Source: Polytrichum commune
Taxonomy: Eukaryota; Streptophyta; Polytrichopsida; Polytrichales; Polytrichaceae
Assembly: GCA_950295325.1 (NCBI GenBank)
Contig: OX485807.1
Coordinates: 19,069,666-19,133,665, forward strand
Length of the DNA stretch: 64,000 bases
Direction of reading: 5' to 3'
Of this stretch, positions 1 through 64,000 are shown in pieces (position 1 is the first letter of the stretch; each line of letters starts with the position of its first letter). The position numbers and the translations under genes are program-made. The notes beneath the pieces were generated by a model that was not told where the DNA came from, searched no databases, and was given only the letters and a program-made list of their open reading frames with translations.

Positions 1-3000
1 AAAAGTTATGCGTGTTATAAAAATGACGTCTAACTAGGTGCTTCACCTCAAAGTTTACATATCCCATATGCATTGTTGAACACAACTCCACTCTACTTGC
101 ATAAAGCACAAAGCATTCTCAACTCTTCACTCACATCTTACTTGTCATTCAATGCAAGAGAGATGTACAAGATATAAGTTGAAACAGAAAATTAAAAATG
201 AATGTAAGCTGAATTTTTAAAAATTAAAAGAGAAAATTGCCGAAAATGTGAATATACTATTTTTAGGTGCCGAACCTACTTTTTGAACTTTAATTAAATA
301 TTAGGCAGCAAGTTGCCTAACCTGCTAGTAAACTACGGTATATCACATAGCAAGCATAGATTCTTGACAAGGAAATCAATTAGTACTCACCACATACACC
401 ATCAGTGTGAGTAAATTAAGCAAGGTTCATTGAAGGGCGACTTGATTTCATGCCGTGGGTGGTACCATCATAACAACATTTTGGCTCTTTATTGACCTCC
501 CTCCATTGATCAGTGGCACCGTTATTGCTCTTGTCGGCAGGTGGGCGAGAGGTGAGAGAAAATGTGCAATGACTGGAGCTGCCATGGCCATCAATCAAGG
601 TCATTGGGGTTTGGGGGCGGGGATATATAGCTAGCTAGCTAGTCACCAACACCATAAGAGAAGGAAACATATTTTTAATTGCACATCATCATGTATGAGC
701 GATGTCATTAGTGCGAATATGTTGGGTTTTTTCTCCCACTCACACTCAGTAATTAATCAAGCGAGGAGTCATCTCTGGGACCTCATGTGTCCAGTGAACT
801 GCGATATAATGGTCGAGTTCACATTCAATATATGTAATAGTGTGGATTGCTTTAATAGGAGGGAGAGAGATAGGAAGCCACTCGCTGGTATTGGCGTGAA
901 TGAGGGATGCTTCATTTTGATCGTAGTCGTGAGTTCATACGTGGACCTGAAGTGGGTTTACTTTATGAGCCAATATTGATATTGTGCCAAAGTTTTAATG
1001 GTTGCGATAAACTATGGTTCTATATAGTGGATTTGTGTGGGGGTGATCACGAGCGATGTTGGTTTGGTATCGTCCTCTTTTGTTATTGTTCGGGAATCTG
1101 TAGTGATAGTTTTACATTTTTTGATCTACTGGTATGGTATGGGAATTTGATGGTGTTTTTGTTTGCTTGTTTGTTTTCGATATTGTTTGGGTTTATATAT
1201 AATGAAAGAACTTTCATGTATGGGGAAAATCGTTCTAGTATCAATATGTTTTAGAATGGTGTTGGCCCAAATAATAACTCGGGCATACGAAGAGTCTCTC
1301 ATCTTGGCACCCCCACACATATTTTGATACCCACATGTAGGTACTTTGATATCATGATTGACATTGATTATTGATACCATGTATTCACCTATATATTGGA
1401 CGAACACTAGTCATGAGTATTAAAACCAAAATCATGGCTTAAGATTTGTGTCATTAACATAAGGATACAAATATACTTTTGAATAATAATGAACCCCTAT
1501 CATATGTATAATGTAAAATCCTAGCACTCAATAATAAAGTGGTTGAACACTTTTAATCCCCCGGATGTAACTCATAAGCATTTAAGTTTATGTCTATGTT
1601 TATATATATATATATATATAAAGAAGCTAATGTCATTATTGTTTTAAATCTACCATCAAATGATCCATAAGATCGTAAATCCACTTATTATCGGTTCCTT
1701 TATGATACCGACATAAACCAATCTCCATGCTTGATCCTGGAACTTGCAACACTTGCGATCCCTAAGTGCTTGATCCAAATTGTTGCACACGTCGGAGGTT
1801 TACTAATGATATGAATACAATTGAGGGAAACCCACTTGGGAATCAAAACCTTCACAACTTCGATGCCACCCATGATCTAACAAAGGCATCAACCACCAAC
1901 AACCACACACATCAACCATAAAGAAACGCCACAAAGATGCACCGGCCGTTCCTCTTGCAACCCTAAGCAAGAAGTGGCCTCATTCTCAGCTCAACCACCC
2001 CTTCCAAAACCCTAATACTGCCTCTTCCATATATACATGAATGAGATAAGAAAATGAGAACATTATTCATCCTAGTTTCATCCAATATTAAATGCTTATC
2101 CCATAACGTCTAGTGATCCTACCATACATGTACATAACTACGATTTATAATTACCTTAGGCAATAAAGGATTAAGGAGGTTAACAATGTTATGATATAGG
2201 ACTATTTTAGTTCTTAGCTGACATTAGTTGAAACTAGAGGTCCATTAGGGGGCCAATGGTGTACCACTAGAAAATGCACAATGTATAGATATGGTCCTAT
2301 CTAAAGGTTCAAAGTAAAATATTCCAAGGTCTCAGAAAAATATAGGATTATAAAAATCATTTTTGAAACAAATAAAATTTAGATATATGCAAGAAATACT
2401 CATCAAACATATGAAACATCCTATGGATCTATGTAATACATCACATTCAATGTAGTTACTCCCATCTTCTCAAATCCGGGCCCACCTACTAACCTCATCC
2501 ATGCTACCCATGATGGAGTTCTTGGCATCGGTCTTCAAATCCTTCAGTGACTGGCACTTGTAGGTTTAAAAAGTGCTTTGGTGGGCGCATGAAAGTCTAG
2601 AGGCCCATGTCCACGCACCTCCACATTCTAGTAGGCCATCAGAATGTGGTTGGTTGATGGCTTGTGGTTATCTACATGAGAACACCTCCGACCCACTGCT
2701 ATCTAGAATCTAGTAGACGAGCGGCCTACATGGAAAGTCACCCTTACTTAGTTATGGAGCTTTACACTAGAGCTTGAGGGCCCAAGACCATTGAAATCTA
2801 AATTGATCTCTCATTGGTGGATCTAACATAAACTTGGGAGACCGTGATATTTCAAACTTTTACAAATCTTGATCTAAGATAACCTATTGTATAGAAGGGC
2901 CCACAAGAATAGGGTTGTATTGAAATAATATCCTTTTGAGAGCATGGTGCCCTATGTCTTTACAATATACTTGAAGGCCCGTGACCACACAAAATTTGTT

Positions 3001-3490
3001 TTCAAGTTTCAATGGTAAGGTCTTCAGAGGAGTTCAAGGGGCCTCATAGTTTCATAGTCACGGCATTTGGTCATAGTGTTAAAAATAACCCTCACTTACT
3101 TCCTTACTCATTCTTTGTGATAGACATAAGATGTGTGGGTATTTTTTGGTTCATTTTTCATGTTCTTTAACTTCTACCAATTATATTTACACAACAAAAC
3201 TCGTGTTGCATTAGCAAATATACAATGAAACATATGCAAAAACTAAATTGAAAATCGAACCTCCCCTGATTTAGTTATGGCTATCATAAGTGCATGTTAG
3301 TTGATTTCATAACTGAATACATAGATCCTCCCAATTATGTTCACTATCGAGTGTAGATTAGTTTTTTACATTTGAAGATGTAGTCCAATCTCATTTAAAC
3401 ATGTGTCTTTCTATGATGTTTGCTCTTAAACAATCCTCACCAAACTACATACCTGTCAAATACAAGAGTCTGAATAAGAAAACAAACCAC
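1..3490. other. Gene-poor AT-rich stretch with degenerate repeats
   Basis: I see no supportable gene here. Open frames of 94-115 codons between 695 and 1254 overlap in two frames, show no recognisable motif and are probably chance. A (TA)n tract lies at 1600-1621. From about 2480 to 3130 the text resembles a decayed relative of the Harbinger-like element that follows, with phrases such as 'cttgagggcccaagacc' and 'atagtcacggcatttgg', but no clean ends can be set. Confidence 0.5.
1600..1621. repeat. (TA)n microsatellite
   Basis: About 22 bases of uninterrupted TA dinucleotides, inside an AT-rich stretch without genes. Confidence 0.95.
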
Positions 3491-3493
3491 TTA

Positions 3494-5195
3494 AGGACCA
3501 CTTCACACATGAGACCGAGGCCCTGTGACAATTATATTTTAAGCACCCTCATTGGTGGAAAAAGTGGATCCAGTCCAAGTTCGCTTCACACTACGCTTAG
3601 GGACCAACATAGCATGTGAATGGCAAGATGGATGTAAAAGTCTACATGGGATCCTACATGACATCCAATGGATTATGTTTCATGGTCACTTGGATTATTT
3701 TCAAAAACCACCTCTTGGAGGTAGACCTAACACAAAACCAGGAGACTATGACACTCCAAACGCTCACAACCGTTGATTTAGTCTATTTTGTCATGTGTGG
3801 GGACCCGCATGAATAGACATTCATTGAAATAACATTTGGTTGAGGGCCTAGTCACATATAACTTCACACTACACTTGAGGGTCTGTGACCACACTACATG
3901 ATGTCGGAGGTGTGTTGGGATGGCGTTTGGACACTTTCTGTTGGGCTCTCACAATCTCATGGTCATGACTCTTGGCTCGTGTGTGAAGTAGCCCTAAGAC
4001 CCGTCTCTATCTAATGTCAACTCATTGAAACACTCATTCATGAATAAAAATTCATTGAAATAGCATCTGGTTGAGGGACCGATCACATATGACTTCACAC
4101 TACACTTGAGTGTCCGTGATTGCACTACATGAGTTTGGAGGTGTCTTAGGACAACCTTTGGACACTTTCTTTTGGGCTCTCACATTTTCACGGTCACGGC
4201 TCTTGGCTCGTGTGTGAAGTGGCCCTAAGATCCGTCTATACCTTATGTCACCTCATTCAAACACTCATTCGTGAATAGAAATTCATTGAAATAGCATCTG
4301 GTTGAGGGACCGGTCACATATGACTTCACACTACACTTGAGTGTCCGTGACTGCACTAGATGAGTTTGGAGGTGTGTTAGGATGGCCTTTGGACACTTTC
4401 TATTGGGCTCTCACAATCTCATGGTCACAACTCTTGGCTCGTGTGTGAAGTAGCCCTAAGACCCGTCTCTATTTAATGTCACCTCATTGAAACACTCATT
4501 CATGAATAAAGATTCATTGAAATAGCATCTGGTTGAGGTACCGGTCACATATGACTTCACACTACACTTGAGTGTCCGTGAGTGCACTAGACGAGTTTGG
4601 AGGTGTGTTAGGACGGCCTTTGGACACTTTCTATTGGGCTCTCACAATCTCATGGTCACGACTCTTGGCTCGTGTGTGAAGTAGCCCTAAGACCCGTCTC
4701 TATTTAATGTCACCTCATTGAAACACTCATTCATGAATAAAGATTCATTGAAATAGCATCTGGTTTAGGTACTGGTCGCATATGACTTCACACTACACTT
4801 GAGTGTCCGTGACTGCACTAGATGAGTTTGGAGGTGTATTAGGACGGCCTTTGGACACTTTCTTTTGGGCTCTCACAATTTCACGGTCACGACTCTTGGC
4901 TCGTGTGTGAAGTAGCCCTAAGACCCGTCTCTATTTAATGTCACCTCATTGAAACACTCATTCATGAATAAAGATTCATTGAAATAGCATCTGGTTGAGG
5001 TACCGGTCGCATATGACTTCACACTACACTTGAGTGTCCGTGACTGCACTAGGCGAATATGAAGGTGTGTTAGGACGGCCTTTAAACACTGTCTATTGGG
5101 CTCTCACAATTTCACGGTCACGGCTCTTGGCTCATGTGTGAAGTAGCCCTAAGACCCGTCTCTACCTAATATCACCTCATTCAAACACTGGCCTT
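3494..5195. mobile_element. PIF/Harbinger-like element with tandemly amplified end
   Basis: The left end at 3494 (aggaccacttcacaca, preceded by TTA) matches the left end of the compact element at 24866, and the following 300 bases are also shared (for example 'aagtctacatgg' and the cacctctt(g)gaggt motif). Its right portion is not single: it is repeated six times at an exact 231-bp period (see the tandem repeat entry). Each unit contains the terminal sequence ctcgtgtgtgaagtagccct, related to the right end of the compact copy. No transposase is visible, so the element is non-autonomous. Assignment to PIF/Harbinger rests on the TTA target site and GGGCC-type ends of the related copy. The right boundary is uncertain because the repeat array runs past the terminal motif. 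Confidence 0.6.
3815..5195. repeat. 231-bp tandem repeat, about six units
   Basis: The landmark acttcacactacacttgag begins at 3861, 4092, 4323, 4554, 4785 and 5016 (with small substitutions), so the spacing is exactly 231 bases five times in a row. No indels separate the units. Units differ by scattered substitutions; the three central units are most alike, which fits unequal exchange. Each unit carries the phrase cttggctcgtgtgtgaag, which corresponds to the terminal inverted repeat of the Harbinger-like MITE at 24866-25470. Confidence 0.95.
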
Positions 5196-5992
5196 ATCAT
5201 TCTTCGTGATAGCGTTCTGTAAAGACTACCTGGAATTCGAGGTGCTTGCGTACACCCCCGGGCATCGGGCCTGACACCTCTTTAACGACCCCAAATAAAT
5301 TCGGTTGCGAGGGGCTGTCGGAACACAGGCCCTTTTGTCAGACACTTTTCTCCTCGTGCCAGAGCTAAGAAATTAGAGCCAACACACAAACCCCTCCTCG
5401 TGTGCTTCTGCAAGAACAACAACTTGGGATTGGATTATACATGGGAGCGAGAGGGGATTGTTGCATGCAAGTATATATAAGGTAGAGGGTGCTTAAACCA
5501 ACACTTTAAGCTATTGCACATACATATGGCTATGTGGTTGATATATAAAATATATATTCATATTAGCCTTTGGGCTAAACATAGGTATCAAGAAAGAAAA
5601 AATATTTTTAGTCTCAATTGAATATTTGATTAATATTCAAAGTCAAAACTACTAGCTTCTTTATACCAATCCATAGGCCCCGTGTATGGCAACCTCGCAT
5701 ATGATGAGGACCCCCACCTTCATTGCCTAGAACCAACACAACATAGTTGGGTACTAGACCCAAACTACATCAAAGCCCAAGTAGTAATGGTATGCAAAGC
5801 CACACGGCTACCTCCATGATCCCTCCCGGTTCGCTTGCAAAACCATCACCTTGCATCCCGGGAACCGACCCCCTTGCATCCCGGGAAATGACCCTTTTGT
5901 GCTTTGTGGGCCTACCTCCTTGGCGTTGAGAATAGAATGACTAGAATAGGCATTGACAAGCCACCCTAATCCCACGATTCCCACCTTGAACC

Positions 5993-7033
5993 CAGGGTTA
6001 ATTTTTGCACCCGTCACAGCCCGTCACATGTCAAATTTCCATCGAATTTTACCACAACTCGTCACAAGACAGAAAAATGTAAAACTGAATCCGTCAAAAG
6101 ACATAAAGCTTTTAAAATGCCCGTCAAATGACAGGACCCAGTCTGAGATGACCTGTCACAGATTTAACTTTACAAGTTCCCTACATTCATCTACTAATCA
6201 TCTTAAATTCCCAACAGGCATTCATTCATGCTAGGGCTCCCGTAAAGCACGATAGAAGCCGCCACGACAAGTTAAACATTGTTTCATAGACAACAGCTTA
6301 TCAACCTTATCTGTTGAGGTTTGCTTCTCTCAGCTCGTCAAGTTGGGATCTGTTGAGTACCCGAGGTATGTTCTTATGCATTTTTCGTAGCGTATCTGCG
6401 GTTGCCATAATGTCCTGCAATGTTGTCTCTTTGAGAATCTCGCACATCACTTAACGTAGAGCAGTAGACTCAGTGGAGGACCAATTGGCCCAATCTCACA
6501 AGATTATGGCAGAAGGTGCTTGTAATACCATCGAGTATTGCAATATGCGAGAGGGGATTTTCAAAGCAAAATTTGGTGAAGAGTGCATTGCGTTCTCGAC
6601 TTCGATTGAATACATTGGACGCGTTAATGCGCGTATCTCTATGTGGCATAGATGTGGGAGATATAGATTGGTTAGCTGTTATGCAAGAGTGGAGAAATAT
6701 GCGAGATAGACGTATTCTAGCATTGGATTGAGTGATCCCAATTTTTTTGGGTTGAGGTTGTGGATAGTGGACATTTACATATAAATGTTTTTGATATAAG
6801 AGTTTATTGGTATTTTAGTACAAGAATTTATGATGTATTGCAAAGGGACTTCATTCTTTGAATACATGTTGAAGTTTACTTTGTAAATGAGCATTAAATA
6901 AATTCAACCCGTCAAATGAGAATTTTTCCCGTCAAAAAACTGGTTTATATTGGATGAACCCGTCACAAAAACAGGTCAAGAAATTACAGCCCGTCACAAG
7001 ATAGATGGGACCCCTTGTCAAAAATTACCACTG
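5993..7033 (+). mobile_element. Decayed hAT element nested in the TA-flanked MITE
   Basis: A perfect 8-bp direct duplication, cttgaacc, flanks the insert (5985-5992 and 7034-7041). The ends are imperfect inverted repeats: CAGGGTTAATTTTTG on the left and, in reverse, CAGTGGTAATTTTTG on the right. Both subterminal regions are full of the short motif cccgtca(c/a)a, in line with the multiple subterminal motifs typical of hAT transposons. The insertion is absent from the sister MITE at 34204-34938, which acts as an empty site. The interior keeps only a C-terminal transposase fragment, so it is an internally deleted, non-autonomous derivative. Confidence 0.9.
6516..6731 (+). pseudogene. hAT transposase C-terminal dimerisation fragment
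   Basis: About 70 codons read PSSIAICERGFSKQNLVKSA followed by LRSRL, NTLDALMRVSL and a terminal acidic/Arg-rich tail. The order Pro-Ser-Ser, Cys-Glu-Arg-Gly-Phe-Ser, Leu-x-Arg-Leu, Leu-x-Ala-Leu-Met-Arg is that of the hAT C-terminal dimerisation region, including the Glu that in this family belongs to the catalytic triad. The BED finger and the rest of the catalytic core are absent, so it cannot encode an active enzyme. It lies inside the 1041-bp hAT remnant with its own target duplication. A second open frame at 6473-6709 covers the same bases and is a shadow. Confidence 0.8.
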
Positions 7034-7296
7034 CTTGAACCAACCTGAGATAGAGTGGAGCCCGTTACATACCCTACGTGAAGGTCATGGAGGCCGCTAT
7101 GAGGTGGCACCACTAATGGCACCTAAAACCGTCACTCCGTGGGCCCAGACACTCCTACACCGCCGGGTACGGTTCAAGGTTGTAGAGTGTTGGCAATTGG
7201 GAGGCGTTTATAGGTGTTGGTTTTGGATGGGGTGTTGGTTTTAGCACCCTCTACCTTACACCTCTTGTTTGTCTATCAAACATGTTTTGAACTATA

Positions 7297-7515
7297 AATG
7301 ATAATCCCGGTTAGTGTGGTGTGTGTTACTATCCGGAGTCACGCAGTGTTATATTTGTTTTATTTGAGAATGTTGTATTTTACCAAGCAAAGTTATTTAC
7401 GTTCTATAATGTCTGAACGACCTGTTGAACTTTTGTTAGTAAAAATTGAACTCCTGAGTAAGATGTTATTGCGTTGTGTAACTCCGCATAGTAACATGAA
7501 CTGATTGGGATAGTC
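7297..7515. repeat. Palindromic MITE-like repeat, copy 1
   Basis: The left arm (gtgtgttactatccggagtcac) and the reverse complement of the right arm (atgttactatgcggagttac) match with few differences. Related palindromes of similar length lie at 39705-39925 and 62850-63080, sharing 'acgcaatgct' and a central AT-rich portion. No target duplication was identified with confidence. Confidence 0.6.
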
Positions 7516-8143
7516 GTCATGGTATCTTGAGGTGGTGTTCTTCGGGTCAGAGGATAGTTTCTTGAACTAATTTGACATTGTGATTGGTTTCAAAGACCAC
7601 CGAGCGGCAATCTAGTGGGGGAACGTTTGAAACGAAACAACCACCGCTACAAGCATATGAGAATTGGGCAACACGTCCTTCGTTGGTGACAAATCTACAC
7701 ATCTATCATGGTAAGTTTTAGTGATGCAAGACAATTTTCATTGGTGCGGGATATGGTGTGCGAGTCTCATATGCTTGTAGTGCACAAACCTACCGGGGAT
7801 AACTTGTCAACATGGATGTGTGAGAGATATGTTTGATTACGACAATTTCTCTCGCCCTTGACTTTGCTTTTGGGTCCCACAAATGCAAGATTAGCAAAGC
7901 GTGACCTTGGTTTGACCAAGCAATACAAACACACGAGTCTTCAACAATTGACCTGTGTCATTGAGAAATTATCCTACGCCACCAGAGTGGTAGATTTGCG
8001 TGTTTCTCAAACCGACGCAAGACAAACTTCCTAGGAGTCATATGTTGGTAGTGAAGCCTTCTCACCAATACTTGTGCTGTGAAATATCTGGATTGCAAGG
8101 CAAGTTTGTGTTTATGGGAACAATGTATGATGGCTGATTGCAG

Positions 8144-8276
8144 CAGGAGCGCACCCACCGCAAGGTATACACTAAAGCCCCACCCCACATGAAGGGGACT
8201 CTTCAGCAAGATAGGACCAATGGACTCAAATTCACGTCAAATTGCCCAAGATTGATTTTCTTTTTCTTTTTCTTTT
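8144..8276 (+). repeat. tRNA-derived SINE, 3' fragment (third copy)
   Basis: The stretch aggaccaatggactcaaatt followed by cacgtcaaattgcccaagat matches the 3' body of the complete SINE at 12433-12665 and of the split SINE at 50098-50987. It ends in a T-rich tail. The tRNA-like 5' portion is missing or too diverged to see. Confidence 0.6.
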
Positions 8277-8575
8277 GGCTAATTGAACAATGTGAGGCCA
8301 TGTTTTGGACTTGGGCTCTTTGTGTACGCATAATTGTTTGGAAACAAACAATTCACGATTGTAAGGTGATGGACGCCACCCCAAGAGTTTTACTTGGAGC
8401 CATGACAAATCATCAGGCTCCCACAATATCTTCTTGCCCCGATGTGAGATACATAGTATAGGTGCTAAGTAGGCGCCGAATTGTTAATTTTTTGAGGTGA
8501 CACATGTCATTTTGTAGAGGTTCTAATTAATAGAAAATTGACACGTGGTGCTTTGCCTAGCTTTTGAATTTCACG

Positions 8576-10264
8576 CAATGACTTCCAAAACTAATGCAAC
8601 ATCCTTTATAAACATACTAAATTGCCATTTTCTCAAAAATGGGAAAAGCTTATGTCACGTGGTGCCAACACAATCTACATAAAGTATGTAGCTAGCCTTA
8701 TGTCCATAAGATCGTTCAATTTTGGAGTTTCCATGGTGATCATACTCACATGCCAACAATTCATGGTAAAAACGTGAATTTGGGGTGTTGCATTACTTTT
8801 GGCACTTTTGACATTATTATGTTCCGGGGCACATGAACCACGTTGGATGCATGTTGGATGACATTGGCAACATTGCAAAACATATGAGAAAATGTAGTTG
8901 ATTTTTTGTTCATTTCATATTGATGCTATGCTACTTGGCTAGTGTTTGGTGTATCCTCCTTTCGCCTTCAACAATGCTTGCACTTTGTTGGGCATTGATT
9001 TCACCTCAATGTTGTTGCATTCCTCCTGCAACCTTTTCCCAAAGGTCAGCCTTGCTAGTGAGGAGGTCTTAACGGAGTCAGAGGTGCCGGTCCACTTTGT
9101 TCCAGAGGTCTTTGATCGGATTCATGTCGGGAGCTTGTGGACTCCATGGTAGTGTTGTGATTGCATAATAGTTGAACCATTTGATTGCTGACTTGTTGGT
9201 ATGCATTGGGTTGTTATCATGTTGGAACACCCACTCCTCCACTTCTTTCCAAACTTCACAATTGACATGCTCTAGTTGTCATGTAAGATGTTTTAATAAT
9301 GCTCACTATTCAATTTCTTTCAATTTTGGTCAGCTCCCCAATGCCATCCCAATTCATGCAACTCCAAACCATGATGCTCCCTCCTCTGTGCTTCACAATC
9401 TTACTAACCACACGATTGCTTAGGGATTTCCCAAGCCTCTTCCAACACCACTCTCGACCATCACACCCCACTGTGTTGGAATTATGTTACATATGAGAAT
9501 ACGACTTTCCTCCACTACTCCTCCTTCCAATGCTTATCCTCTTTTGCCCATTCATGTTTTAACTTTTCGTGACAATCCAAAAGGAAAGGTTTTTTCTTCT
9601 TAACTGCATATTATAGTCCTTGGTGCTTTAGTGCTCTTCTTACTATGTTAAGAGAAGCTATAATATTTGAATCCTCTTGAAGAACCCTTTGACATGTTAC
9701 TGCAATGCTAAGCTCTTTTGTTTGCACTAATCATGCCAAGTATCAATCATCCTTCTCACTTAGAATGCGTGAACGCCCTGACCTTCCTTTATCCTCCAAA
9801 TTTTCCATAGCTTCGTAATGTTTAATGATGTGATTAATTATTGATGGTGTTGTTCTTAGTTTCATGGTTGTTTTACATCAACTGTGTTCTTTAGTATGGA
9901 GGGCAATAACATGTGCACGAATTTCTAAGCAAGTTTTGGGCATGGCGGAAGGGGGAACTAAACCAAGGACATCTTGAATGCAAAGCAAATTTGTAAACCA
10001 GTTTGTTATTGCATACTATAACATGAATCGCTCTCATATTTAGCAAATTTGAAGAGTTCTAGAAGTAATACCACACCCCAAATTCATATTTTAACCATGC
10101 AATGCTTGCATGTGATTCCGATCTTCTTAGAAATTGACATGAAGCTAGCTACATACTTTATTTAGACCATATTGGCACCACTTGGCGTGAGCTTTTCCCA
10201 CTTAGGAGAAAATGTCAATTTTGTATGTTTGTAAAGGGTGTTGCATTACTTTTGGAAATCATTG
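8576..10264 (-). mobile_element. Full-length Tc1-like (DD34E-type) transposon, inactivated
   Basis: The element is 1689 bp, the usual size for Tc1-like transposons. Its ends are inverted repeats of about 130-145 bp (8576-8712 and 10117-10264) starting CAATGACTTCCAAAAC on the left and CAATGATTTCCAAAAG in reverse on the right. TA follows the right end; the left flank reads CG, so the target duplication has decayed. A decayed but nearly full-length Tc1-type transposase lies on the minus strand between the ends. Land-plant mariner-like elements are usually of the DD39D type, so a DD34E-type element here is unusual. Confidence 0.88.
8939..9943 (-). pseudogene. Tc1-like DD34E transposase pseudogene
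   Basis: Read from an ATG at 9943 to a TAG at 8939, about 335 codons can be followed across frameshifts and stops. In order: an N-terminal helix-turn-helix region (MPKTCLEIRAHVIALH, then NLEDKGRSGRSRILSEKDD), a central block ending KHEWAKEDKHW, a GGSIMVWSCMNW block, the second-Asp block VFQHDNNPMHT, the last catalytic block WSPQAPDMNPIKDLW, and the C-terminus SMPNKVQALLKAKGGYTKH. These are the standard Tc1-family landmarks. The spacing between the second Asp and the last catalytic position is 34 residues, but that position is Lys instead of Glu, and the first Asp (expected in an FSDE-like block) reads FSYV. The gene is dead by both catalytic and frame damage. Confidence 0.88.
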
Positions 10265-12420
10265 TATGTGTCAAACATGCTTATCGCCTACAATATTACG
10301 TGGTTGAACTTCCTCCTTGCAAATGATGATGGAGTTTTGCGTAATCAGTTAATTTAAGTTTTGTGTGCATTACCATTACTCCTAAAAGTTGAAACATAAT
10401 GTTTTGAAAATCCTCTAAAATAGTTGAGTTCAATTCATAAGCTCATTAAAAAAAATGACACCTCTTATGATAGAATTTTCACCATGTTAATGAAATCTTT
10501 GTGGAGTTAAGATTATTCAAATAAATGTTTAGCCCTGCATGCATTTTAAATTAAGATTATAAAGTAAATGCGTGTGTTGGTATTGTTGGGCACAGATCCT
10601 CCTCCATAGCATTACTCAATTGATGAGATGTGTTCATGAAACCTGCAGTAGATTTGAGACTAAAGCCTCCAGATGCCAAAACCCTAATGCTACATACTAA
10701 ATCCGAAGGCGGGACAATCAAACACATCTCATCAGCTGAGTAATGTTATGTCGGCATGTAAGTGTTAAGTTGTTTTGACGAATGATACCGAGTGGTCGAG
10801 TGGCTCTAGTAAAGGTCATCCACATCTCCTCTTGGTCACGTGCTGGGTGGTAGTTGGTGCAAGCAATGGCTTCTTAAATCCTTTGGTTGTGCTTGCTTAT
10901 TACTACTTCATGTTGATTGTTCTCAAAGGGAAGCCTCTCGTGTTCAACATGTGTTACCATATAGTGTTGCCATGTAGGCATTTAAGTGATACTTGAAACT
11001 TAGGACTTGGAAACCTATGTGAAGTGATAAGTCCCAACTTCCATGCTCTCAATGGTTGAGATTGCATGGATTAACCTCATGGGACTTGGGACTTGGGACC
11101 CGTGTGAACCGGCCCTTAGTGTAGCTATTGTGCACTATCTAACTAAGTTGTTAAGGAGGTTGTTACACCTCTTGTATGGCACTAGCTAGCTAGGGTCCAG
11201 ATGTGTGGAAAGTCAATTTAAATTCCATTATATTCCTGAAACTTTGTTGACTTTAACTCTTCAATATGTTTCATAAATTGAAGTTGAATATACGCATGAG
11301 GTAGTTGAGCAATACCGAAAGGTCGACTGACGGGTGCTGACAAGGAACAAGTCTTCTAATGTCTTCATCTCATCAGTATTCAGTAGTGAATGGTAAGCTA
11401 TTACAATGACAAGCTTGGAAAATTGTGTTCATGATTCTGATGTGATGAAAAAGATATCGATTCTAACCCTTTATTGGGGTCATCTCTTGCCGGGAGAGTG
11501 TTCAGAATCACTATGTCACATCATAATATGTTGGGTTTCCCACTTGGTATGGTGATGTTTAAGGCTGAGGTATTTAGAACTAATAAAATAAGAGAGTTGG
11601 CGTTTGTTTAGGAGGAGTAATAGCGGGGAATCATTTTTCTTGCAAAGAGAAGCATGTTCTAAGGAGAATGCATTTATCTTATTAAAAAAAATCAGAAATA
11701 TGAAAATTTCTACAAGTTTTGCAGCGTAAGTTTTAGGCTAACACATAGTCGATCTAAAGGTTAACTCATAACCGCTCATCTCAATGCTACTCCTTGGCTA
11801 TGACGATTGCCAAAAATCTTATGAAGGTAATCAATCACAAGGTGCCACAATATAAACTTGAACTTTGTTGACCTAAAAATATATAGATCTCGACATCTAT
11901 GTTGGCATTAGTGAGTGGTTAAATGGACCTAGTCAACTATGGATGCCTCAACCTTTTATATATACACGTGGTATTATATCAAGGAGAAAATAAGTGGCTA
12001 GTCACAAGTGTCCTCTACCCTAGTATTATCTTGTACATTTGACCAATTCTCATGGGTTGTCCAACCAAGACCAAACTTGGGCTCATTTTAGAGATCACTT
12101 TACATTAACGGTCATTTGCAACTGGACTTCACTTAAAGAGTGAGTTACTAACACCATATGTGGTTGGTTTTGGTTGGTTGCTGAACTTTGGTCCATTTCA
12201 GAGACCATCCCTAGGTCTCTCTTCCCACAGGGCAAAGCAATATAAATATACTCATACTAGACATCGGTGATCAAATACAACATATGTATTTTGCATCCAA
12301 GCTCCAAAGGCACCCACGTTGCGCATTTGAACCTAAACTTCAATAACGTCAATGTGTTTAGCTTATTCAAATAATGCACTTTGAGAAATAAGTTGATTTT
12401 AGATAGGGTCACTTTTGACA
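10265..12420. other. Gene-free stretch with small repeats
   Basis: I see no gene. There is an inverted repeat pair at about 10602-10632 and 10712-10748 (cattactca..tgatgagatgtgtt in opposite orientations) that may be a small MITE. A segment at 10965-11116 ends gacttgggacccgtgtgaac and is related to the right end of the MITE at 61206-61463. Confidence 0.5.
10602..10748. repeat. Small inverted-repeat (hairpin) element
   Basis: The left arm agcattactcaattgatgag followed by atgtgtt is matched in reverse by aacattactcagctgatgag followed by atgtgtt on the right. The arms enclose about 80 bases. No clear target duplication was found, so the class is unknown. Confidence 0.6.
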
Positions 12421-12432
12421 TGATTAACTAAA

Positions 12433-12665
12433 GGTTCGAGATGACCCTAAACTGCCGGGTGATAGTGGAGAGGTACCCATTTCCGAATGGAGTGGTTGGT
12501 GGTTTGATTCCCACTGTGAAATCTTCTCTCTACTTGATGGAAAAAAAAACTAGTTAAGTAGGTTGGAAGCCAAGAACCCACCCACCGCAAGAGGATTTTT
12601 GAGTAGGGTAAGGCCAACGGGCTCAAATTCATGTCAGATTGCCCGACGTTGGTTATTTATTTATT
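12433..12665 (+). mobile_element. tRNA-derived SINE, complete copy
   Basis: A perfect 12-bp direct duplication, tgattaactaaa, flanks the insert (12421-12432 and 12666-12677), which is the signature of target-primed retroposition. The 233-bp body has an RNA polymerase III A-box-like sequence, tagtggagagg, and a B-box-like sequence, ggtttgattcc, at tRNA-like spacing near its 5' end. The 3' end is T-rich with ttattt repeats. Two relatives occur in the window: a 3' fragment near 8.2 kb and a copy at 50.1-51.0 kb that is split by a later transposon. No coding capacity; mobilisation would depend on a partner LINE. Confidence 0.88.
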
Positions 12666-12895
12666 TGATTAACTAAATGAAAATTACGTATATAGCTCAA
12701 ATACACTTCCTTGTTTTCCTTGGAGAGACGCACACAATCCATGCCTCTTGAACGCTTAGGGGTTAAGAAATATGCCATTTTTGTCTCCATGTTGTTCAAA
12801 TACCTTCGTGCTAAGTAGGTTGCTTGTATAAAACATGTGTGATTTGTCCCATGCACTTGGGCATGAAGAGCTTGTGGCTCATTGAACTGACCACT

Positions 12896-13260
12896 ACTTA
12901 CAGATGAACCGGTTGAGTTTGAGAAATAACCAGTTGAGGGTCAAGATTTGAGGAAAATTACTGATCATTTTAGAGAAATCCATGAAATATACTTCAATTT
13001 TATTCAAGGAAAAAACAGAAAAATCACAACACGTAACCGGTTGGACTTGGAAACAACAATCGGGGAGAACCGGCAGTTAGTTACAGATGAACCGGTGAGT
13101 TTGAGAAATAACCGGTTGAAGTTCAAGACTTCAGGAGAATTACCAATCACTTTACAGGAATTTACAGAATATACCTCAAATTAACATAGAACGAACCGAA
13201 GGATGTCAACAACATGTAACCAGTTGGCCTTGCAAACACTAGGAGGATCTCAACCGATTA
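12896..13260. repeat. Two-unit 183-bp tandem repeat with aaccggt motifs
   Basis: The landmark cagatgaaccggt recurs at 12901 and 13084, 183 bases apart, and is followed in both by gagtttgagaaataacc. Both units contain several aaccggt-like motifs. Related phrases occur at about 26670 (aaccggttggaccgg) and inside the hAT transposon at about 53890 (tctcaaccggttac). Confidence 0.75.
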
Positions 13261-15830
13261 TGCCCTAAAATCTCCTCAATCACTGCTTGGAAACACTAGG
13301 GTTTTGAGCCTTCATGCCCAAGAATCTCCCCGGAGTCTGTTGTGGAAGTGCAGAGTTTTCAAAGCCTTCTTGAACCCCAGTCGGAGTCAAGGTGGAAGGA
13401 ATCATGTACCTCACTCCATGGTTCCACATGAAATCAATTTTGTTTCATGTGCAACCTAAGAAGCTTGTAACTAACCTACTAGCAAGCATATTCAATTAAG
13501 GTAGACAATTTAATGTGAGAGTCCTTACATGCATCCACTAGAAGTTGTTCACCCAATTTCCTTATATTATATTAGCAACCTCAAGGCAACAGTCAAGTTG
13601 ACCTCTAACTAAGTCATGCATCGTTGAAGTTAATTATCACCAGCTGCATGCTAGCCCATCAAAGATTGAATCATTGAACCTTCCGGTCCATTCTTTTATT
13701 AAGTTATAAAATGAAGTAAGTAACTTAATTACAGTAAGTTCCGAGTCTTCAGGTGCTCACAAATGAAGTTGCTCTTGATTAATATTGGATTTTGCTCATT
13801 ACTCAAAGGCCTTCAACCTCTACTTCTGGACTCTAGAGAGCAATGGCAAAGTAATTAAAGAGAACTTAACTATATGTAATTAAGGACCTCAATCCGTTAC
13901 TGCATCAGGTGTCTGTCTTGGGTTTGTCAGGTTAGTTTTAAAACATGAAATGAAAAGTGAGACTTTGCACTCATAAAAGAAGTGTGGCTTTATAGGTCTT
14001 CAATTGTGTTGTGTAAAAAGGTTCAACTAAGGGCCTTTCCACACATACCGGTTACAAAGTCGACGTTGTTGTTTTGTAACCGGCATCTCTATAATGTAGA
14101 AAAGGGTACTTTGGGTTTTTGGGTTCTAACCAAGTTGCAGGGTAAGTTTGTTCGCACATGAAGTGTTGCTAACGGTTTAGGATTTCTTTTTACCCACTCG
14201 TCGATCCTCCTCATACCATATTCTCATCTGGTCTTCTTTGACGATGTTCACGCCCTATTGAGTGTTCCAAACTGATGGAGTTTGAGTGCGGATGAAATTG
14301 AAAGGTATGTTGAGGGATTTTGAGAGAACCCACAATATAAAGTCCGAATATGAACTAGATAGGATGTGTTGAACAAGATTGAGTAAGAGCCAGTGAACTT
14401 TGCTCTCTCTTATTCTTCTTTCTCATCTGCATCAACCAGCTAATACCGTGCCACAAAACTACCACTAGCACCAATGTGATCACAACTTCCATCAATTTTC
14501 AAAACAAGTGATGAACTTTTTGAAATCTCTCTATCCATAGAGAAACTAAACATTGGTGGGTCTACTAGCTTCTTTGTTGGTATTTTGAACAAATTCTATT
14601 GAATCCACAAACGCATCACGAATCTCAACCCACACAAGTTCCGAGCTTCTTGAATCCACCTCCAAATGCCGACAGTATGTGTGTATTGGCTCATAACCTA
14701 ATTATAGTATCATGTGAACATGCAACATGTGAAAGTAGGCCCTAGGGTGTGTGGTTTTGGGGTGGTTCTCCAAAATATGTGTACACAACATAACCATATA
14801 TCCTTTAGACATTTTTTTGTCGTGAGAGGTGTGATGAACCCATGCATTATAGCAACAACAAATTGAGCATTCGATGCTTGTGCTCATAACCTTTTTGCAA
14901 TCAACCCCATTACCAAGTCAAAGCGCATCCTCCTAGCTAGGACCTACTCAAGTACGTGTGAAGGCCAATGAACCAAGTGCATTCAAAACAAAATGAGAAG
15001 TTGAATCCAAAGTGCTACAAATCCTTTCGAGTCAATCCATTTTGAAGCCTTTGAAGTAATTCAATGTTGGTTCATGGATAGTGATGTAACTTTAAAGGTG
15101 CTATTAGTGAATCATTATGATTGTTGGGTTTGAGCGGGTACAACCATTACAAAGGGGTGAGGTATTGCTTCAAGTTCATTAATCCAAATATCGTCATATA
15201 GTAGATTACAAGAGGCTCGAAACATCCATTGATTTCTATCCTCGTGAGGTGTCATATCATTCAGCTAAATCGATCTTAAATGTTTAACCATGCTTGATTG
15301 CTAGTTTTGAAAATTGCTCCTTACTTGCTATGGAAGCGGTTAAGAAGGCTCCCACAAGCCTATAATACGGTCTCAATGAACTTGTAACATGTGGGATAGG
15401 TGTAGCCATTGCTAGGCCTTTAGTGTCAATTGCAAAAGCAATTTCGGTCTCATAACCGGAGAGGGTGGCAATGTCCCAATATTAGATTTTCTAAAGACTT
15501 TATTTTTCACATAGTGCGAGATGATTAGCAAATCCAAATTGTGACCATAGTTCCTCATACATCCCCAGGGGCCAAGGTGTGGAGTAGTCATACCACGTAC
15601 AAACTAACATGAGTGTAGAAAGGGGTATTATTTGAGGCGTCAACATATATAGTATACATAAGGGAGAGGTATTGTTCTTTTCTAGTGTGTACAATTAAAA
15701 AGGGTATTCATTTTTTTGAAGTAAAGGTAGATGTACAAAAGGGAGCCGTAAGGTTTAGAGAAAAATTTGACAAAAGATGTCCTAGTTTCATCCAATATAT
15801 GTTTCACCCATTGTTGTCATCTAGTAATAC
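13261..15830. other. No recognisable feature
   Basis: No gene, RNA or clear mobile element is visible. A short inverted pair (ccggttacaaa / tttgtaaccgg) occurs at about 14049-14083. Open frames here are all under 70 codons and look like chance. Confidence 0.5.
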
Positions 15831-17560
15831 TCCCCAGTGACTACCTTGTCTATTCTTGTTAGGGACGTGGTTAGGGATAGCATTTGGGTTCTAGATTTTT
15901 CCAACTGGAGGCTCTTGGAGTGCTCATTGGCTGTGTTGAGTTTTGCTCTCCGGATTGTGGCTTAGTTATTGTGTTTTTGTCTTTATTTCTTTGATGCAAT
16001 GGATGAGTTAAAAAATGTTCAAAATTTTCTTAGTGGATTATACATGTAATAAAGGCTTAGTTATTTCATAATTGTATTCTGTATATGTAGTGGAGGCATT
16101 TACCACATCTAATTGAAAAGCTTGGTATAAATACATGACCCTGCTTGCTAGCCTACCATTAGAGTGTACACATTTGCTCTTTTTTTGATCAAATTTCTCA
16201 TATATACGGGGTTCAATTTCAAAGTGACCAAACACGTTCAAGATTCCGGTGAAAAGTCCACCCGCCGGGGGTTCCTTCCAATTATGTTAATTGTTGCATC
16301 CATAATGGTTAACAAGCACCAAACACATAATCCAATTTTTTTCAATACATTGGTGTCCATTTTTAGATTCACAACTATCCACACACCGCTGAACATTTAT
16401 GGATGTTTGAATTAGGCACATCTACACTTCTAAACTCCATAATATCATACTTTGTGGTAGCCAAAGAGCACATGCTATGAAGGAATTTTCTAGTGTTAAC
16501 ATGGATGCGTGATAAAAGAGAATTAGTGTAGCACGTGAAATCATGGAATAACACAATGTCAACATTGCAATAATGACAATAATTACAATGATGACAATGC
16601 GATGCTTGCAAGCGTGTGGTTTGAATTCTTTTTGTGGAATACTATAATGTCAAAAATCCATGATATATGAGAGGGAAACTTGACAATAAGGAGTGAGATT
16701 TAAATTGAGAACATCCGTTCCCTAGTGTTTTGGGATAAAAGAGAAGGAATGACATTAAGGAGGTTGATGTTATAGAGTTATAGAGTGTACTTGTACTTTT
16801 AATCCCCAACATAGATATTTTCACTAGTCTTGAATGCACGAGCTAATTATGGCCATGTCAAAAATGGCAAAGCATATCACCTTGGGGATAACCTAAGGTA
16901 AATGTTCACATTCTACCAATAATTATACACATTGAATGTTTTAATGTTCCAATGTTCTAGTGTTTTAGAGTTGAGCACAAACTAAAGGGACTTGATTGTT
17001 TTTAAAATTATGGATACTGAAAAATAAGATTTATTTGTAAAAATAATATATTAATGTTACAGAAATGCAAGTGTGGGTGGTAGGATTCCAACCTGCATCT
17101 TTTTCCTTCCAAAATGTATTCCAAGTATGCTATTCAAATATTCTTGAGGGAGATGATGGAAATTTCACATTTTTTGTATAATGATAAAGAGCAAGGTGGG
17201 AGTGGATTTTTGATGTTCCCTAAGATGTTCCCTAGAGGTTAAGATAAGTGGGTCTTATTCAAATACAAGTCTAAATTGGACACCTACGTTCAAGTGATGT
17301 GACGTTAGGTGTGCATTTAAAGATATTTACTCAAAACAAAGACACGTTTTCAAGAGTGATTGGACTCCATGTGCTCAAAACTTTGTATCATAATTTAACA
17401 CATACAGGGAGACCTATATAACCATTTAGGAAAGAAAAAGAATCTTCATGTTGATAAAGCATAGGACATCTATATGATCTATGAAACCTATGAGGACAAT
17501 GGCTCTGACCTTTATTAGGACTTGCTAATCATCTTATACTAATTGAGTGCTCAGTGACCT
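15830..17560 (+). mobile_element. LTR-retroelement-like repeat, copy 1
   Basis: This region is collinear, in the same orientation and with many differences, with 35040-35950. Shared blocks include gttgagttttgctctc, tttgatgcaat, tacatgtaataaa, a TATA-box-like gtataaatacatga, a terminal block near 16210 (gggttcaatttc), then cattggtgtccattttt, ggacacctacgttcaagtgat and cttgctaatcatctta. A shared promoter-like TATA box followed by a longer non-coding body suggests an LTR and its internal region, but I could not confirm TG...CA ends, a primer-binding site or any gag/pol coding. It could be a non-autonomous LTR element. Confidence 0.45.
16430..16780 (-). repeat. Dispersed repeat shared in inverted orientation with 32.06-32.55 kb
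   Basis: The reverse complement of this segment shares blocks such as catgctacactaattct, atcacgcatccatgttaa and ttggttaccaca with 32410-32550, and further blocks with 32060-32230. The match is diverged but collinear over more than 400 bases. The two copies lie about 15.5 kb apart. Confidence 0.6.
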
Positions 17561-19440
17561 CTAGAAGTGGGCTAATTGGAAAAAAATAGCCATTCAAAGA
17601 CCCATCTACCTTAACTGGGCTAAGGTTTGCAGAGTCCAATAAGGGTTACAAGTTCCCTTTACTGGTGATTTTATCTAGAATAGCTTAAAGCTAGGAAAAT
17701 GTGGGCCCAAGTGTCACATGTCCTTCCACAAATTTTAGAAGAAAATAATCATTTCATACCCAACCCTAGGGATTTCTATAAATGATAGTGTACATATGAA
17801 GCCATCATTCCCACTCAATTCCAATCTATGGTATGGACACATGGTTGATTCTTGCATACGTTTGCTTGCAATAACTAGTTGAGGTAGTTGCATTGTTGTT
17901 ATGTGAAGAATCCAAGTCTCCCTCCCATGCCAAGGAATGCTATCATGTAAGCGGTCAAGGGGGGGAAAAGACATGGCAATAAGGGTACTTGTACTCGGTA
18001 CCCGTGGAATTATGAGACTTTTGCGAAGTATATGGCATCTTCAGTGAGCCCAAGTGTTATAGTGGTGGGGTTTTGGGACAATGTCATTAAGACTGCACAT
18101 TGGCATATGGAATAAATTATGCTTGTAAACATGGATAGAGATAAATAGTGAAAACACACATATAAACTCATGTTCACCAATCATGGTTATTGGGAAACCC
18201 AAACGAAAACATCATACAAAAATCAAAACAACAAATGTATTGAATGTTGTCGAGGTCACCTTCAAACCCTCAGCAAACTTAGACGGTGTAACCCGCTGCT
18301 GACCAGTTTACATGGAAGTTACTCCCACCAAAATTAGACCTTCATTAGGTTTTCCATTTCTGGTGAAGGTGTTTGCACTCATATAATCTTAATTTTGTGA
18401 TACATAATTTTAATGCTCTTTTTGAATCCTCGAGGACAAACTGACCTAAGTTTTCAAGTTTATGTCCCCCGAAATCTAATGTCAAGGTTAGGTATTCCTA
18501 AACCTTTATTAGATTTTGCATCTTATATGGACTTAGTAACATAATCCCTTTTCTAATCAAGAGCCCTTTATAAATCTCTAAGGATAAAGTGTCCAAGTCT
18601 TTAAGTTTATGTTCCCCGAAACCCTAATGTCAAGGTTAAGTGTTTTAGGGAGAACATCGTTCATACATACAATATCTTTCATGGTTTGAATGATCGTAAA
18701 AGATTCTTAATCCATTTAAGAATATGTACTTATGATAAGGTTACAATTTCTTGAAAGTCCAAACATACTCCTTCACTAAAGTATATTCATAAGATTTTCT
18801 TCCGATACTTTAATTCCTAGAGTCCACATTCATATGCATGAAATCTTTCATTCCAAATGCTTGCCCTATGGTTACTCAAGTTCTTTCCTTTGTAATCCCT
18901 AAATTATCATTTTAGAGTTTCTTTGGAGATCTTTTAGGAATTCCTACGTAATCATTTCAAGTTCATTTGAATGACAAGATGTGTTTAGAGATGACATCTT
19001 GGATTGTAGTTGATGTGGCCTAATCGACGGCCATCTCCTTTCGGTCCTCCTCTTGATGGTGAAACCGATATCTCCACCGAGTAAAGTACCGTGTACTCTT
19101 TAACTCACGATTCTCCGATTCCGAACTAACTTTAGATGAAATTGCTCCGATTCCGAAAATGTATCCTCCAAGTTCGAAACGTAATTTCTCAAAGAGGTCC
19201 TTCTCTTTTTGCTATTTTAACCCGCATTCGGTTTTCAAACTTCTCCAAACGAAACTAGGCTTGGGTATTGTTTTACGGCCGTACACCTTCAAATTCTCCT
19301 ATTTGCCCATTCTCCAAGTTTTTGAGGACTTTCCGAATCCTTCCAAGTCTTCGAGTGCAAGGATTCTTCAATTCTTTGAATCTCGAATGCCGAGGATCTT
19401 TCGATCCTTAATGTTTTCTAAACTCGCGGCCTCCAATCTC
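17561..19440. other. No gene recognised; one short tandem duplication
   Basis: No gene is supported. Around 18440-18660 the phrase aagtttatgt(c/t)ccccgaaa followed by ctaatgtcaaggtta occurs twice, about 146 bases apart. A 131-codon open frame at 19159-19554 runs into the 38-bp repeat array and shows no recognisable domain. Confidence 0.5.
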
Positions 19441-19680
19441 AAGGGCCTCCAGTCTCAAGGGCCTCCAGTCGCTCATGGGCCTCAACGCCTCCGAGGATAT
19501 TATTTCAATCCTTTAAGTTCGAACGCCTCCGGGGATAATATTTCAATCCTTTAAGTTCGAACGCCTCCGGGGATAATATTTCAATCCTTTAAGTTCGAAC
19601 GCCTCCGGGGATAATATTTCAATCCTTTAACTCCGCGAGCGCGAGGATAATATTTCAATCCTTTAAAGTTCGTAGGCCAC
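19441..19680. repeat. 38-bp minisatellite preceded by a 15-bp repeat
   Basis: The unit cgcctccggggataatattt plus caatcctttaagttcgaa (38 bases) is repeated about four to five times from 19486, the last unit diverged (ctccgcgagcgcgaggataa). Just before it, ctcaagggcctccagt occurs two to three times in tandem. The units are almost identical, which suggests a recent array. Confidence 0.9.
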
Positions 19681-20224
19681 CGGTCTTCTAGTCCGCCACC
19701 TCGAGTTGCTTGCGTTGAATGAGGTGAATTAGGTGCCATATGTGGCCCCTTTATATAGGCTTCGAATTTAGGGTAATCTAAGATGTGGCGGTTAGGTCTT
19801 TAAATGTCTGTATTTACTAATTTTAGCCCTGAATGTTCATACAGTCTAAATTCAGCCCTGTCCGATCTATTAATAGACTGTCACGTGCTTAAATTAGCTC
19901 TACTAATGAGGTACATATGGGCATGTTTCAACCGCCTAGATGTGCCATTGGTAGTTGTCATCCCCTTTCTTCCATTCATCCCAAAATAGGCTCATTATTC
20001 ATTGCCGGTAGTTAAGCCCATCCGAAATTCGTCATCCTTGTGTCCTTCCATCTATCATCTAAGGGTTCATCCCTTCTTCCATCCTTACTATGTCTACTTA
20101 CTATCCTATTGGAGCATCTTCTAATTCATTAGCGTAAGAGGTCACTAACGGGTTTGCTCAAGAGTAGTCCTAACCTACTAATCTAAGGCTCTCACTAATT
20201 GGTAGCCCGTAACCCTAATTACTC

Positions 20225-20530
20225 ATGGTCTGGGTAGGTCGGTGGGTCCCATAAAAGGGACAGGTGGCCGGCCCCCTTTTCGCTCACCGCCTTCCGGGCT
20301 CGCAGCCTCTCCTTGGCCGGGCCTTCACGCCCCTGTCGCCACGTGGCTCGTCTCTCTCTCGCTCTTCGCCTGCTCTCCGCCTGCTCTGCTCTCGGTCTCC
20401 CCCGAACGGCTCCCTGCTGCAGTCCCTCAGTCCCTCAGTCCCTTTGGCTTCGTCGCTCCCCTGTTACACCAGTACCTGAATTCCTTTATCTCCGCTGGTC
20501 TGTCTTGCCCTTCCTGATGCTTGCGTGTTG
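20225..20530 (+). promoter_or_regulatory. GC- and pyrimidine-rich island with TATA-like box
   Basis: This island is much richer in G+C than its surroundings. It begins with a TATA-like sequence, cataaaaggg, near 20250, followed by a CT-rich leader (ctctctctcgctcttcgcct). Overlapping open frames of 71-91 codons in all three plus frames look like a composition effect. It could be the core promoter and leader of a gene or of an LTR retroelement; no coding exon downstream was recognised. Confidence 0.3.
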
Positions 20531-20879
20531 TGTTTGGATCCGAAGGCTCTACAAATGCAACCTATGTAGAACCTTATGTTGAAATCACTGTGACTATCCA
20601 TGTCGTTTTCCATTCTCCCACACTCCTCACTGCCTTTATGCACCTCATTACAGTACTTGAGCTATGTCAATTACAAATGGATGGCTATTGAGACATCTAG
20701 ACTTGCATTAAGGTTTAGGTGTAGAAGTCTCCACCATGTCCTTGGCTACACTATCAACATATGTAGGAATTCCCACCATCCTAGGAGGCGACTTGATGGA
20801 CATCAACACTTTGCAACATACAAAAAACCCTAACATTAGGTGCCATATCCAATGAAATAATGTTGTGCATACAATAATT

Positions 20880-21350
20880 ATTAATGGGAAGCCTTACAAC
20901 ACGTGGCAAACTTACTTACTAATGCGGGAGCACTTAGCCACCTTCCTAATTGGTGCATCGTCATCAACAAGAGAGTGTGAATGGGCTTCTCTTGCAGACC
21001 GAAGGGAGGAAGAGGTGCATCACACAGTGGAGTGAGAATATCATCATAAATGGCATAATATCCCTCATATGCTATTACCATGGATACATATGCATCACAC
21101 CCATAGTCTCCAAAGAGGAGAAGACGTATCTTGTGCCCATTATAGGTAATCCGCAATGCACTTGCCTTGATTTTGCGAATATGTCATCAATGGCAAAGGG
21201 GTTAGTGGGTATGCTACAAACATTTGTACTACGTTTTTAGGTATTTGTGCAAAGTTGACTATGCCACCGACAAATTCATTCACGCACCCTCATTCAACTA
21301 CAATGAAGTGATGCATCTTCTTGAGCTTGCCAACGTGGCGGAGCAAGCTT
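20880..21350 (+). pseudogene. Possible MULE-type SWIM-domain remnant
   Basis: From about 21120 the plus strand reads TYLVPIIGNPQCTCLDFANM, then, past a stop, LCKVDYATDKFIHAPSFNYN and EVMHLLELANV. The C-x-C-x-D-F motif followed at a distance by an aromatic/basic stretch resembles the SWIM zinc finger found at the C-terminus of Mutator-like transposases and FAR1-type proteins. The expected later Cys-x-His pair is not visible and stops intervene, so at most this is a decayed fragment. No terminal repeats were found. Confidence 0.35.
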
Positions 21351-21359
21351 AGTGCCATG

Positions 21360-24300
21360 ATAGTGACCGGCACATACACATTTTGTTAGATATAGGAGTA
21401 CATATGTTGTATGTAGAAAATGTAGTGCACACTGATGCTGCAACTCAAAAGGTGTTTGTCACAATAAGGTACTTTACATTTCAATGTAATGTTTGCTTAT
21501 TTAATAAAGTGCATATCATTGTGGTCTACTCGACACCCTGAAAACCATGATAATAGGGTCCACTTCAATATTTATGGACTCCCAAAAATATTAACCCAAA
21601 ATGTATAACTTAAAACAACATTCTGTTGTACAAATTTCCTCATCACTCACCACTCACCACTCACCCTCACATGGCTTGGGGTCGCTCCCATAGACCATGG
21701 TTACATGAGTGTATGTGAGTGACATCATATTCACCTTCCAAGCATGTGAAAGGCAACGTAGCACATCCACTATCATGTGGTTATTATTGCACCCGTTGTA
21801 GAATTTTCCTACATACATGTCAATGTCATGGGTGTATGGCTAACTTGAGAGTCCTTCTATATACGTAACCTCATAGGATATGGAGACAAAAAGGAGAGGA
21901 GTTTCACACCAAGTCAAGTCAAGTCAATATGAAGTATGGTTGAAAGTCATTATTGAAAATGAGCAAAATATAAATCCAACATCTTCGTACAACACATGTG
22001 ACCCATACAATGAAGTTCAGCCTACTAGTAGACTTGGAGTTGTTGATGTATAAGGTATAACTCCGGACCCTCACTGGCAACTGGGCAACACGCCGACAAA
22101 CTGGACAGGGCATATTCCCGTGCATATGCATCCCTAATATTCAATAGCCGAAGATCTTCTTCAAGTTTTGGAGTTTGGAAACATACATGAAATTGCACAC
22201 ATGTCCAACTTATATATATATGTGCTAAGCTTTGAATTCAATATGATCGCTTTTGTGTCATATAAAAGTGAAAAGGAACATAACATTATTCAATAACAAA
22301 AATTTGTTATGTGGGGTCCAAAATTGAGGCATTATATTGTCGGATTAGGAAGCCTTGGGTGCAAAACATTCCTAAGAGGTGGGGTCTTGTGCTCGTTTTA
22401 AATTTGGATACGACCTTCATGCTTACGTTGTTTAAGTTAAGTTATAGTCATCGTCGATATCTCTTTGTTGAGCTCAAATTCATATTGAAAGCTTTCACAT
22501 GTGAAGGACCTGAACGTTATATTCCCATATCTCAATGTTTTAGTACCAAGCCCACAAAACATGCTCAACTTGCTACGTAATGTTATGTGGTGCACGCATC
22601 ATTAGAAATATAGGTCAGGTGCATGCGCCACTTTCAAATTAATATCCTTGTATATGTATTACAGGTGGGAAAAAAGGATACATGTTATAGCTGAGAAATA
22701 ATTACAAATACAGATACTACACAAAATAAAATAAAAAATACTACCTTAACAATTGTATATGAGGAAAAACAAAACTTGCATAATTTAAGTCTCCAATATT
22801 TGTGGGTGAATATAGTTTAATAGCTCATTTTAATCTACTATATATGTGTGTTTCTGTTGTACAATTGCATAAGGGTTCTAATGTCCCATAAGGCATGTGG
22901 CTACATGAACAAATTCCCTAGGTCTATGTATATTTTGCAACCCATAGTCACAACTTATGAATACCCTTTATGAGCACCCACATGTTGCAAATATGGAAAT
23001 CAACTGCACCCCTCCAAAATAAAAGCCATGCAATTTGAATCTATGCTTCACTAAGTTTGAAGTTGAATGCAACAAGGAGATCTTGGACAACTAGTTGTCA
23101 ATGATGATGGCTATCTAAACCGCTTGATATTGAGAATTCAATTGTAACTTACCTAATGTAGATGCTTACTTGCATTGGGATTGCCTATAATGTTGCAACT
23201 TTGCTAGCTAGGTAGGTCCAACATTGTCAAACAAAATTTTCTAGTAGCACACAACATGGCTAGACACCCACCTCGTTAAGTTGGGCCTCACAATCATTAC
23301 CCAAGGTAGAATCATATTCATTATACTTAAAGTTATAGTTTTCATTTTGTAGACAATTTGATCCCATAATGGAAATCACCCAAATAAGGGAAGAGAACAT
23401 CGTTTATGCTTGATATTATAATGTTATGAAGCTTATAAGTTAAACTTGTATCTTTTTTACCCTACAAAAGGTACCCTTTTCCAAAGTTACACTGACATCT
23501 CTCTCTCTCTCTAGTTCTTGATCAAGGCCATGATATTAAACACTTTGTGATTATAAACTTTCACATTAGTCAACTAAAAATTGTTTTCTTTACAAATAGA
23601 TGACAATACAATCAAGAGATCCTACATATACATACATGGAAAACGGTCATACTTTCCATACTAGATATGTAACGAGGATGTAGATGAAAGGTGCAACGTA
23701 ACCATGATTACAACTGTGAATCACGTTTGTAACCCATGGTAAAAAATAGGGTTTGGAAAAACTTACCATAGGTAAGAACTCCAATATAAACCCCTAACCC
23801 TAAAAGAAGCCTCCTTTTCTTACCATTCATGCAAGCGCAGGGTGAGGGGACTTTGTGCATACTCACTAGAAGAGTTGATACGTGTGGAAAGTGAGAGAAA
23901 CTAGGACGAATCACCAAGAGGAGTATTCTACTTGGAGTAACCTAGTCATGGCCAAGGATCACGTTTGAACACCCATATGTCATTTTGCAATGAGTGTTAT
24001 AATTTGAAATATTGCAATGCATTTGATGTTGTTTATATGTGTGCGACATGGATAACAAATGGGTCCTGTTGTTATTTACCTCGTGTACGTAACTAATCCT
24101 CAAATGTTTGTTGGTTGGTTGCATGGGCACATGTGAGGCAGGCCCTTCACACTCTCAATACGAGGATGTATTGTGATTATGACATTTTAAGCATTTCTAT
24201 GGGTTGATGTTACTAGGGACTTTTCCTTTGTAAGCACTCCATACATGTGGTGGAGTAGATATGTGTACTTCGTAGTGAAGCAAGAAGATAGGTGATTAAA

Positions 24301-24860
24301 CCTCAAAGGTATGGGGCAGTCAAACTTAAACATTTGTTGTTGGCTACCATGTTACTATGGAAACCCTAAGTAAGGTACATAGTCTTGCAAAGCAAAGTGA
24401 GTTATAACACAAAATATCCAGGTTATACAACACATAGATAAGCATGATTGCAAACAACTACACTATGCAAAATGCTATTGTGTTACCAAGTAGGAAGATG
24501 CCATGAAAATAGAAAGAGTCTTGTGGAAATTCCCACCCACCCACCCTTGTATTGCAATGAAGAAGTTATTGAAGGATTTGGCCTCTGAAAAGAGGAAGTT
24601 CAAACTTTGTAAAAGTTTTGAAAAATCAGCTCTATATAGATAGATAGATAGATAGATAGATAGAGCCAACTTCCATGGGGCATGGAATCTCCCATCATGA
24701 GACAAATCTTGTTTGGATACATAGACACCATCATTGTAGGGTCGGGGATTCACAACGTCTACGTAACAAATTCTGTATGAATTCATTGGGTGGGTGGGGT
24801 GTAGCTTGATTTAGAGGGTCGGTTGCAAGTTGACAAGTAGGCCTTTCTTGCCTCCTCTTT
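21360..24860. other. Gene-free stretch
   Basis: No gene or bounded repeat could be supported. It contains a (CT)6-like tract near 23502-23514 and a tetranucleotide repeat at 24637-24664 (listed separately). Confidence 0.5.
24637..24664. repeat. (GATA)n microsatellite
   Basis: About seven uninterrupted copies of TAGA/GATA. Confidence 0.95.
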
Positions 24861-24865
24861 ACTTA

Positions 24866-25470
24866 GGGCCACTTCACACACAAGGTTGAAGGCCCCTGAC
24901 CATGGCAATGTAAGAGCTCTCATTGGTCGAAAAGGCGGAGACCATCCAAGTTCACTTCACACTAGGAGGTGAAGGCCTAAAGGCTCAAAGAAAAGTTTGT
25001 GGATGAAAAGTCTACATGGAGTCCTACATGGTAGGTTGTGGATAAAGGTGCATGGTCTGCCGGAATTTGCGTCAAGCCCACCTCCAAGAGGTGGGTCTAT
25101 CGCAAATTGCAGCATACCATGATTTTTTTATTTTTTTATTTTTTTAATCCCCCCCCCAAGCTAGATAGATTGCATGGCAGAATCCAAGATAGATTCTAGA
25201 ACATATTCTAGGACAAACAACCACCATCAAGTAATTCTCTTAAATTGATAGAGTTTGAGACATATTATATTAAACCAAATCCTCCCTTTTTCCCGCCAAC
25301 AAAATATTCAATGGTCCCGCAACGTAGTCCATTCTCACTTCACACTATGCCTGAGGGCCCATGACTACATAAAACGGCTTTCCCAACACCCATGGTACGG
25401 CCTTTGGATGAGAGTCAAGGGTCCTCACCATAACAAGGTCACGGCTCTTGGCTCATGTGTGAAGTGGCCC
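24866..25470. mobile_element. PIF/Harbinger-type MITE, compact copy
   Basis: The element is 605 bp. It has inverted ends GGGCCACTTCACACA (left) and the same sequence in reverse at the right (tgtgtgaagtggccc). It is flanked by a perfect TTA duplication (24863-24865 and 25471-25473), the target choice of PIF/Harbinger elements. It shares its left 250 bases and its right end with the longer element at 3494-5195 but has a single, not six-fold, right-end unit. A T-rich/poly-C tract lies near 25125-25160. No coding region. Confidence 0.88.
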
Positions 25471-25473
25471 TTA

Positions 25474-28340
25474 TCTCAAAGATAAGCACAGGGGGAGTGG
25501 GGAGTCACTCTCTCTCAGATTAAGTATACATGTGAGATAATGTAGTATTTTTTAGGATTTTTTTAATCTACTAAAATGGATTATAAGGCATGCTAATTTT
25601 CAAAACAATGGTAGATTATTGTGATTATTGGCACTCTATAGGTAATTATAAATTATTAAACGAATGATTTACTAGTGCCCTACATTACTTATATGTAAAA
25701 AAATCCCCAGTCCCAAAGTCCTTAAAGTTTATGACTAACTATAAGCCTCACAAGAAGCACATGTACAAAATAAGGAAAACAAGCAAATTATAAGATTCAA
25801 GGTTTATGGTTTGAAATCACACTCAAGCCCAACACAAGAAACATAATAATATATTAATAACAACAATGAACTACATGTACACGTCATAAACAGAAGAAGA
25901 CAAGGACTAAACTATTGTGTTCATTAGCACAATTTAGGGGGTTTCAAAATTATTGCGTAGTTAGAGACCTTGATGCTATGCTTTAAGGCTAGCCATATAT
26001 GTCTAAAAGTCACAAATTAAAAGGCTCCCACACGCACTACAAAACATAGTCTATAAAGTATGTATCTACATAAATTTACAAAACACCCGCCAAAGCATCC
26101 AAAGAAGTCCCATAGATCTCGCAAGTCCTCCACTTATTAGGGCTACAACTCAAATAATAAGCGATTGAGTTGTTGAGCACCCATATATGCAAGGTCAACA
26201 TTCACTACTTGTGCAAATTGCACATAAGCAAGCAAAACATCAACTTTCAAACTCCATATTAAAACCACAAAAAGTCATGAGCCTCATACAATAGCCATTT
26301 GATATACATATTGCAAACACTTCGCTAAATGGGCATTTAACTAGTATGAGATCAATGAACATATCAAGAGTGACCAAATTGTTGAGATACTCGGTTTGAC
26401 CTTGTTTGTCAAACTACAAAGAATTTAGACAAGTGCATAAAAAAAATCTAAATAACTAGTTATATTTACACTTGATGATGTTTTGCCAATCTTGCAAATA
26501 ATGCTACATGATAGCCAAAGCCTTGTTTCTTTGCTTCTAGCCTTTGAACATTTGTATATCTACAATACCCAATGCCCATAAATTATAACTAGTAGCACCT
26601 CAAGGCCATCAATCTAGAAGAATCTACAAAATATTCCTCAAATTATTAAAAGATAACCAAAAGATCACAACATTAACCGGTTGGACCGGGGAGCACTTGG
26701 TTTACCAAAGCTTTGGAGTCCAAGGTTGTAATACCATTATCGAGAAAATTGATGATGCTTGGGATTTTCTTATGACTCCCAACAATGACTTGCTCGCAAT
26801 CCACAAATACAACACCAAATATGGTCAACATTGTGTAGCTTGTTTTAGCTTGAATCTTCCTATGAAATAGTTTGTTGAGATTACAAAAAGTATCAACTAT
26901 CTAGACATATTATCTTATTTCCTTGGTGTTGGGAAGGGACAATTAAATGATTGGGGAAGCTCCGTTGTTTACTTAATGCGAGTCAAAACCAACAAACACA
27001 AATTATTCAATATGTTTGAATATCATATTATAAGCATTGAAATCAAAGTGTTTATATTGAATCCAACTATCAAGCATTTTTGTTCCAAGCTCCGATTGAT
27101 TTACATGAGATTGGCTATAATAACACATTCATATTGACTTTGGACCTCATCTTAGTTACCATCTTGGAATCTGGCATGATCCTAGACTACACTAAGTAAC
27201 CTCATGTCTATAATGTTTTTTTCTAACCAATTTTCTCTCTAAACATAAGCCTTCTACTTCCCACATATCTTTAACTTTCATTTCGTTTCATTAGGGTTCA
27301 ACCGTTCAAGAAGATGTATCTAGATCCATTGTCAAACAAATAATATTTCATATTTAGCCCTTTATGTCCATGGTATTATATATGTACCTTTAGGTAATTT
27401 TATGATATTACTCCAAATGATATATTACATATATTTATGTTCCGCACACCTAAACTTAATTATTTAAATGAGTAAGTTACATCAAAGAGAAAGTTGAGAG
27501 ACTAAGAGAAGCCCTATTTTGTTTAAAATTTTAAAAACTAAGAGAAATTCAATAATTCTTCAAAGTAAGGAAAATAAAAGAGATCCGGTAATGATTCAAA
27601 GTTACACTAAGAGAAAAATCTAATACTTAAGAGATCCGGAAGAGATAGAAAGACTAAGATATGATAATGACTCAAAGCTAGAGAAAGAGAGATGAAATGA
27701 TCAAGAAAGATCCGATAACGATTCAACACTAGGAGACTATGAGAGATTCGAGAATTGCACAATCCAATAGCCACAAACAACTCTCACACAAACTTAGAGT
27801 TACAAACACATACTACAAGCCAAGGGCCACAAGCATCAAGATCCTCAAGAGGATAGACAAAAGAAGAAGAGTAGTGAGTTGCAAAGGCCTTTTTATGAAG
27901 TCCCTTTGTATGGGTGGGTGGGACCAGTAGTGCTCATAACTGCCGTTATTAAGACTTGATATATGTTTGTTGTGCGTAGCTAAACATCTAGATACAACGC
28001 CAACAACCTCTTAGTCCGAATTTTAGTCATGATAAAAATAAGAACCTTTAAACAAGGGACCATCTTACACCAAACAATGTTCCTTAAAACACTTAAATAG
28101 ACTTCATTTCACAAAGACGAAAGTCCATTGCCTTAGGATTCAAAATAAGAATACGTAGATGTTGCAAAACCTGATCCTCATTAAGGGCTGTGAAAGAGCC
28201 AAAAGCTTGAATCCTTTCTACTTTTATGAAAATAGAAATTGAAACAAATTCATTGCTGAAAATCAATCAAATGATTAGCAACGTAAAACCCCACAAAATG
28301 GCATTCCACCCTTCATGCTTCCAAAAAACAACAAGGTTGC
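25474..28340. other. Gene-free stretch with purine-rich repeats
   Basis: No gene is supported. From 27480 to 27760 the plus strand is purine-rich and loosely repetitive (agagatccggtaatgattca and similar, every 70 bases or so). Between about 26690 and 26960 a frame can be read with few stops (for example TIIEKIDDAWDFLMTPNNDL), but it matches no family I know. Confidence 0.45.
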
Positions 28341-28349
28341 TTCTATAAG

Positions 28350-28900
28350 CAATTAGTTCATGGACACGCTAATTGGCGACCAAGCTCTAAAGAACACTAC
28401 GGTGAGCAACATGAGGAGCCTTTTGAACCTTCTCTAGGGTATATACCGTAGTCCACCAAGACTTCCCATTTTAAACATACCAAGTTCTGTTGGTTAAACA
28501 CCAAGTTCTCTCTCTCTCTCTCCCAATGATCCAAGATATTGAACTTCAGAAACCAAGTTAAATCCTATGCAACTTCCCAAGATCCTTGTTGAAGTGTTTG
28601 TCAAAAGGCAATGAGGCAAAGGAGAAGAAGTTCCATAATATCCGGGAATATTCTATGTAATATTGTCAGTCCCACGGAACACTGTTATGGATCTTAACAA
28701 TGTTATGTCCAAATGATGTTGGTCCCATATCTCCACGCATGTTGAACGAATGGGCATTCATAGAACATGTGCTTGACAATCTTGATTACTCCAACCCATA
28801 ATGCAGACAAATCATGTTAATTTCATATGCTTTTCTTTTTTGTTGGATGACCGGCCAAAGGAAAGCAACTTCTTTGGGGAGTGAAAGCATAGAAACGTGT
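28350..28900 (-). pseudogene. LINE-like reverse-transcriptase 3' end remnant
   Basis: On the minus strand near 28740-28830 the reading VIKIVKHMFYECPFVQHAW can be made, preceded in another frame by ICLHYGLE. The Cys-x2-Cys/His-like pair followed by His-x-Phe-x2-Cys-Pro and a Trp resembles the zinc-ribbon (zf-RVT) region at the C-terminus of plant LINE reverse transcriptases. Frameshifts and stops are frequent and no polymerase core motif was found, so only the 3' end seems to survive. Confidence 0.4.
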
Positions 28901-31900
28901 TAATGTGATATTGTCTTTGCAATATTGAAAAAGTTTTGCTTTGGATTTTCTTTTTTTGGGTCACAAATTGAAAAAAAAAGAAAAAAAAATTGCAAAAGAA
29001 AAGTTTATGTCACCTCGGGAGAACCAACGCAAAACCAAGGGGACTCAAGAAATAATGTCCAACAAAGTCCGTATTAGAATCCATTCAAAAATAAAATAAA
29101 AGACTATCTAGAACTAGTATGTGGAACGAAGAAGCAAATCTACATCTAATTGGATTATAGAGGGGGTAATTAGCACACGTTGATTGAAAATTAGGCACTG
29201 CATTATCCTAGATAAATGTTTGCAAGAGCAACTAGAAGGGACAAGGGGGTTTTTTTGGTCACTAGGTCATGACATACCAAACTGACACTTAAGTATATTT
29301 GGACAAACTACTTGTCCAAAAATAATACGGGATGTGCACTTGTGGGGACAAAAACATCAAAAGACAAAAGCAAAAGCAACAACACAACAACCACGACTTA
29401 GGATGTTTGTATTTGATATTCGCCAACCATCATATTCATGTAGTTTTGCAACCCAGTGTACATCATGTTGGTGGTTGCAATTGTCCAAAATTCATGCATA
29501 AATCCAAAAACACTTCAATCCTAGTCACAAGATGGTCCTTGTCACAATGCTAGCTAGAATTTCTTGTGTTTTTGACAAGGTGAATAGTGTTTGACATATG
29601 TGGAAGTTGTGTCATGTTCTTGTTATGTAATAAATATCATGTCAATATCTTGTCAAATTTTGTGGTCACTCATTTGAACACACTCACTAGCCTCCATGCT
29701 TATTATTGAATGTTCATTAAAAAAATACTATCTTTGTTTAGTTTAAATATATCTCGTCAAGTTCCCCCTCTTTTGAAAGACTATCTACTAATATGGGTCA
29801 ACCTCAACATTGGTCAAATGTGTTAGCTTGCACCTATTCCACATATGCAATGAATGCTTGACATTCAGAATCGAGTCTCAGCCTCTGCCATTGCGAGGGT
29901 TTAAAAAAATCGCCAAACGTAAGGGAAGGCATAGTGGCCTTTAACTTAGGCAAGGTGGGTACAACCGGTAGTAGGGTGGATCATGCAACAACACATGTTG
30001 CCCACCTGTGAAGTCGATGTCAAGGGTGGCAGTTGGCCAATATGTCAACCTTAATTTTAGACGCTGGTGGAATCTGGGTCTTAGGACACAAGAATAAACG
30101 CCCCAAATTGTGGGCTTCACAAAGACACCAACACCAAGTGTTTGATGTTATGACTTCCCAAGCTATTGAATGTGCACTCTTGTAACTCAACCTCGTAACT
30201 ATTGATTACGCATGATGTATATAGAGTTACACATGGTAATATTATATAGTAATAAAATTATTGCATGTTCTCAATAGAAATGTATATAATCAACAAATAG
30301 TTTTAGAAATAACTTGGGCTTTGCTACAATTTGATGATGCAAGTTTCACCCAAGGGAGAGCAGATGGACCAATTGTTCATGCAAAAGGTGGTTTAAATCC
30401 AAGCATAATATGAAACTCACGTGAACTTTGAGGTTAAGTTGCCTAATGTTAGAACGATGCAATTTACAACTTTCTATGCAGTGCTTTCTATATGATCATT
30501 CAATATTTCCTTCAATCAAATGTGTTGTTTCAATTAAGACTCTCACAAATCTATCACTACAAGGATCATGTTGTCTTATTTTTGGAATCATATTTTCTTA
30601 CCCACGTGTTACCACTACACAAAAAGTCCTATTAGTGTGGAGTCACAATATTAGGAAATTGATGTGGTGAATAATAATTATGTTACTCTTGATATCAGGG
30701 GACTATTTTAATTTATGTAAGATGTTGGTTGGAAGTCTCAAGGAAGACAAATAGGAAGACCCAAGGTCTTGCAACCATGTTATTTCAACTTCAACTAGAC
30801 AATTAGAATGACCTACTCAAATTAATTTCACGTTAATTCTCCACCCAAACTAATAAGACTATTTGATGTACATGTAATTATCTTATGCAGGATGGTGTAA
30901 CAATCTCTTAAGATAGTATTTTTTTCTCAATCCATACTAAGAGATTGAAATGATTTAGTGGTAAGACCATGCAATTCCGGTAGTGTATGTTATAAACATA
31001 GCTTTTTGAGCCATGAGGAGTTGCCAACATTTTCATCGATTCTTGGCCTACTAGAAGAGCTAAATGGATACAAAATGATGACAATTGGAAGGACCTCATG
31101 TAATGTCACTCTGGATGGTCGCCGTAATTGTAAAATAAATGAGGCCCTTTTAGATAAATGAAAAGAAAAGAAAAGTTAAATGGATACAAAACGATGACAA
31201 TTTGAATGACCTCATGTTATGTCACTTTGGATGGCTGCATTAATTATTCAAAAAAAAAAATGCAACCCTTTTGAAAAAAAGAAGAAGCTAACAATGGTAT
31301 CAAAACTTGCGTGAACCTGAACCCGTTGACCCTATCATGTTCAAGAATCCCCTTGGTACATGATAAGACTTGCAATTGACCTTTTTGGAGTAGGAATATG
31401 TTAGCACATTTTTGTGTGGGATAGCTAGGTTGGTGGAGGACTGAATAGAGGGCACGAAGCAAGGGAGCAACACTATCATACTTCAAAAAATTACGGACAA
31501 ACCCTAGCAAAGCACTTTTTCACCTAGGTGAGTGGGAAAATATGATGCTTACTCATGGTTTGGAGCCTTAGTGAAGCATAAAGTAGACGGGTCTTGAATG
31601 TTTACTTTTTACGACTACATTAATTATTCCATTTAGTGAGGGTGGGCTAGTAGTGCATGTAGGAAAATAGAGCAAGTCCAATTGTTCTTGGATCTGTATT
31701 TGCATCCGGGAATGAAAAGTGACCTCCGCCCAAGATGCAAATGCAGACTTGTGCAAATACACATGTCTTTTTAGTGTCCATTTTTGTATTCATACTAAAC
31801 CATGTACCACTCAAATATAGGTGTCTAATTAAGGTAAGTAAACAAATTAGGCGGGTTGACCTTACCCTTACAAAGTTGAGATCCAAATTCAATAAGAGGT

Positions 31901-31990
31901 CAAAGTGAAGACATGCTTTCTCTGCAAATGATCTCACAGACCCTCCCAATCGTGTTACTAGGTTGTTACTATTGAACTAAGAATGGCTCA
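28901..31990. other. Gene-free stretch with one tandem duplication
   Basis: No gene is supported. Near 31061 and 31177 the phrase taaatggatacaaaa followed by gatgacaattggaaggacct occurs twice, 116 bases apart, with A-rich junctions. Confidence 0.5.
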
Positions 31991-32059
31991 TACATGTGGA
32001 ACCAGAGTCCAACCTCATTCTAACATGTGTCTTTAAGGTTTTTGTTCTTAACTACAAGC

Positions 32060-32550
32060 CTTGCCACATACACCCTAAACTCCATAATATCAACCCCCAT
32101 AATATCACATGCTCTCTATTATCCCAAAACCCTAGGGAACAGATGTTCGTAGTTCAAATCTCACTCCTTAAGGTCACATTTCTCTCCCTTATATCACGAA
32201 ATTTGTCATTAATGCAAACCACCAAAGAAGTCAACCCACACCCTCACATTGCACCATGTGGAATGTCACCTACTTATTCTTCTTCTTTTTCTTCTTATGC
32301 CACTTGTTGAATGTTGGTGCATACGTCTGCCACATCGCCCAGGAAGGCCACATGGAGTGGACCACACCAACATAGGTGATGGGAGAATGAATTCAAATTG
32401 TCCTCACATCTCCTTTGTGTTAATCCATGATGTCACATGCTACACTAATTCTAGAGCATCACGCATCCATGTTAATACTACAAAACTTTGTAATATCACG
32501 TGCACTTTGGTTACCACAGGTATGATACTACAAAGTTTAGAGTGTATTTT
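32060..32550 (+). repeat. Dispersed repeat, inverted partner of 16.4-16.8 kb
   Basis: Collinear in reverse with 16430-16780. Shared blocks include ttaatccatgatgtcacatg, ctacactaattctagagcat and catccatgttaatacta. No coding region is seen. Confidence 0.6.
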
Positions 32551-33212
32551 ACCACTCAAATGTATGTGTATAATTAATAGTCATGACCACATAAAGACAA
32601 ACCTTAGGCTACCACCGTCGCTATGAACTGGCAACTTACAACAAAATTAAAGAGCAACTTGAGAATGAGCTTACTTACCTCAAGTCAAAGGAAACCTAAT
32701 AAAAACTTGTGACCATATCGAAGCTTATGCTTGGAAAATTTCCACCAATCTACGGTACCTAAGAGTGCAATAAACATACCAAGGATCTCATCAAAAGAAT
32801 GGCATCTATGATTTGGATGAATGTTTAAGACTTCATTACTTCTGAATTCATCCATCCGAGGACCCGGAACATGCGTTTTCCATACGTTTAACCACACGCA
32901 TATATACGATCATTTGATGATGCCTCGGATCTTCTCTTTTTGGTCATTGTTCTCAAGAAAACCTTGGAGACTTTTATATCATAACCCCCATTCTAGCAAG
33001 TCTTTGATCCTCATCGAGTCCAATGATGAAAATCCGCTTGAAAAGACCTTTATTGCCATAGGGAATCCTTTGGCACTTTCAATGAACTACCATTAAATTA
33101 CTTTCCACCCAACAAACTGACCATGCAGAAAAAGGAAACCATGCGGATAGTCTGTGTGTACGGTTTTGACGACAATAGCAGTTACAAAGTCACCTTCTTC
33201 AAGTAGCTTCAA

Positions 33213-34194
33213 CAGTCAGGACTCTATAAGTGTTACCCCTATAAGCGTTATAATTTCATATACGTTAACAAAAATTTACTCCCCTACAAAAACACAATTG
33301 GTAAGACTAGTGAGTGTTATGTGTTAAGTGTTATAACATGCTCTACTTTGTTCTTTGTTAATTCCATCTTTATAAGTGTTAATTTTGAGCAAATCAAGGT
33401 AATACTATATGAGAGCATACATTTTAAACATGTAATCACATTTATCCCATATTCTTTGCGAACAATTCAAGATTGTTGGAGGCACACGGGTGTTCTTTCG
33501 ATCTCTATTGAGAGGGAGATAGACGAAGCTAGGCGCTTGATAGAGGTTGATGAAGTTGCTACTCTACTTCATCAACTGACGTTGTTGTCATTTGATAGTG
33601 AGGTGGGTGACGTGATGAATGCTCGTGAATACCTCAATTATGAGATGGAGTTTGATTTAAACATCCCCTATGAACCTACCGATGAGGAGTTTTTGGATAT
33701 GTATTCCTCATAATATCAAGAAATTGATGTTGACGAGGTTATGGTTGATGTGGTAGAAGAAGATGTAGGATTTAGTGGTGTTGAGCGTTCTCTAGAGACT
33801 TTGAAGAAATACTTTGAACAAAGACCAAATGATGCCCTATCACATAGCAGGAGCATTCAAGGACTCCGGAAGGAAGTTTCATCTCATTATTTGGAAGCTT
33901 CTCGTCATACTACTATAGACTCTTTGTTTCAATTAGTTTAGTTGGAAGAATCTCGTCCAGTTACAACTATATAGATTATTTCTTTCAATTAGTTTAGTTG
34001 ATCTATGTATTATCATTTGTACTTTTATTTTTATTTTTATAAAACATTATGTTCTTCATTTTCAAAAAAATTAAGTGTTATTTCTATAAATGTTATTCAT
34101 CATCGGTATGAATTCTATAAGTATTACTTTTAATAATTCTATATATGTTTTTTTTTGCTACTCCCGACCTATAACATTTATAGAGTCCTGACTA
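33213..34194 (+). mobile_element. Internally deleted pogo/Tigger-type element
   Basis: Inverted ends CAGTCAGGACTCTATAAG (left) and TAGTCAGGACTCTATAAA in reverse (right) bound 982 bp. A CAGT-type start with a TA target is typical of pogo-superfamily elements; TA follows the right end, while AA precedes the left. The interior encodes only the C-terminal part of a pogo/Tigger-type transposase. The right end lies only 9 bases from the next MITE. Confidence 0.8.
33440..33941 (+). pseudogene. pogo/Tigger transposase C-terminal remnant
   Basis: The reading starts about TIQDCWRHTGVL, continues LIEVDEVATLLHQLTLL, NAREYLNYEME and EPTDEEFLDMYSS, reaches a stop at about 33711, and resumes in the same frame as DVDEVMVDVVEED, SLETLKKYFEQ and LRKEVS, ending HTTIDSLFQLV. 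The Cys-Trp-Arg-His motif, the short acidic 'xDEExLDM' block and the final Thr-Thr-Ile-Asp-x-Phe tail are the usual C-terminal landmarks of pogo/Tigger/jerky-type DDE transposases. The DNA-binding domains and catalytic core are missing. Confidence 0.75.
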
Positions 34195-34203
34195 TACACA
34201 CTA

Positions 34204-34938
34204 AGGTAGAGGGTGCTTAAATCCACACTTTAAGCTATTGCACATACATATGGCTATGTGGTTGATTTCTAATTATTTATTCAAATACATATTAGTCTTT
34301 GGGCTAAACATAGGTATAAAGAAAAGGAAAGAAAAAAAAACCTCCATTGAATATTTGATGAATAGTCAAAGTCAAAATCACTAGCTTCCTTAAACTGATC
34401 CTTAGGCCCTGTGTATGACAACCTTGCACATGATGAGGACCCTCACCTTCATTGTTTGGAACCAATACAAGATTGCCTAGAGCCAACACAACATAAGTGG
34501 GTCCTAGACCCAAGCTAGATCAAAGCGCAACATGGCCACCTCCATGATCCCACCTAGTTCAATTGTAGAACCGTCATTTTGCATCGCAAGTACCGACCCC
34601 TTTGCTGCCTATAACCGATCCCCTTTGTACCCATAATCAACCCCTTTGGCTTTGTGGGCTTGAACCGTCCCCCCCCCCCCCCCCCCCCCCCCCTCCCCCA
34701 TGCGTAGTGAATAGAAGGGCTAGAATAGACATTGACAAGCCACCTTGAACCGACCCGAGATAAAGTGGAGCCCATTACTTGTCCTATATGGAGGCAGTGT
34801 AGGCTAGTATGTGGTGGCGCCACTAATGACACCTAAATTTGTCACTCTGTGAGCCCGGGCACTCCTTTTCCATGGTGATTGGGAGGTGTTTATAGGTGTT
34901 GCTTTTGGGGTGGGTGTTGGTTTCTGCACCCTCTACCT
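34204..34938. mobile_element. TA-flanked non-autonomous DNA transposon, copy B
   Basis: At 735 bp this is the uninterrupted sister of the element at 5480-7256. Inverted ends begin AGGTAGAGGGTGCTTAAA, and TA flanks both sides (34202-34203 and 34939-34940). It serves as the empty-site reference for the hAT insertion in copy A. It contains a C25 homopolymer (34669-34693) that is absent from copy A at the same point. Confidence 0.9.
34669..34693. repeat. Poly-C tract (about 25 C)
   Basis: An unbroken run of C, followed by T and five more C, inside MITE copy B. Length may be affected by sequencing error. Confidence 0.9.
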
Positions 34939-35039
34939 TAGTATTGTCACTCTCTTGCACTCACACACATCACTACTAGATTTTAACGAAAGCTTTAAAA
35001 TAAGCTAGGAACAATAAGTGGTGTCAAGTGCCTTCAACA

Positions 35040-35950
35040 ATTGTCCGTCCTTAAAAGTTTGTCATTTCCCCAACTTCAAGAATTCTAAGTTTTTGCAAGT
35101 TGGAGGTTCTTGGAGCACTCATGGCCTTCCTTGAGTTTTGCTCTCTAGAGTGCGGCTAAGTTATTATGCTCTTGTCTTTGTTTGTTTGATGCAATCGTTG
35201 AGTAACATTCTATGGATGAAAAATGCTCATTGCCTTTCTCATTGGAAAGTGAAAGTGAATTTTACATGTAATAAATACTTATTAATTTAGAAAGTTTTAT
35301 TTTCTATATGTAGGTGAGGCATTTATTATAAAACATTAAAAACTTAGTATAAATACATGAGTCCCATTTTCTAGCCTATCATTAGTACGTATACATTTGT
35401 TTATCTCTATAAACTTCTCGTATCTAGGGGGTTTAATTTCATAGTGTCCCATAGCCGGCGAGGAGGAAAATTAGTATGCCTTCGATAAACTTATAGATGT
35501 TGTTGGCTAGGGCTATGGGTTTGTACCTGTGACCAAAAGTTATAAGAGTTGAAAGTGAAGATTTTCTTACTTCTCAAATGATCACATCAACTCTTTCAAT
35601 TGTGTTAATCATTGAACCTAAAATATTGTCTATATTTCAATACATAACTCAATGTCATCATGAAACATGTTTTTTCAATGTCCATTGTTGATCAAAACGC
35701 TTATCTTCATTGGACACCTACATTTGAGTGATATGCATGTAAATAGATGTGACTCCAAGAGCAAATACCAAAAAGGCGTGTGTATAAACAAGATTGAACC
35801 ACAAGCTCAAAATATGACAGCCACTGTAGGTTCAATAGTCAAACTTTGATGATGAATAAGATATTCATATGAGTTCAGAAGATTACGAGGAAAGTGGCTA
35901 CACCCTTGATTTGGATTTGCTAACCATCTTACACTAATCACTCGGTGGAG
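35040..35950 (+). mobile_element. LTR-retroelement-like repeat, copy 2
   Basis: Collinear with 15830-17560. Shared landmarks are gagttttgctctctagagtg, tttgatgcaat, tacatgtaataaa, tataaatacatgag, the gggtttaatttcatagtg block and ttggacacctacatttgagt. It is shorter than copy 1, with internal deletions. No gag/pol reading was found; TG...CA termini are not proven. Confidence 0.45.
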
Positions 35951-37041
35951 GGCAAAGGGTTATGCTGTTGAGAACACCACCTCAAAAGCCCTATGGTCAT
36001 AGGAGCATTATTGCAGTGGCCAAATCTGGAGCCCTTTGTACAAAATCCTCAACGGAAAGGTCAATCCCTACTACAGTTATGATACTTTTCTGAATGTACT
36101 TTGGGTATTTGGTAGTCGAAAGATATTTGTCTGTAACATGAATACCAGATAATGAAATGCTCCAAGTTCATTCCCTGAGCATATTTAATGAGGGAAGATC
36201 AGCAGCAATTGAATCCTCTTGAAGGGCCTTGTTCAATTGTCTCAAAGAAAAGGAAAAACCCATTTTGAAGGAATGAATTGCAGTGCATGAATTCCACAAC
36301 CCAAACCACGGAGGGTGGTCAGTAACTCCACCCTTGAACAATGATCCACAAAAACTGCTGATGAAATTGTGCCAATGAAACTAGGCCTCGTTTAGATCCC
36401 TTAAATCGTTCTGAAGACAAACTCTCATCAAGTCCAATACCTATCATGAAGAAGGATAAATGAGAACCATAGAATGGTATGTTGATTCATCATTGCATTG
36501 AACCTAACCTGCTAGAATAATGAATCCAACCTTGAGATGAATTTTCCATTGACACTTGTACTATGTCATAGGTAATAGTAAGGACACAAAATATAATATC
36601 ACAAACAAGTCCAGCGGACAACCTCCAAGCTCCATTCTGACACTCTAATTGGAAAGATTCCTTGAAATGAAGAAAGGAGTTTGTCACATGCAAGATCTCA
36701 AAATTTCTTCACAATTCCATGCAACAAACTCTGCTGCACATGACTGCACATTGTTGACGACAGTTTTCTTAGCACCTCCCCTTGTGGGCATTTTATTTCA
36801 AGTGGTGTCTTTTAAGAGATTTCAGCAACTCTATTCTCTAGAATAAAAATAATCTTTGGGCAAGAAGGAATGACAGACATCAAATCTGACACACTGACCA
36901 ATGTTGTTGGATACTGCAGGGAAGTTAATCCTAATCTCTAAATCCAGTCAACAACAAATTATAACCTAGAATACACAGCAAGCATATAACGAGAACCAGA
37001 GCACACTTTGTATGAACCCTCAGAGGTTACCAAAGAGCAGA
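35951..37041. other. Downstream flank of the hydrolase gene
   Basis: No gene recognised. The part next to 37042 presumably holds the 3' untranslated region of the minus-strand hydrolase gene; I could not choose a polyadenylation site. Confidence 0.4.
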
Positions 37042-40000
37042 TTATGATGACACTACTTTGGCAGGGTTCGGTATGTTGTGCGAAATGTATTTAGCACCTG
37101 CTGCATTTTTTTCCAGAAAAATCTCAATACTCCGCCAATACCTCTCCCCTCCTTGCATCCATGTGTCCATGTGCATACCCTCTGGAAACTCAACAAAAGT
37201 ATGTTGGCCCACAGATTGCTGTTCTGCCGTCTCGTAGAGGAGCCGCATGTGAGCAGGGGGCACCATCTCATCCAATTGACCAGCCAGAAACAAGATCGGT
37301 GCATCAACCTGTAATTTACAAGGCACAGTTCACTGAAACCATAATGGCATGCAATTTTGTTGTCTGCAAGCAATTTCATCTTCTTCAATAGAGTTCTCAA
37401 AGACTTACGTTTTGGTAGTGAGTTTAGCCCTACTTTTGACAATTTGTGATTTTTAAAAAGCGTTATTGGGGGATTCTAATCTTGGTGAAATGAAGAGGAG
37501 TAAGACTTTGGCCAAGAGACAGTTATATAAAAATGAATCATAGAAAAAATTTGAATGCACCTGAAATGGTGCTCTCCAAAGTTTGATGCATTCATTTTTA
37601 TATAACTGCCTCTTGGCCAAAATCAAACACCTCCACTTCATTTCACCAAAGTTGCAGGTTTCAACACCACTTAAATGCTCAAACATTATGATTTGTAAAA
37701 AGTGGGGCAAAACTCCCTACTGAAACATGAGTTCTTGAGAGACTTTAAGGAAACCTCTAATCTCTATCAACTACAAATTTCAGAAGCAAACAATCACCAT
37801 TGAGGGTCCTTCTCAATGGCCCACAGTAAGAAAGCAAACAGGTCAGAATGATAACTTACATGCTTGATAAGCTCAATGGTCTTCCAAGGTGACTTCACAA
37901 ACCAATTCAGCAACCCTCTCTTGCCCCCAACTACAAATCTCAGGACTGGAAACATGACGGCAGCCAAGTCAAGCACCGATGTGAATGTGTTCTCCAGTAT
38001 CAAACCAGCTGTCTGCACTTGAAGGCACTCTCCCAATTCAGTGACAGGTTTAGGGATTTTATCACACCACCAGGATTATTAACCCTTAAAGGTCTAAGAG
38101 GTTCAATATGTTAACATGTTATCATTATCATTTTAGATTTGAATACTGATATTTTGTTAATCTATAGCCAATCTAACTTTCAATCCACAAATAAAATACA
38201 GCCATGGTATTTTCTACCCATGCTAACTTTCAACCCCAGTAAGGGTCCAGCTGCACCACCTAGTTAAGAGAATTAGTTAAGTTATGAGTTGGTGAGGATT
38301 AGCTAACCAAAATTCTAGCTAACTAAAATCATGGCTGCAACACCTAGCTAGGAGAATTAACTAACAATGTGAGTTAGTGGAATCAACTACGGTAGAGGGC
38401 TCTCTATTCCAACACAAAATAATTATTTACCCCTCATGATTTGCCACATGTCATGCACACATTCCCCACAACACACTTGTATCCCACGTGGAAATTACAT
38501 TCCGGCACATAAGATAGGATAGGGAGCCCTCTAGGGTAACTCATATGCAAGATAACCGATTGCATGGCCGCAAATCATGGTTACCACTAACCAAAGGTTG
38601 ACCAATTTAAGAGGAGTTAAGGTTGCCTAACCAAAGTTTTGCTCAACTTGCCCAAAGTTTTGAATATTTCACTAATTATGATACATTATAATTATGTGGC
38701 CCACACCATTTGTATTTCATTATGATTAAAGTAGAATGAAATATTATAATTATAATTAATTAAAATAAAATTATGTAATCTAAATTTAGACTTGAAAGGA
38801 CACTTTAGTATTATTTTATCACTAAAGTATTGTCATATAGTTTTAAATATATGCTAATTTAGGACAATGTATGAAATAGTGCGGTCCACCTCATTGCGCA
38901 CTGGAGAAGAGATGGGGAAAGGGGAAAAGGAAAGGTGGGCATTCAAGACAAAAACTTGGGCTACTCATTTGTAAAGTTAGTTAGCATTAGGGATATGGAT
39001 GAGTTAACATTTCTTCACGAAAGCAAGGTCCCAAAAGTTAGCTAACTTCTATTTTGGTAACTTTTATTTGAACCCTGATGCATGTAGCTCAAATACCCGT
39101 GCTTCACAGACACTTAGCAGTTAATTATCTAGAGCACCACAAAAACGAAGCACACTACACATGACATAAGTTGTAGAGATTAATCTCAGTACCTTTCCAG
39201 GGTTGCTCTTGACAAGAGCAGACCCAACAGCTCCACCAAGTGACCTCCCAAAGACCACAATCCTTGTTGGGTCCAAGTCAGGTCTGTGCATCAAGTGATC
39301 CAGCGCTGCCTGAAAGTTTTAAATTTGTAAGCGCATATTGTTAAACTTATCACTCATAAAACTATAACCATTGCACTTCATAACTGTTCTGGTGATGGAC
39401 CATGTTACCTGGGCGTCCAAGGTAAGACCTTTTTGTGAAGGAAAGCCTTCACTATCTCCATATCTACATTTCAGACGAGCACACCACTTAGTAAATGACA
39501 ATCCTAAATAAATATCACAATACTAACAGCCATCCATGTGCTATAATACATTTATGGAGTGTACTTGCAATTATCAGATACCATGACTTTTGTACTCCTA
39601 GGCTCATGTTGACCCTTAAAGTCTGGGCCTCAAGATGTTATATGGAGGGGTTTAAGGTAGCTTAATGACAATTTTAGTTAAAATTGTCAAAATGACCCTA
39701 TCTAGAACTACACTGTTGATGGTATTTAGTGTCACTTACCATTCAGAGTTACACAATGCTCTAACTAAAAATTGAGAATGTAATATTTTACTAAGAAACG
39801 TCATTTATGTTCTATAACATATGAATAACCTCTACAACCTTTGAAAGTACAAATTGGAGTCTATAGTAAGAAGTTATTGCATTGCATAATTAAAAACAGT
39901 AAGTGATGCTAAATACCATAAACGGTGTAGCACATTTACCGTACAACCTATTCCAATTGGAGTATACATATATGCAGAGTGAATTGTTAGGAGCATTTGA

Positions 40001-42727
40001 GCTCAGACTCAAATACATACCGCATATATCTAATCACCATTATCACATATGACTTTGTTTTCACTTTCTCTTTTTAAAAGGTTGTACTGAAATGGATTCA
40101 ACACCATAGATCAAATAAACTATTAATTCCATATTTCTTGGGGGTTCATATGAGTCGTCACATATCCTGTATGAACACACCCCACGTCTTTTAAGGGTTA
40201 AGAAGAGTGAAAATTCAGTCCTTTTGTAGATTATTGTTTACTTCTCTCCCTCCAAATATTTGGACTTTTAATTACCAACCATATTCCAACTGTGAAAAGA
40301 AGAGATGCAAAGCTCGTACCCGCGATATGAAAGTAAAAACACGTTACACTTCAACCGCCGCACCATGAGTTCTACAAACTGCAACCGGTGTGCTATGTCT
40401 GACCAACACTTTTGTCAAGGATAGCTGCAACTGCATCTGAACCAAGGGTTTTTCCTGCTTACAATGTCTGGACCACTAAACTCCAATGTGCTTGACCTAT
40501 GCAGCCTGGACAATAAAATAGCACACCAAGTTCACAGCCATGGCATGAACACCACCTCTAGGTTTTACTTAATATGATGCAGATGATGCATTGAAGGTAA
40601 CATGTTCCAATTATCCCCATAAATGCGAAGCGACAAAGGAAGATAAGGAGGTCTTTCAAGGATACTTCCAGCATTTTCTTGGAGGAACATGACTGTGGGA
40701 CCTGCAAAAGCACAAACCATGTTTGATTGTAACAACTATCTCCCAACATCTTCAACCATTTCACTTGCTGATTGCATTTGTGGAACATGACCACCAACTT
40801 AAAAGTGGGCACTGTATCCATCTAATACTTAACTGATGCGCAGGACATGAGACAGACTCTGAAACCAAACCTTCCTACCTCCACCTGTGCTTGCATGGGT
40901 CTGAGGGTTTTCAAAGCCATGGATTAACAGTGTCATCTTAAACCCTGAAGGCTTTTAGCAACTTTATACATATTCTCTATTCTCTCTTGACACTAAATGA
41001 TGTGAAGCCTTTGTCATATTCTTCCCAAATTATTTCATGCGGGTGCCAAGAAGTGTACCTTCCAACACAAGCTATCACTACCTACCACAAAATCACATCA
41101 CAATGTATATTCACATTGTAAAACATTCAAAAATGCCATCTGTATGAGAGACCTAAACCGAGATCCAAAAGCTTTCAAGGGTTAAACTGCAATGACAAGC
41201 TGAGACCACTTCTCCTAGTTGCAGGCATCCAAATTTTGGTTCACAGCCTCCCGTTCACTTCTTGCGGCCATTATTACACCCATTTACATGTGGCTACTTC
41301 CTTTAAATACTCAAATGCACATGGACGTCACATTTTGGTTGCATGTTTGAACTCATCAACCTTCCCAGATTTGAGATGAAGGCTGTGTTTCTAAATACTG
41401 CCTAGCAAAACCTTCCAACCCTTTCCAAGTCATTTAAGTATTCACACATCCCTCCCCTTTGGTACTCAGATTGTGACGTTGCTGTCAAGGCTACCTAAGA
41501 ATTGCTCACAGATTCCAGTTCCTTTGCTTTGCTTACTTGATAGGAATCCAGAATTTGGAAATTAGGGTGGAGGAGAAGAAGAGAACAGAAGAGAACAGAA
41601 GACACATGCCTTGGCTCACAGCCTCCTCTTCACTTTTTGCGGCCATTTTTACACCCATTTGAAGATATTTTCCCTAAATATCCAAAAGCACATAACCCTC
41701 ACATTCTGCTTGACCACAGTTGTATGTTTGAACTCATCCACCTTCCCAATTTTGAAATGAAGGCTCTGTTCCTAAATAGTCCCTACCAACAAGCTTCCCA
41801 ACCCTATCTACCCCAGTCAGGTATTCTCACACATCCCTCCATTTGGTACTCAAATTATCACATTGCTGTTAAGGCTACCTAAGAATTTGCTCACGGATTC
41901 CACTCCCTCTGCTTTGATTACTTAATAGATAACCGCAATGATTAACAGTATCATCATCTTAAACTACACTGACATCCACCTTCACAGGTTTGAGATAAAG
42001 GCTCTGTTTCTAAACACTCCCCAGCAACAACCTCCCCGACCCTTTCCGAGCCATTTAGGTGTTCGCACACACGCCTCTATTTGATACTCAAATTAGGACA
42101 TTGCTGTCAAGGCTACCTAAGAACTTGCTCACAGATTCCACTTCCTCTCCTTTGATTAAATTATAGGAAACCTGAACTTGGATATTAGGATGGAAGAGAA
42201 GAAAGACCGCACATGGATCTCACCAGCTGGTTGCATGTTTGAACTCATCCACTTTCACAGGTTTGTGAGATGAAGGCTCTGTTCCTAAAATACTCCCTAG
42301 CAACAAGCTTTCCAACCCTTTCCAACCATTTAGGTATTCCCACACACCCCTCCATTTGGCACCCAAAAGTGCGGCAGTCATGTCAAGGCTAACCTAAGAA
42401 TTGCTCATAGATACCACTTCCTCTGCTTTGATTACTTATTATGAAACCCCGAATTTGGATGTTAGGGTGGAAGAAAGAACCTTGGCAGCCAGGTGAGGCA
42501 GGAATGAACCAGCTATGGAGGCGGACTCCATCCTTGGCGACCAGCCACACATCTTCGTAGCGGAGACGAAGCCTTGAAGGTGTGATCGAATAGCCTCTTT
42601 TTAACCCCGGAATGACAGGCACATACACCAGCTTCTCCTGAAATGTCAACAACAAGCCCAAGCATGCACACACAATTGCCCCTACCGCATACCCCAACCC
42701 ATTCACCCAGCTCCACCAGCTCCCCAT
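37042..42727 (-). CDS. WAV2: WAV2/Bem46-like alpha/beta-hydrolase (7 exons)
   Basis: A complete minus-strand gene. Exons in transcript order: 42727-42481, 40701-40666, 40398-40320, 39463-39409, 39309-39193, 38012-37860, 37308-37042. All introns are GT-AG and all phases agree, giving 954 bp, 317 residues plus TAA. Residues 8-30 form one hydrophobic membrane anchor, followed by the family motif FQEKLVYVPVIPGL. The oxyanion-region motif QENAGN is at 90-95 and SYRGYG at 118-123. The nucleophile elbow FGRSLGG places Ser162; Asp242 (GQLDEMVPP) and His275 (EGMHMDTW) complete the triad. Length and order match plant WAV2/yeast Bem46 (about 310 residues), a membrane-anchored serine hydrolase group; Arabidopsis WAV2 affects root bending. 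The substrate is unknown. Exon 2 is only 36 bp. The ATG was chosen because the family homology starts there; the frame runs on upstream through a (GA)n tract that would add an Arg-Glu repeat and is very unlikely to be translated. Confidence 0.93.
37390..37745. repeat. Palindromic MITE in hydrolase intron 6
   Basis: Two arms of about 130-145 bases face each other. The left arm contains ggtgaaatgaagaggagtaa and ggccaagagacagttatata; the right arm, in reverse, contains ggtgaaatgaagtggaggtg and ggccaagaggcagttatata. The loop is about 40 bases. The whole lies between exons 7 and 6 and would be transcribed into a long hairpin in the pre-mRNA. Confidence 0.85.
38040..39190. other. Hydrolase intron 5
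   Basis: Intron between exons 6 and 5. It is AT-rich with no recognised element, though the phrases 'gttagctaa', 'cacctagttaagagaattag' and 'cacctagctaggagaattaa' recur around 38240-38400, suggesting a small internal duplication. Confidence 0.6.
39705..39925. repeat. Palindromic MITE-like repeat, copy 2 (hydrolase intron 3)
   Basis: The left arm gatggtatttagtgtcactt and the reverse of the right arm tatggtatttagcatcactt match, about 210 bases apart. Related to 7297-7515 and 62850-63080 (shared tta(c)cacaatgct-like and ttctataa blocks). Inserted in the intron between exons 4 and 3. Confidence 0.7.
41215..42475. repeat. Imperfect tandem repeat array in hydrolase intron 1
   Basis: Phrases such as aactcatc(c/a)accttcc, gatgaaggct(c/g)tgtt, tccaaccctttcc, ccctccatttggtactcaaa and ctgtcaaggctacctaagaa recur four times, with the last phrase at about 41490, 41870, 42110 and 42388. 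Units are 240-400 bases and diverged. The last unit ends immediately at the exon 1 splice donor (42480), so the array abuts coding sequence. Confidence 0.8.
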
Positions 42728-42798
42728 CTCCACTCCAATCTCTCCAAAACCAAAACAAACATACACAAAACAACCCAACCACCCCCCCCCCTTCTCTC

Positions 42799-42898
42799 TA
42801 ACCCTGCCAAATTCTTTCTCAATCACCACTACCTCCGACCCATGCTCCCCAACCTTTGCTGGACAATGACTGCGGAAACCATACGCAATGATTCCTGA

Positions 42899-42951
<53 letters not shown>

Positions 42952-43054
42952 ACCCTGCCAAATTCTTTCTGAATCACCAGTACCTCCGACCCATGCTCCC
43001 CAACCTCTGTTGGACAATGACTGCGGAAACTATACGCAATTATTCCTGAGCATC
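42799..43054. repeat. Duplicated 105-bp segment flanking a (CT)25 tract
   Basis: The segment starting aaccctgccaaattctttct and ending ttcctgagcatc occurs at 42800-42904 and again at 42951-43054 with few differences. Between them is the CT microsatellite 42902-42950. This lies 70-330 bases upstream of the hydrolase ATG, so in the transcript it would be a (GA)n-containing leader or promoter, a common feature of plant 5' regions. Confidence 0.9.
42902..42950. repeat. (CT)n microsatellite
   Basis: Forty-nine bases of uninterrupted TC/CT. It reads as (GA)n on the strand of the hydrolase gene, about 175-223 bases before its ATG. A shorter CT run lies at 43244-43266. Confidence 0.97.
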
Positions 43055-43489
43055 AGGGTTTAAGGTTAAGGTTTATCATCATCATCACCATCTTCTCTCG
43101 CCATGAGCCCTCGGTGTGGGACGTTAAGTTGGGTTAAGTGAAGCGAGTCCGTTTCTTTGTTGTTGGTTTGAATCCTTCCCAATAAGTTGCTTGTAAGTTA
43201 AGAAGAAGATGAAAAACAGAGATGGGGAACCTCGACCACTGGCATCTCTCTCTCTCTCTCTCTCTTTCCGCTGAATATTATTGCGGATGTTGGGCACAAG
43301 CAAGCAGGTACATACTACACGACAGGAGTCACAGGATGATCTGGCACCGATCACCGTGCTTGGATTCGCACGCCCAGAGCATTCCTTCCAGCATTCCCCA
43401 TTCCCGAGCCTTGTCCTACGGTAACTACTACGCCTACTAGACCCGGCACATGAAGCAAGAAATGGCCGCTTTGAGGCGGTCCCTGGCAG

Positions 43490-44430
43490 TAAGTCCGCCC
43501 CTCTTCGAAGCAAGGGTGGAAAAAACCCAACTCTTTCCAGCCGATGCATTGGGTTTTTGGTTTTAATGCAAAAAAAATTCGATTTTTGTGGTTATATTCC
43601 CGCACTCGGCACAAGGTTGCCACCACATGGTTTTTTATAGTTGGGTTTTTCATAGTGTTTTTTTTTAAACCCAATCATCTAAGGTCCAACAAAATCCAGT
43701 TTTATTCGGTTTTTCTTTGTAAATAACTTGAGGCTATAGGGCAGAGGGCCCAATGTCTGTCAATAGCGGTGCCAAGTCAAGGGTGGAAAAAACCCAACTT
43801 TTTCCCGCCGATGCATTGGGATGTTTGGTTTCAATGCAAAAAACCTAATTTCTGCGAATAAAACCATGGTTTTGTTCCAGCACTCAACACTCAGCACAAG
43901 GCTAGCACCACGCGGTTTTCTACAGTTGGGTTTTACATAGTTTTTTAAGAAAACCCAACCATCTGAGGTCCAACTAAATCCGGTTTTATTCAGTTTTATT
44001 GCAAATAAGTTGAGAATATAGGGCAGAGGGCCCAATGTCCGCCAATGGCAATGCCAAGTGTTGAGATGTTGAGTGTTGGAATAAAACCATAGTTTTATTC
44101 GTAGAAAACATGTTTTTTGCATTGAAACCAAGAACCCAATGCATCAGCCAGAAAAAATTGGGTTTTTTTCTACCCTTCGCAAAATTCATGTTTTTTGGCA
44201 TTAAAACCAAAAACCCAATGCATCGGCCAAAAAAAAATTGGGTTTATTCCACCCTTGACTTGGCACCACCATTGGCGGACATTGGGCCCTCTACCCAATA
44301 ATCTCAACTTATTTGCAATAAAACTGAATAAAACCGGATTTTGTTGGGCCTCAGATGATTGGGTTTTTTTTAAATAAAAATTATGAAATACCCAATTGTA
44401 AAAAACCGCATGGTGCCAGCCTTGCTTCAT
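43490..44430. repeat. Cluster of two direct and one inverted repeat copies
   Basis: Copy 1 (about 43505-43780) and copy 2 (about 43781-44060) are direct repeats sharing agggtggaaaaaacccaact, gccgatgcattggg, ggttttattc.gttttt and gggcagagggcccaatgtc. From about 44090 to 44425 the same phrases recur in opposite orientation (cccaatgcatcggcc, ttccacccttgacttggcac, ggacattgggccctct), with an extra inverted fragment at 44110-44180. The arrangement could fold into a very long hairpin. It resembles nested or rearranged inverted-repeat DNA transposons; no target duplication was identified. Open frames here are shadows of the repeats. Confidence 0.8.
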
Positions 44431-47400
44431 ACTTCCGAATCATTCATGAGGCAACAAGTGGGGCTCTCACATTAAGAAAAATGTAATAATTTTGAAATGG
44501 CCCCACCTTGTAGGACAGACAAAATAATGTTTTACCTCATCCGCCAAGTCCGTTGTGGCAGGGCCCACGGTGAAGCAACAATTTGGCTATGGTATGCACC
44601 TCATGTGCCATGGTTATATAGGACTTGACACATTAGTGTATGGTAGTAGGGCATTGCAACTATCGCTTCTGAAATCGCCATATGTGGTACATTTAGTAGG
44701 GGCATGTCTCAACAACAATTGAGGCCTACATTGTAGTTGTTGCCATCGAGAGCCCTACAATCGCTATGGGCCCTTTGAGCTCATGTGCCAGGTCTATATA
44801 GGTACACATCAACCTTTTAAGCATCATAGGATTATGGTTATTGGAAGGACAATGTTGGTTTGTAATTTGGATTTGTTGTGAGCGGCGGTTCAAATCATAG
44901 AACGAAATTGTCCAACCAACAATCATTCCCATGTTTGGCATGCCCTTGGCAAGATATTCTCCACATCTTGGGGTTTCATCTTATTATGAGGAACATGATG
45001 TTTTGGGTACTTCCGGCCTATAATTCCCCCCGAAAAAACCCATAATATAAAGCCAAGGCATATTACGTATAAGGGAAAGCCCTGAGGCAATGGCTTTACA
45101 ACAATTGAGGCCATGCCCGAGGATGGCATCTTGAAGGGCAAGGATGAATTTATTCATAAGTTCTCTTATAAGAAACTAGACAACAATGATGCATGACATT
45201 TAGCATCAAGATACCGGTGATACTATATCACCCATGTACAAGACACCATACTAGGCAGGAGGCCACTCTAACCCTAACCATGTCCGTTCTACACTAGCAA
45301 CCCTAATTATCATGAAGTTCCCAATGATAGGTGAAATTCCCAAGTAGTTCCCAAGTGAAAACGGATGTATTTTAGATGTACATAACATAGATGAAAGGAA
45401 TTTTAGCATGAACTACCTCTTTAATATGACAAAACGGAGATTCTAAATATCGCATTATCGAGCATCGTAGTCGTATAAAAGAGGGAGTTTTGAACTTAAA
45501 AGTTTGGTCTTGCAACAATGTGTCGTAATATCGAGGGTGTCATATAAACGATTGTCATGTTAACGAGGTTAGACTGTATCCCTTATGCACAGCTAGATAC
45601 CAAAGGTGTGGCCACTATATAACATAGCCAGGGAGACTCAAAATTAGTGTCTTTGAATAAACTCAAAGACTGCACCAAAGTAAAGATACACTACTCCATG
45701 GGGGATGACATGTGTATTGAAGTGCCTAATTTCATTTTTTTGGAAGATTTGTAAAATCGTTCCTTGAACCATGGGAAGCAATATGAGGGTCATTTGTGAA
45801 CGCAGTGGATGAGTGGTGGCAGGAACGGAGGAGATCAGGGGAGGAGGGTTACATCGGTCAAATCCGACGGTCGAGAAAGCACAGGCAACGTGGCCTCATC
45901 ATAAGCCAAAAGTTGCTTTCATCGCCCATAGACTTCTTCTCGACAATTTGAGAAAAATAAAGGAAATTGTTTTGAGAAAATTAAGAGTGTTTAAATGTTG
46001 ATATTAGTCATGTTGGCACCAAGGTGACCAATTTCAATTTTTTGAAGATTTGTGAAAATTGTTTTTAAAGCCTTGGGGAAGCGGGTATGAGGGTGATTTG
46101 TAAATGAGTGAAGAAAAGGAAAGAATTTTTTACCATAATTAGTTTCCCATTTTGTTCATTCAAATCCATTCCTCATATTTTGGAGAGTTTTCTAATTTAT
46201 TTTTAAATCATTTAAAATTTACATTAAAATTTGAAGCCAATTTTTGGGTGCTCAAAATGTTGAGTTTCTTATTTTGCATGTTGGGGCAAACATCTTGTAG
46301 GAATCTCGGGTATCAACTAGAGAACAAAATTGTGTTCATGCATGAATTTTGGGATGTTGACCTTGTTATGTTTAGGGGTTCAATTGTTTCACTCCAATGG
46401 GTATCGGAACGATGTTATTGCTTGTATCATGATTCTTAAGGACCGCTCTTGTTTGAAGTTCGAGTATTTGAAAGATATGACCATGGCCAACATTCTCATC
46501 AATCTCATGCCATGAGTGTGATAGCAAATAATATACAATACGGATTGCAAATTGTTGTGATACATAATCCAAAGATATTGCAACCCAACTATGTTTTGGA
46601 TAACTCCCTATGATCAAGATCACCCAATAACACATGTAATTGTGGTTGTAGTTTCAACACAAAACCTTGCAAGAATTAGATGTACTCAATACAATGGAGG
46701 ATGTTGAAGCACAATATCGTGCCACTCTATGTTGGTGGTTGTTTCTAGTGCAGGTACCAAGGAAGGCTTTCACAATCTTTCAAAACAGTTAAGATTGTGG
46801 CCTTTTTATTACAAACATTGAATCGGTCACATGCTCTTGGTAGGTTTTTAGGGAGGACAACTACTATGTGTTGTGGTACACATATGCATTAAGAGGGTAT
46901 TTATTTGGATGTATAAAGTGTATGTTCTTAATTTGACTACACCCAAATGTTTTACATAATATCATTGTTTTGTCACTTTCATTGATCCTATCATTACTAA
47001 GACAATATTTGAGAAGTAAATGTTTAGTACACTAGAGAAATGCCAATGGGTTAAACTACAAAACACATATGTATCATGTATTCATGTATTTATATGCAAG
47101 GTTCACTACATGATGGCGAACACCGTCATGTATGCACCTATAACTTTGAACTACAACAAGGTCATACGCATCATACCCGAATGATACATGGTTGCAATTA
47201 TTGTCAACCACGAATAGTCAATAATATGTAATCAGAATGTGATGTTAGTACATTGTTGATATATAAATTGTGTGGACTTTCAATGTAGCTATTTTTGAGT
47301 TTCATTTATTAACATTCAAGCTACAATAATACATTAAGGTTTATTTCTAGATCTACAAATGTTAGGTTGATTACATGGTAATAAACCCCTTGACAAAATG

Positions 47401-50097
47401 TAGAGCATGAATTCCCTCGGTAATAGGGTTCTTCCCATTAAGGTAAGATGGTGGAGGCCCCTATTACATGCTAAATATAGAATTCTAACTTAACCATAGG
47501 ACTAAGTAATGTCATGTTGAGAAGCATGTGTTTGCATTTTTTTTTCTATCACTCGGAAAATGCCTTAGAGCATGCACTACTTTTCTTTGAATTCTATGGT
47601 AAATGAGCATGAAATATTGAATTTGATATCACTCAGTAAAAAATTCAACCCTCACGAATTTCGAGATCAGGCTAAGTAGTGTGTGTTTCGGGAATTAATA
47701 CCACGTGTACTAGTCGGGATAATCATTGTAGTGTCGGAATGTAGTTTCCATATGGAACTCAAGAGGAACTCAACCAATGTACGATTGACATGTGCAAAAA
47801 AAATTTGAAAATACAATCCCTTTTTTTGAGGTTGAAATAGAGAGCCATCTATAGTAATATGTTCAAGAGGATATAAAATATTGACATTTAGGGAATTACA
47901 AGGGCTCCTCAAAAGTGGGAGTGACTTCAATTATAGTGTGACCCCAACACAAAGACCAAGAAAGATAGCAAACCAAAGTGGTGCTTGCGAATTGGTAGGT
48001 GTTATGAAAAAACAATGCAGTCTGTGTGAGGACATACATTCTTGAGTTTAAAGGGCCCCCAAAAGCATGGGCGGTAGGTTGACATGGAGGCACAAAAAGT
48101 CCAAACTACAAATGCTCCGACAAATGCATGGGCTTAAAAAGGAACTTAGATTCTTTTATTTCGATTTCATAATCCCAAATTCTATGAAATGAAAAGATGT
48201 CCAATAGAATGTAACTCGAATTTTATTTTGAAGACACAAGTTCCACAACGTCAAACAATAAGGTTTTGAGCATGCATTAAGCAACCAGGAAATATGAAAA
48301 GAATTTCAAGATGGAATGAATTATTGTTGTGCCTGATGTGGCCCTTGTTCCGGTTGCAGTCGTTGGTGTTGGAAGCCCCCGTAAAAGTCAGTGTTGAAAC
48401 AACAACAACAAATAAGAGCAAGCGGTAATGAGGGTTATATCTCATCTTCTCACTTGCCTCTGTTTTTCCCTCTTGAAAGGCTTAGTCACCATTTGAAAGC
48501 AACATACTTGAGATTACATGAACAACATGTATATTGTATTGTGTGTTTGTTGTTCATCTTGTTTGACACATAGGCTATGCGTTGATATTACCCAATGTAA
48601 TATAACCATGTGGCAAACCATGTTTAGTTATCCAAAGCCAAAGCTTGAAACACCCTACAATATGAGCTCAAGAGAAGACCCAAGGAAAGTATAATGTAGA
48701 GAGAGAGAGAGCACTTTATCAATCCCTAACTTATGCCTAGGGGCCAACTCAAGTCAAAGATATGTTGTTAAATAAGAATTAGAGACCTTCTTTTAATGAT
48801 TTTTACAAAAGAAAAGGATTTTTTTTAAAAGGTGAATTCTAGACAACATCCGTGTGGTTTGGATAAGTAACATTGTCATTGATCCCCACTATATAGTTTT
48901 AGATACATTGTCTTTTAGAAAAGAATTATAAAAAATAAATATGATATTTTATTAGATTGGCTCAATGCAACCTTTCAAACCGTCTTATATCTTTAATCTA
49001 TAGAACTTGACGAGAATTTTATTTTTATTTTTTAATGTCACTTACCTTACAAATTTCCATATAAATAACATTTCTGGTAAAGAATGTTTCTAGGGTTCCA
49101 ACGACTTCAAGGTCCACCCAACAAAAATTGCTTCCAAGTAATTCTATCCATCGGTTGAAGGTCAAATGGGGTAGAACTTTATCAATTCAAGAATAAAAAA
49201 AACTCAGAAAGGAGTGATTTTGCCTCTAGATTCATTAAGCAGACGTTCACGATCACTTTTGACTTCCTTGGGATGTAGAATTTCATGTTGTTTCTCTAAA
49301 TGCTTTTGGGACATAAGTTTGGGCTGAAGCCCAAGAGATGAATAAAACGGTAGAACCGTGAGGCTCTGTCCTTTATTATGAAAGACTATAATTGTAGTTG
49401 TCCACTTTGCTCATGCCAATTCATGGCTATTCACTATACCAAACCTTTCTTGGATTTTGTGCACCTTCTTCTCAAATATAGGTCAAGGATCAAAGCTACT
49501 CATTTATCACCCAAATTTTTTAAAATAAATAATCAAGAACTACCGAAATAACTATAGTTAACTAGATTTCTTTCAATGCATTTTAGGGAGCACTTATATA
49601 TATATAAACTATAGTTAACATCCACATTATATAAAGTGGACCAAAAATAACAAGAACAAGTAACGTCCAAGTGTGAACACAAAGTGGTTAGGAAATTTGC
49701 TCTTGAAACGAAGAAGTTGATGCATAGTCTGTGTCCTATAGATAGAGCCAATAAAGGAACCCAGAAACTACAAAAATGGGAATGAGCCACTGGAAATGGT
49801 TCAAGACATGCCCCGAAATTCGATCAATTGGGAAGTTTTAAGTGAGCACGCAATACCATGAGAGACCAGCATGACCAATTGGGTTGCTTCCTTGCCAAGT
49901 GTCTGATAGACTCCGACTCCGACTCCGACCAAAGTGGACTAAAGGGCACTACACGCAAACATGGGTCCAGGAGCCCGAAGGCCACGGTGATAGGGTGACC
50001 AAAAGAATCCCTAATCCACGGTGATAGGGTGACCTTATGGAGAGAGCCAGGGAATTAATCGCATACGAGCATGCTTCTCATTCATAGAAACACCAAT
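44431..50097. other. Long gene-free stretch
   Basis: I see no gene across more than 5 kb. A duplicated segment begins at about 45722 and 46024 (tttttggaagatttgtaaaa / tttttgaagatttgtgaaaa, with gaagc..tatgagggt.atttgt following). At 45520-45590 the sequence taacgaggttagactgta looks like one end of a Tigger/pogo-type element, but its partner was not found. Confidence 0.5.
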
Positions 50098-50214
50098 GGT
50101 TTGAGATGACCCTAAATTATTGGGTGATAGTGGAGAGGTACTCCTTTCTGAATGGAGTGAATGGCAGTTCGATTCCCGCTGTGAAATTTTCTTTGTACTT
50201 GATGGGAAAAACTA

Positions 50215-50837
50215 CCGTAGCACCATAGCTGGTTCGTGCACCTCGAAACGAATATTTATATATATATTTGAAAATAAAGGTTCGTCAACTAAAAATAGAA
50301 TTTATGAAATTTTGTCAGTCTTATGATTTAAAAAAATAATAATGCATCTTTTTGGGTAAGGTCAAGCAATATTGGAAGTAGGTTGTTGTTTTTTTCATTA
50401 ATTCGTGGCGACTTCTTGGCCTTAAATCTAAGTATCCACCTTAGCCTTACTTAGTGTGGCTCTTGTTTGTCTTTGCACAGTGTATGTGTTAGGTCTTTTG
50501 TATGTATTTGCACTTTTGACATGTGTGAGAAGAGTGTTAGAAATGGCACCAAAACAACGACTGGTTGATTTTGCTTTTATCCCTATTAGTGAGGAGGAGA
50601 GGGAGATGAATATAGAAAGAGAGTTTGCCGCTTTGAGTGAGCAAGGCGCCGAGCCATTAACGCGTTAGCATGCAACCTCTTATGGCGCGTTGACGTGGTT
50701 GGAGCTTAGAAGAGTTCAAAATTTCCATTAATTAGTTTTTTTTCCTAATATAAATTCTCACTTATTGAATAGTTTCTGATTTTTTCCGGTTTTTTATTTG
50801 GGAATTATTTTTGCATGAACCAACTATGGTGCTACGG
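50215..50837. mobile_element. TA-flanked DNA transposon inserted in the SINE
   Basis: Inverted ends CCGTAGCACCATAGCTGGTT (left) and CCGTAGCACCATAGTTGGTT in reverse (right), with TA on each side (50213-50214 and 50838-50839). Removing the 623 bp and one TA restores the SINE junction seen at 12.5 kb (aaaaactag). No transposase is visible; the superfamily is unproven beyond the TA target. It contains a short open frame, listed separately. Confidence 0.85.
50456..50668 (+). CDS. Short hypothetical open frame inside the TA element
   Basis: The frame encodes 70 residues if read from 50456, or 41 from the internal Met of MAPKQRLVDF near 50546. The latter part is acidic and Arg/Glu-rich (EEEREMNIEREFAALSEQG), predicted helical, possibly a fragment of an element-encoded protein. 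The first 29 residues are hydrophobic and Cys-rich. I recognise no family. It may not be a gene. Confidence 0.2.
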   Translation: MALVCLCTVYVLGLLYVFALLTCVRRVLEMAPKQRLVDFAFIPISEEEREMNIEREFAALSEQGAEPLTR

Positions 50838-50987
50838 TAGCTAGGTGGGTAGGAAGCCAATAGTCCGTCCACCGCAGGGCAGGCAGTAAACCTCACCTTA
50901 CACCAAGAAGGTTCTTGAGCAGGGTAGGGTCAACAAGCTCAAATTCGTGTCGGATTGCCCGATATCGGCTAGTTATTTGTTTATTTT

Positions 50988-52235
50988 AGAGACATTGAAC
51001 CCTCAAAATAATATGCATTGTGGAATTGATTATCTTACGTTGGTTTGATAGTGGAATTAGTTCTAATGATCTTGAATTCGTTTAATCCAAGTCACTTGAG
51101 ATGAATCGACCACGAACCTATAAGGGAGTCATTTTTAATATATGTTTAATGCCGGATGGATGAGAGGTGCACTCGTGTGCAATAATTTCCTCTCTTCCTG
51201 GAAATCTACTTAAGTTCCATCATCATCCTGCAAACGATGCACTCCATAAACATACGATTTAGTGTGCCATTAGAATTGACGTGCCTTGTTTGAAATAGAG
51301 TGTTGCCCACGACTTGTCTTATAGCAACAAGTGTATGATACCACCTTCTCCAATTGTCACCTTGTGATTGTAAGATGATTTGCATGGATCGATGATGAAT
51401 AGTGTGAGCTACACCAAAGAATATGTGTAGGTAGTGTAGTTTTATAGGACCCCATTACAATGTATATACGATTTAGTGTGAAACACACTCTTCATCATTG
51501 ACCCATGACAAAGGTCACCGTTTAGACTAATTATCGTGGGCGACGTTATCATTAGAGTCTAGGGTTGATTCAACGCCTTGAACTTCATTGTTTATTCATG
51601 TGATGACCAAAACTACATCCTAAATTGCTTTGAAACCATCTTCTCTCAATTATTGACAACAACTCGACAATGATTATGGTAATCTAATTTAAAAATTTCT
51701 TAGACGCTTAAAAGGAGGATGAGCATAGGTGTAGTTATCACATGGGAAGGTATGGTGGTAAGGGGATGCTTCAACTTGGAACACTCTCAACTCAGATAGA
51801 AAGATGAATCCAACAAAGTGATCCCTATATATATTATTGATGTCCAAAATGATAATAGTTTGATCATGAGAGCCTAGAATCGGTTTCAGACACATGTATA
51901 AGAAAAAAAGAAAAAAATTCAATGTGGGTTACTCCGACTTGCGATGTCTATTCGCCACCCCATGCCACGTCTGGGTGGATACGGGGGTGGGGGTGATTTA
52001 TGGCCTATTTGTAATAGGTGCAATGTTGTTAGAGCAATGTTCAACACAGTAGTAGTTTTTTAATATAGGGATTCCGAAGCTTGTTTCTTCTCTATTTTTC
52101 TTTTGTGGAGGATTATGTGTGTTAGGTATTTGATAACAAATTTTCATTAGTTTATAGAAAAGTTATTGTGGAGTTTTGAGGTCTGAAGGCTTTTGATGGG
52201 TGGTGTGTGTATGTAATGTGTATGGAGCCTCTTAT
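50988..52235. other. Gene-free stretch before the hAT element
   Basis: No gene recognised. A segment at about 51697-51770 (gacgcttaaaaggaggatga) is related, in direct orientation, to one at about 57560-57640 (aacgcttaaaaggacggcga) on the other side of the hAT transposon, but neither touches its ends. Confidence 0.5.
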
Positions 52236-52243
52236 GCATGTAG

Positions 52244-52257
52244 CAGAGCCCTACATT
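52244..52257 (+). repeat. Left terminal inverted repeat of the hAT element
   Basis: CAGAGCCCTACATT, preceded directly by the target duplication gcatgtag. The matching right end is at 57277-57290. Confidence 0.95.
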
Positions 52258-52261
52258 GGGT

Positions 52262-52450
52262 GCCCATACCCATGCCCATGCCCATCCATGCCCATGGGTT
52301 TTGGGTGGGCATGTGTGCGATATTATTGTTCATGGGTGGGCATGGGTGGGCATGGGTTCGATATTATAATGGGTGGGCATGGGTTTGATATTATTGTTCA
52401 TGGGTGAGCATGGGCTTGATATTATTGTTCATGGGTGAGCATGGGCTAAA
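52262..52450. repeat. Subterminal 31-bp repeat array of the hAT element
   Basis: Tandem copies of catgggtgagcatgggcttg plus atattattgtt, preceded by a cluster of cccatgcccatg motifs in the opposite sense. The motif catgggtgggcatggg also occurs at the other end of the element (57206-57225). Confidence 0.9.
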
Positions 52451-52895
52451 GCAAAGCATATTGGAAGGGGTCATTGAATGAGCTCTCATTCAATGCTTTC
52501 GAGGGTAAGAGCACCGAATCACCTTCACCAAGTAAGGTGAGTCCATCCTTCAGTGTGTCTTCTTCTTGTTCTCCTCCTCCTCCTTCTTGAGTGTGTCCCT
52601 GGGCTCCCAAGAATCCTTGGTCTCTTTTTTGTCACTTTCTTGTGCTTATGCTTTTCCCACCCTACCTTAAACCCAGTCCTGCCAAGAGGATTCCAAAACT
52701 TAAGAAAGAGAGGTATGAGGTAGAGCTTACTCTGCAACCCGGACCAGAAATTTTTCCTGCAGTCACAGAAGATATCTTATCCTGGTCTTGACAGATTTCT
52801 AGTATGGAGCCATGAAAGAATTTTTGTGCAGTGCATTTTGAGCTTCCCTGTCACTGAGCTTCTGGCCTTAACCTTATTTTCCTGGAATTGACTAG

Positions 52896-53890
52896 GTGGG
52901 GGCACCCGAAATCGGACAAGAGCAAGCATTATTGTCTGTTGATGACCTCGCTGATCAAGTTGCCGAAATTCTCGATTACTTTGGGTGAGTGAATATATTC
53001 CAAGTTCACTTGCTGCCATTCCTCGAACATCCATACACTCATCTTTTTGCCCCGATGAATGATGCAATTTGAGGCGTAGCATCTTTTTTTCTTGACCACC
53101 AGAATTTGAACTGTCAACTGAACGCCCCCTTTTTTTTTTGTGTGTAGATTGGATGAAGTGATTGGTCTCGGTGTTACAGCCGGCGCGTACATTCTAAACC
53201 TCTTTGCGGTAAACAGCCTCCCTAACCCGTCTCATCTTTTTAGGTAGTTCTCACCGAGCACATGATGTGGGATAAGAGAAGCTTGGATTAAGCTGATGGA
53301 TGGCTGTTTTCTTCTTGTTTGCAGTTGAAATACTGGGATCGAGCTTTAGGACTCATCCTGGTGTCGCCTCTTTGCCAAACACCGTCGTGGACGGAATGGC
53401 TCTATAATAAGGCCATGATCAACCTTCTCTACTTCTGCGGCATGACTGGGTTTGTGAAGGAGACACTTCTACAGCGTTACTTCAGTCCGGTGAGTTGCTT
53501 GCAAATTTCCTGTCTTCATCTGGAATTTGTTGTGAGATCTTGTTGTCATCCAATTGCCACAAGCATCAAAATCTGTGGAGAAGTTTGGGAATGATGTTTC
53601 TCTACTGTTCATCTTGGCAGGGAAGTACGAGCTGCCTGTCTTGAAGGGACAGATGTTTTGATGACATATCGAAGGGTGAGTATATCTGGATCGCTAAACA
53701 CTTCATATGCTACTACCAACCTCTTCTTTTGTGCATTTTGTTGATCAATTCTTTAAAGAAATCTGTGCAAGTGTAGTTTCTGACCTTGAGGTTTGGTGTG
53801 GGTAGTGATGGAGAGTCTTGATGACAGACAAAGTAGGAATGTGATGCGCTTTTTGCAAGCAATTCACCAGCGGCAAGATATTAGACTTGC
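52896..53890 (+). pseudogene. Captured NDRG/NDL (N-myc downstream-regulated-like) exons
   Basis: Three exons (52896-52984, 53148-53208, 53325-53489), separated by GT-AG introns, join in phase to about 105 codons: SVDDLADQVAEILDYFG, then LDEVIGLGVTAGAYILNLFA, then [19 protein letters not shown] and [14 protein letters not shown]. This is the central alpha/beta-hydrolase-like part of plant NDL proteins, including the G-x-T-A-G-A-Y turn where active hydrolases have their nucleophile. A fourth exon (53621-53675) reads EVRAACLEG only in a frame one base off after splicing, and a fifth (from 53806) reads SLDDRQSRNVMRFLQAI. The conserved start and the C-terminal third were not found. The introns are kept, so the DNA was captured genomically, not through mRNA. 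The fragment sits between the left end and the transposase of the hAT element, on the same strand. Confidence 0.88.
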
Positions 53891-55070
53891 AAACACTACG
53901 ATCTCAACCGGTTACAACCAAATCTCTCCCCGATCACTGCTCCAAATAAGGTCTTGAATCTGTATCTTACTTCGCTCATTTGGAGTTGGACCTCAACCTC
54001 ATTGACCTATACAGGTATGCAATCCCTCCCCATCCTACCTCTTAATTCTTGCACTAGAATGCAGATGAGAGAGGTAAGATGACGGCCTCGTCAAGAACCT
54101 GGAGTTCTGAGATTCTGAAGTTATGGTGTTTTGAAGAATTCTGAAGTTGCCTAACTCGATCATCTAAATTGACGTACATGGTTTTCTACCTGAGTTAACA
54201 GAGATTTTATCACTTTCCTCCGATACACCCTTGCTCATGGCTCCACTGATCCTCAAAGTTCAATACTTTTCGAGTTAAGATGATTCTTGCAGTACCTTGA
54301 ATTTTGCTGAAATTTCCACTATTAATTTTTCTTGTAGCTTGAAAATGCATGTGCCAGAGCCAGCCTTGCGGACACTTGCACTTTTCAAAGTGTTAGCCCC
54401 TGACTTCAGACGAAGTAGCGACTGCTACATATATTGGTCTAAGGTTCTCTTTCTTTGTTGGATGCAGTGGTGTAGGGGTGTTGTGATCGCCACATTAGAG
54501 CACACGGTGAATTGAGTCTACCTTCATCAATCTTGTCTCCTCCAAATCTCGCAGATCGGTACTAGGTATGTACATCTACTCATCAATCAGCATGTAATTT
54601 GAACTCAATGAGGAAAGAAATCATCATAGAATGTTAATGACTAAGCCGTTTGTTCAATGTTGATGACTAGGTCACATGTTCAATGGCGGATACATACATG
54701 CTTGGCAATTTATGATGAGAATCTGAGACTACTCCAGTCTTTATACAAATTCTTGAAGATTCTTTGAACTCGCTTTTTGAGTGAATTGATATGTCCACGA
54801 TTAACTTACATTGGAAACTGGATAATAAGTTAGCTGTGCATTAATAAGTTAATAGCTTTAATAAGTTAGCTGTGCATTCTGCGCTCAATTCATCAGATAC
54901 TTGGCCATGAGTGTGTCAGTAGAAATGGCGGTCCGTCTTCGCATAAAAAGACCTGTTTGACTCATCATGTGCACTGTGGGAAAAATTTATTTGAACAGGA
55001 ATTAGGGCAAATCTCATCGAGGCAAAACACAAATTTAGTGCCCACAAGTGAGTGACTAGTGCTTATTGAG
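53891..55070. other. Unassigned interior of the hAT element
   Basis: Between the NDL-like exons and the transposase ATG I recognise no coding exon. A short frame around 54340-54410 (reading LENACARASLADTCTF) is preceded by a cttgtag acceptor-like site and could be another captured piece. The region just before 55071 presumably holds the transposase promoter. Confidence 0.4.
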
Positions 55071-57152
55071 ATGGTGGCATCTAGCTCTAGTTCGCTAAAT
55101 GCACAAGTGATCGAGAAGGAACTAAAGAAGACATCGCCGAATGATGCCGATTGTGTATTTTCATTGCGCAAGAACCATGCTGGTCTGAACTTTGCTCTTT
55201 GGAAAATTTTTGGCATCGTGCAGCAACATGGTAAGGACTGCGAGTACGCAGCGTGCTTCAGCTGCAAGAAAGTATACACGTTCAAGAAAACCACGGGTAC
55301 CAGCACCATGAGTGATCATAAGTGTCCTAAGGCTGAAAGATCGGGGAGTGGAGCAATGAACGAATTTGCAACAAAGGGCGTCCCCACCACACATGATAAG
55401 AAGACGATGACGCTTGCGGCTGCCAACTTCTGCGTGATTGACCTCCAACCATTTGAATCGATAGCCGGACAGGGTTTGAAAGGGCTTGTTCAAACAGCTT
55501 TGAACATCGGCGTTGCAAGCAATAAGCGACTCATGGTTGATGACCTATTGTGTCAACCAATTACCGCCAGACGCAATATAGAGACTCGCGCGGCGGCGGG
55601 GCGCGCTATAGTGGCAAAGCGTCTTCAAGAACACATTGCTACTAACGTATCCATGGCAAGCACCCTTGATCTCTGGACGGACAATATCAAGAAGGTAGCT
55701 TATATATCTGTCACGGCGCATTACATCGATGAAGAGTTTGCTCTGTTTGATCGAACATTGCATGTGAAGCCTGTTCGCGATGAGAGCCACACCGCAATTA
55801 TGGTTTTGGACGAGTTCAAGGAAGTTCTGGACATCTTTGGTATCAAGGATTTGGTGTTCGATAAAATCACTGTTGTGGCGGATTGTGGATCGAACATCGT
55901 CGCCGAAGATGGCATTTCAAGCGAGTTTGATTTGTTAGGGTGCATTGATCATAAAATCGCGAATTGTCTGACCTACGTATTCAACAAGACTACGAAACAG
56001 GTCGATGGTAAAAAGAGCAAGCCTTTTTACCGATACCTTGATGAGCCCAACATGGCGGCCCTATACGCTCTCATTGACGCCTGTAAGAGTTTGGTCACAT
56101 ACTTAAAAAAGTCAAATCTTCAATCAAAGTTGTCGAAGACGCTGAAACAAGAGAATGCAACCAGATGGAACTCGCTATACCATTGCCTGCTTAGTGTTTT
56201 TGAAATGCTAATTGAGGTGATCGATCTACTAAAGCAAAAGGATGCATTGCAGAAAGTTGCCTCAATCTCAGAGACATGTTTGAAACACTTAATTGACTTG
56301 TTGGCACCATTTCAGAAGGCAACTCTGGATCTCGAACAATTCAAAGAGCCGACACTGCACAAGGTTGTATTTTGGCGATTTCAACTGTTGAAGCATCTAA
56401 AACCTGTTATGAATGATGTGATTAATGACGATGGTACCGTCAGGACGAGCAAAGACTCCCCTTCGATCATAGCTTGTAAGTGCCTCTTGACACCACTAGT
56501 GCAAGAGAAGATGGAGCTCGACGTGCTCCATGTCGTAGCAACACTTCTGGATCCCGTTATGAAGAACCATATGCGCAAGATGGAGGTCCCTGACGCTTTA
56601 GTTACTAAGGCGAAAGCAAAACTAAGGGAGCTTATGCGCTCGATTGGCACAGGGGAGGTTTTAACTAATTTGGATCACGAGAAAGATGATGCACCGGCCC
56701 CACCACAAAAGAAGCGTCGTAATGATGACACGACGTCTATGTACGATGAGTTTGAGAATGAATTAGAAGAGATTCGTGACAATGGGGCTGAGATCGTAGT
56801 TGTTAGCAACTTCGACACACGTATTGAGCTTGAGTTCAGTATGTATGAGACATACAAGGTCACTGATCTCGAAAAAAATGAGATCATTGCAGCGGTGAGC
56901 TTAGCATTGCCAATGAATCGGGATACCATTGCTAAATTCAGTATTCTCTTGTGGTGGAAGCTGAAAGGAGCCCCCACATTCCCCATCATGTCGCGCGTGG
57001 CGCGTTCGGTTTTGTGCATCCCTGCATCCAACTCCAAATCGGAGTCAAACTTCTTGGATGCAGGGAATACGCTAACCAAGAAGCGCTCCGGGCTGAAGCC
57101 AGCGATAGTGAACGACCTTTTATTTGTCAGATCCAACCAAGACTTGGTGTAG
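55071..57152 (+). CDS. hAT transposase (BED finger, intact)
   Basis: A single uninterrupted exon of 693 residues plus TAG. I start at the ATG at 55071; the frame is open from 55059 but without an earlier ATG. Residues 62-85 carry a BED-like zinc finger (C62-x2-C65, H83-x-C85) after an aromatic lead of the FALWKIFGIV type. The RNase H-like core shows the three expected acidic positions: Asp200 in LDLWTDN, Asp271 in VVADCGSNI and Glu658 in SNSKSESNF. R365-W366 in ATRWNSLYHCL is the conserved RW motif of the family. The C-terminal dimerisation region is complete (FPIMSRVARSVLCIPAS, then TKKRSGLKPAIVNDLLFVRS). The enzyme would cut at the 14-bp ends of its own element. Predicted to be able to work; only expression is unproven. 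Confidence 0.95.
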   Translation: MVASSSSSLNAQVIEKELKKTSPNDADCVFSLRKNHAGLNFALWKIFGIVQQHGKDCEYAACFSCKKVYTFKKTTGTSTMSDHKCPKAERSGSGAMNEFATKGVPTTHDKKTMTLAAANFCVIDLQPFESIAGQGLKGLVQTALNIGVASNKRLMVDDLLCQPITARRNIETRAAAGRAIVAKRLQEHIATNVSMASTLDLWTDNIKKVAYISVTAHYIDEEFALFDRTLHVKPVRDESHTAIMVLDEFKEVLDIFGIKDLVFDKITVVADCGSNIVAEDGISSEFDLLGCIDHKIANCLTYVFNKTTKQVDGKKSKPFYRYLDEPNMAALYALIDACKSLVTYLKKSNLQSKLSKTLKQENATRWNSLYHCLLSVFEMLIEVIDLLKQKDALQKVASISETCLKHLIDLLAPFQKATLDLEQFKEPTLHKVVFWRFQLLKHLKPVMNDVINDDGTVRTSKDSPSIIACKCLLTPLVQEKMELDVLHVVATLLDPVMKNHMRKMEVPDALVTKAKAKLRELMRSIGTGEVLTNLDHEKDDAPAPPQKKRRNDDTTSMYDEFENELEEIRDNGAEIVVVSNFDTRIELEFSMYETYKVTDLEKNEIIAAVSLALPMNRDTIAKFSILLWWKLKGAPTFPIMSRVARSVLCIPASNSKSESNFLDAGNTLTKKRSGLKPAIVNDLLFVRSNQDLV

Positions 57153-57276
57153 GCAGGTAATACACATTACACAATTTTTGAATACATGGGCGCAATTTGA
57201 ATAGCATGGGTGGGCATGGGTGGGCATAGGTCGCTGCTGATGGACATGGTCTGGGTATGGGTGCAATTTAAAGGAA

Positions 57277-57290
57277 AATGTTGGGCTCTG
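57277..57290 (-). repeat. Right terminal inverted repeat of the hAT element
   Basis: Reverse complement CAGAGCCCAACATT, followed directly by the target duplication gcatgtag (57291-57298). Confidence 0.95.
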
Positions 57291-57298
57291 GCATGTAG

Positions 57299-57649
57299 TA
57301 ATGATGAAAAGTGGAAGAACTTTTCATTCCTATTGTGCTAGTATTGGTTAGAATAAGATGTATTTGTTGAGTTTGCAAGTTGTGGCCTCCTCTAGGAATA
57401 TGTTGTTGCAGTATGTAAATTCAAAGATTTGTCTGTAATCAACACCTTGAAAACTCATGGTTCATACAAGTGGAGTTCAAAAAGTGAAAGTTGAAATATT
57501 CTCCCAACTGCCAATAACACACAACAATATTCAAGGTAAATATATAAGACATTTTCTCAAACGCTTAAAAGGACGGCGAGTACCTATAGGTATAGTTACC
57601 GTTGGACAAGGCTAGGTATTGATGAAAGGATGTTACATAGCTAACAGGA
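57299..57649. other. Short gene-free flank of the hAT element
   Basis: No feature except the segment at 57560-57640 that is related to 51697-51770. Confidence 0.5.
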
Positions 57650-57707
57650 TTATCTATTGCAGTAACTTAGAGCAAGTGAACTTTTAAGCCTGGTTTCTGA
57701 AGATTGA

Positions 57708-58454
57708 TCACTTCGGTGCCCCTTGCCAGTTCTTAATAGAGAATGGTGTACAGACTGGTGCAATGAATGGCTTGGTTGTAGCATCCAATTGCACAGTACA
57801 ATGAGACACATCTTTGTCACAACTGCAGAGGTGCAGAGGAAGTGAACATTGCAATTTAAACCATATGAGAAGAAAGTTCCCACCATGTGTCTGGAATGTA
57901 TAGAAGAAAATATATCGGAAGACAACCGTCCCTGTAAATATAGCAAGCAAGCTCGTGCAACTCTTGCTTTTAGAACTGCCCATGTAACCACACCCAACAA
58001 AAGAAGTGGCGCAAGTAGAAAGTTCAGTGCACGACTTTGTGAGCAAAGGTTCAAAGTATGCCAAACGAGAAGGTTGTCCAAAATTGCAAAATGCAAAAAG
58101 TGAATAATGGTGAGAGAAACTGCTTCTGCTCTTTAAACAAAAACTCCAAGGCTTCATCTGTGTATGCAGATGCATTTCCGTTACATTACTTTCTACACTC
58201 ACCAAATGGCACACTACATGAAATAGGTCTCCTGAGAGGCCTTGATTACAAAACTTCCTTCCTAGTAATGGGGTCCCTGCTGGGAGGTCCTGCTTGGCAT
58301 CCATCTTACATGTGTGTCTGGTACTCTCTTTGCAAAGTCTTTCAAAGATGTTGACACTCCTGCACACGACTTGAATTAAATTGTACAAATTACACAGATG
58401 CCTTTGCATTTCATGTTTCCCCTTTGAATTGGGATACATGAGTAAAGAGTCCAA
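57708..58454 (-). CDS. Uncertain long open frame, no recognisable domain
   Basis: A 248-residue frame begins MDSLLMYPNSKGKHEMQRHL and is rich in Cys, Ser and Phe with no motif I know. A second minus frame (57650-58096, 148 residues) overlaps it and contains one hydrophobic segment (LNFLLAPLLLLGVVTWAVL). Several frames are open at once, which favours chance composition. It could also be part of a long 3' untranslated region of the CPBP-like gene upstream on the same strand, or an unrecognised lineage-specific gene. Confidence 0.15.
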   Translation of the reverse strand: MDSLLMYPNSKGKHEMQRHLCNLYNLIQVVCRSVNIFERLCKESTRHTCKMDAKQDLPAGTPLLGRKFCNQGLSGDLFHVVCHLVSVESNVTEMHLHTQMKPWSFCLKSRSSFSHHYSLFAFCNFGQPSRLAYFEPLLTKSCTELSTCATSFVGCGYMGSSKSKSCTSLLAIFTGTVVFRYIFFYTFQTHGGNFLLIWFKLQCSLPLHLCSCDKDVSHCTVQLDATTKPFIAPVCTPFSIKNWQGAPK

Positions 58455-58899
58455 AACGCCATCGCACCACCATCAGCGGCGACTCTGTAAATTCAAAGCA
58501 GCGAGGGTTAACTAAACATATTCTGGTGACTGTCTCATATCAACAGGTGTTATAGTATACAACATTGCAATCATATTATGTATGGATGGAAAATCACTTC
58601 AATGAGTCCAAAGACATTCTGAGTGGTCTAGCCAGACCATGCACAGTATCTTGACGAATGACATGAGCTCAGTAGCTAACTTTGGGGTGCACACGAGCAA
58701 AATAAACTTTCACTGTGCCAGGGATGAAGCTAGATTGTGTGTAACGAACAGTGAACTGAATATTTTCAGGCAAACACAGTATTATTTATATCATCAACAC
58801 TGATTTCACATTGCTTCAATCACATCAAACTACAACATGAAATCAATACCTACCAAACACGGGGTTGCGATTGTAATCTTACGTTTTTACATTATATAG

Positions 58900-60080
58900 T
58901 TGCCTTAAAGACCTAAAAGGCTGAATTATGAGCTGAACCAATGTCGAATGAATCATTAGCTAAATGTTGAGTTAGTGCAGAAAATAAACTAAACCCTGAA
59001 GGGTTATGTATCAATGCTGACTTTAAATCAAACGCCTGTCAGTTGCATTTGAGACGCATGTAGATACTGGTGATCTATTTGAGATTGTGGCTAGGGCACA
59101 GCAACAATTTCGTCAGAGAACTGAAGAAATCTAAATGATGAGTTCAATTGCTCCAACAGTGTGTCACAGAGAATAGCATGTGAAAGAGAAGGGTTTATCT
59201 ACCCAAAATTCAGGGCATGACACTCTTACCTTCTGAAATCGGAATTGCGATAGATTTTCTGTTGCCAACGATTGATTTCCTGGCAATTTTCCTGCTTGCA
59301 TCACCAGTACTGCCGTTGATCGGTGGTGAGGACCCAACAGCCTATGGTGAAATTGGAGACACTGTGTGCAATCAAGCCATCTAAAAAGCAGCCACGCTTT
59401 GCAATGATCCATTGGAAGAGTAAGCCTGAGATGAAATAGCTCTTCCATTCCTTTCCATTGTAGATCCCTCTGATGCCATTTGATGCAAGCCACGCCAACC
59501 AACTCCAATCCAAGAAGGAGACATCCACAAAGCTCATGTACTCCTTGCGGTGGACCATGTGGACAATGTACCTGCACATCCAATGGACCATGTAGGATTT
59601 GGAATTGAGAATTTGGAAATGTGAAATTGAAATTCCGCAAAATCTTCTGTTGCCAACTATTGTTGACTCAACGTAAAGAATCATTGGCTAAGATGTCGAT
59701 GACTTAGCACTAAAGAGATACTAGCCCCTGAAGGGTATGTACGCATCATCAACACTGACTTAACATGAAACCCATCTGAGAGCGTGGCTAGGGCACAAAT
59801 ATAAACAATTTCGCCTGAGAACCTATATGGACGCTGATGTACCTGTACATCCAAAATGGTGGAATTCGGAATTGCGAAACGAGTTTCTGTTGCCAACTGT
59901 TGTTGACTCGATGTTAAAAAGAATCATTAGCTAAAATGTTGATGAGTGAGCACTGAAAACATACTAAACCCTGAAGGGTATGTATGCATCATCAACGCTG
60001 ACTTCACATTGAACCTATCTGAGACCGTGGCTAGGGCACGACATCAACAATTTCTCTGAGAATCTATGTGGACGATGATG
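58900..60080. repeat. 240-bp repeats in and after the CPBP-like gene
   Basis: The landmark gttgccaact.ttgttgactc occurs at 59649 and 59889, 240 bases apart, each followed by gaatcattagctaa-like, ccctgaagggtatgtac-like, catcatcaac.ctgact, gagac.gtggctagggcac and a gatgtacctgtacatccaa-like block. A third, diverged copy covers about 58920-59130 beyond the stop codon. Two units fill the intron, and each repeats the splice-donor region of exon 1 (ttacaggtacatc on the minus strand). Confidence 0.85.
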
Positions 60081-60616
60081 TACCTGTAAATCCAAGAATG
60101 ATAGAACAATTCTTCCTCAACAGGGACTGCAATCGAAGCTCCCATAAGACGGATGGTGTCCCAAACTCGCCCCAGGGATTTGGAGCCGAAATCCAGAGCC
60201 GGGCGCCACAATGTCCGCATAGCCTCATACTGATTCTCGTTCAAGTAGACGGTGATTAATCCACTGAGCATGCCCACTATGATGCATTCGAGGGTTACGG
60301 ATGTCACAACATACGGTTCGTGAAGCTCAGGCAGGAAGGAATTGACCCCCAAGATGTACATGGACATGGCAGAGTAGCGGAGTAGCTTGATCTTGTACCT
60401 CGCCTTCCGCATCGTCGGTGATCGCATCAAATCGTATGTCAGAAGCTCATGATGGTACATCTTGCTTTCTTCCGCTGAGGTTTCCCGCATAGCCATCACT
60501 TGCCTTCGATTCTCCTCCTTCGCTGTCCATAGTGACCGGTAGTGTAGCATGTTGGCACAGATAATTGTGAGGATCCATGGTGTGATGCGAAGCACTTCTT
60601 CGATGCCTAACCCCAT
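59301..60616 (-). CDS. CPBP/CAAX-protease-like membrane protein (2 exons)
   Basis: Exons 60616-60084 and 59571-59301 join by a GT-AG intron (AG|G phase) into 267 residues plus TGA. The C-terminal part matches the CAAX-prenyl-protease-related branch of the CPBP intramembrane metalloprotease family: VPVEEELFYHSWIYRYIV (Glu168-Glu169), then GLIAHSVSN (His247, Asn251) and the ending VLTTDQRQYW. Hydrophobic segments lie at about 9-25, 103-124 and in the last 50 residues. Compared with the family, the EExxxR Arg is His173 (CAT, one transition from CGT), and I do not find the middle-motif His; the aligned area reads GIRGIYNGKEW. It may be catalytically altered or inactive. Function and substrate are unknown; the membrane location is inferred. 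The ATG at 60616 is the first in frame, but a further N-terminal exon upstream cannot be excluded. Confidence 0.72.
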
Positions 60617-61205
60617 TCCTCAGCAAGGGCAAAGATCCTCACAAACCAATCCACCAACTACTTAACCCAATTATGTCTCAATCTCATCTTCACCCGCAAG
60701 AACAGGGAAGGAGGGAATGTGATTGATGTCTCTCATCATGTCATCGGACCTCTGCATCCGACCTTTGAGTGAAGAGTGTAGCCAGGACCGTTTATCCGAC
60801 AGAAATGGGAGAATATTCTTCAATTGTGCAAGCAGATACTGATGATGAGGTATCTCCTCACATCATCCATTGGAAGCCAAATTATCCAGTGCAACCCGTG
60901 AATTACTGAGAGCCTTCAACCATTCAGCTCAGATGGATACGAAAGCAAAATCCACTTGAGAAGTCTAAATTCAGCAACCTGGGTGCTAACTTATGGCGAG
61001 GTAAACATTGTGAGAAAAGTATAACTTAGACATCTGTGTACAAAGTTGGAAGAAGGAGCGAGGTCATTAAGTAAGTACCTTAAGATCCTCGGAGAGTTCG
61101 GGACCCGACTCAGGGATCCTGCTACCGAATCAAAAATTAGGGGATGCGGAGCATCATCCCATATCCACACTTGTGATGATACCATCATATCCATGCACCG
61201 AATGA
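60617..61205. other. Upstream flank of the CPBP-like gene
   Basis: Should contain its promoter and leader, or a missed N-terminal exon. No element was recognised with confidence. Confidence 0.4.
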
Positions 61206-61463
61206 GGGCCCGTTCACATGGCGTCCCGAGTCCAAACTTTTGAGCCTCAAGAAACCATTAAAATATGGTGTATTATCATCAAAGTCGGATCTTGATTGTT
61301 TTATGCAAAACTATTCTCCAGACTTGTGTTGAGAGTTGGGTCTAGCTTTTTGCTTGATCCAAATCTCAACACATGTCCCAAGCCTCACCTCCAAAAAGTG
61401 TTGTCATGTAGGCATCCATGTGATACTTGGGACTTGGAACTTGGGACCCGTGTGAACAGGCCC
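61206..61463. mobile_element. Small MITE with GGGCC-type ends
   Basis: Inverted ends gggcccgttcacatgg (left) and gggcctgttcacacgg in reverse (right) enclose 258 bp. The right half (tgtcatgtaggcatccatgt and gatacttgggacttggaact) matches 10965-11116. The end type resembles PIF/Harbinger MITEs, but the flanking trinucleotides (TGA/AAA) do not match, so the target duplication is not proven. Confidence 0.65.
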
Positions 61464-61814
61464 AAAGTTTCCACCATCAAAGACAGAAGGGCTAGACACA
61501 TGGCTTGGGCTTCCACAACTTGGGTGGCCCTTGAAAAACTTGGGTTGAAACAGTAAAAAGCAAAAAAATTAAATGCAACAATATTTTTTTATGAAAAAGT
61601 TTTATTTATCGTCAAATAAAATGTAGGCAATATGTTCATTGTGTTAGGGTAAAACACAACTGCTTTTTTATAGTATTTTGCAGCCTGCATGGTGGCTTGC
61701 CTTAGTTGTAGTGATTTTTTCATTGTGTTGTACAGTAACCTCCTGCTTAAGTACGCACCCGTTTAAGTATGCACTTTTTGGCAAAAAAATTTAGGGTTCA
61801 AGATTTCTTAGTTG

Positions 61815-62194
61815 AACATGTCGTGAATAGTCATTTGGCGTAAGTTTTGAAGTTTTTTGCGTTTGGCTTTGAGGCCGACCGCTCGGATCTTGCTCTGAGA
61901 TGATTCAAACGATTTCTTAAGGCCATCAAATGTTTCCTCTGCTTCTGCTTGAACTTCAAGGCAGAGCAGCTAATCCTCAATGTCAAGAACCTGCTTATAA
62001 AGAGAGTCAAAACCCTAGAATATAACTCCGTTTTCTAAACCGACATTCAGTTCTTGAGTGTTAACATCGCCTTTACTAACGATGTACTCTCAGGCTAGAG
62101 CCCTTTTACTCGGAGTATTTGTTCTACTAAGCTTCAAGATGATTTCGCAACGTTGATGCTCATTGAGACACTTTCCATTTGGTTTCTTCGACAT
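61815..62194 (-). pseudogene. pogo transposase remnant: N-terminal HTH joined to C-terminal tail
   Basis: From an ATG at 62194 the minus strand reads MSKKPNGKCLNEHQRCEIIL, KLSRTNTPSKRALA, stop, EYIVSKGDV: the psq/CENP-B-type N-terminal helix-turn-helix of pogo transposases (expected ...PSxxALAxEYxVSKxTV). After two more stops it reads LLCLEVQAEAEETFDGLKKS and finishes LRQMTIHDMFN, the family's usual C-terminal tail. The DDE core is absent, so the two ends were joined by an internal deletion. Confidence 0.75.
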
Positions 62195-62198
62195 TGTA

Positions 62199-62370
62199 GC
62201 GAAACACAAGCGATTTGGGAAACCTTAAACCCTAAAGTACACACCTACTGGCTATAGCGAAACACAAGCAATAGCGATTTGGGAAACCCTAAATCCTAAA
62301 GTACGCACCTACCAACTATACCGAAACACAAGCAATTTGGGAAACCCTAAAGTACACACCTACCAGCTAA
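62199..62370. repeat. Three-unit tandem repeat in the pogo element
   Basis: Units begin (t)a(g/c)cgaaacacaagc and end cacctac(t/c)(g/a)(g/a)cta; lengths are about 58, 64 and 52 bases. They lie directly upstream of the transposase remnant's ATG, next to the right terminal repeat. Confidence 0.8.
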
Positions 62371-62439
62371 GTACGCACAAACTGCGCATGTTCAAGTTGC
62401 GTACTTAAGCGGGAGGTTACTGTATATATGCTTGCCGGG

Positions 62440-62565
62440 CTGCCTTGCCTCCCAGTGGCTAAAGAAGGCTTCTTGAAGGGACGGAGTCTCGATGAAAGAA
62501 GTGTCGGTGACACATAGCATCTCATTTTCGGTCCAGTTCTTTGACCTATTGTTTCTTGTAACTTA
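62440..62565. repeat. Dispersed duplication, partner at 63.27-63.39 kb
   Basis: The phrases cttgaagggac, gatgaaag, agcatctcattttcg, ccagttctttgacct and tgtttc are shared, same orientation, with 63270-63395. The unit is about 120 bases and diverged; its nature is unknown. Confidence 0.7.
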
Positions 62566-62849
62566 TAGCCTCCCCGCACATGCTGGGGGTGAGGCCAGTC
62601 GGCGACTCCTACTAGCAGGGTTGAACTTTTTAATAACTTTATAGCAGTGGCAGCGACTGGTTGCATCGGTCCTGCCACTTGTTTGTTCGCTGCTGCGATC
62701 GGTAATTTCACACGCCACATAATTTTGTACTATTAGATAATCTCGAGCGAGATAATTCCGCACTCCTGGATAGTTTCAAGCAAGATAATTCACTACGTTT
62801 TCACCTTCACAATGAGTGAGTTTACATAATGGTCACGAATTCATATCTC

Positions 62850-63080
62850 TCTATAACTACACTAAATATGATATTTAGGCAAAGCTTACTATGTGGAATT
62901 ACGCAATGCTATATCTATTTACTGTACATCTCATACTTTACCAACAAATGTTAAATTGATAGTTTGGACATTATAAAACATTGACAACTTTACTTGGTAA
63001 AAATTTATTTCATTAGTAAAAGGATTTAGCACCGTGTAAATCCAAATAGTAAGTCACACTAAATATCATATTTGACTAAT
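62850..63080. repeat. Palindromic MITE-like repeat, copy 3
   Basis: The left arm aaatatgatatttagg and, in reverse, the right arm aaatatgatatttagtg face each other about 200 bases apart. Shares acgcaatgctatat, acattataaaacatt and agtaa blocks with the repeats at 7297-7515 and 39705-39925. Confidence 0.7.
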
Positions 63081-63165
63081 TCTCCATGAATTTTTTTTTT
63101 GGTATGATCAATTAAAATTCTAATCTTTCCAAGTCTAACTTTAGGTACCAAATTCTGGTGAAGTC

Positions 63166-63504
63166 TTGAACTGCAACTGGCTTATTTCTCAAAATCAACC
63201 AGTTCATCTGGAGCAGCCTATTACCCACATTCCGTTCTTAGACTTTAAAGGTTCGAAAAGCAATGACAGAAGGATGCTTGAAGGGACAAGGATTCGACGA
63301 AAGCAACTGGCGGACGAAAACATTGCTGTTTCCGTCAGTATGAGACGGAGCATCTCATTTTCGTGCCAGTTCGTTGACCTCTCGTTTCCCATATCCACAT
63401 TCCGTCCTACTTTAAGTTCACCAGAAGAGATATGGGTGAAGTTCTCATCATCTCATAAGGAACTTGTGTGTGTGCAACCAGAGTCAACAGAATTCGATAA
63501 CTAA
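63166..63504 (+). other. Open frame of 112 codons, unassigned
   Basis: The frame shows no motif I recognise and overlaps the duplicated segment 63270-63395. I do not call it a gene. The remaining sequence to 64000 holds no other recognised feature apart from the telomere-like tract. Confidence 0.2.
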
Positions 63505-63664
63505 CTTAACCGAAGTTCCCCCTGGAGTCTTTTCGATGTCCAGATTTTGAGGTTTAGGGGTTGCAGTGAAGTGACGGAAGTGGAACAGCTTGTGATTCCT
63601 GCAGGTTTGTAGAGAAACAGAGAGGAACACATAAGGACCACAGAATTATGTACGTTGAATTCGT

Positions 63665-63689
63665 TGTAGGGTTTAGGGTTTAGGGTTAT
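63665..63689 (+). repeat. Interstitial telomere-like repeat (TTTAGGG)3
   Basis: The sequence tagggtttagggtttagggt contains about three copies of the plant-type telomere heptamer. In plants short tracts of this kind (telo boxes) also occur in promoters, so it may be regulatory instead of a telomere relic. Confidence 0.8.
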
Positions 63690-64000
63690 GGGGCATCATC
63701 ATCCCATACTGCAATAGAAGAATTGGATTGGGGAGGAAACTTGTTTGAAGTTTGAACTCTCTTCAAGATGATATCCTCGGTTGTCAATCTGAGTTCCACA
63801 CCCTGCCAGACATTATCACCAAATCAGCTGATGTCCTCATGGTCATACCTCGGTCGGCTGCGAAATGCTCACAAATGTCTATTGAGTTCTTTCGCGGTGG
63901 CCAAACATCGCAATCCATTCTGTAGCTATGAAGTATCGTGTCAGCGAGTGTATGATACATCAAAATGTATGTCCATCATCACCACCAGTTATGCTACAGC

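Follow-up and report, generated by a model that had tools for sequence, protein, structure and literature searches.

A hAT transposon of Polytrichum commune with host NDL gene DNA beside an open transposase frame

The element and its bounds

Positions 52244-57290 of the window, the 64,000-nucleotide stretch of the Polytrichum commune genome analysed here, hold a 5,047-bp hAT element. An end search placed its 14-bp inverted ends, complementary at 13 of 14 bases, at 52244..52257 (CAGAGCCCTACATT, + strand) and 57277..57290 (CAGAGCCCAACATT, − strand). These two were the only exact end matches in the window; tolerating up to two mismatches gave four, with 0.81 expected. Comparison of the flanks revealed a perfect 8-bp target-site duplication, GCATGTAG, at 52236..52243 on the left and 57291..57298 on the right. 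Joining both flanks with one duplication copy taken out gave an empty-site query, which matched diverged paralogous repeats. Ten of the 41 matches listed, a set that includes the window's own two flanks, cross the join, and all four repeats fetched read through it, L028 with a 3-base gap beside the join. Judged by their sequence, the crossing repeats are paralogous empty sites that support the element's bounds, and the bounded hAT element of a preliminary description is confirmed.

The element's own DNA lies on both sides of a captured segment. Its left part (52244..52713, +), which genome search and BLAST found to be common to full and short copies, contains subterminal tandem repeats of TGCCCA / TGGGTGGGCATG... 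units (52261..52445, +). Such units recur in 11 aligned left ends in varying number and presumably form a transposase-binding region. A candidate 5′ splice donor, AAG/GTGAGT, follows at 52537..52538 (+), and six of the 11 left ends in the alignment have it letter for letter. Between the cargo and the transposase gene lies a further stretch of the element's own (53881..55070, +), 97% identical to C4:4485514-4486703.

The transposase frame is intact, as first described. It runs for 693 codons without a stop from the ATG at 55071 (55071..57152, +; ORF list, Pfam and Hermes alignment), and its product resembles Hermes (5e-47). Pfam detects Dimer_Tnp_hAT (1.2e-17) and the Hermes DNA-binding domain (1.6e-5), with a weak zf-BED match under the cut-off (E 0.1). 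The protein has D200, D271, a CxxH at 291-294, an RW at 365-366 and E658, and its C-terminal dimerisation domain spans 616-689. D200, D271 and E658 line up with the Hermes acidic residues, and we take them to be the counterparts of its catalytic residues. By these features (short inverted ends, a perfect 8-bp duplication, and a transposase with D-D-E residues and a C-terminal dimerisation domain) the element classes as a Hermes-like hAT family member.

For the predicted transposase function, an intact frame and correctly placed residues would be necessary, not sufficient. The earlier wording "apparently functional" therefore goes too far. Between two transposase groups, 33 fixed differences are silent and 30 are replacements, against a neutral expectation of about 2.45 replacements per silent change; the private changes of the window transposase, 8 replacement and 4 silent, are too few to show selection.

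The captured NDL segment

A piece of a host NDL gene occupies 52715..53884, sense to the transposase gene (+; source C5:38509697-38510863). It takes in at most five bases of exon 3, runs through introns 3-7 and exons 4-7, and stops within exon 8. Alignment to the source gene places exon 4 at 52896..52984, exon 5 at 53148..53208, exon 6 at 53325..53489 (Pfam Ndr, 8.7e-14), exon 7 at 53621..53675 and the partial exon 8 at 53814..53884, all on the + strand. The internal splice sites have GT/AG borders, and the joins proposed earlier, from 52984 to 53148 and from 53208 to 53325, are exact to the base. Exon 7 starts with one G more than the source, a frameshift; the base before the exon 8 acceptor is changed; and the right junction cuts exon 8, with a four-base overlap, TTAG, between cargo and element. 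Reading of the cargo exons found no start codon. With that lack and the frameshift in exon 7, the sequence does not suggest an NDL protein from the cargo, nor, with the cargo in sense orientation, the antisense-like role once considered.

The source is an intact gene 19.4 Mb distant on the contig that holds the element. Over exons and introns alike, the segment shares 97% identity with this NDL gene (C5:38.51 Mb), for which a hand-made spliced model gives 349 aa and a Pfam Ndr match of 5.2e-100. Because the cargo retains introns, capture took place at the DNA level, as the preliminary description had it, and mRNA is rejected as the template. A DNA search of the genome returned, besides the window itself, only the C5:38.51 Mb gene (98%) and one match of 81 bp (79%), so another NDL gene is rejected as a closer donor. 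The same search found NDL cargo in this one element only, which leaves the suggestion that the element could spread NDL fragments unsupported. The effect on the NDL/G-protein pathway that was first suggested is unsupported too. NDL homology is confined to 52715-53884, and the DNA to its left and right is element sequence; a host NDL gene extending beyond 52236-57298 is thereby rejected.

Capture replaced part of the element. The cargo took the place of about 857 bp of element DNA, a segment that is whole in L015 (857 bp), present over 817 bp in L005 and interrupted in L003. The NDL joins share 3-4 bp (ATG plus one extra T on the left, TTAG on the right). Relative to its source, the cargo has 27 substitutions plus indels. 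Exons differ at 3 of 440 positions, all silent, whereas introns differ at 24 of 722 (3.3%; exon-intron contrast, P 0.004), and this pattern suggests another donor allele.

Sister copies with other host genes

Transposase-bearing elements of this family have captured host genes more than once, to judge from at least seven other copies with cargo, four with ethylene-receptor and three with CAS-like DNA. Copy counts from several of the genome searches are lower bounds, taken from the best 64 of 231, or the best 40, candidates scored; L002 entered one BLAST only, and L021 and L025 lay outside the comparison. Ethylene-receptor exons are carried by L008, L009, L010 and L016, as well as by an inverted repeat of L016; their source is C7:823174-824442 (98%), and the cargo joins overlap by about two bases. 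L007, L011 and L012 carry the CAS-like cargo, an exon of a rhodanese-domain gene. Its source is C1:49272753-49274546 (95-97%), a locus where no element ends or transposase were detected. L018 was rejected as that source, since it holds a 518-bp fragment only, while L019 matches almost the whole cargo.

Target-site duplications extend to part of the family. Three of the seven sister cargo copies (L007, L010 and L008+20) have perfect 8-bp duplications, and the octamers differ. The preliminary description had tied the element's reality to duplications at other copies, and here the outcome was mixed: among 16 sequences including the window, six are perfect, two have one mismatch (one of them in a C-run) and eight show none by the criteria used. 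One member of this set, L019, is a source gene, and both ends may not be covered at some loci.

Decay of the transposase differs between the two cargo lineages. Among the four ethylene-receptor carriers the lesions are private, with none recurring from one copy to another, which makes a whole transposase probable in their ancestor. Of the three CAS carriers, L007 and L012 may have a one-base loss in common: near codons 547-549 each is a base short at one and the same alignment column, though the neighbouring letters differ. If this was a single event, a CAS element moved in trans despite a frameshifted transposase. The case for a working ancestral transposase is stronger in the ethylene-receptor lineage than in the CAS lineage. 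Two stop codons recur in pairs of copies that form no same-cargo set, codon 401 in L008 and in L014 and codon 153 in L014 and in L015; we interpret both as recurrent mutation. In the tree L014 falls with the ethylene-receptor carriers, yet is without their cargo. The CAS carriers split in the best tree, with a single clade not rejected (AU p 0.26).

A family with a probably replaceable middle

We propose, with a probability of roughly 0.8, that this hAT family has a replaceable middle, that NDL was captured by gap filling, and that sister lineages acquired other genes likewise. The replaceable part would be the stretch that separates the left subterminal repeats from the transposase gene, and may be dispensable as a 5′ intron or untranslated region. 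We infer that a break or gap within the element was filled by a copy of about 1.17 kb of the host NDL gene, aided by the 3-4 bases common to both sides of the joins. The copied DNA would have displaced about 0.86 kb of element DNA and left ends and transposase untouched. Like events would have produced the sister lineages with ethylene-receptor or CAS-like gene pieces, which would have moved to several sites with cargo and transposase gene and then decayed. Against this explanation, the single-copy NDL cargo may never have moved since its capture.

We give even odds to the NDL piece having entered an already settled element through transposition-independent break repair, never moving as cargo. 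Its confinement to one element and the source gene on the same contig fit such a course, which accounts for most single-copy captures in animals in the survey of PMC8277862. In the tree, however, the terminal branch of the window transposase is shorter than any other in its group (0.018 versus 0.028-0.042), which fits a young insertion, though it dates nothing. If repair of a resident element is the right account, "gene-carrying mobile element" would describe the family and not the window copy.

More doubtful, though still to be reckoned with, is that the window transposase is open merely since its insertion is recent, is now inactive, and that a few undecayed elements moved cargo in trans. 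None of 14 other copies keeps the whole open frame on window transposase coordinates. Short copies are abundant (by hand count, at least 29 pairs of exact ends within 1 kb of each other in the 100 places listed), so movement in trans is common in the family, and the frameshift that L007 and L012 may share leans the same way. The intact window frame with its Hermes-aligned acidic residues argues against this reading, as do the private lesions of the ethylene-receptor carriers.

A bolder form of the replaceable-middle account, which we consider unlikely, treats the middle as a "cargo bay", 5′ intron-like and with content indifferent to the transposase. Autonomous elements would repeatedly swap in host genes, some of them for signalling, and take them along in bursts, and the NDL piece would have come from a diverged allele or a relative's genome. 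Cargo would then be a record of introgression or transfer.

It is improbable that the NDL exons, instead of riding as passive cargo, have been kept by selection for a chimeric or regulatory transcript in which they are expressed. Their silent-only change beside diverged introns would fit selection; in the sister cargo, by comparison, exon and non-coding change are about equal (ethylene-receptor, 47/2052 versus 55/2837, four copies pooled; CAS-like, 11/738 versus 89/4571, three copies pooled). Yet the cargo has no start codon, a frameshifted exon 7 and an altered base before the exon 8 acceptor, and an already diverged functional allele or lost paralogue as donor would give the same pattern. 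A misjoin of NDL reads into a hAT element during assembly has next to no likelihood: this analysis found no support for it, the cargo's substitutions and indels set it apart from its source, both joins lie inside the element, and other cargo elements have the same architecture.

Relation to known elements

The grapevine hAT family Hatvine-6 is, by analogy of architecture, a direct precedent. As described by Benjak et al. (2008, PMC2528002), it has 35 copies with more than 90% of the transposase and 17 potentially functional frames. Its copies have a common transposase and ends around a middle that is unique or found in few copies and often holds host exons and introns, and the family studied here has the same arrangement of copy-specific middles with host gene DNA. 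Hatvine-6 differs in its 13-bp ends and 9-bp duplication (14 and 8 here) and comes from a different plant; the likeness drawn here is one of architecture, and source genes, joins and decay are worked out here for some copies. The earlier statement that capture beside an element's own transposase is far less usual was overstated, since Hatvine-6 as described, and other copies here, do likewise.

Other gene-carrying elements resemble the window element in part. Maize Ac/Ds, also hAT with an 8-bp duplication, includes Ds elements with captured exon-intron filler, a rare feature of hAT in the account of Du et al. (2011, PMC3260210); those with gene fragments are nonautonomous, whereas here a complete transposase frame adjoins the cargo. 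Pack-TYPE and Pack-hAT elements likewise have host coding DNA between hAT ends and are described as non-autonomous (PMC8903248). The window element has such a fragment between its ends, but it also has its own 693-aa open transposase. That study's pipeline labels elements with a transposase match "autonomous", so one like ours would be so classed, and not as Pack-TYPE; at least one published survey method, as described, thus excludes transposase-matching elements from its gene-capture search. Animal Pack-TIRs, reported with 208 hAT cases and only four multicopy cases, share microhomology at the joins and gap filling; the gap-filling model published for them has microhomologies of 1-36 bp, with a median of 2 (PMC8277862). 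Here, two cargo types each occur in several transposase-bearing copies. Kaonashi and ULP-carrying MULEs, in the review PMC13317346, are transposons of plants that likewise combine genes of their own with a transduplicated host domain, but they belong to the Mutator superfamily and carry one conserved domain, not copy-varying fragments. The present family is a worked case of several transposase-bearing hAT copies with identified host-gene fragments, in which source, joins and decay are readable, and it can help to test whether capture requires transposase loss and how capture occurs.

The 1.4-kb insert of L003 and the middle of L006/L013 match repeats, and gene capture is not supported for either. 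Part of the L014 middle matches, at 93-94% identity, the upstream DNA of a GH17-like frame (C1:61.32 Mb).

Results and discussion

A bounded hAT element with an open transposase frame occupies window positions 52244–57290. Its terminal 14 bp agree at 13 of 14 positions and its flanking 8 bp are identical, bearing out the inverted ends and 8-bp duplication of the preliminary description. These bounds gain independent support from paralogous repeats that run across the joined flanks: with one octamer removed, the join was crossed by 10 of the 41 matches listed, these ten being diverged paralogous repeats, and all four fetched run across it, one with an adjoining 3-base gap. The insertion site (flanks, window 51844–52243 and 57299–57698) lies in an old dispersed repeat whose join-spanning matches are 65–75% alike. 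The exact end motif does not recur in the 64-kb window; in the whole 407.8-Mb genome (64 contigs; window, C5:19069666–19133665) it occurs 749 times, and 29 end pairs less than 1 kb apart, counted by hand among 100 places listed, mark short copies.

The 693-residue transposase described earlier is indeed open throughout its frame (55071–57152). It contains Dimer_Tnp_hAT (1.2e-17) and Hermes DNA-binding (1.6e-5) domains, and among proteins of solved structure Hermes transposase (8edg, 5.1e-47) is its best match, against which D200, D271, E658 and the CxxH and RW motifs all align; the Hermes counterparts of the three acidic residues are the catalytic ones. Of 67 transposase matches listed in the genome (64 of 231 candidates scored), the window copy alone is both full length and free of stops. 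Fourteen other copies were placed on its coordinates; ten span 2062 or more of the 2082 bases, and every one of the ten is disrupted by one or more stops or frameshifts, the mildest damage being a single one-base deletion in L010. Two transposase pairs, C4:50793900/50855449 and C4:54394752/54437884, have equal scores and opposite orientation, and may be inverted segmental duplications or assembly duplications.

The cargo is NDL gene DNA, introns included, as first proposed. Window 52715–53884 is 97% identical to C5:38509697–38510863, within a gene whose 349-residue model, spliced by hand and the source of our exon numbers, scores 5.2e-100 to Pfam Ndr. The capture comprises introns 3–7, exons 4–7, part of exon 8 and at most 5 bases of exon 3. 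Exons 4–6 stay in frame over 105 codons, after which an additional G where exon 7 begins causes a frameshift. The left join reads ATG with one stray T, the right join TTAG. The DNA displaced by the capture is entire in one family copy (L015, 857 bp), retained over 817 bp in another (L005) and interrupted in a third (L003).

Other family members carry pieces of different host genes. Four (L008, L009, L010, L016) hold up to 1.27 kb of an ethylene receptor, comprising part of the HisKA exon and the following exon with introns, from C7:823174–824442, inside a gene with ETR1_N, GAF, HisKA and receiver domains. Three (L007, L011, L012) hold 1.79 kb with one entire exon of a gene at C1:49.27 Mb, which we take to be chloroplast CAS; two hand-joined frames match a rhodanese-domain structure (3.6e-18) and reach 0.002 to Pfam Rhodanese, below the cut-off. 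Perfect octamer duplications, each different, flank the cargo-bearing L007, L010 and L008+20. Both cargos moved after capture, as shown by the two octamer-flanked ethylene-receptor elements and the several CAS copies. The closest precedent is grapevine Hatvine-6 (PMC2528002). Maize Ds with gene fragments (PMC3260210), Pack-hATs (PMC8903248) and animal Pack-TIRs (PMC8277862) share gene capture but appear to have no complete transposase beside the cargo; PMC13317346, PMC6431247 and PMC6446971 offer further context. Our search of the open-licence literature found no description of this hAT family or its NDL, ethylene-receptor or CAS-like cargos.

Whether cargo carriers were autonomous was read from their transposases. 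The four ethylene-receptor carriers share no stop or frameshift, and the three CAS carriers no stop. One base is missing at about codons 547–549 in L007 and L012, and L011 lacks that loss. Both losses occupy a single alignment column but the letters beside them differ, so they may go back to one event or to two, a shared lesion or a repeat mutation; if one, a frameshifted CAS element was moved in trans. Recurrent mutation seems to occur, since a codon 401 TAG is common to L008 and L014, which has no receptor cargo, and a codon 153 TGA to L014 and L015, members of different transposase groups. The tree is star-like inside both groups and places L014 amid the ethylene-receptor carriers; AU tests do not reject a single origin for either cargo (p 0.26 for CAS, 0.436 for ethylene receptor). 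Between the two groups, 33 silent and 30 replacement differences are fixed. With no selection and a simple transition bias, about 2.45 replacements would be expected for each silent change; the enzyme therefore probably evolved under constraint along the branch that separates the groups.

The NDL cargo differs from its source at 3 of 440 exon sites, all silent, and at 24 of 722 intron sites without two boundary columns (P 0.004) or 26 of 724 with them (P 0.0015). This is most simply read as a recent capture from a donor allele or lost paralogue that had already diverged under selection. Given the exon 7 frameshift, continued function of the cargo is less probable than such a donor. Direct capture from the reference gene would predict about 9 exon changes on a rough assumption (P about 0.02), or about 7 on a milder one (P 0.07). 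Captured exons of sister elements look neutral: ethylene-receptor cargo differs at 47/2052 exon versus 55/2837 intron sites, with replacements and stops, and CAS-like cargo at 11/738 exon versus 89/4571 other sites, counts that pool copies and hence are not independent.

Long copies vary mainly in the element middle. A donor-like AAG|GTGAGT at 52537 recurs in the alignment of left ends, where 6 of 11 have it; L006, L013 and the three ethylene-receptor copies aligned there do not share it. If transcripts start in the left end and are spliced to a site shortly before 55071, the middle would be an intron, and so free to change, which may be how the transposase survives capture.

In L014, positions 364–465 and 1202–2085 are 93–94% identical to DNA upstream of a GH17-like frame (C1:61318063–61319267), a match that a multicopy repeat, about 740 bp long, interrupts; this is a possible further capture. 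A 518-bp CAS-like gene fragment (L018:3383–3900; C3:7339382–7339899) is 99% identical to the CAS-like source locus, L019. The 1.4-kb insert of L003 has low-copy relatives at C4:42950494–42951825 and C4:36208739–36211472, C3:15009001–15009466 matches window 54003–54512 at 82%, and the middles of L013 and L006 are related to a tandem array of about 359-bp units at C5:51466884–51470985.
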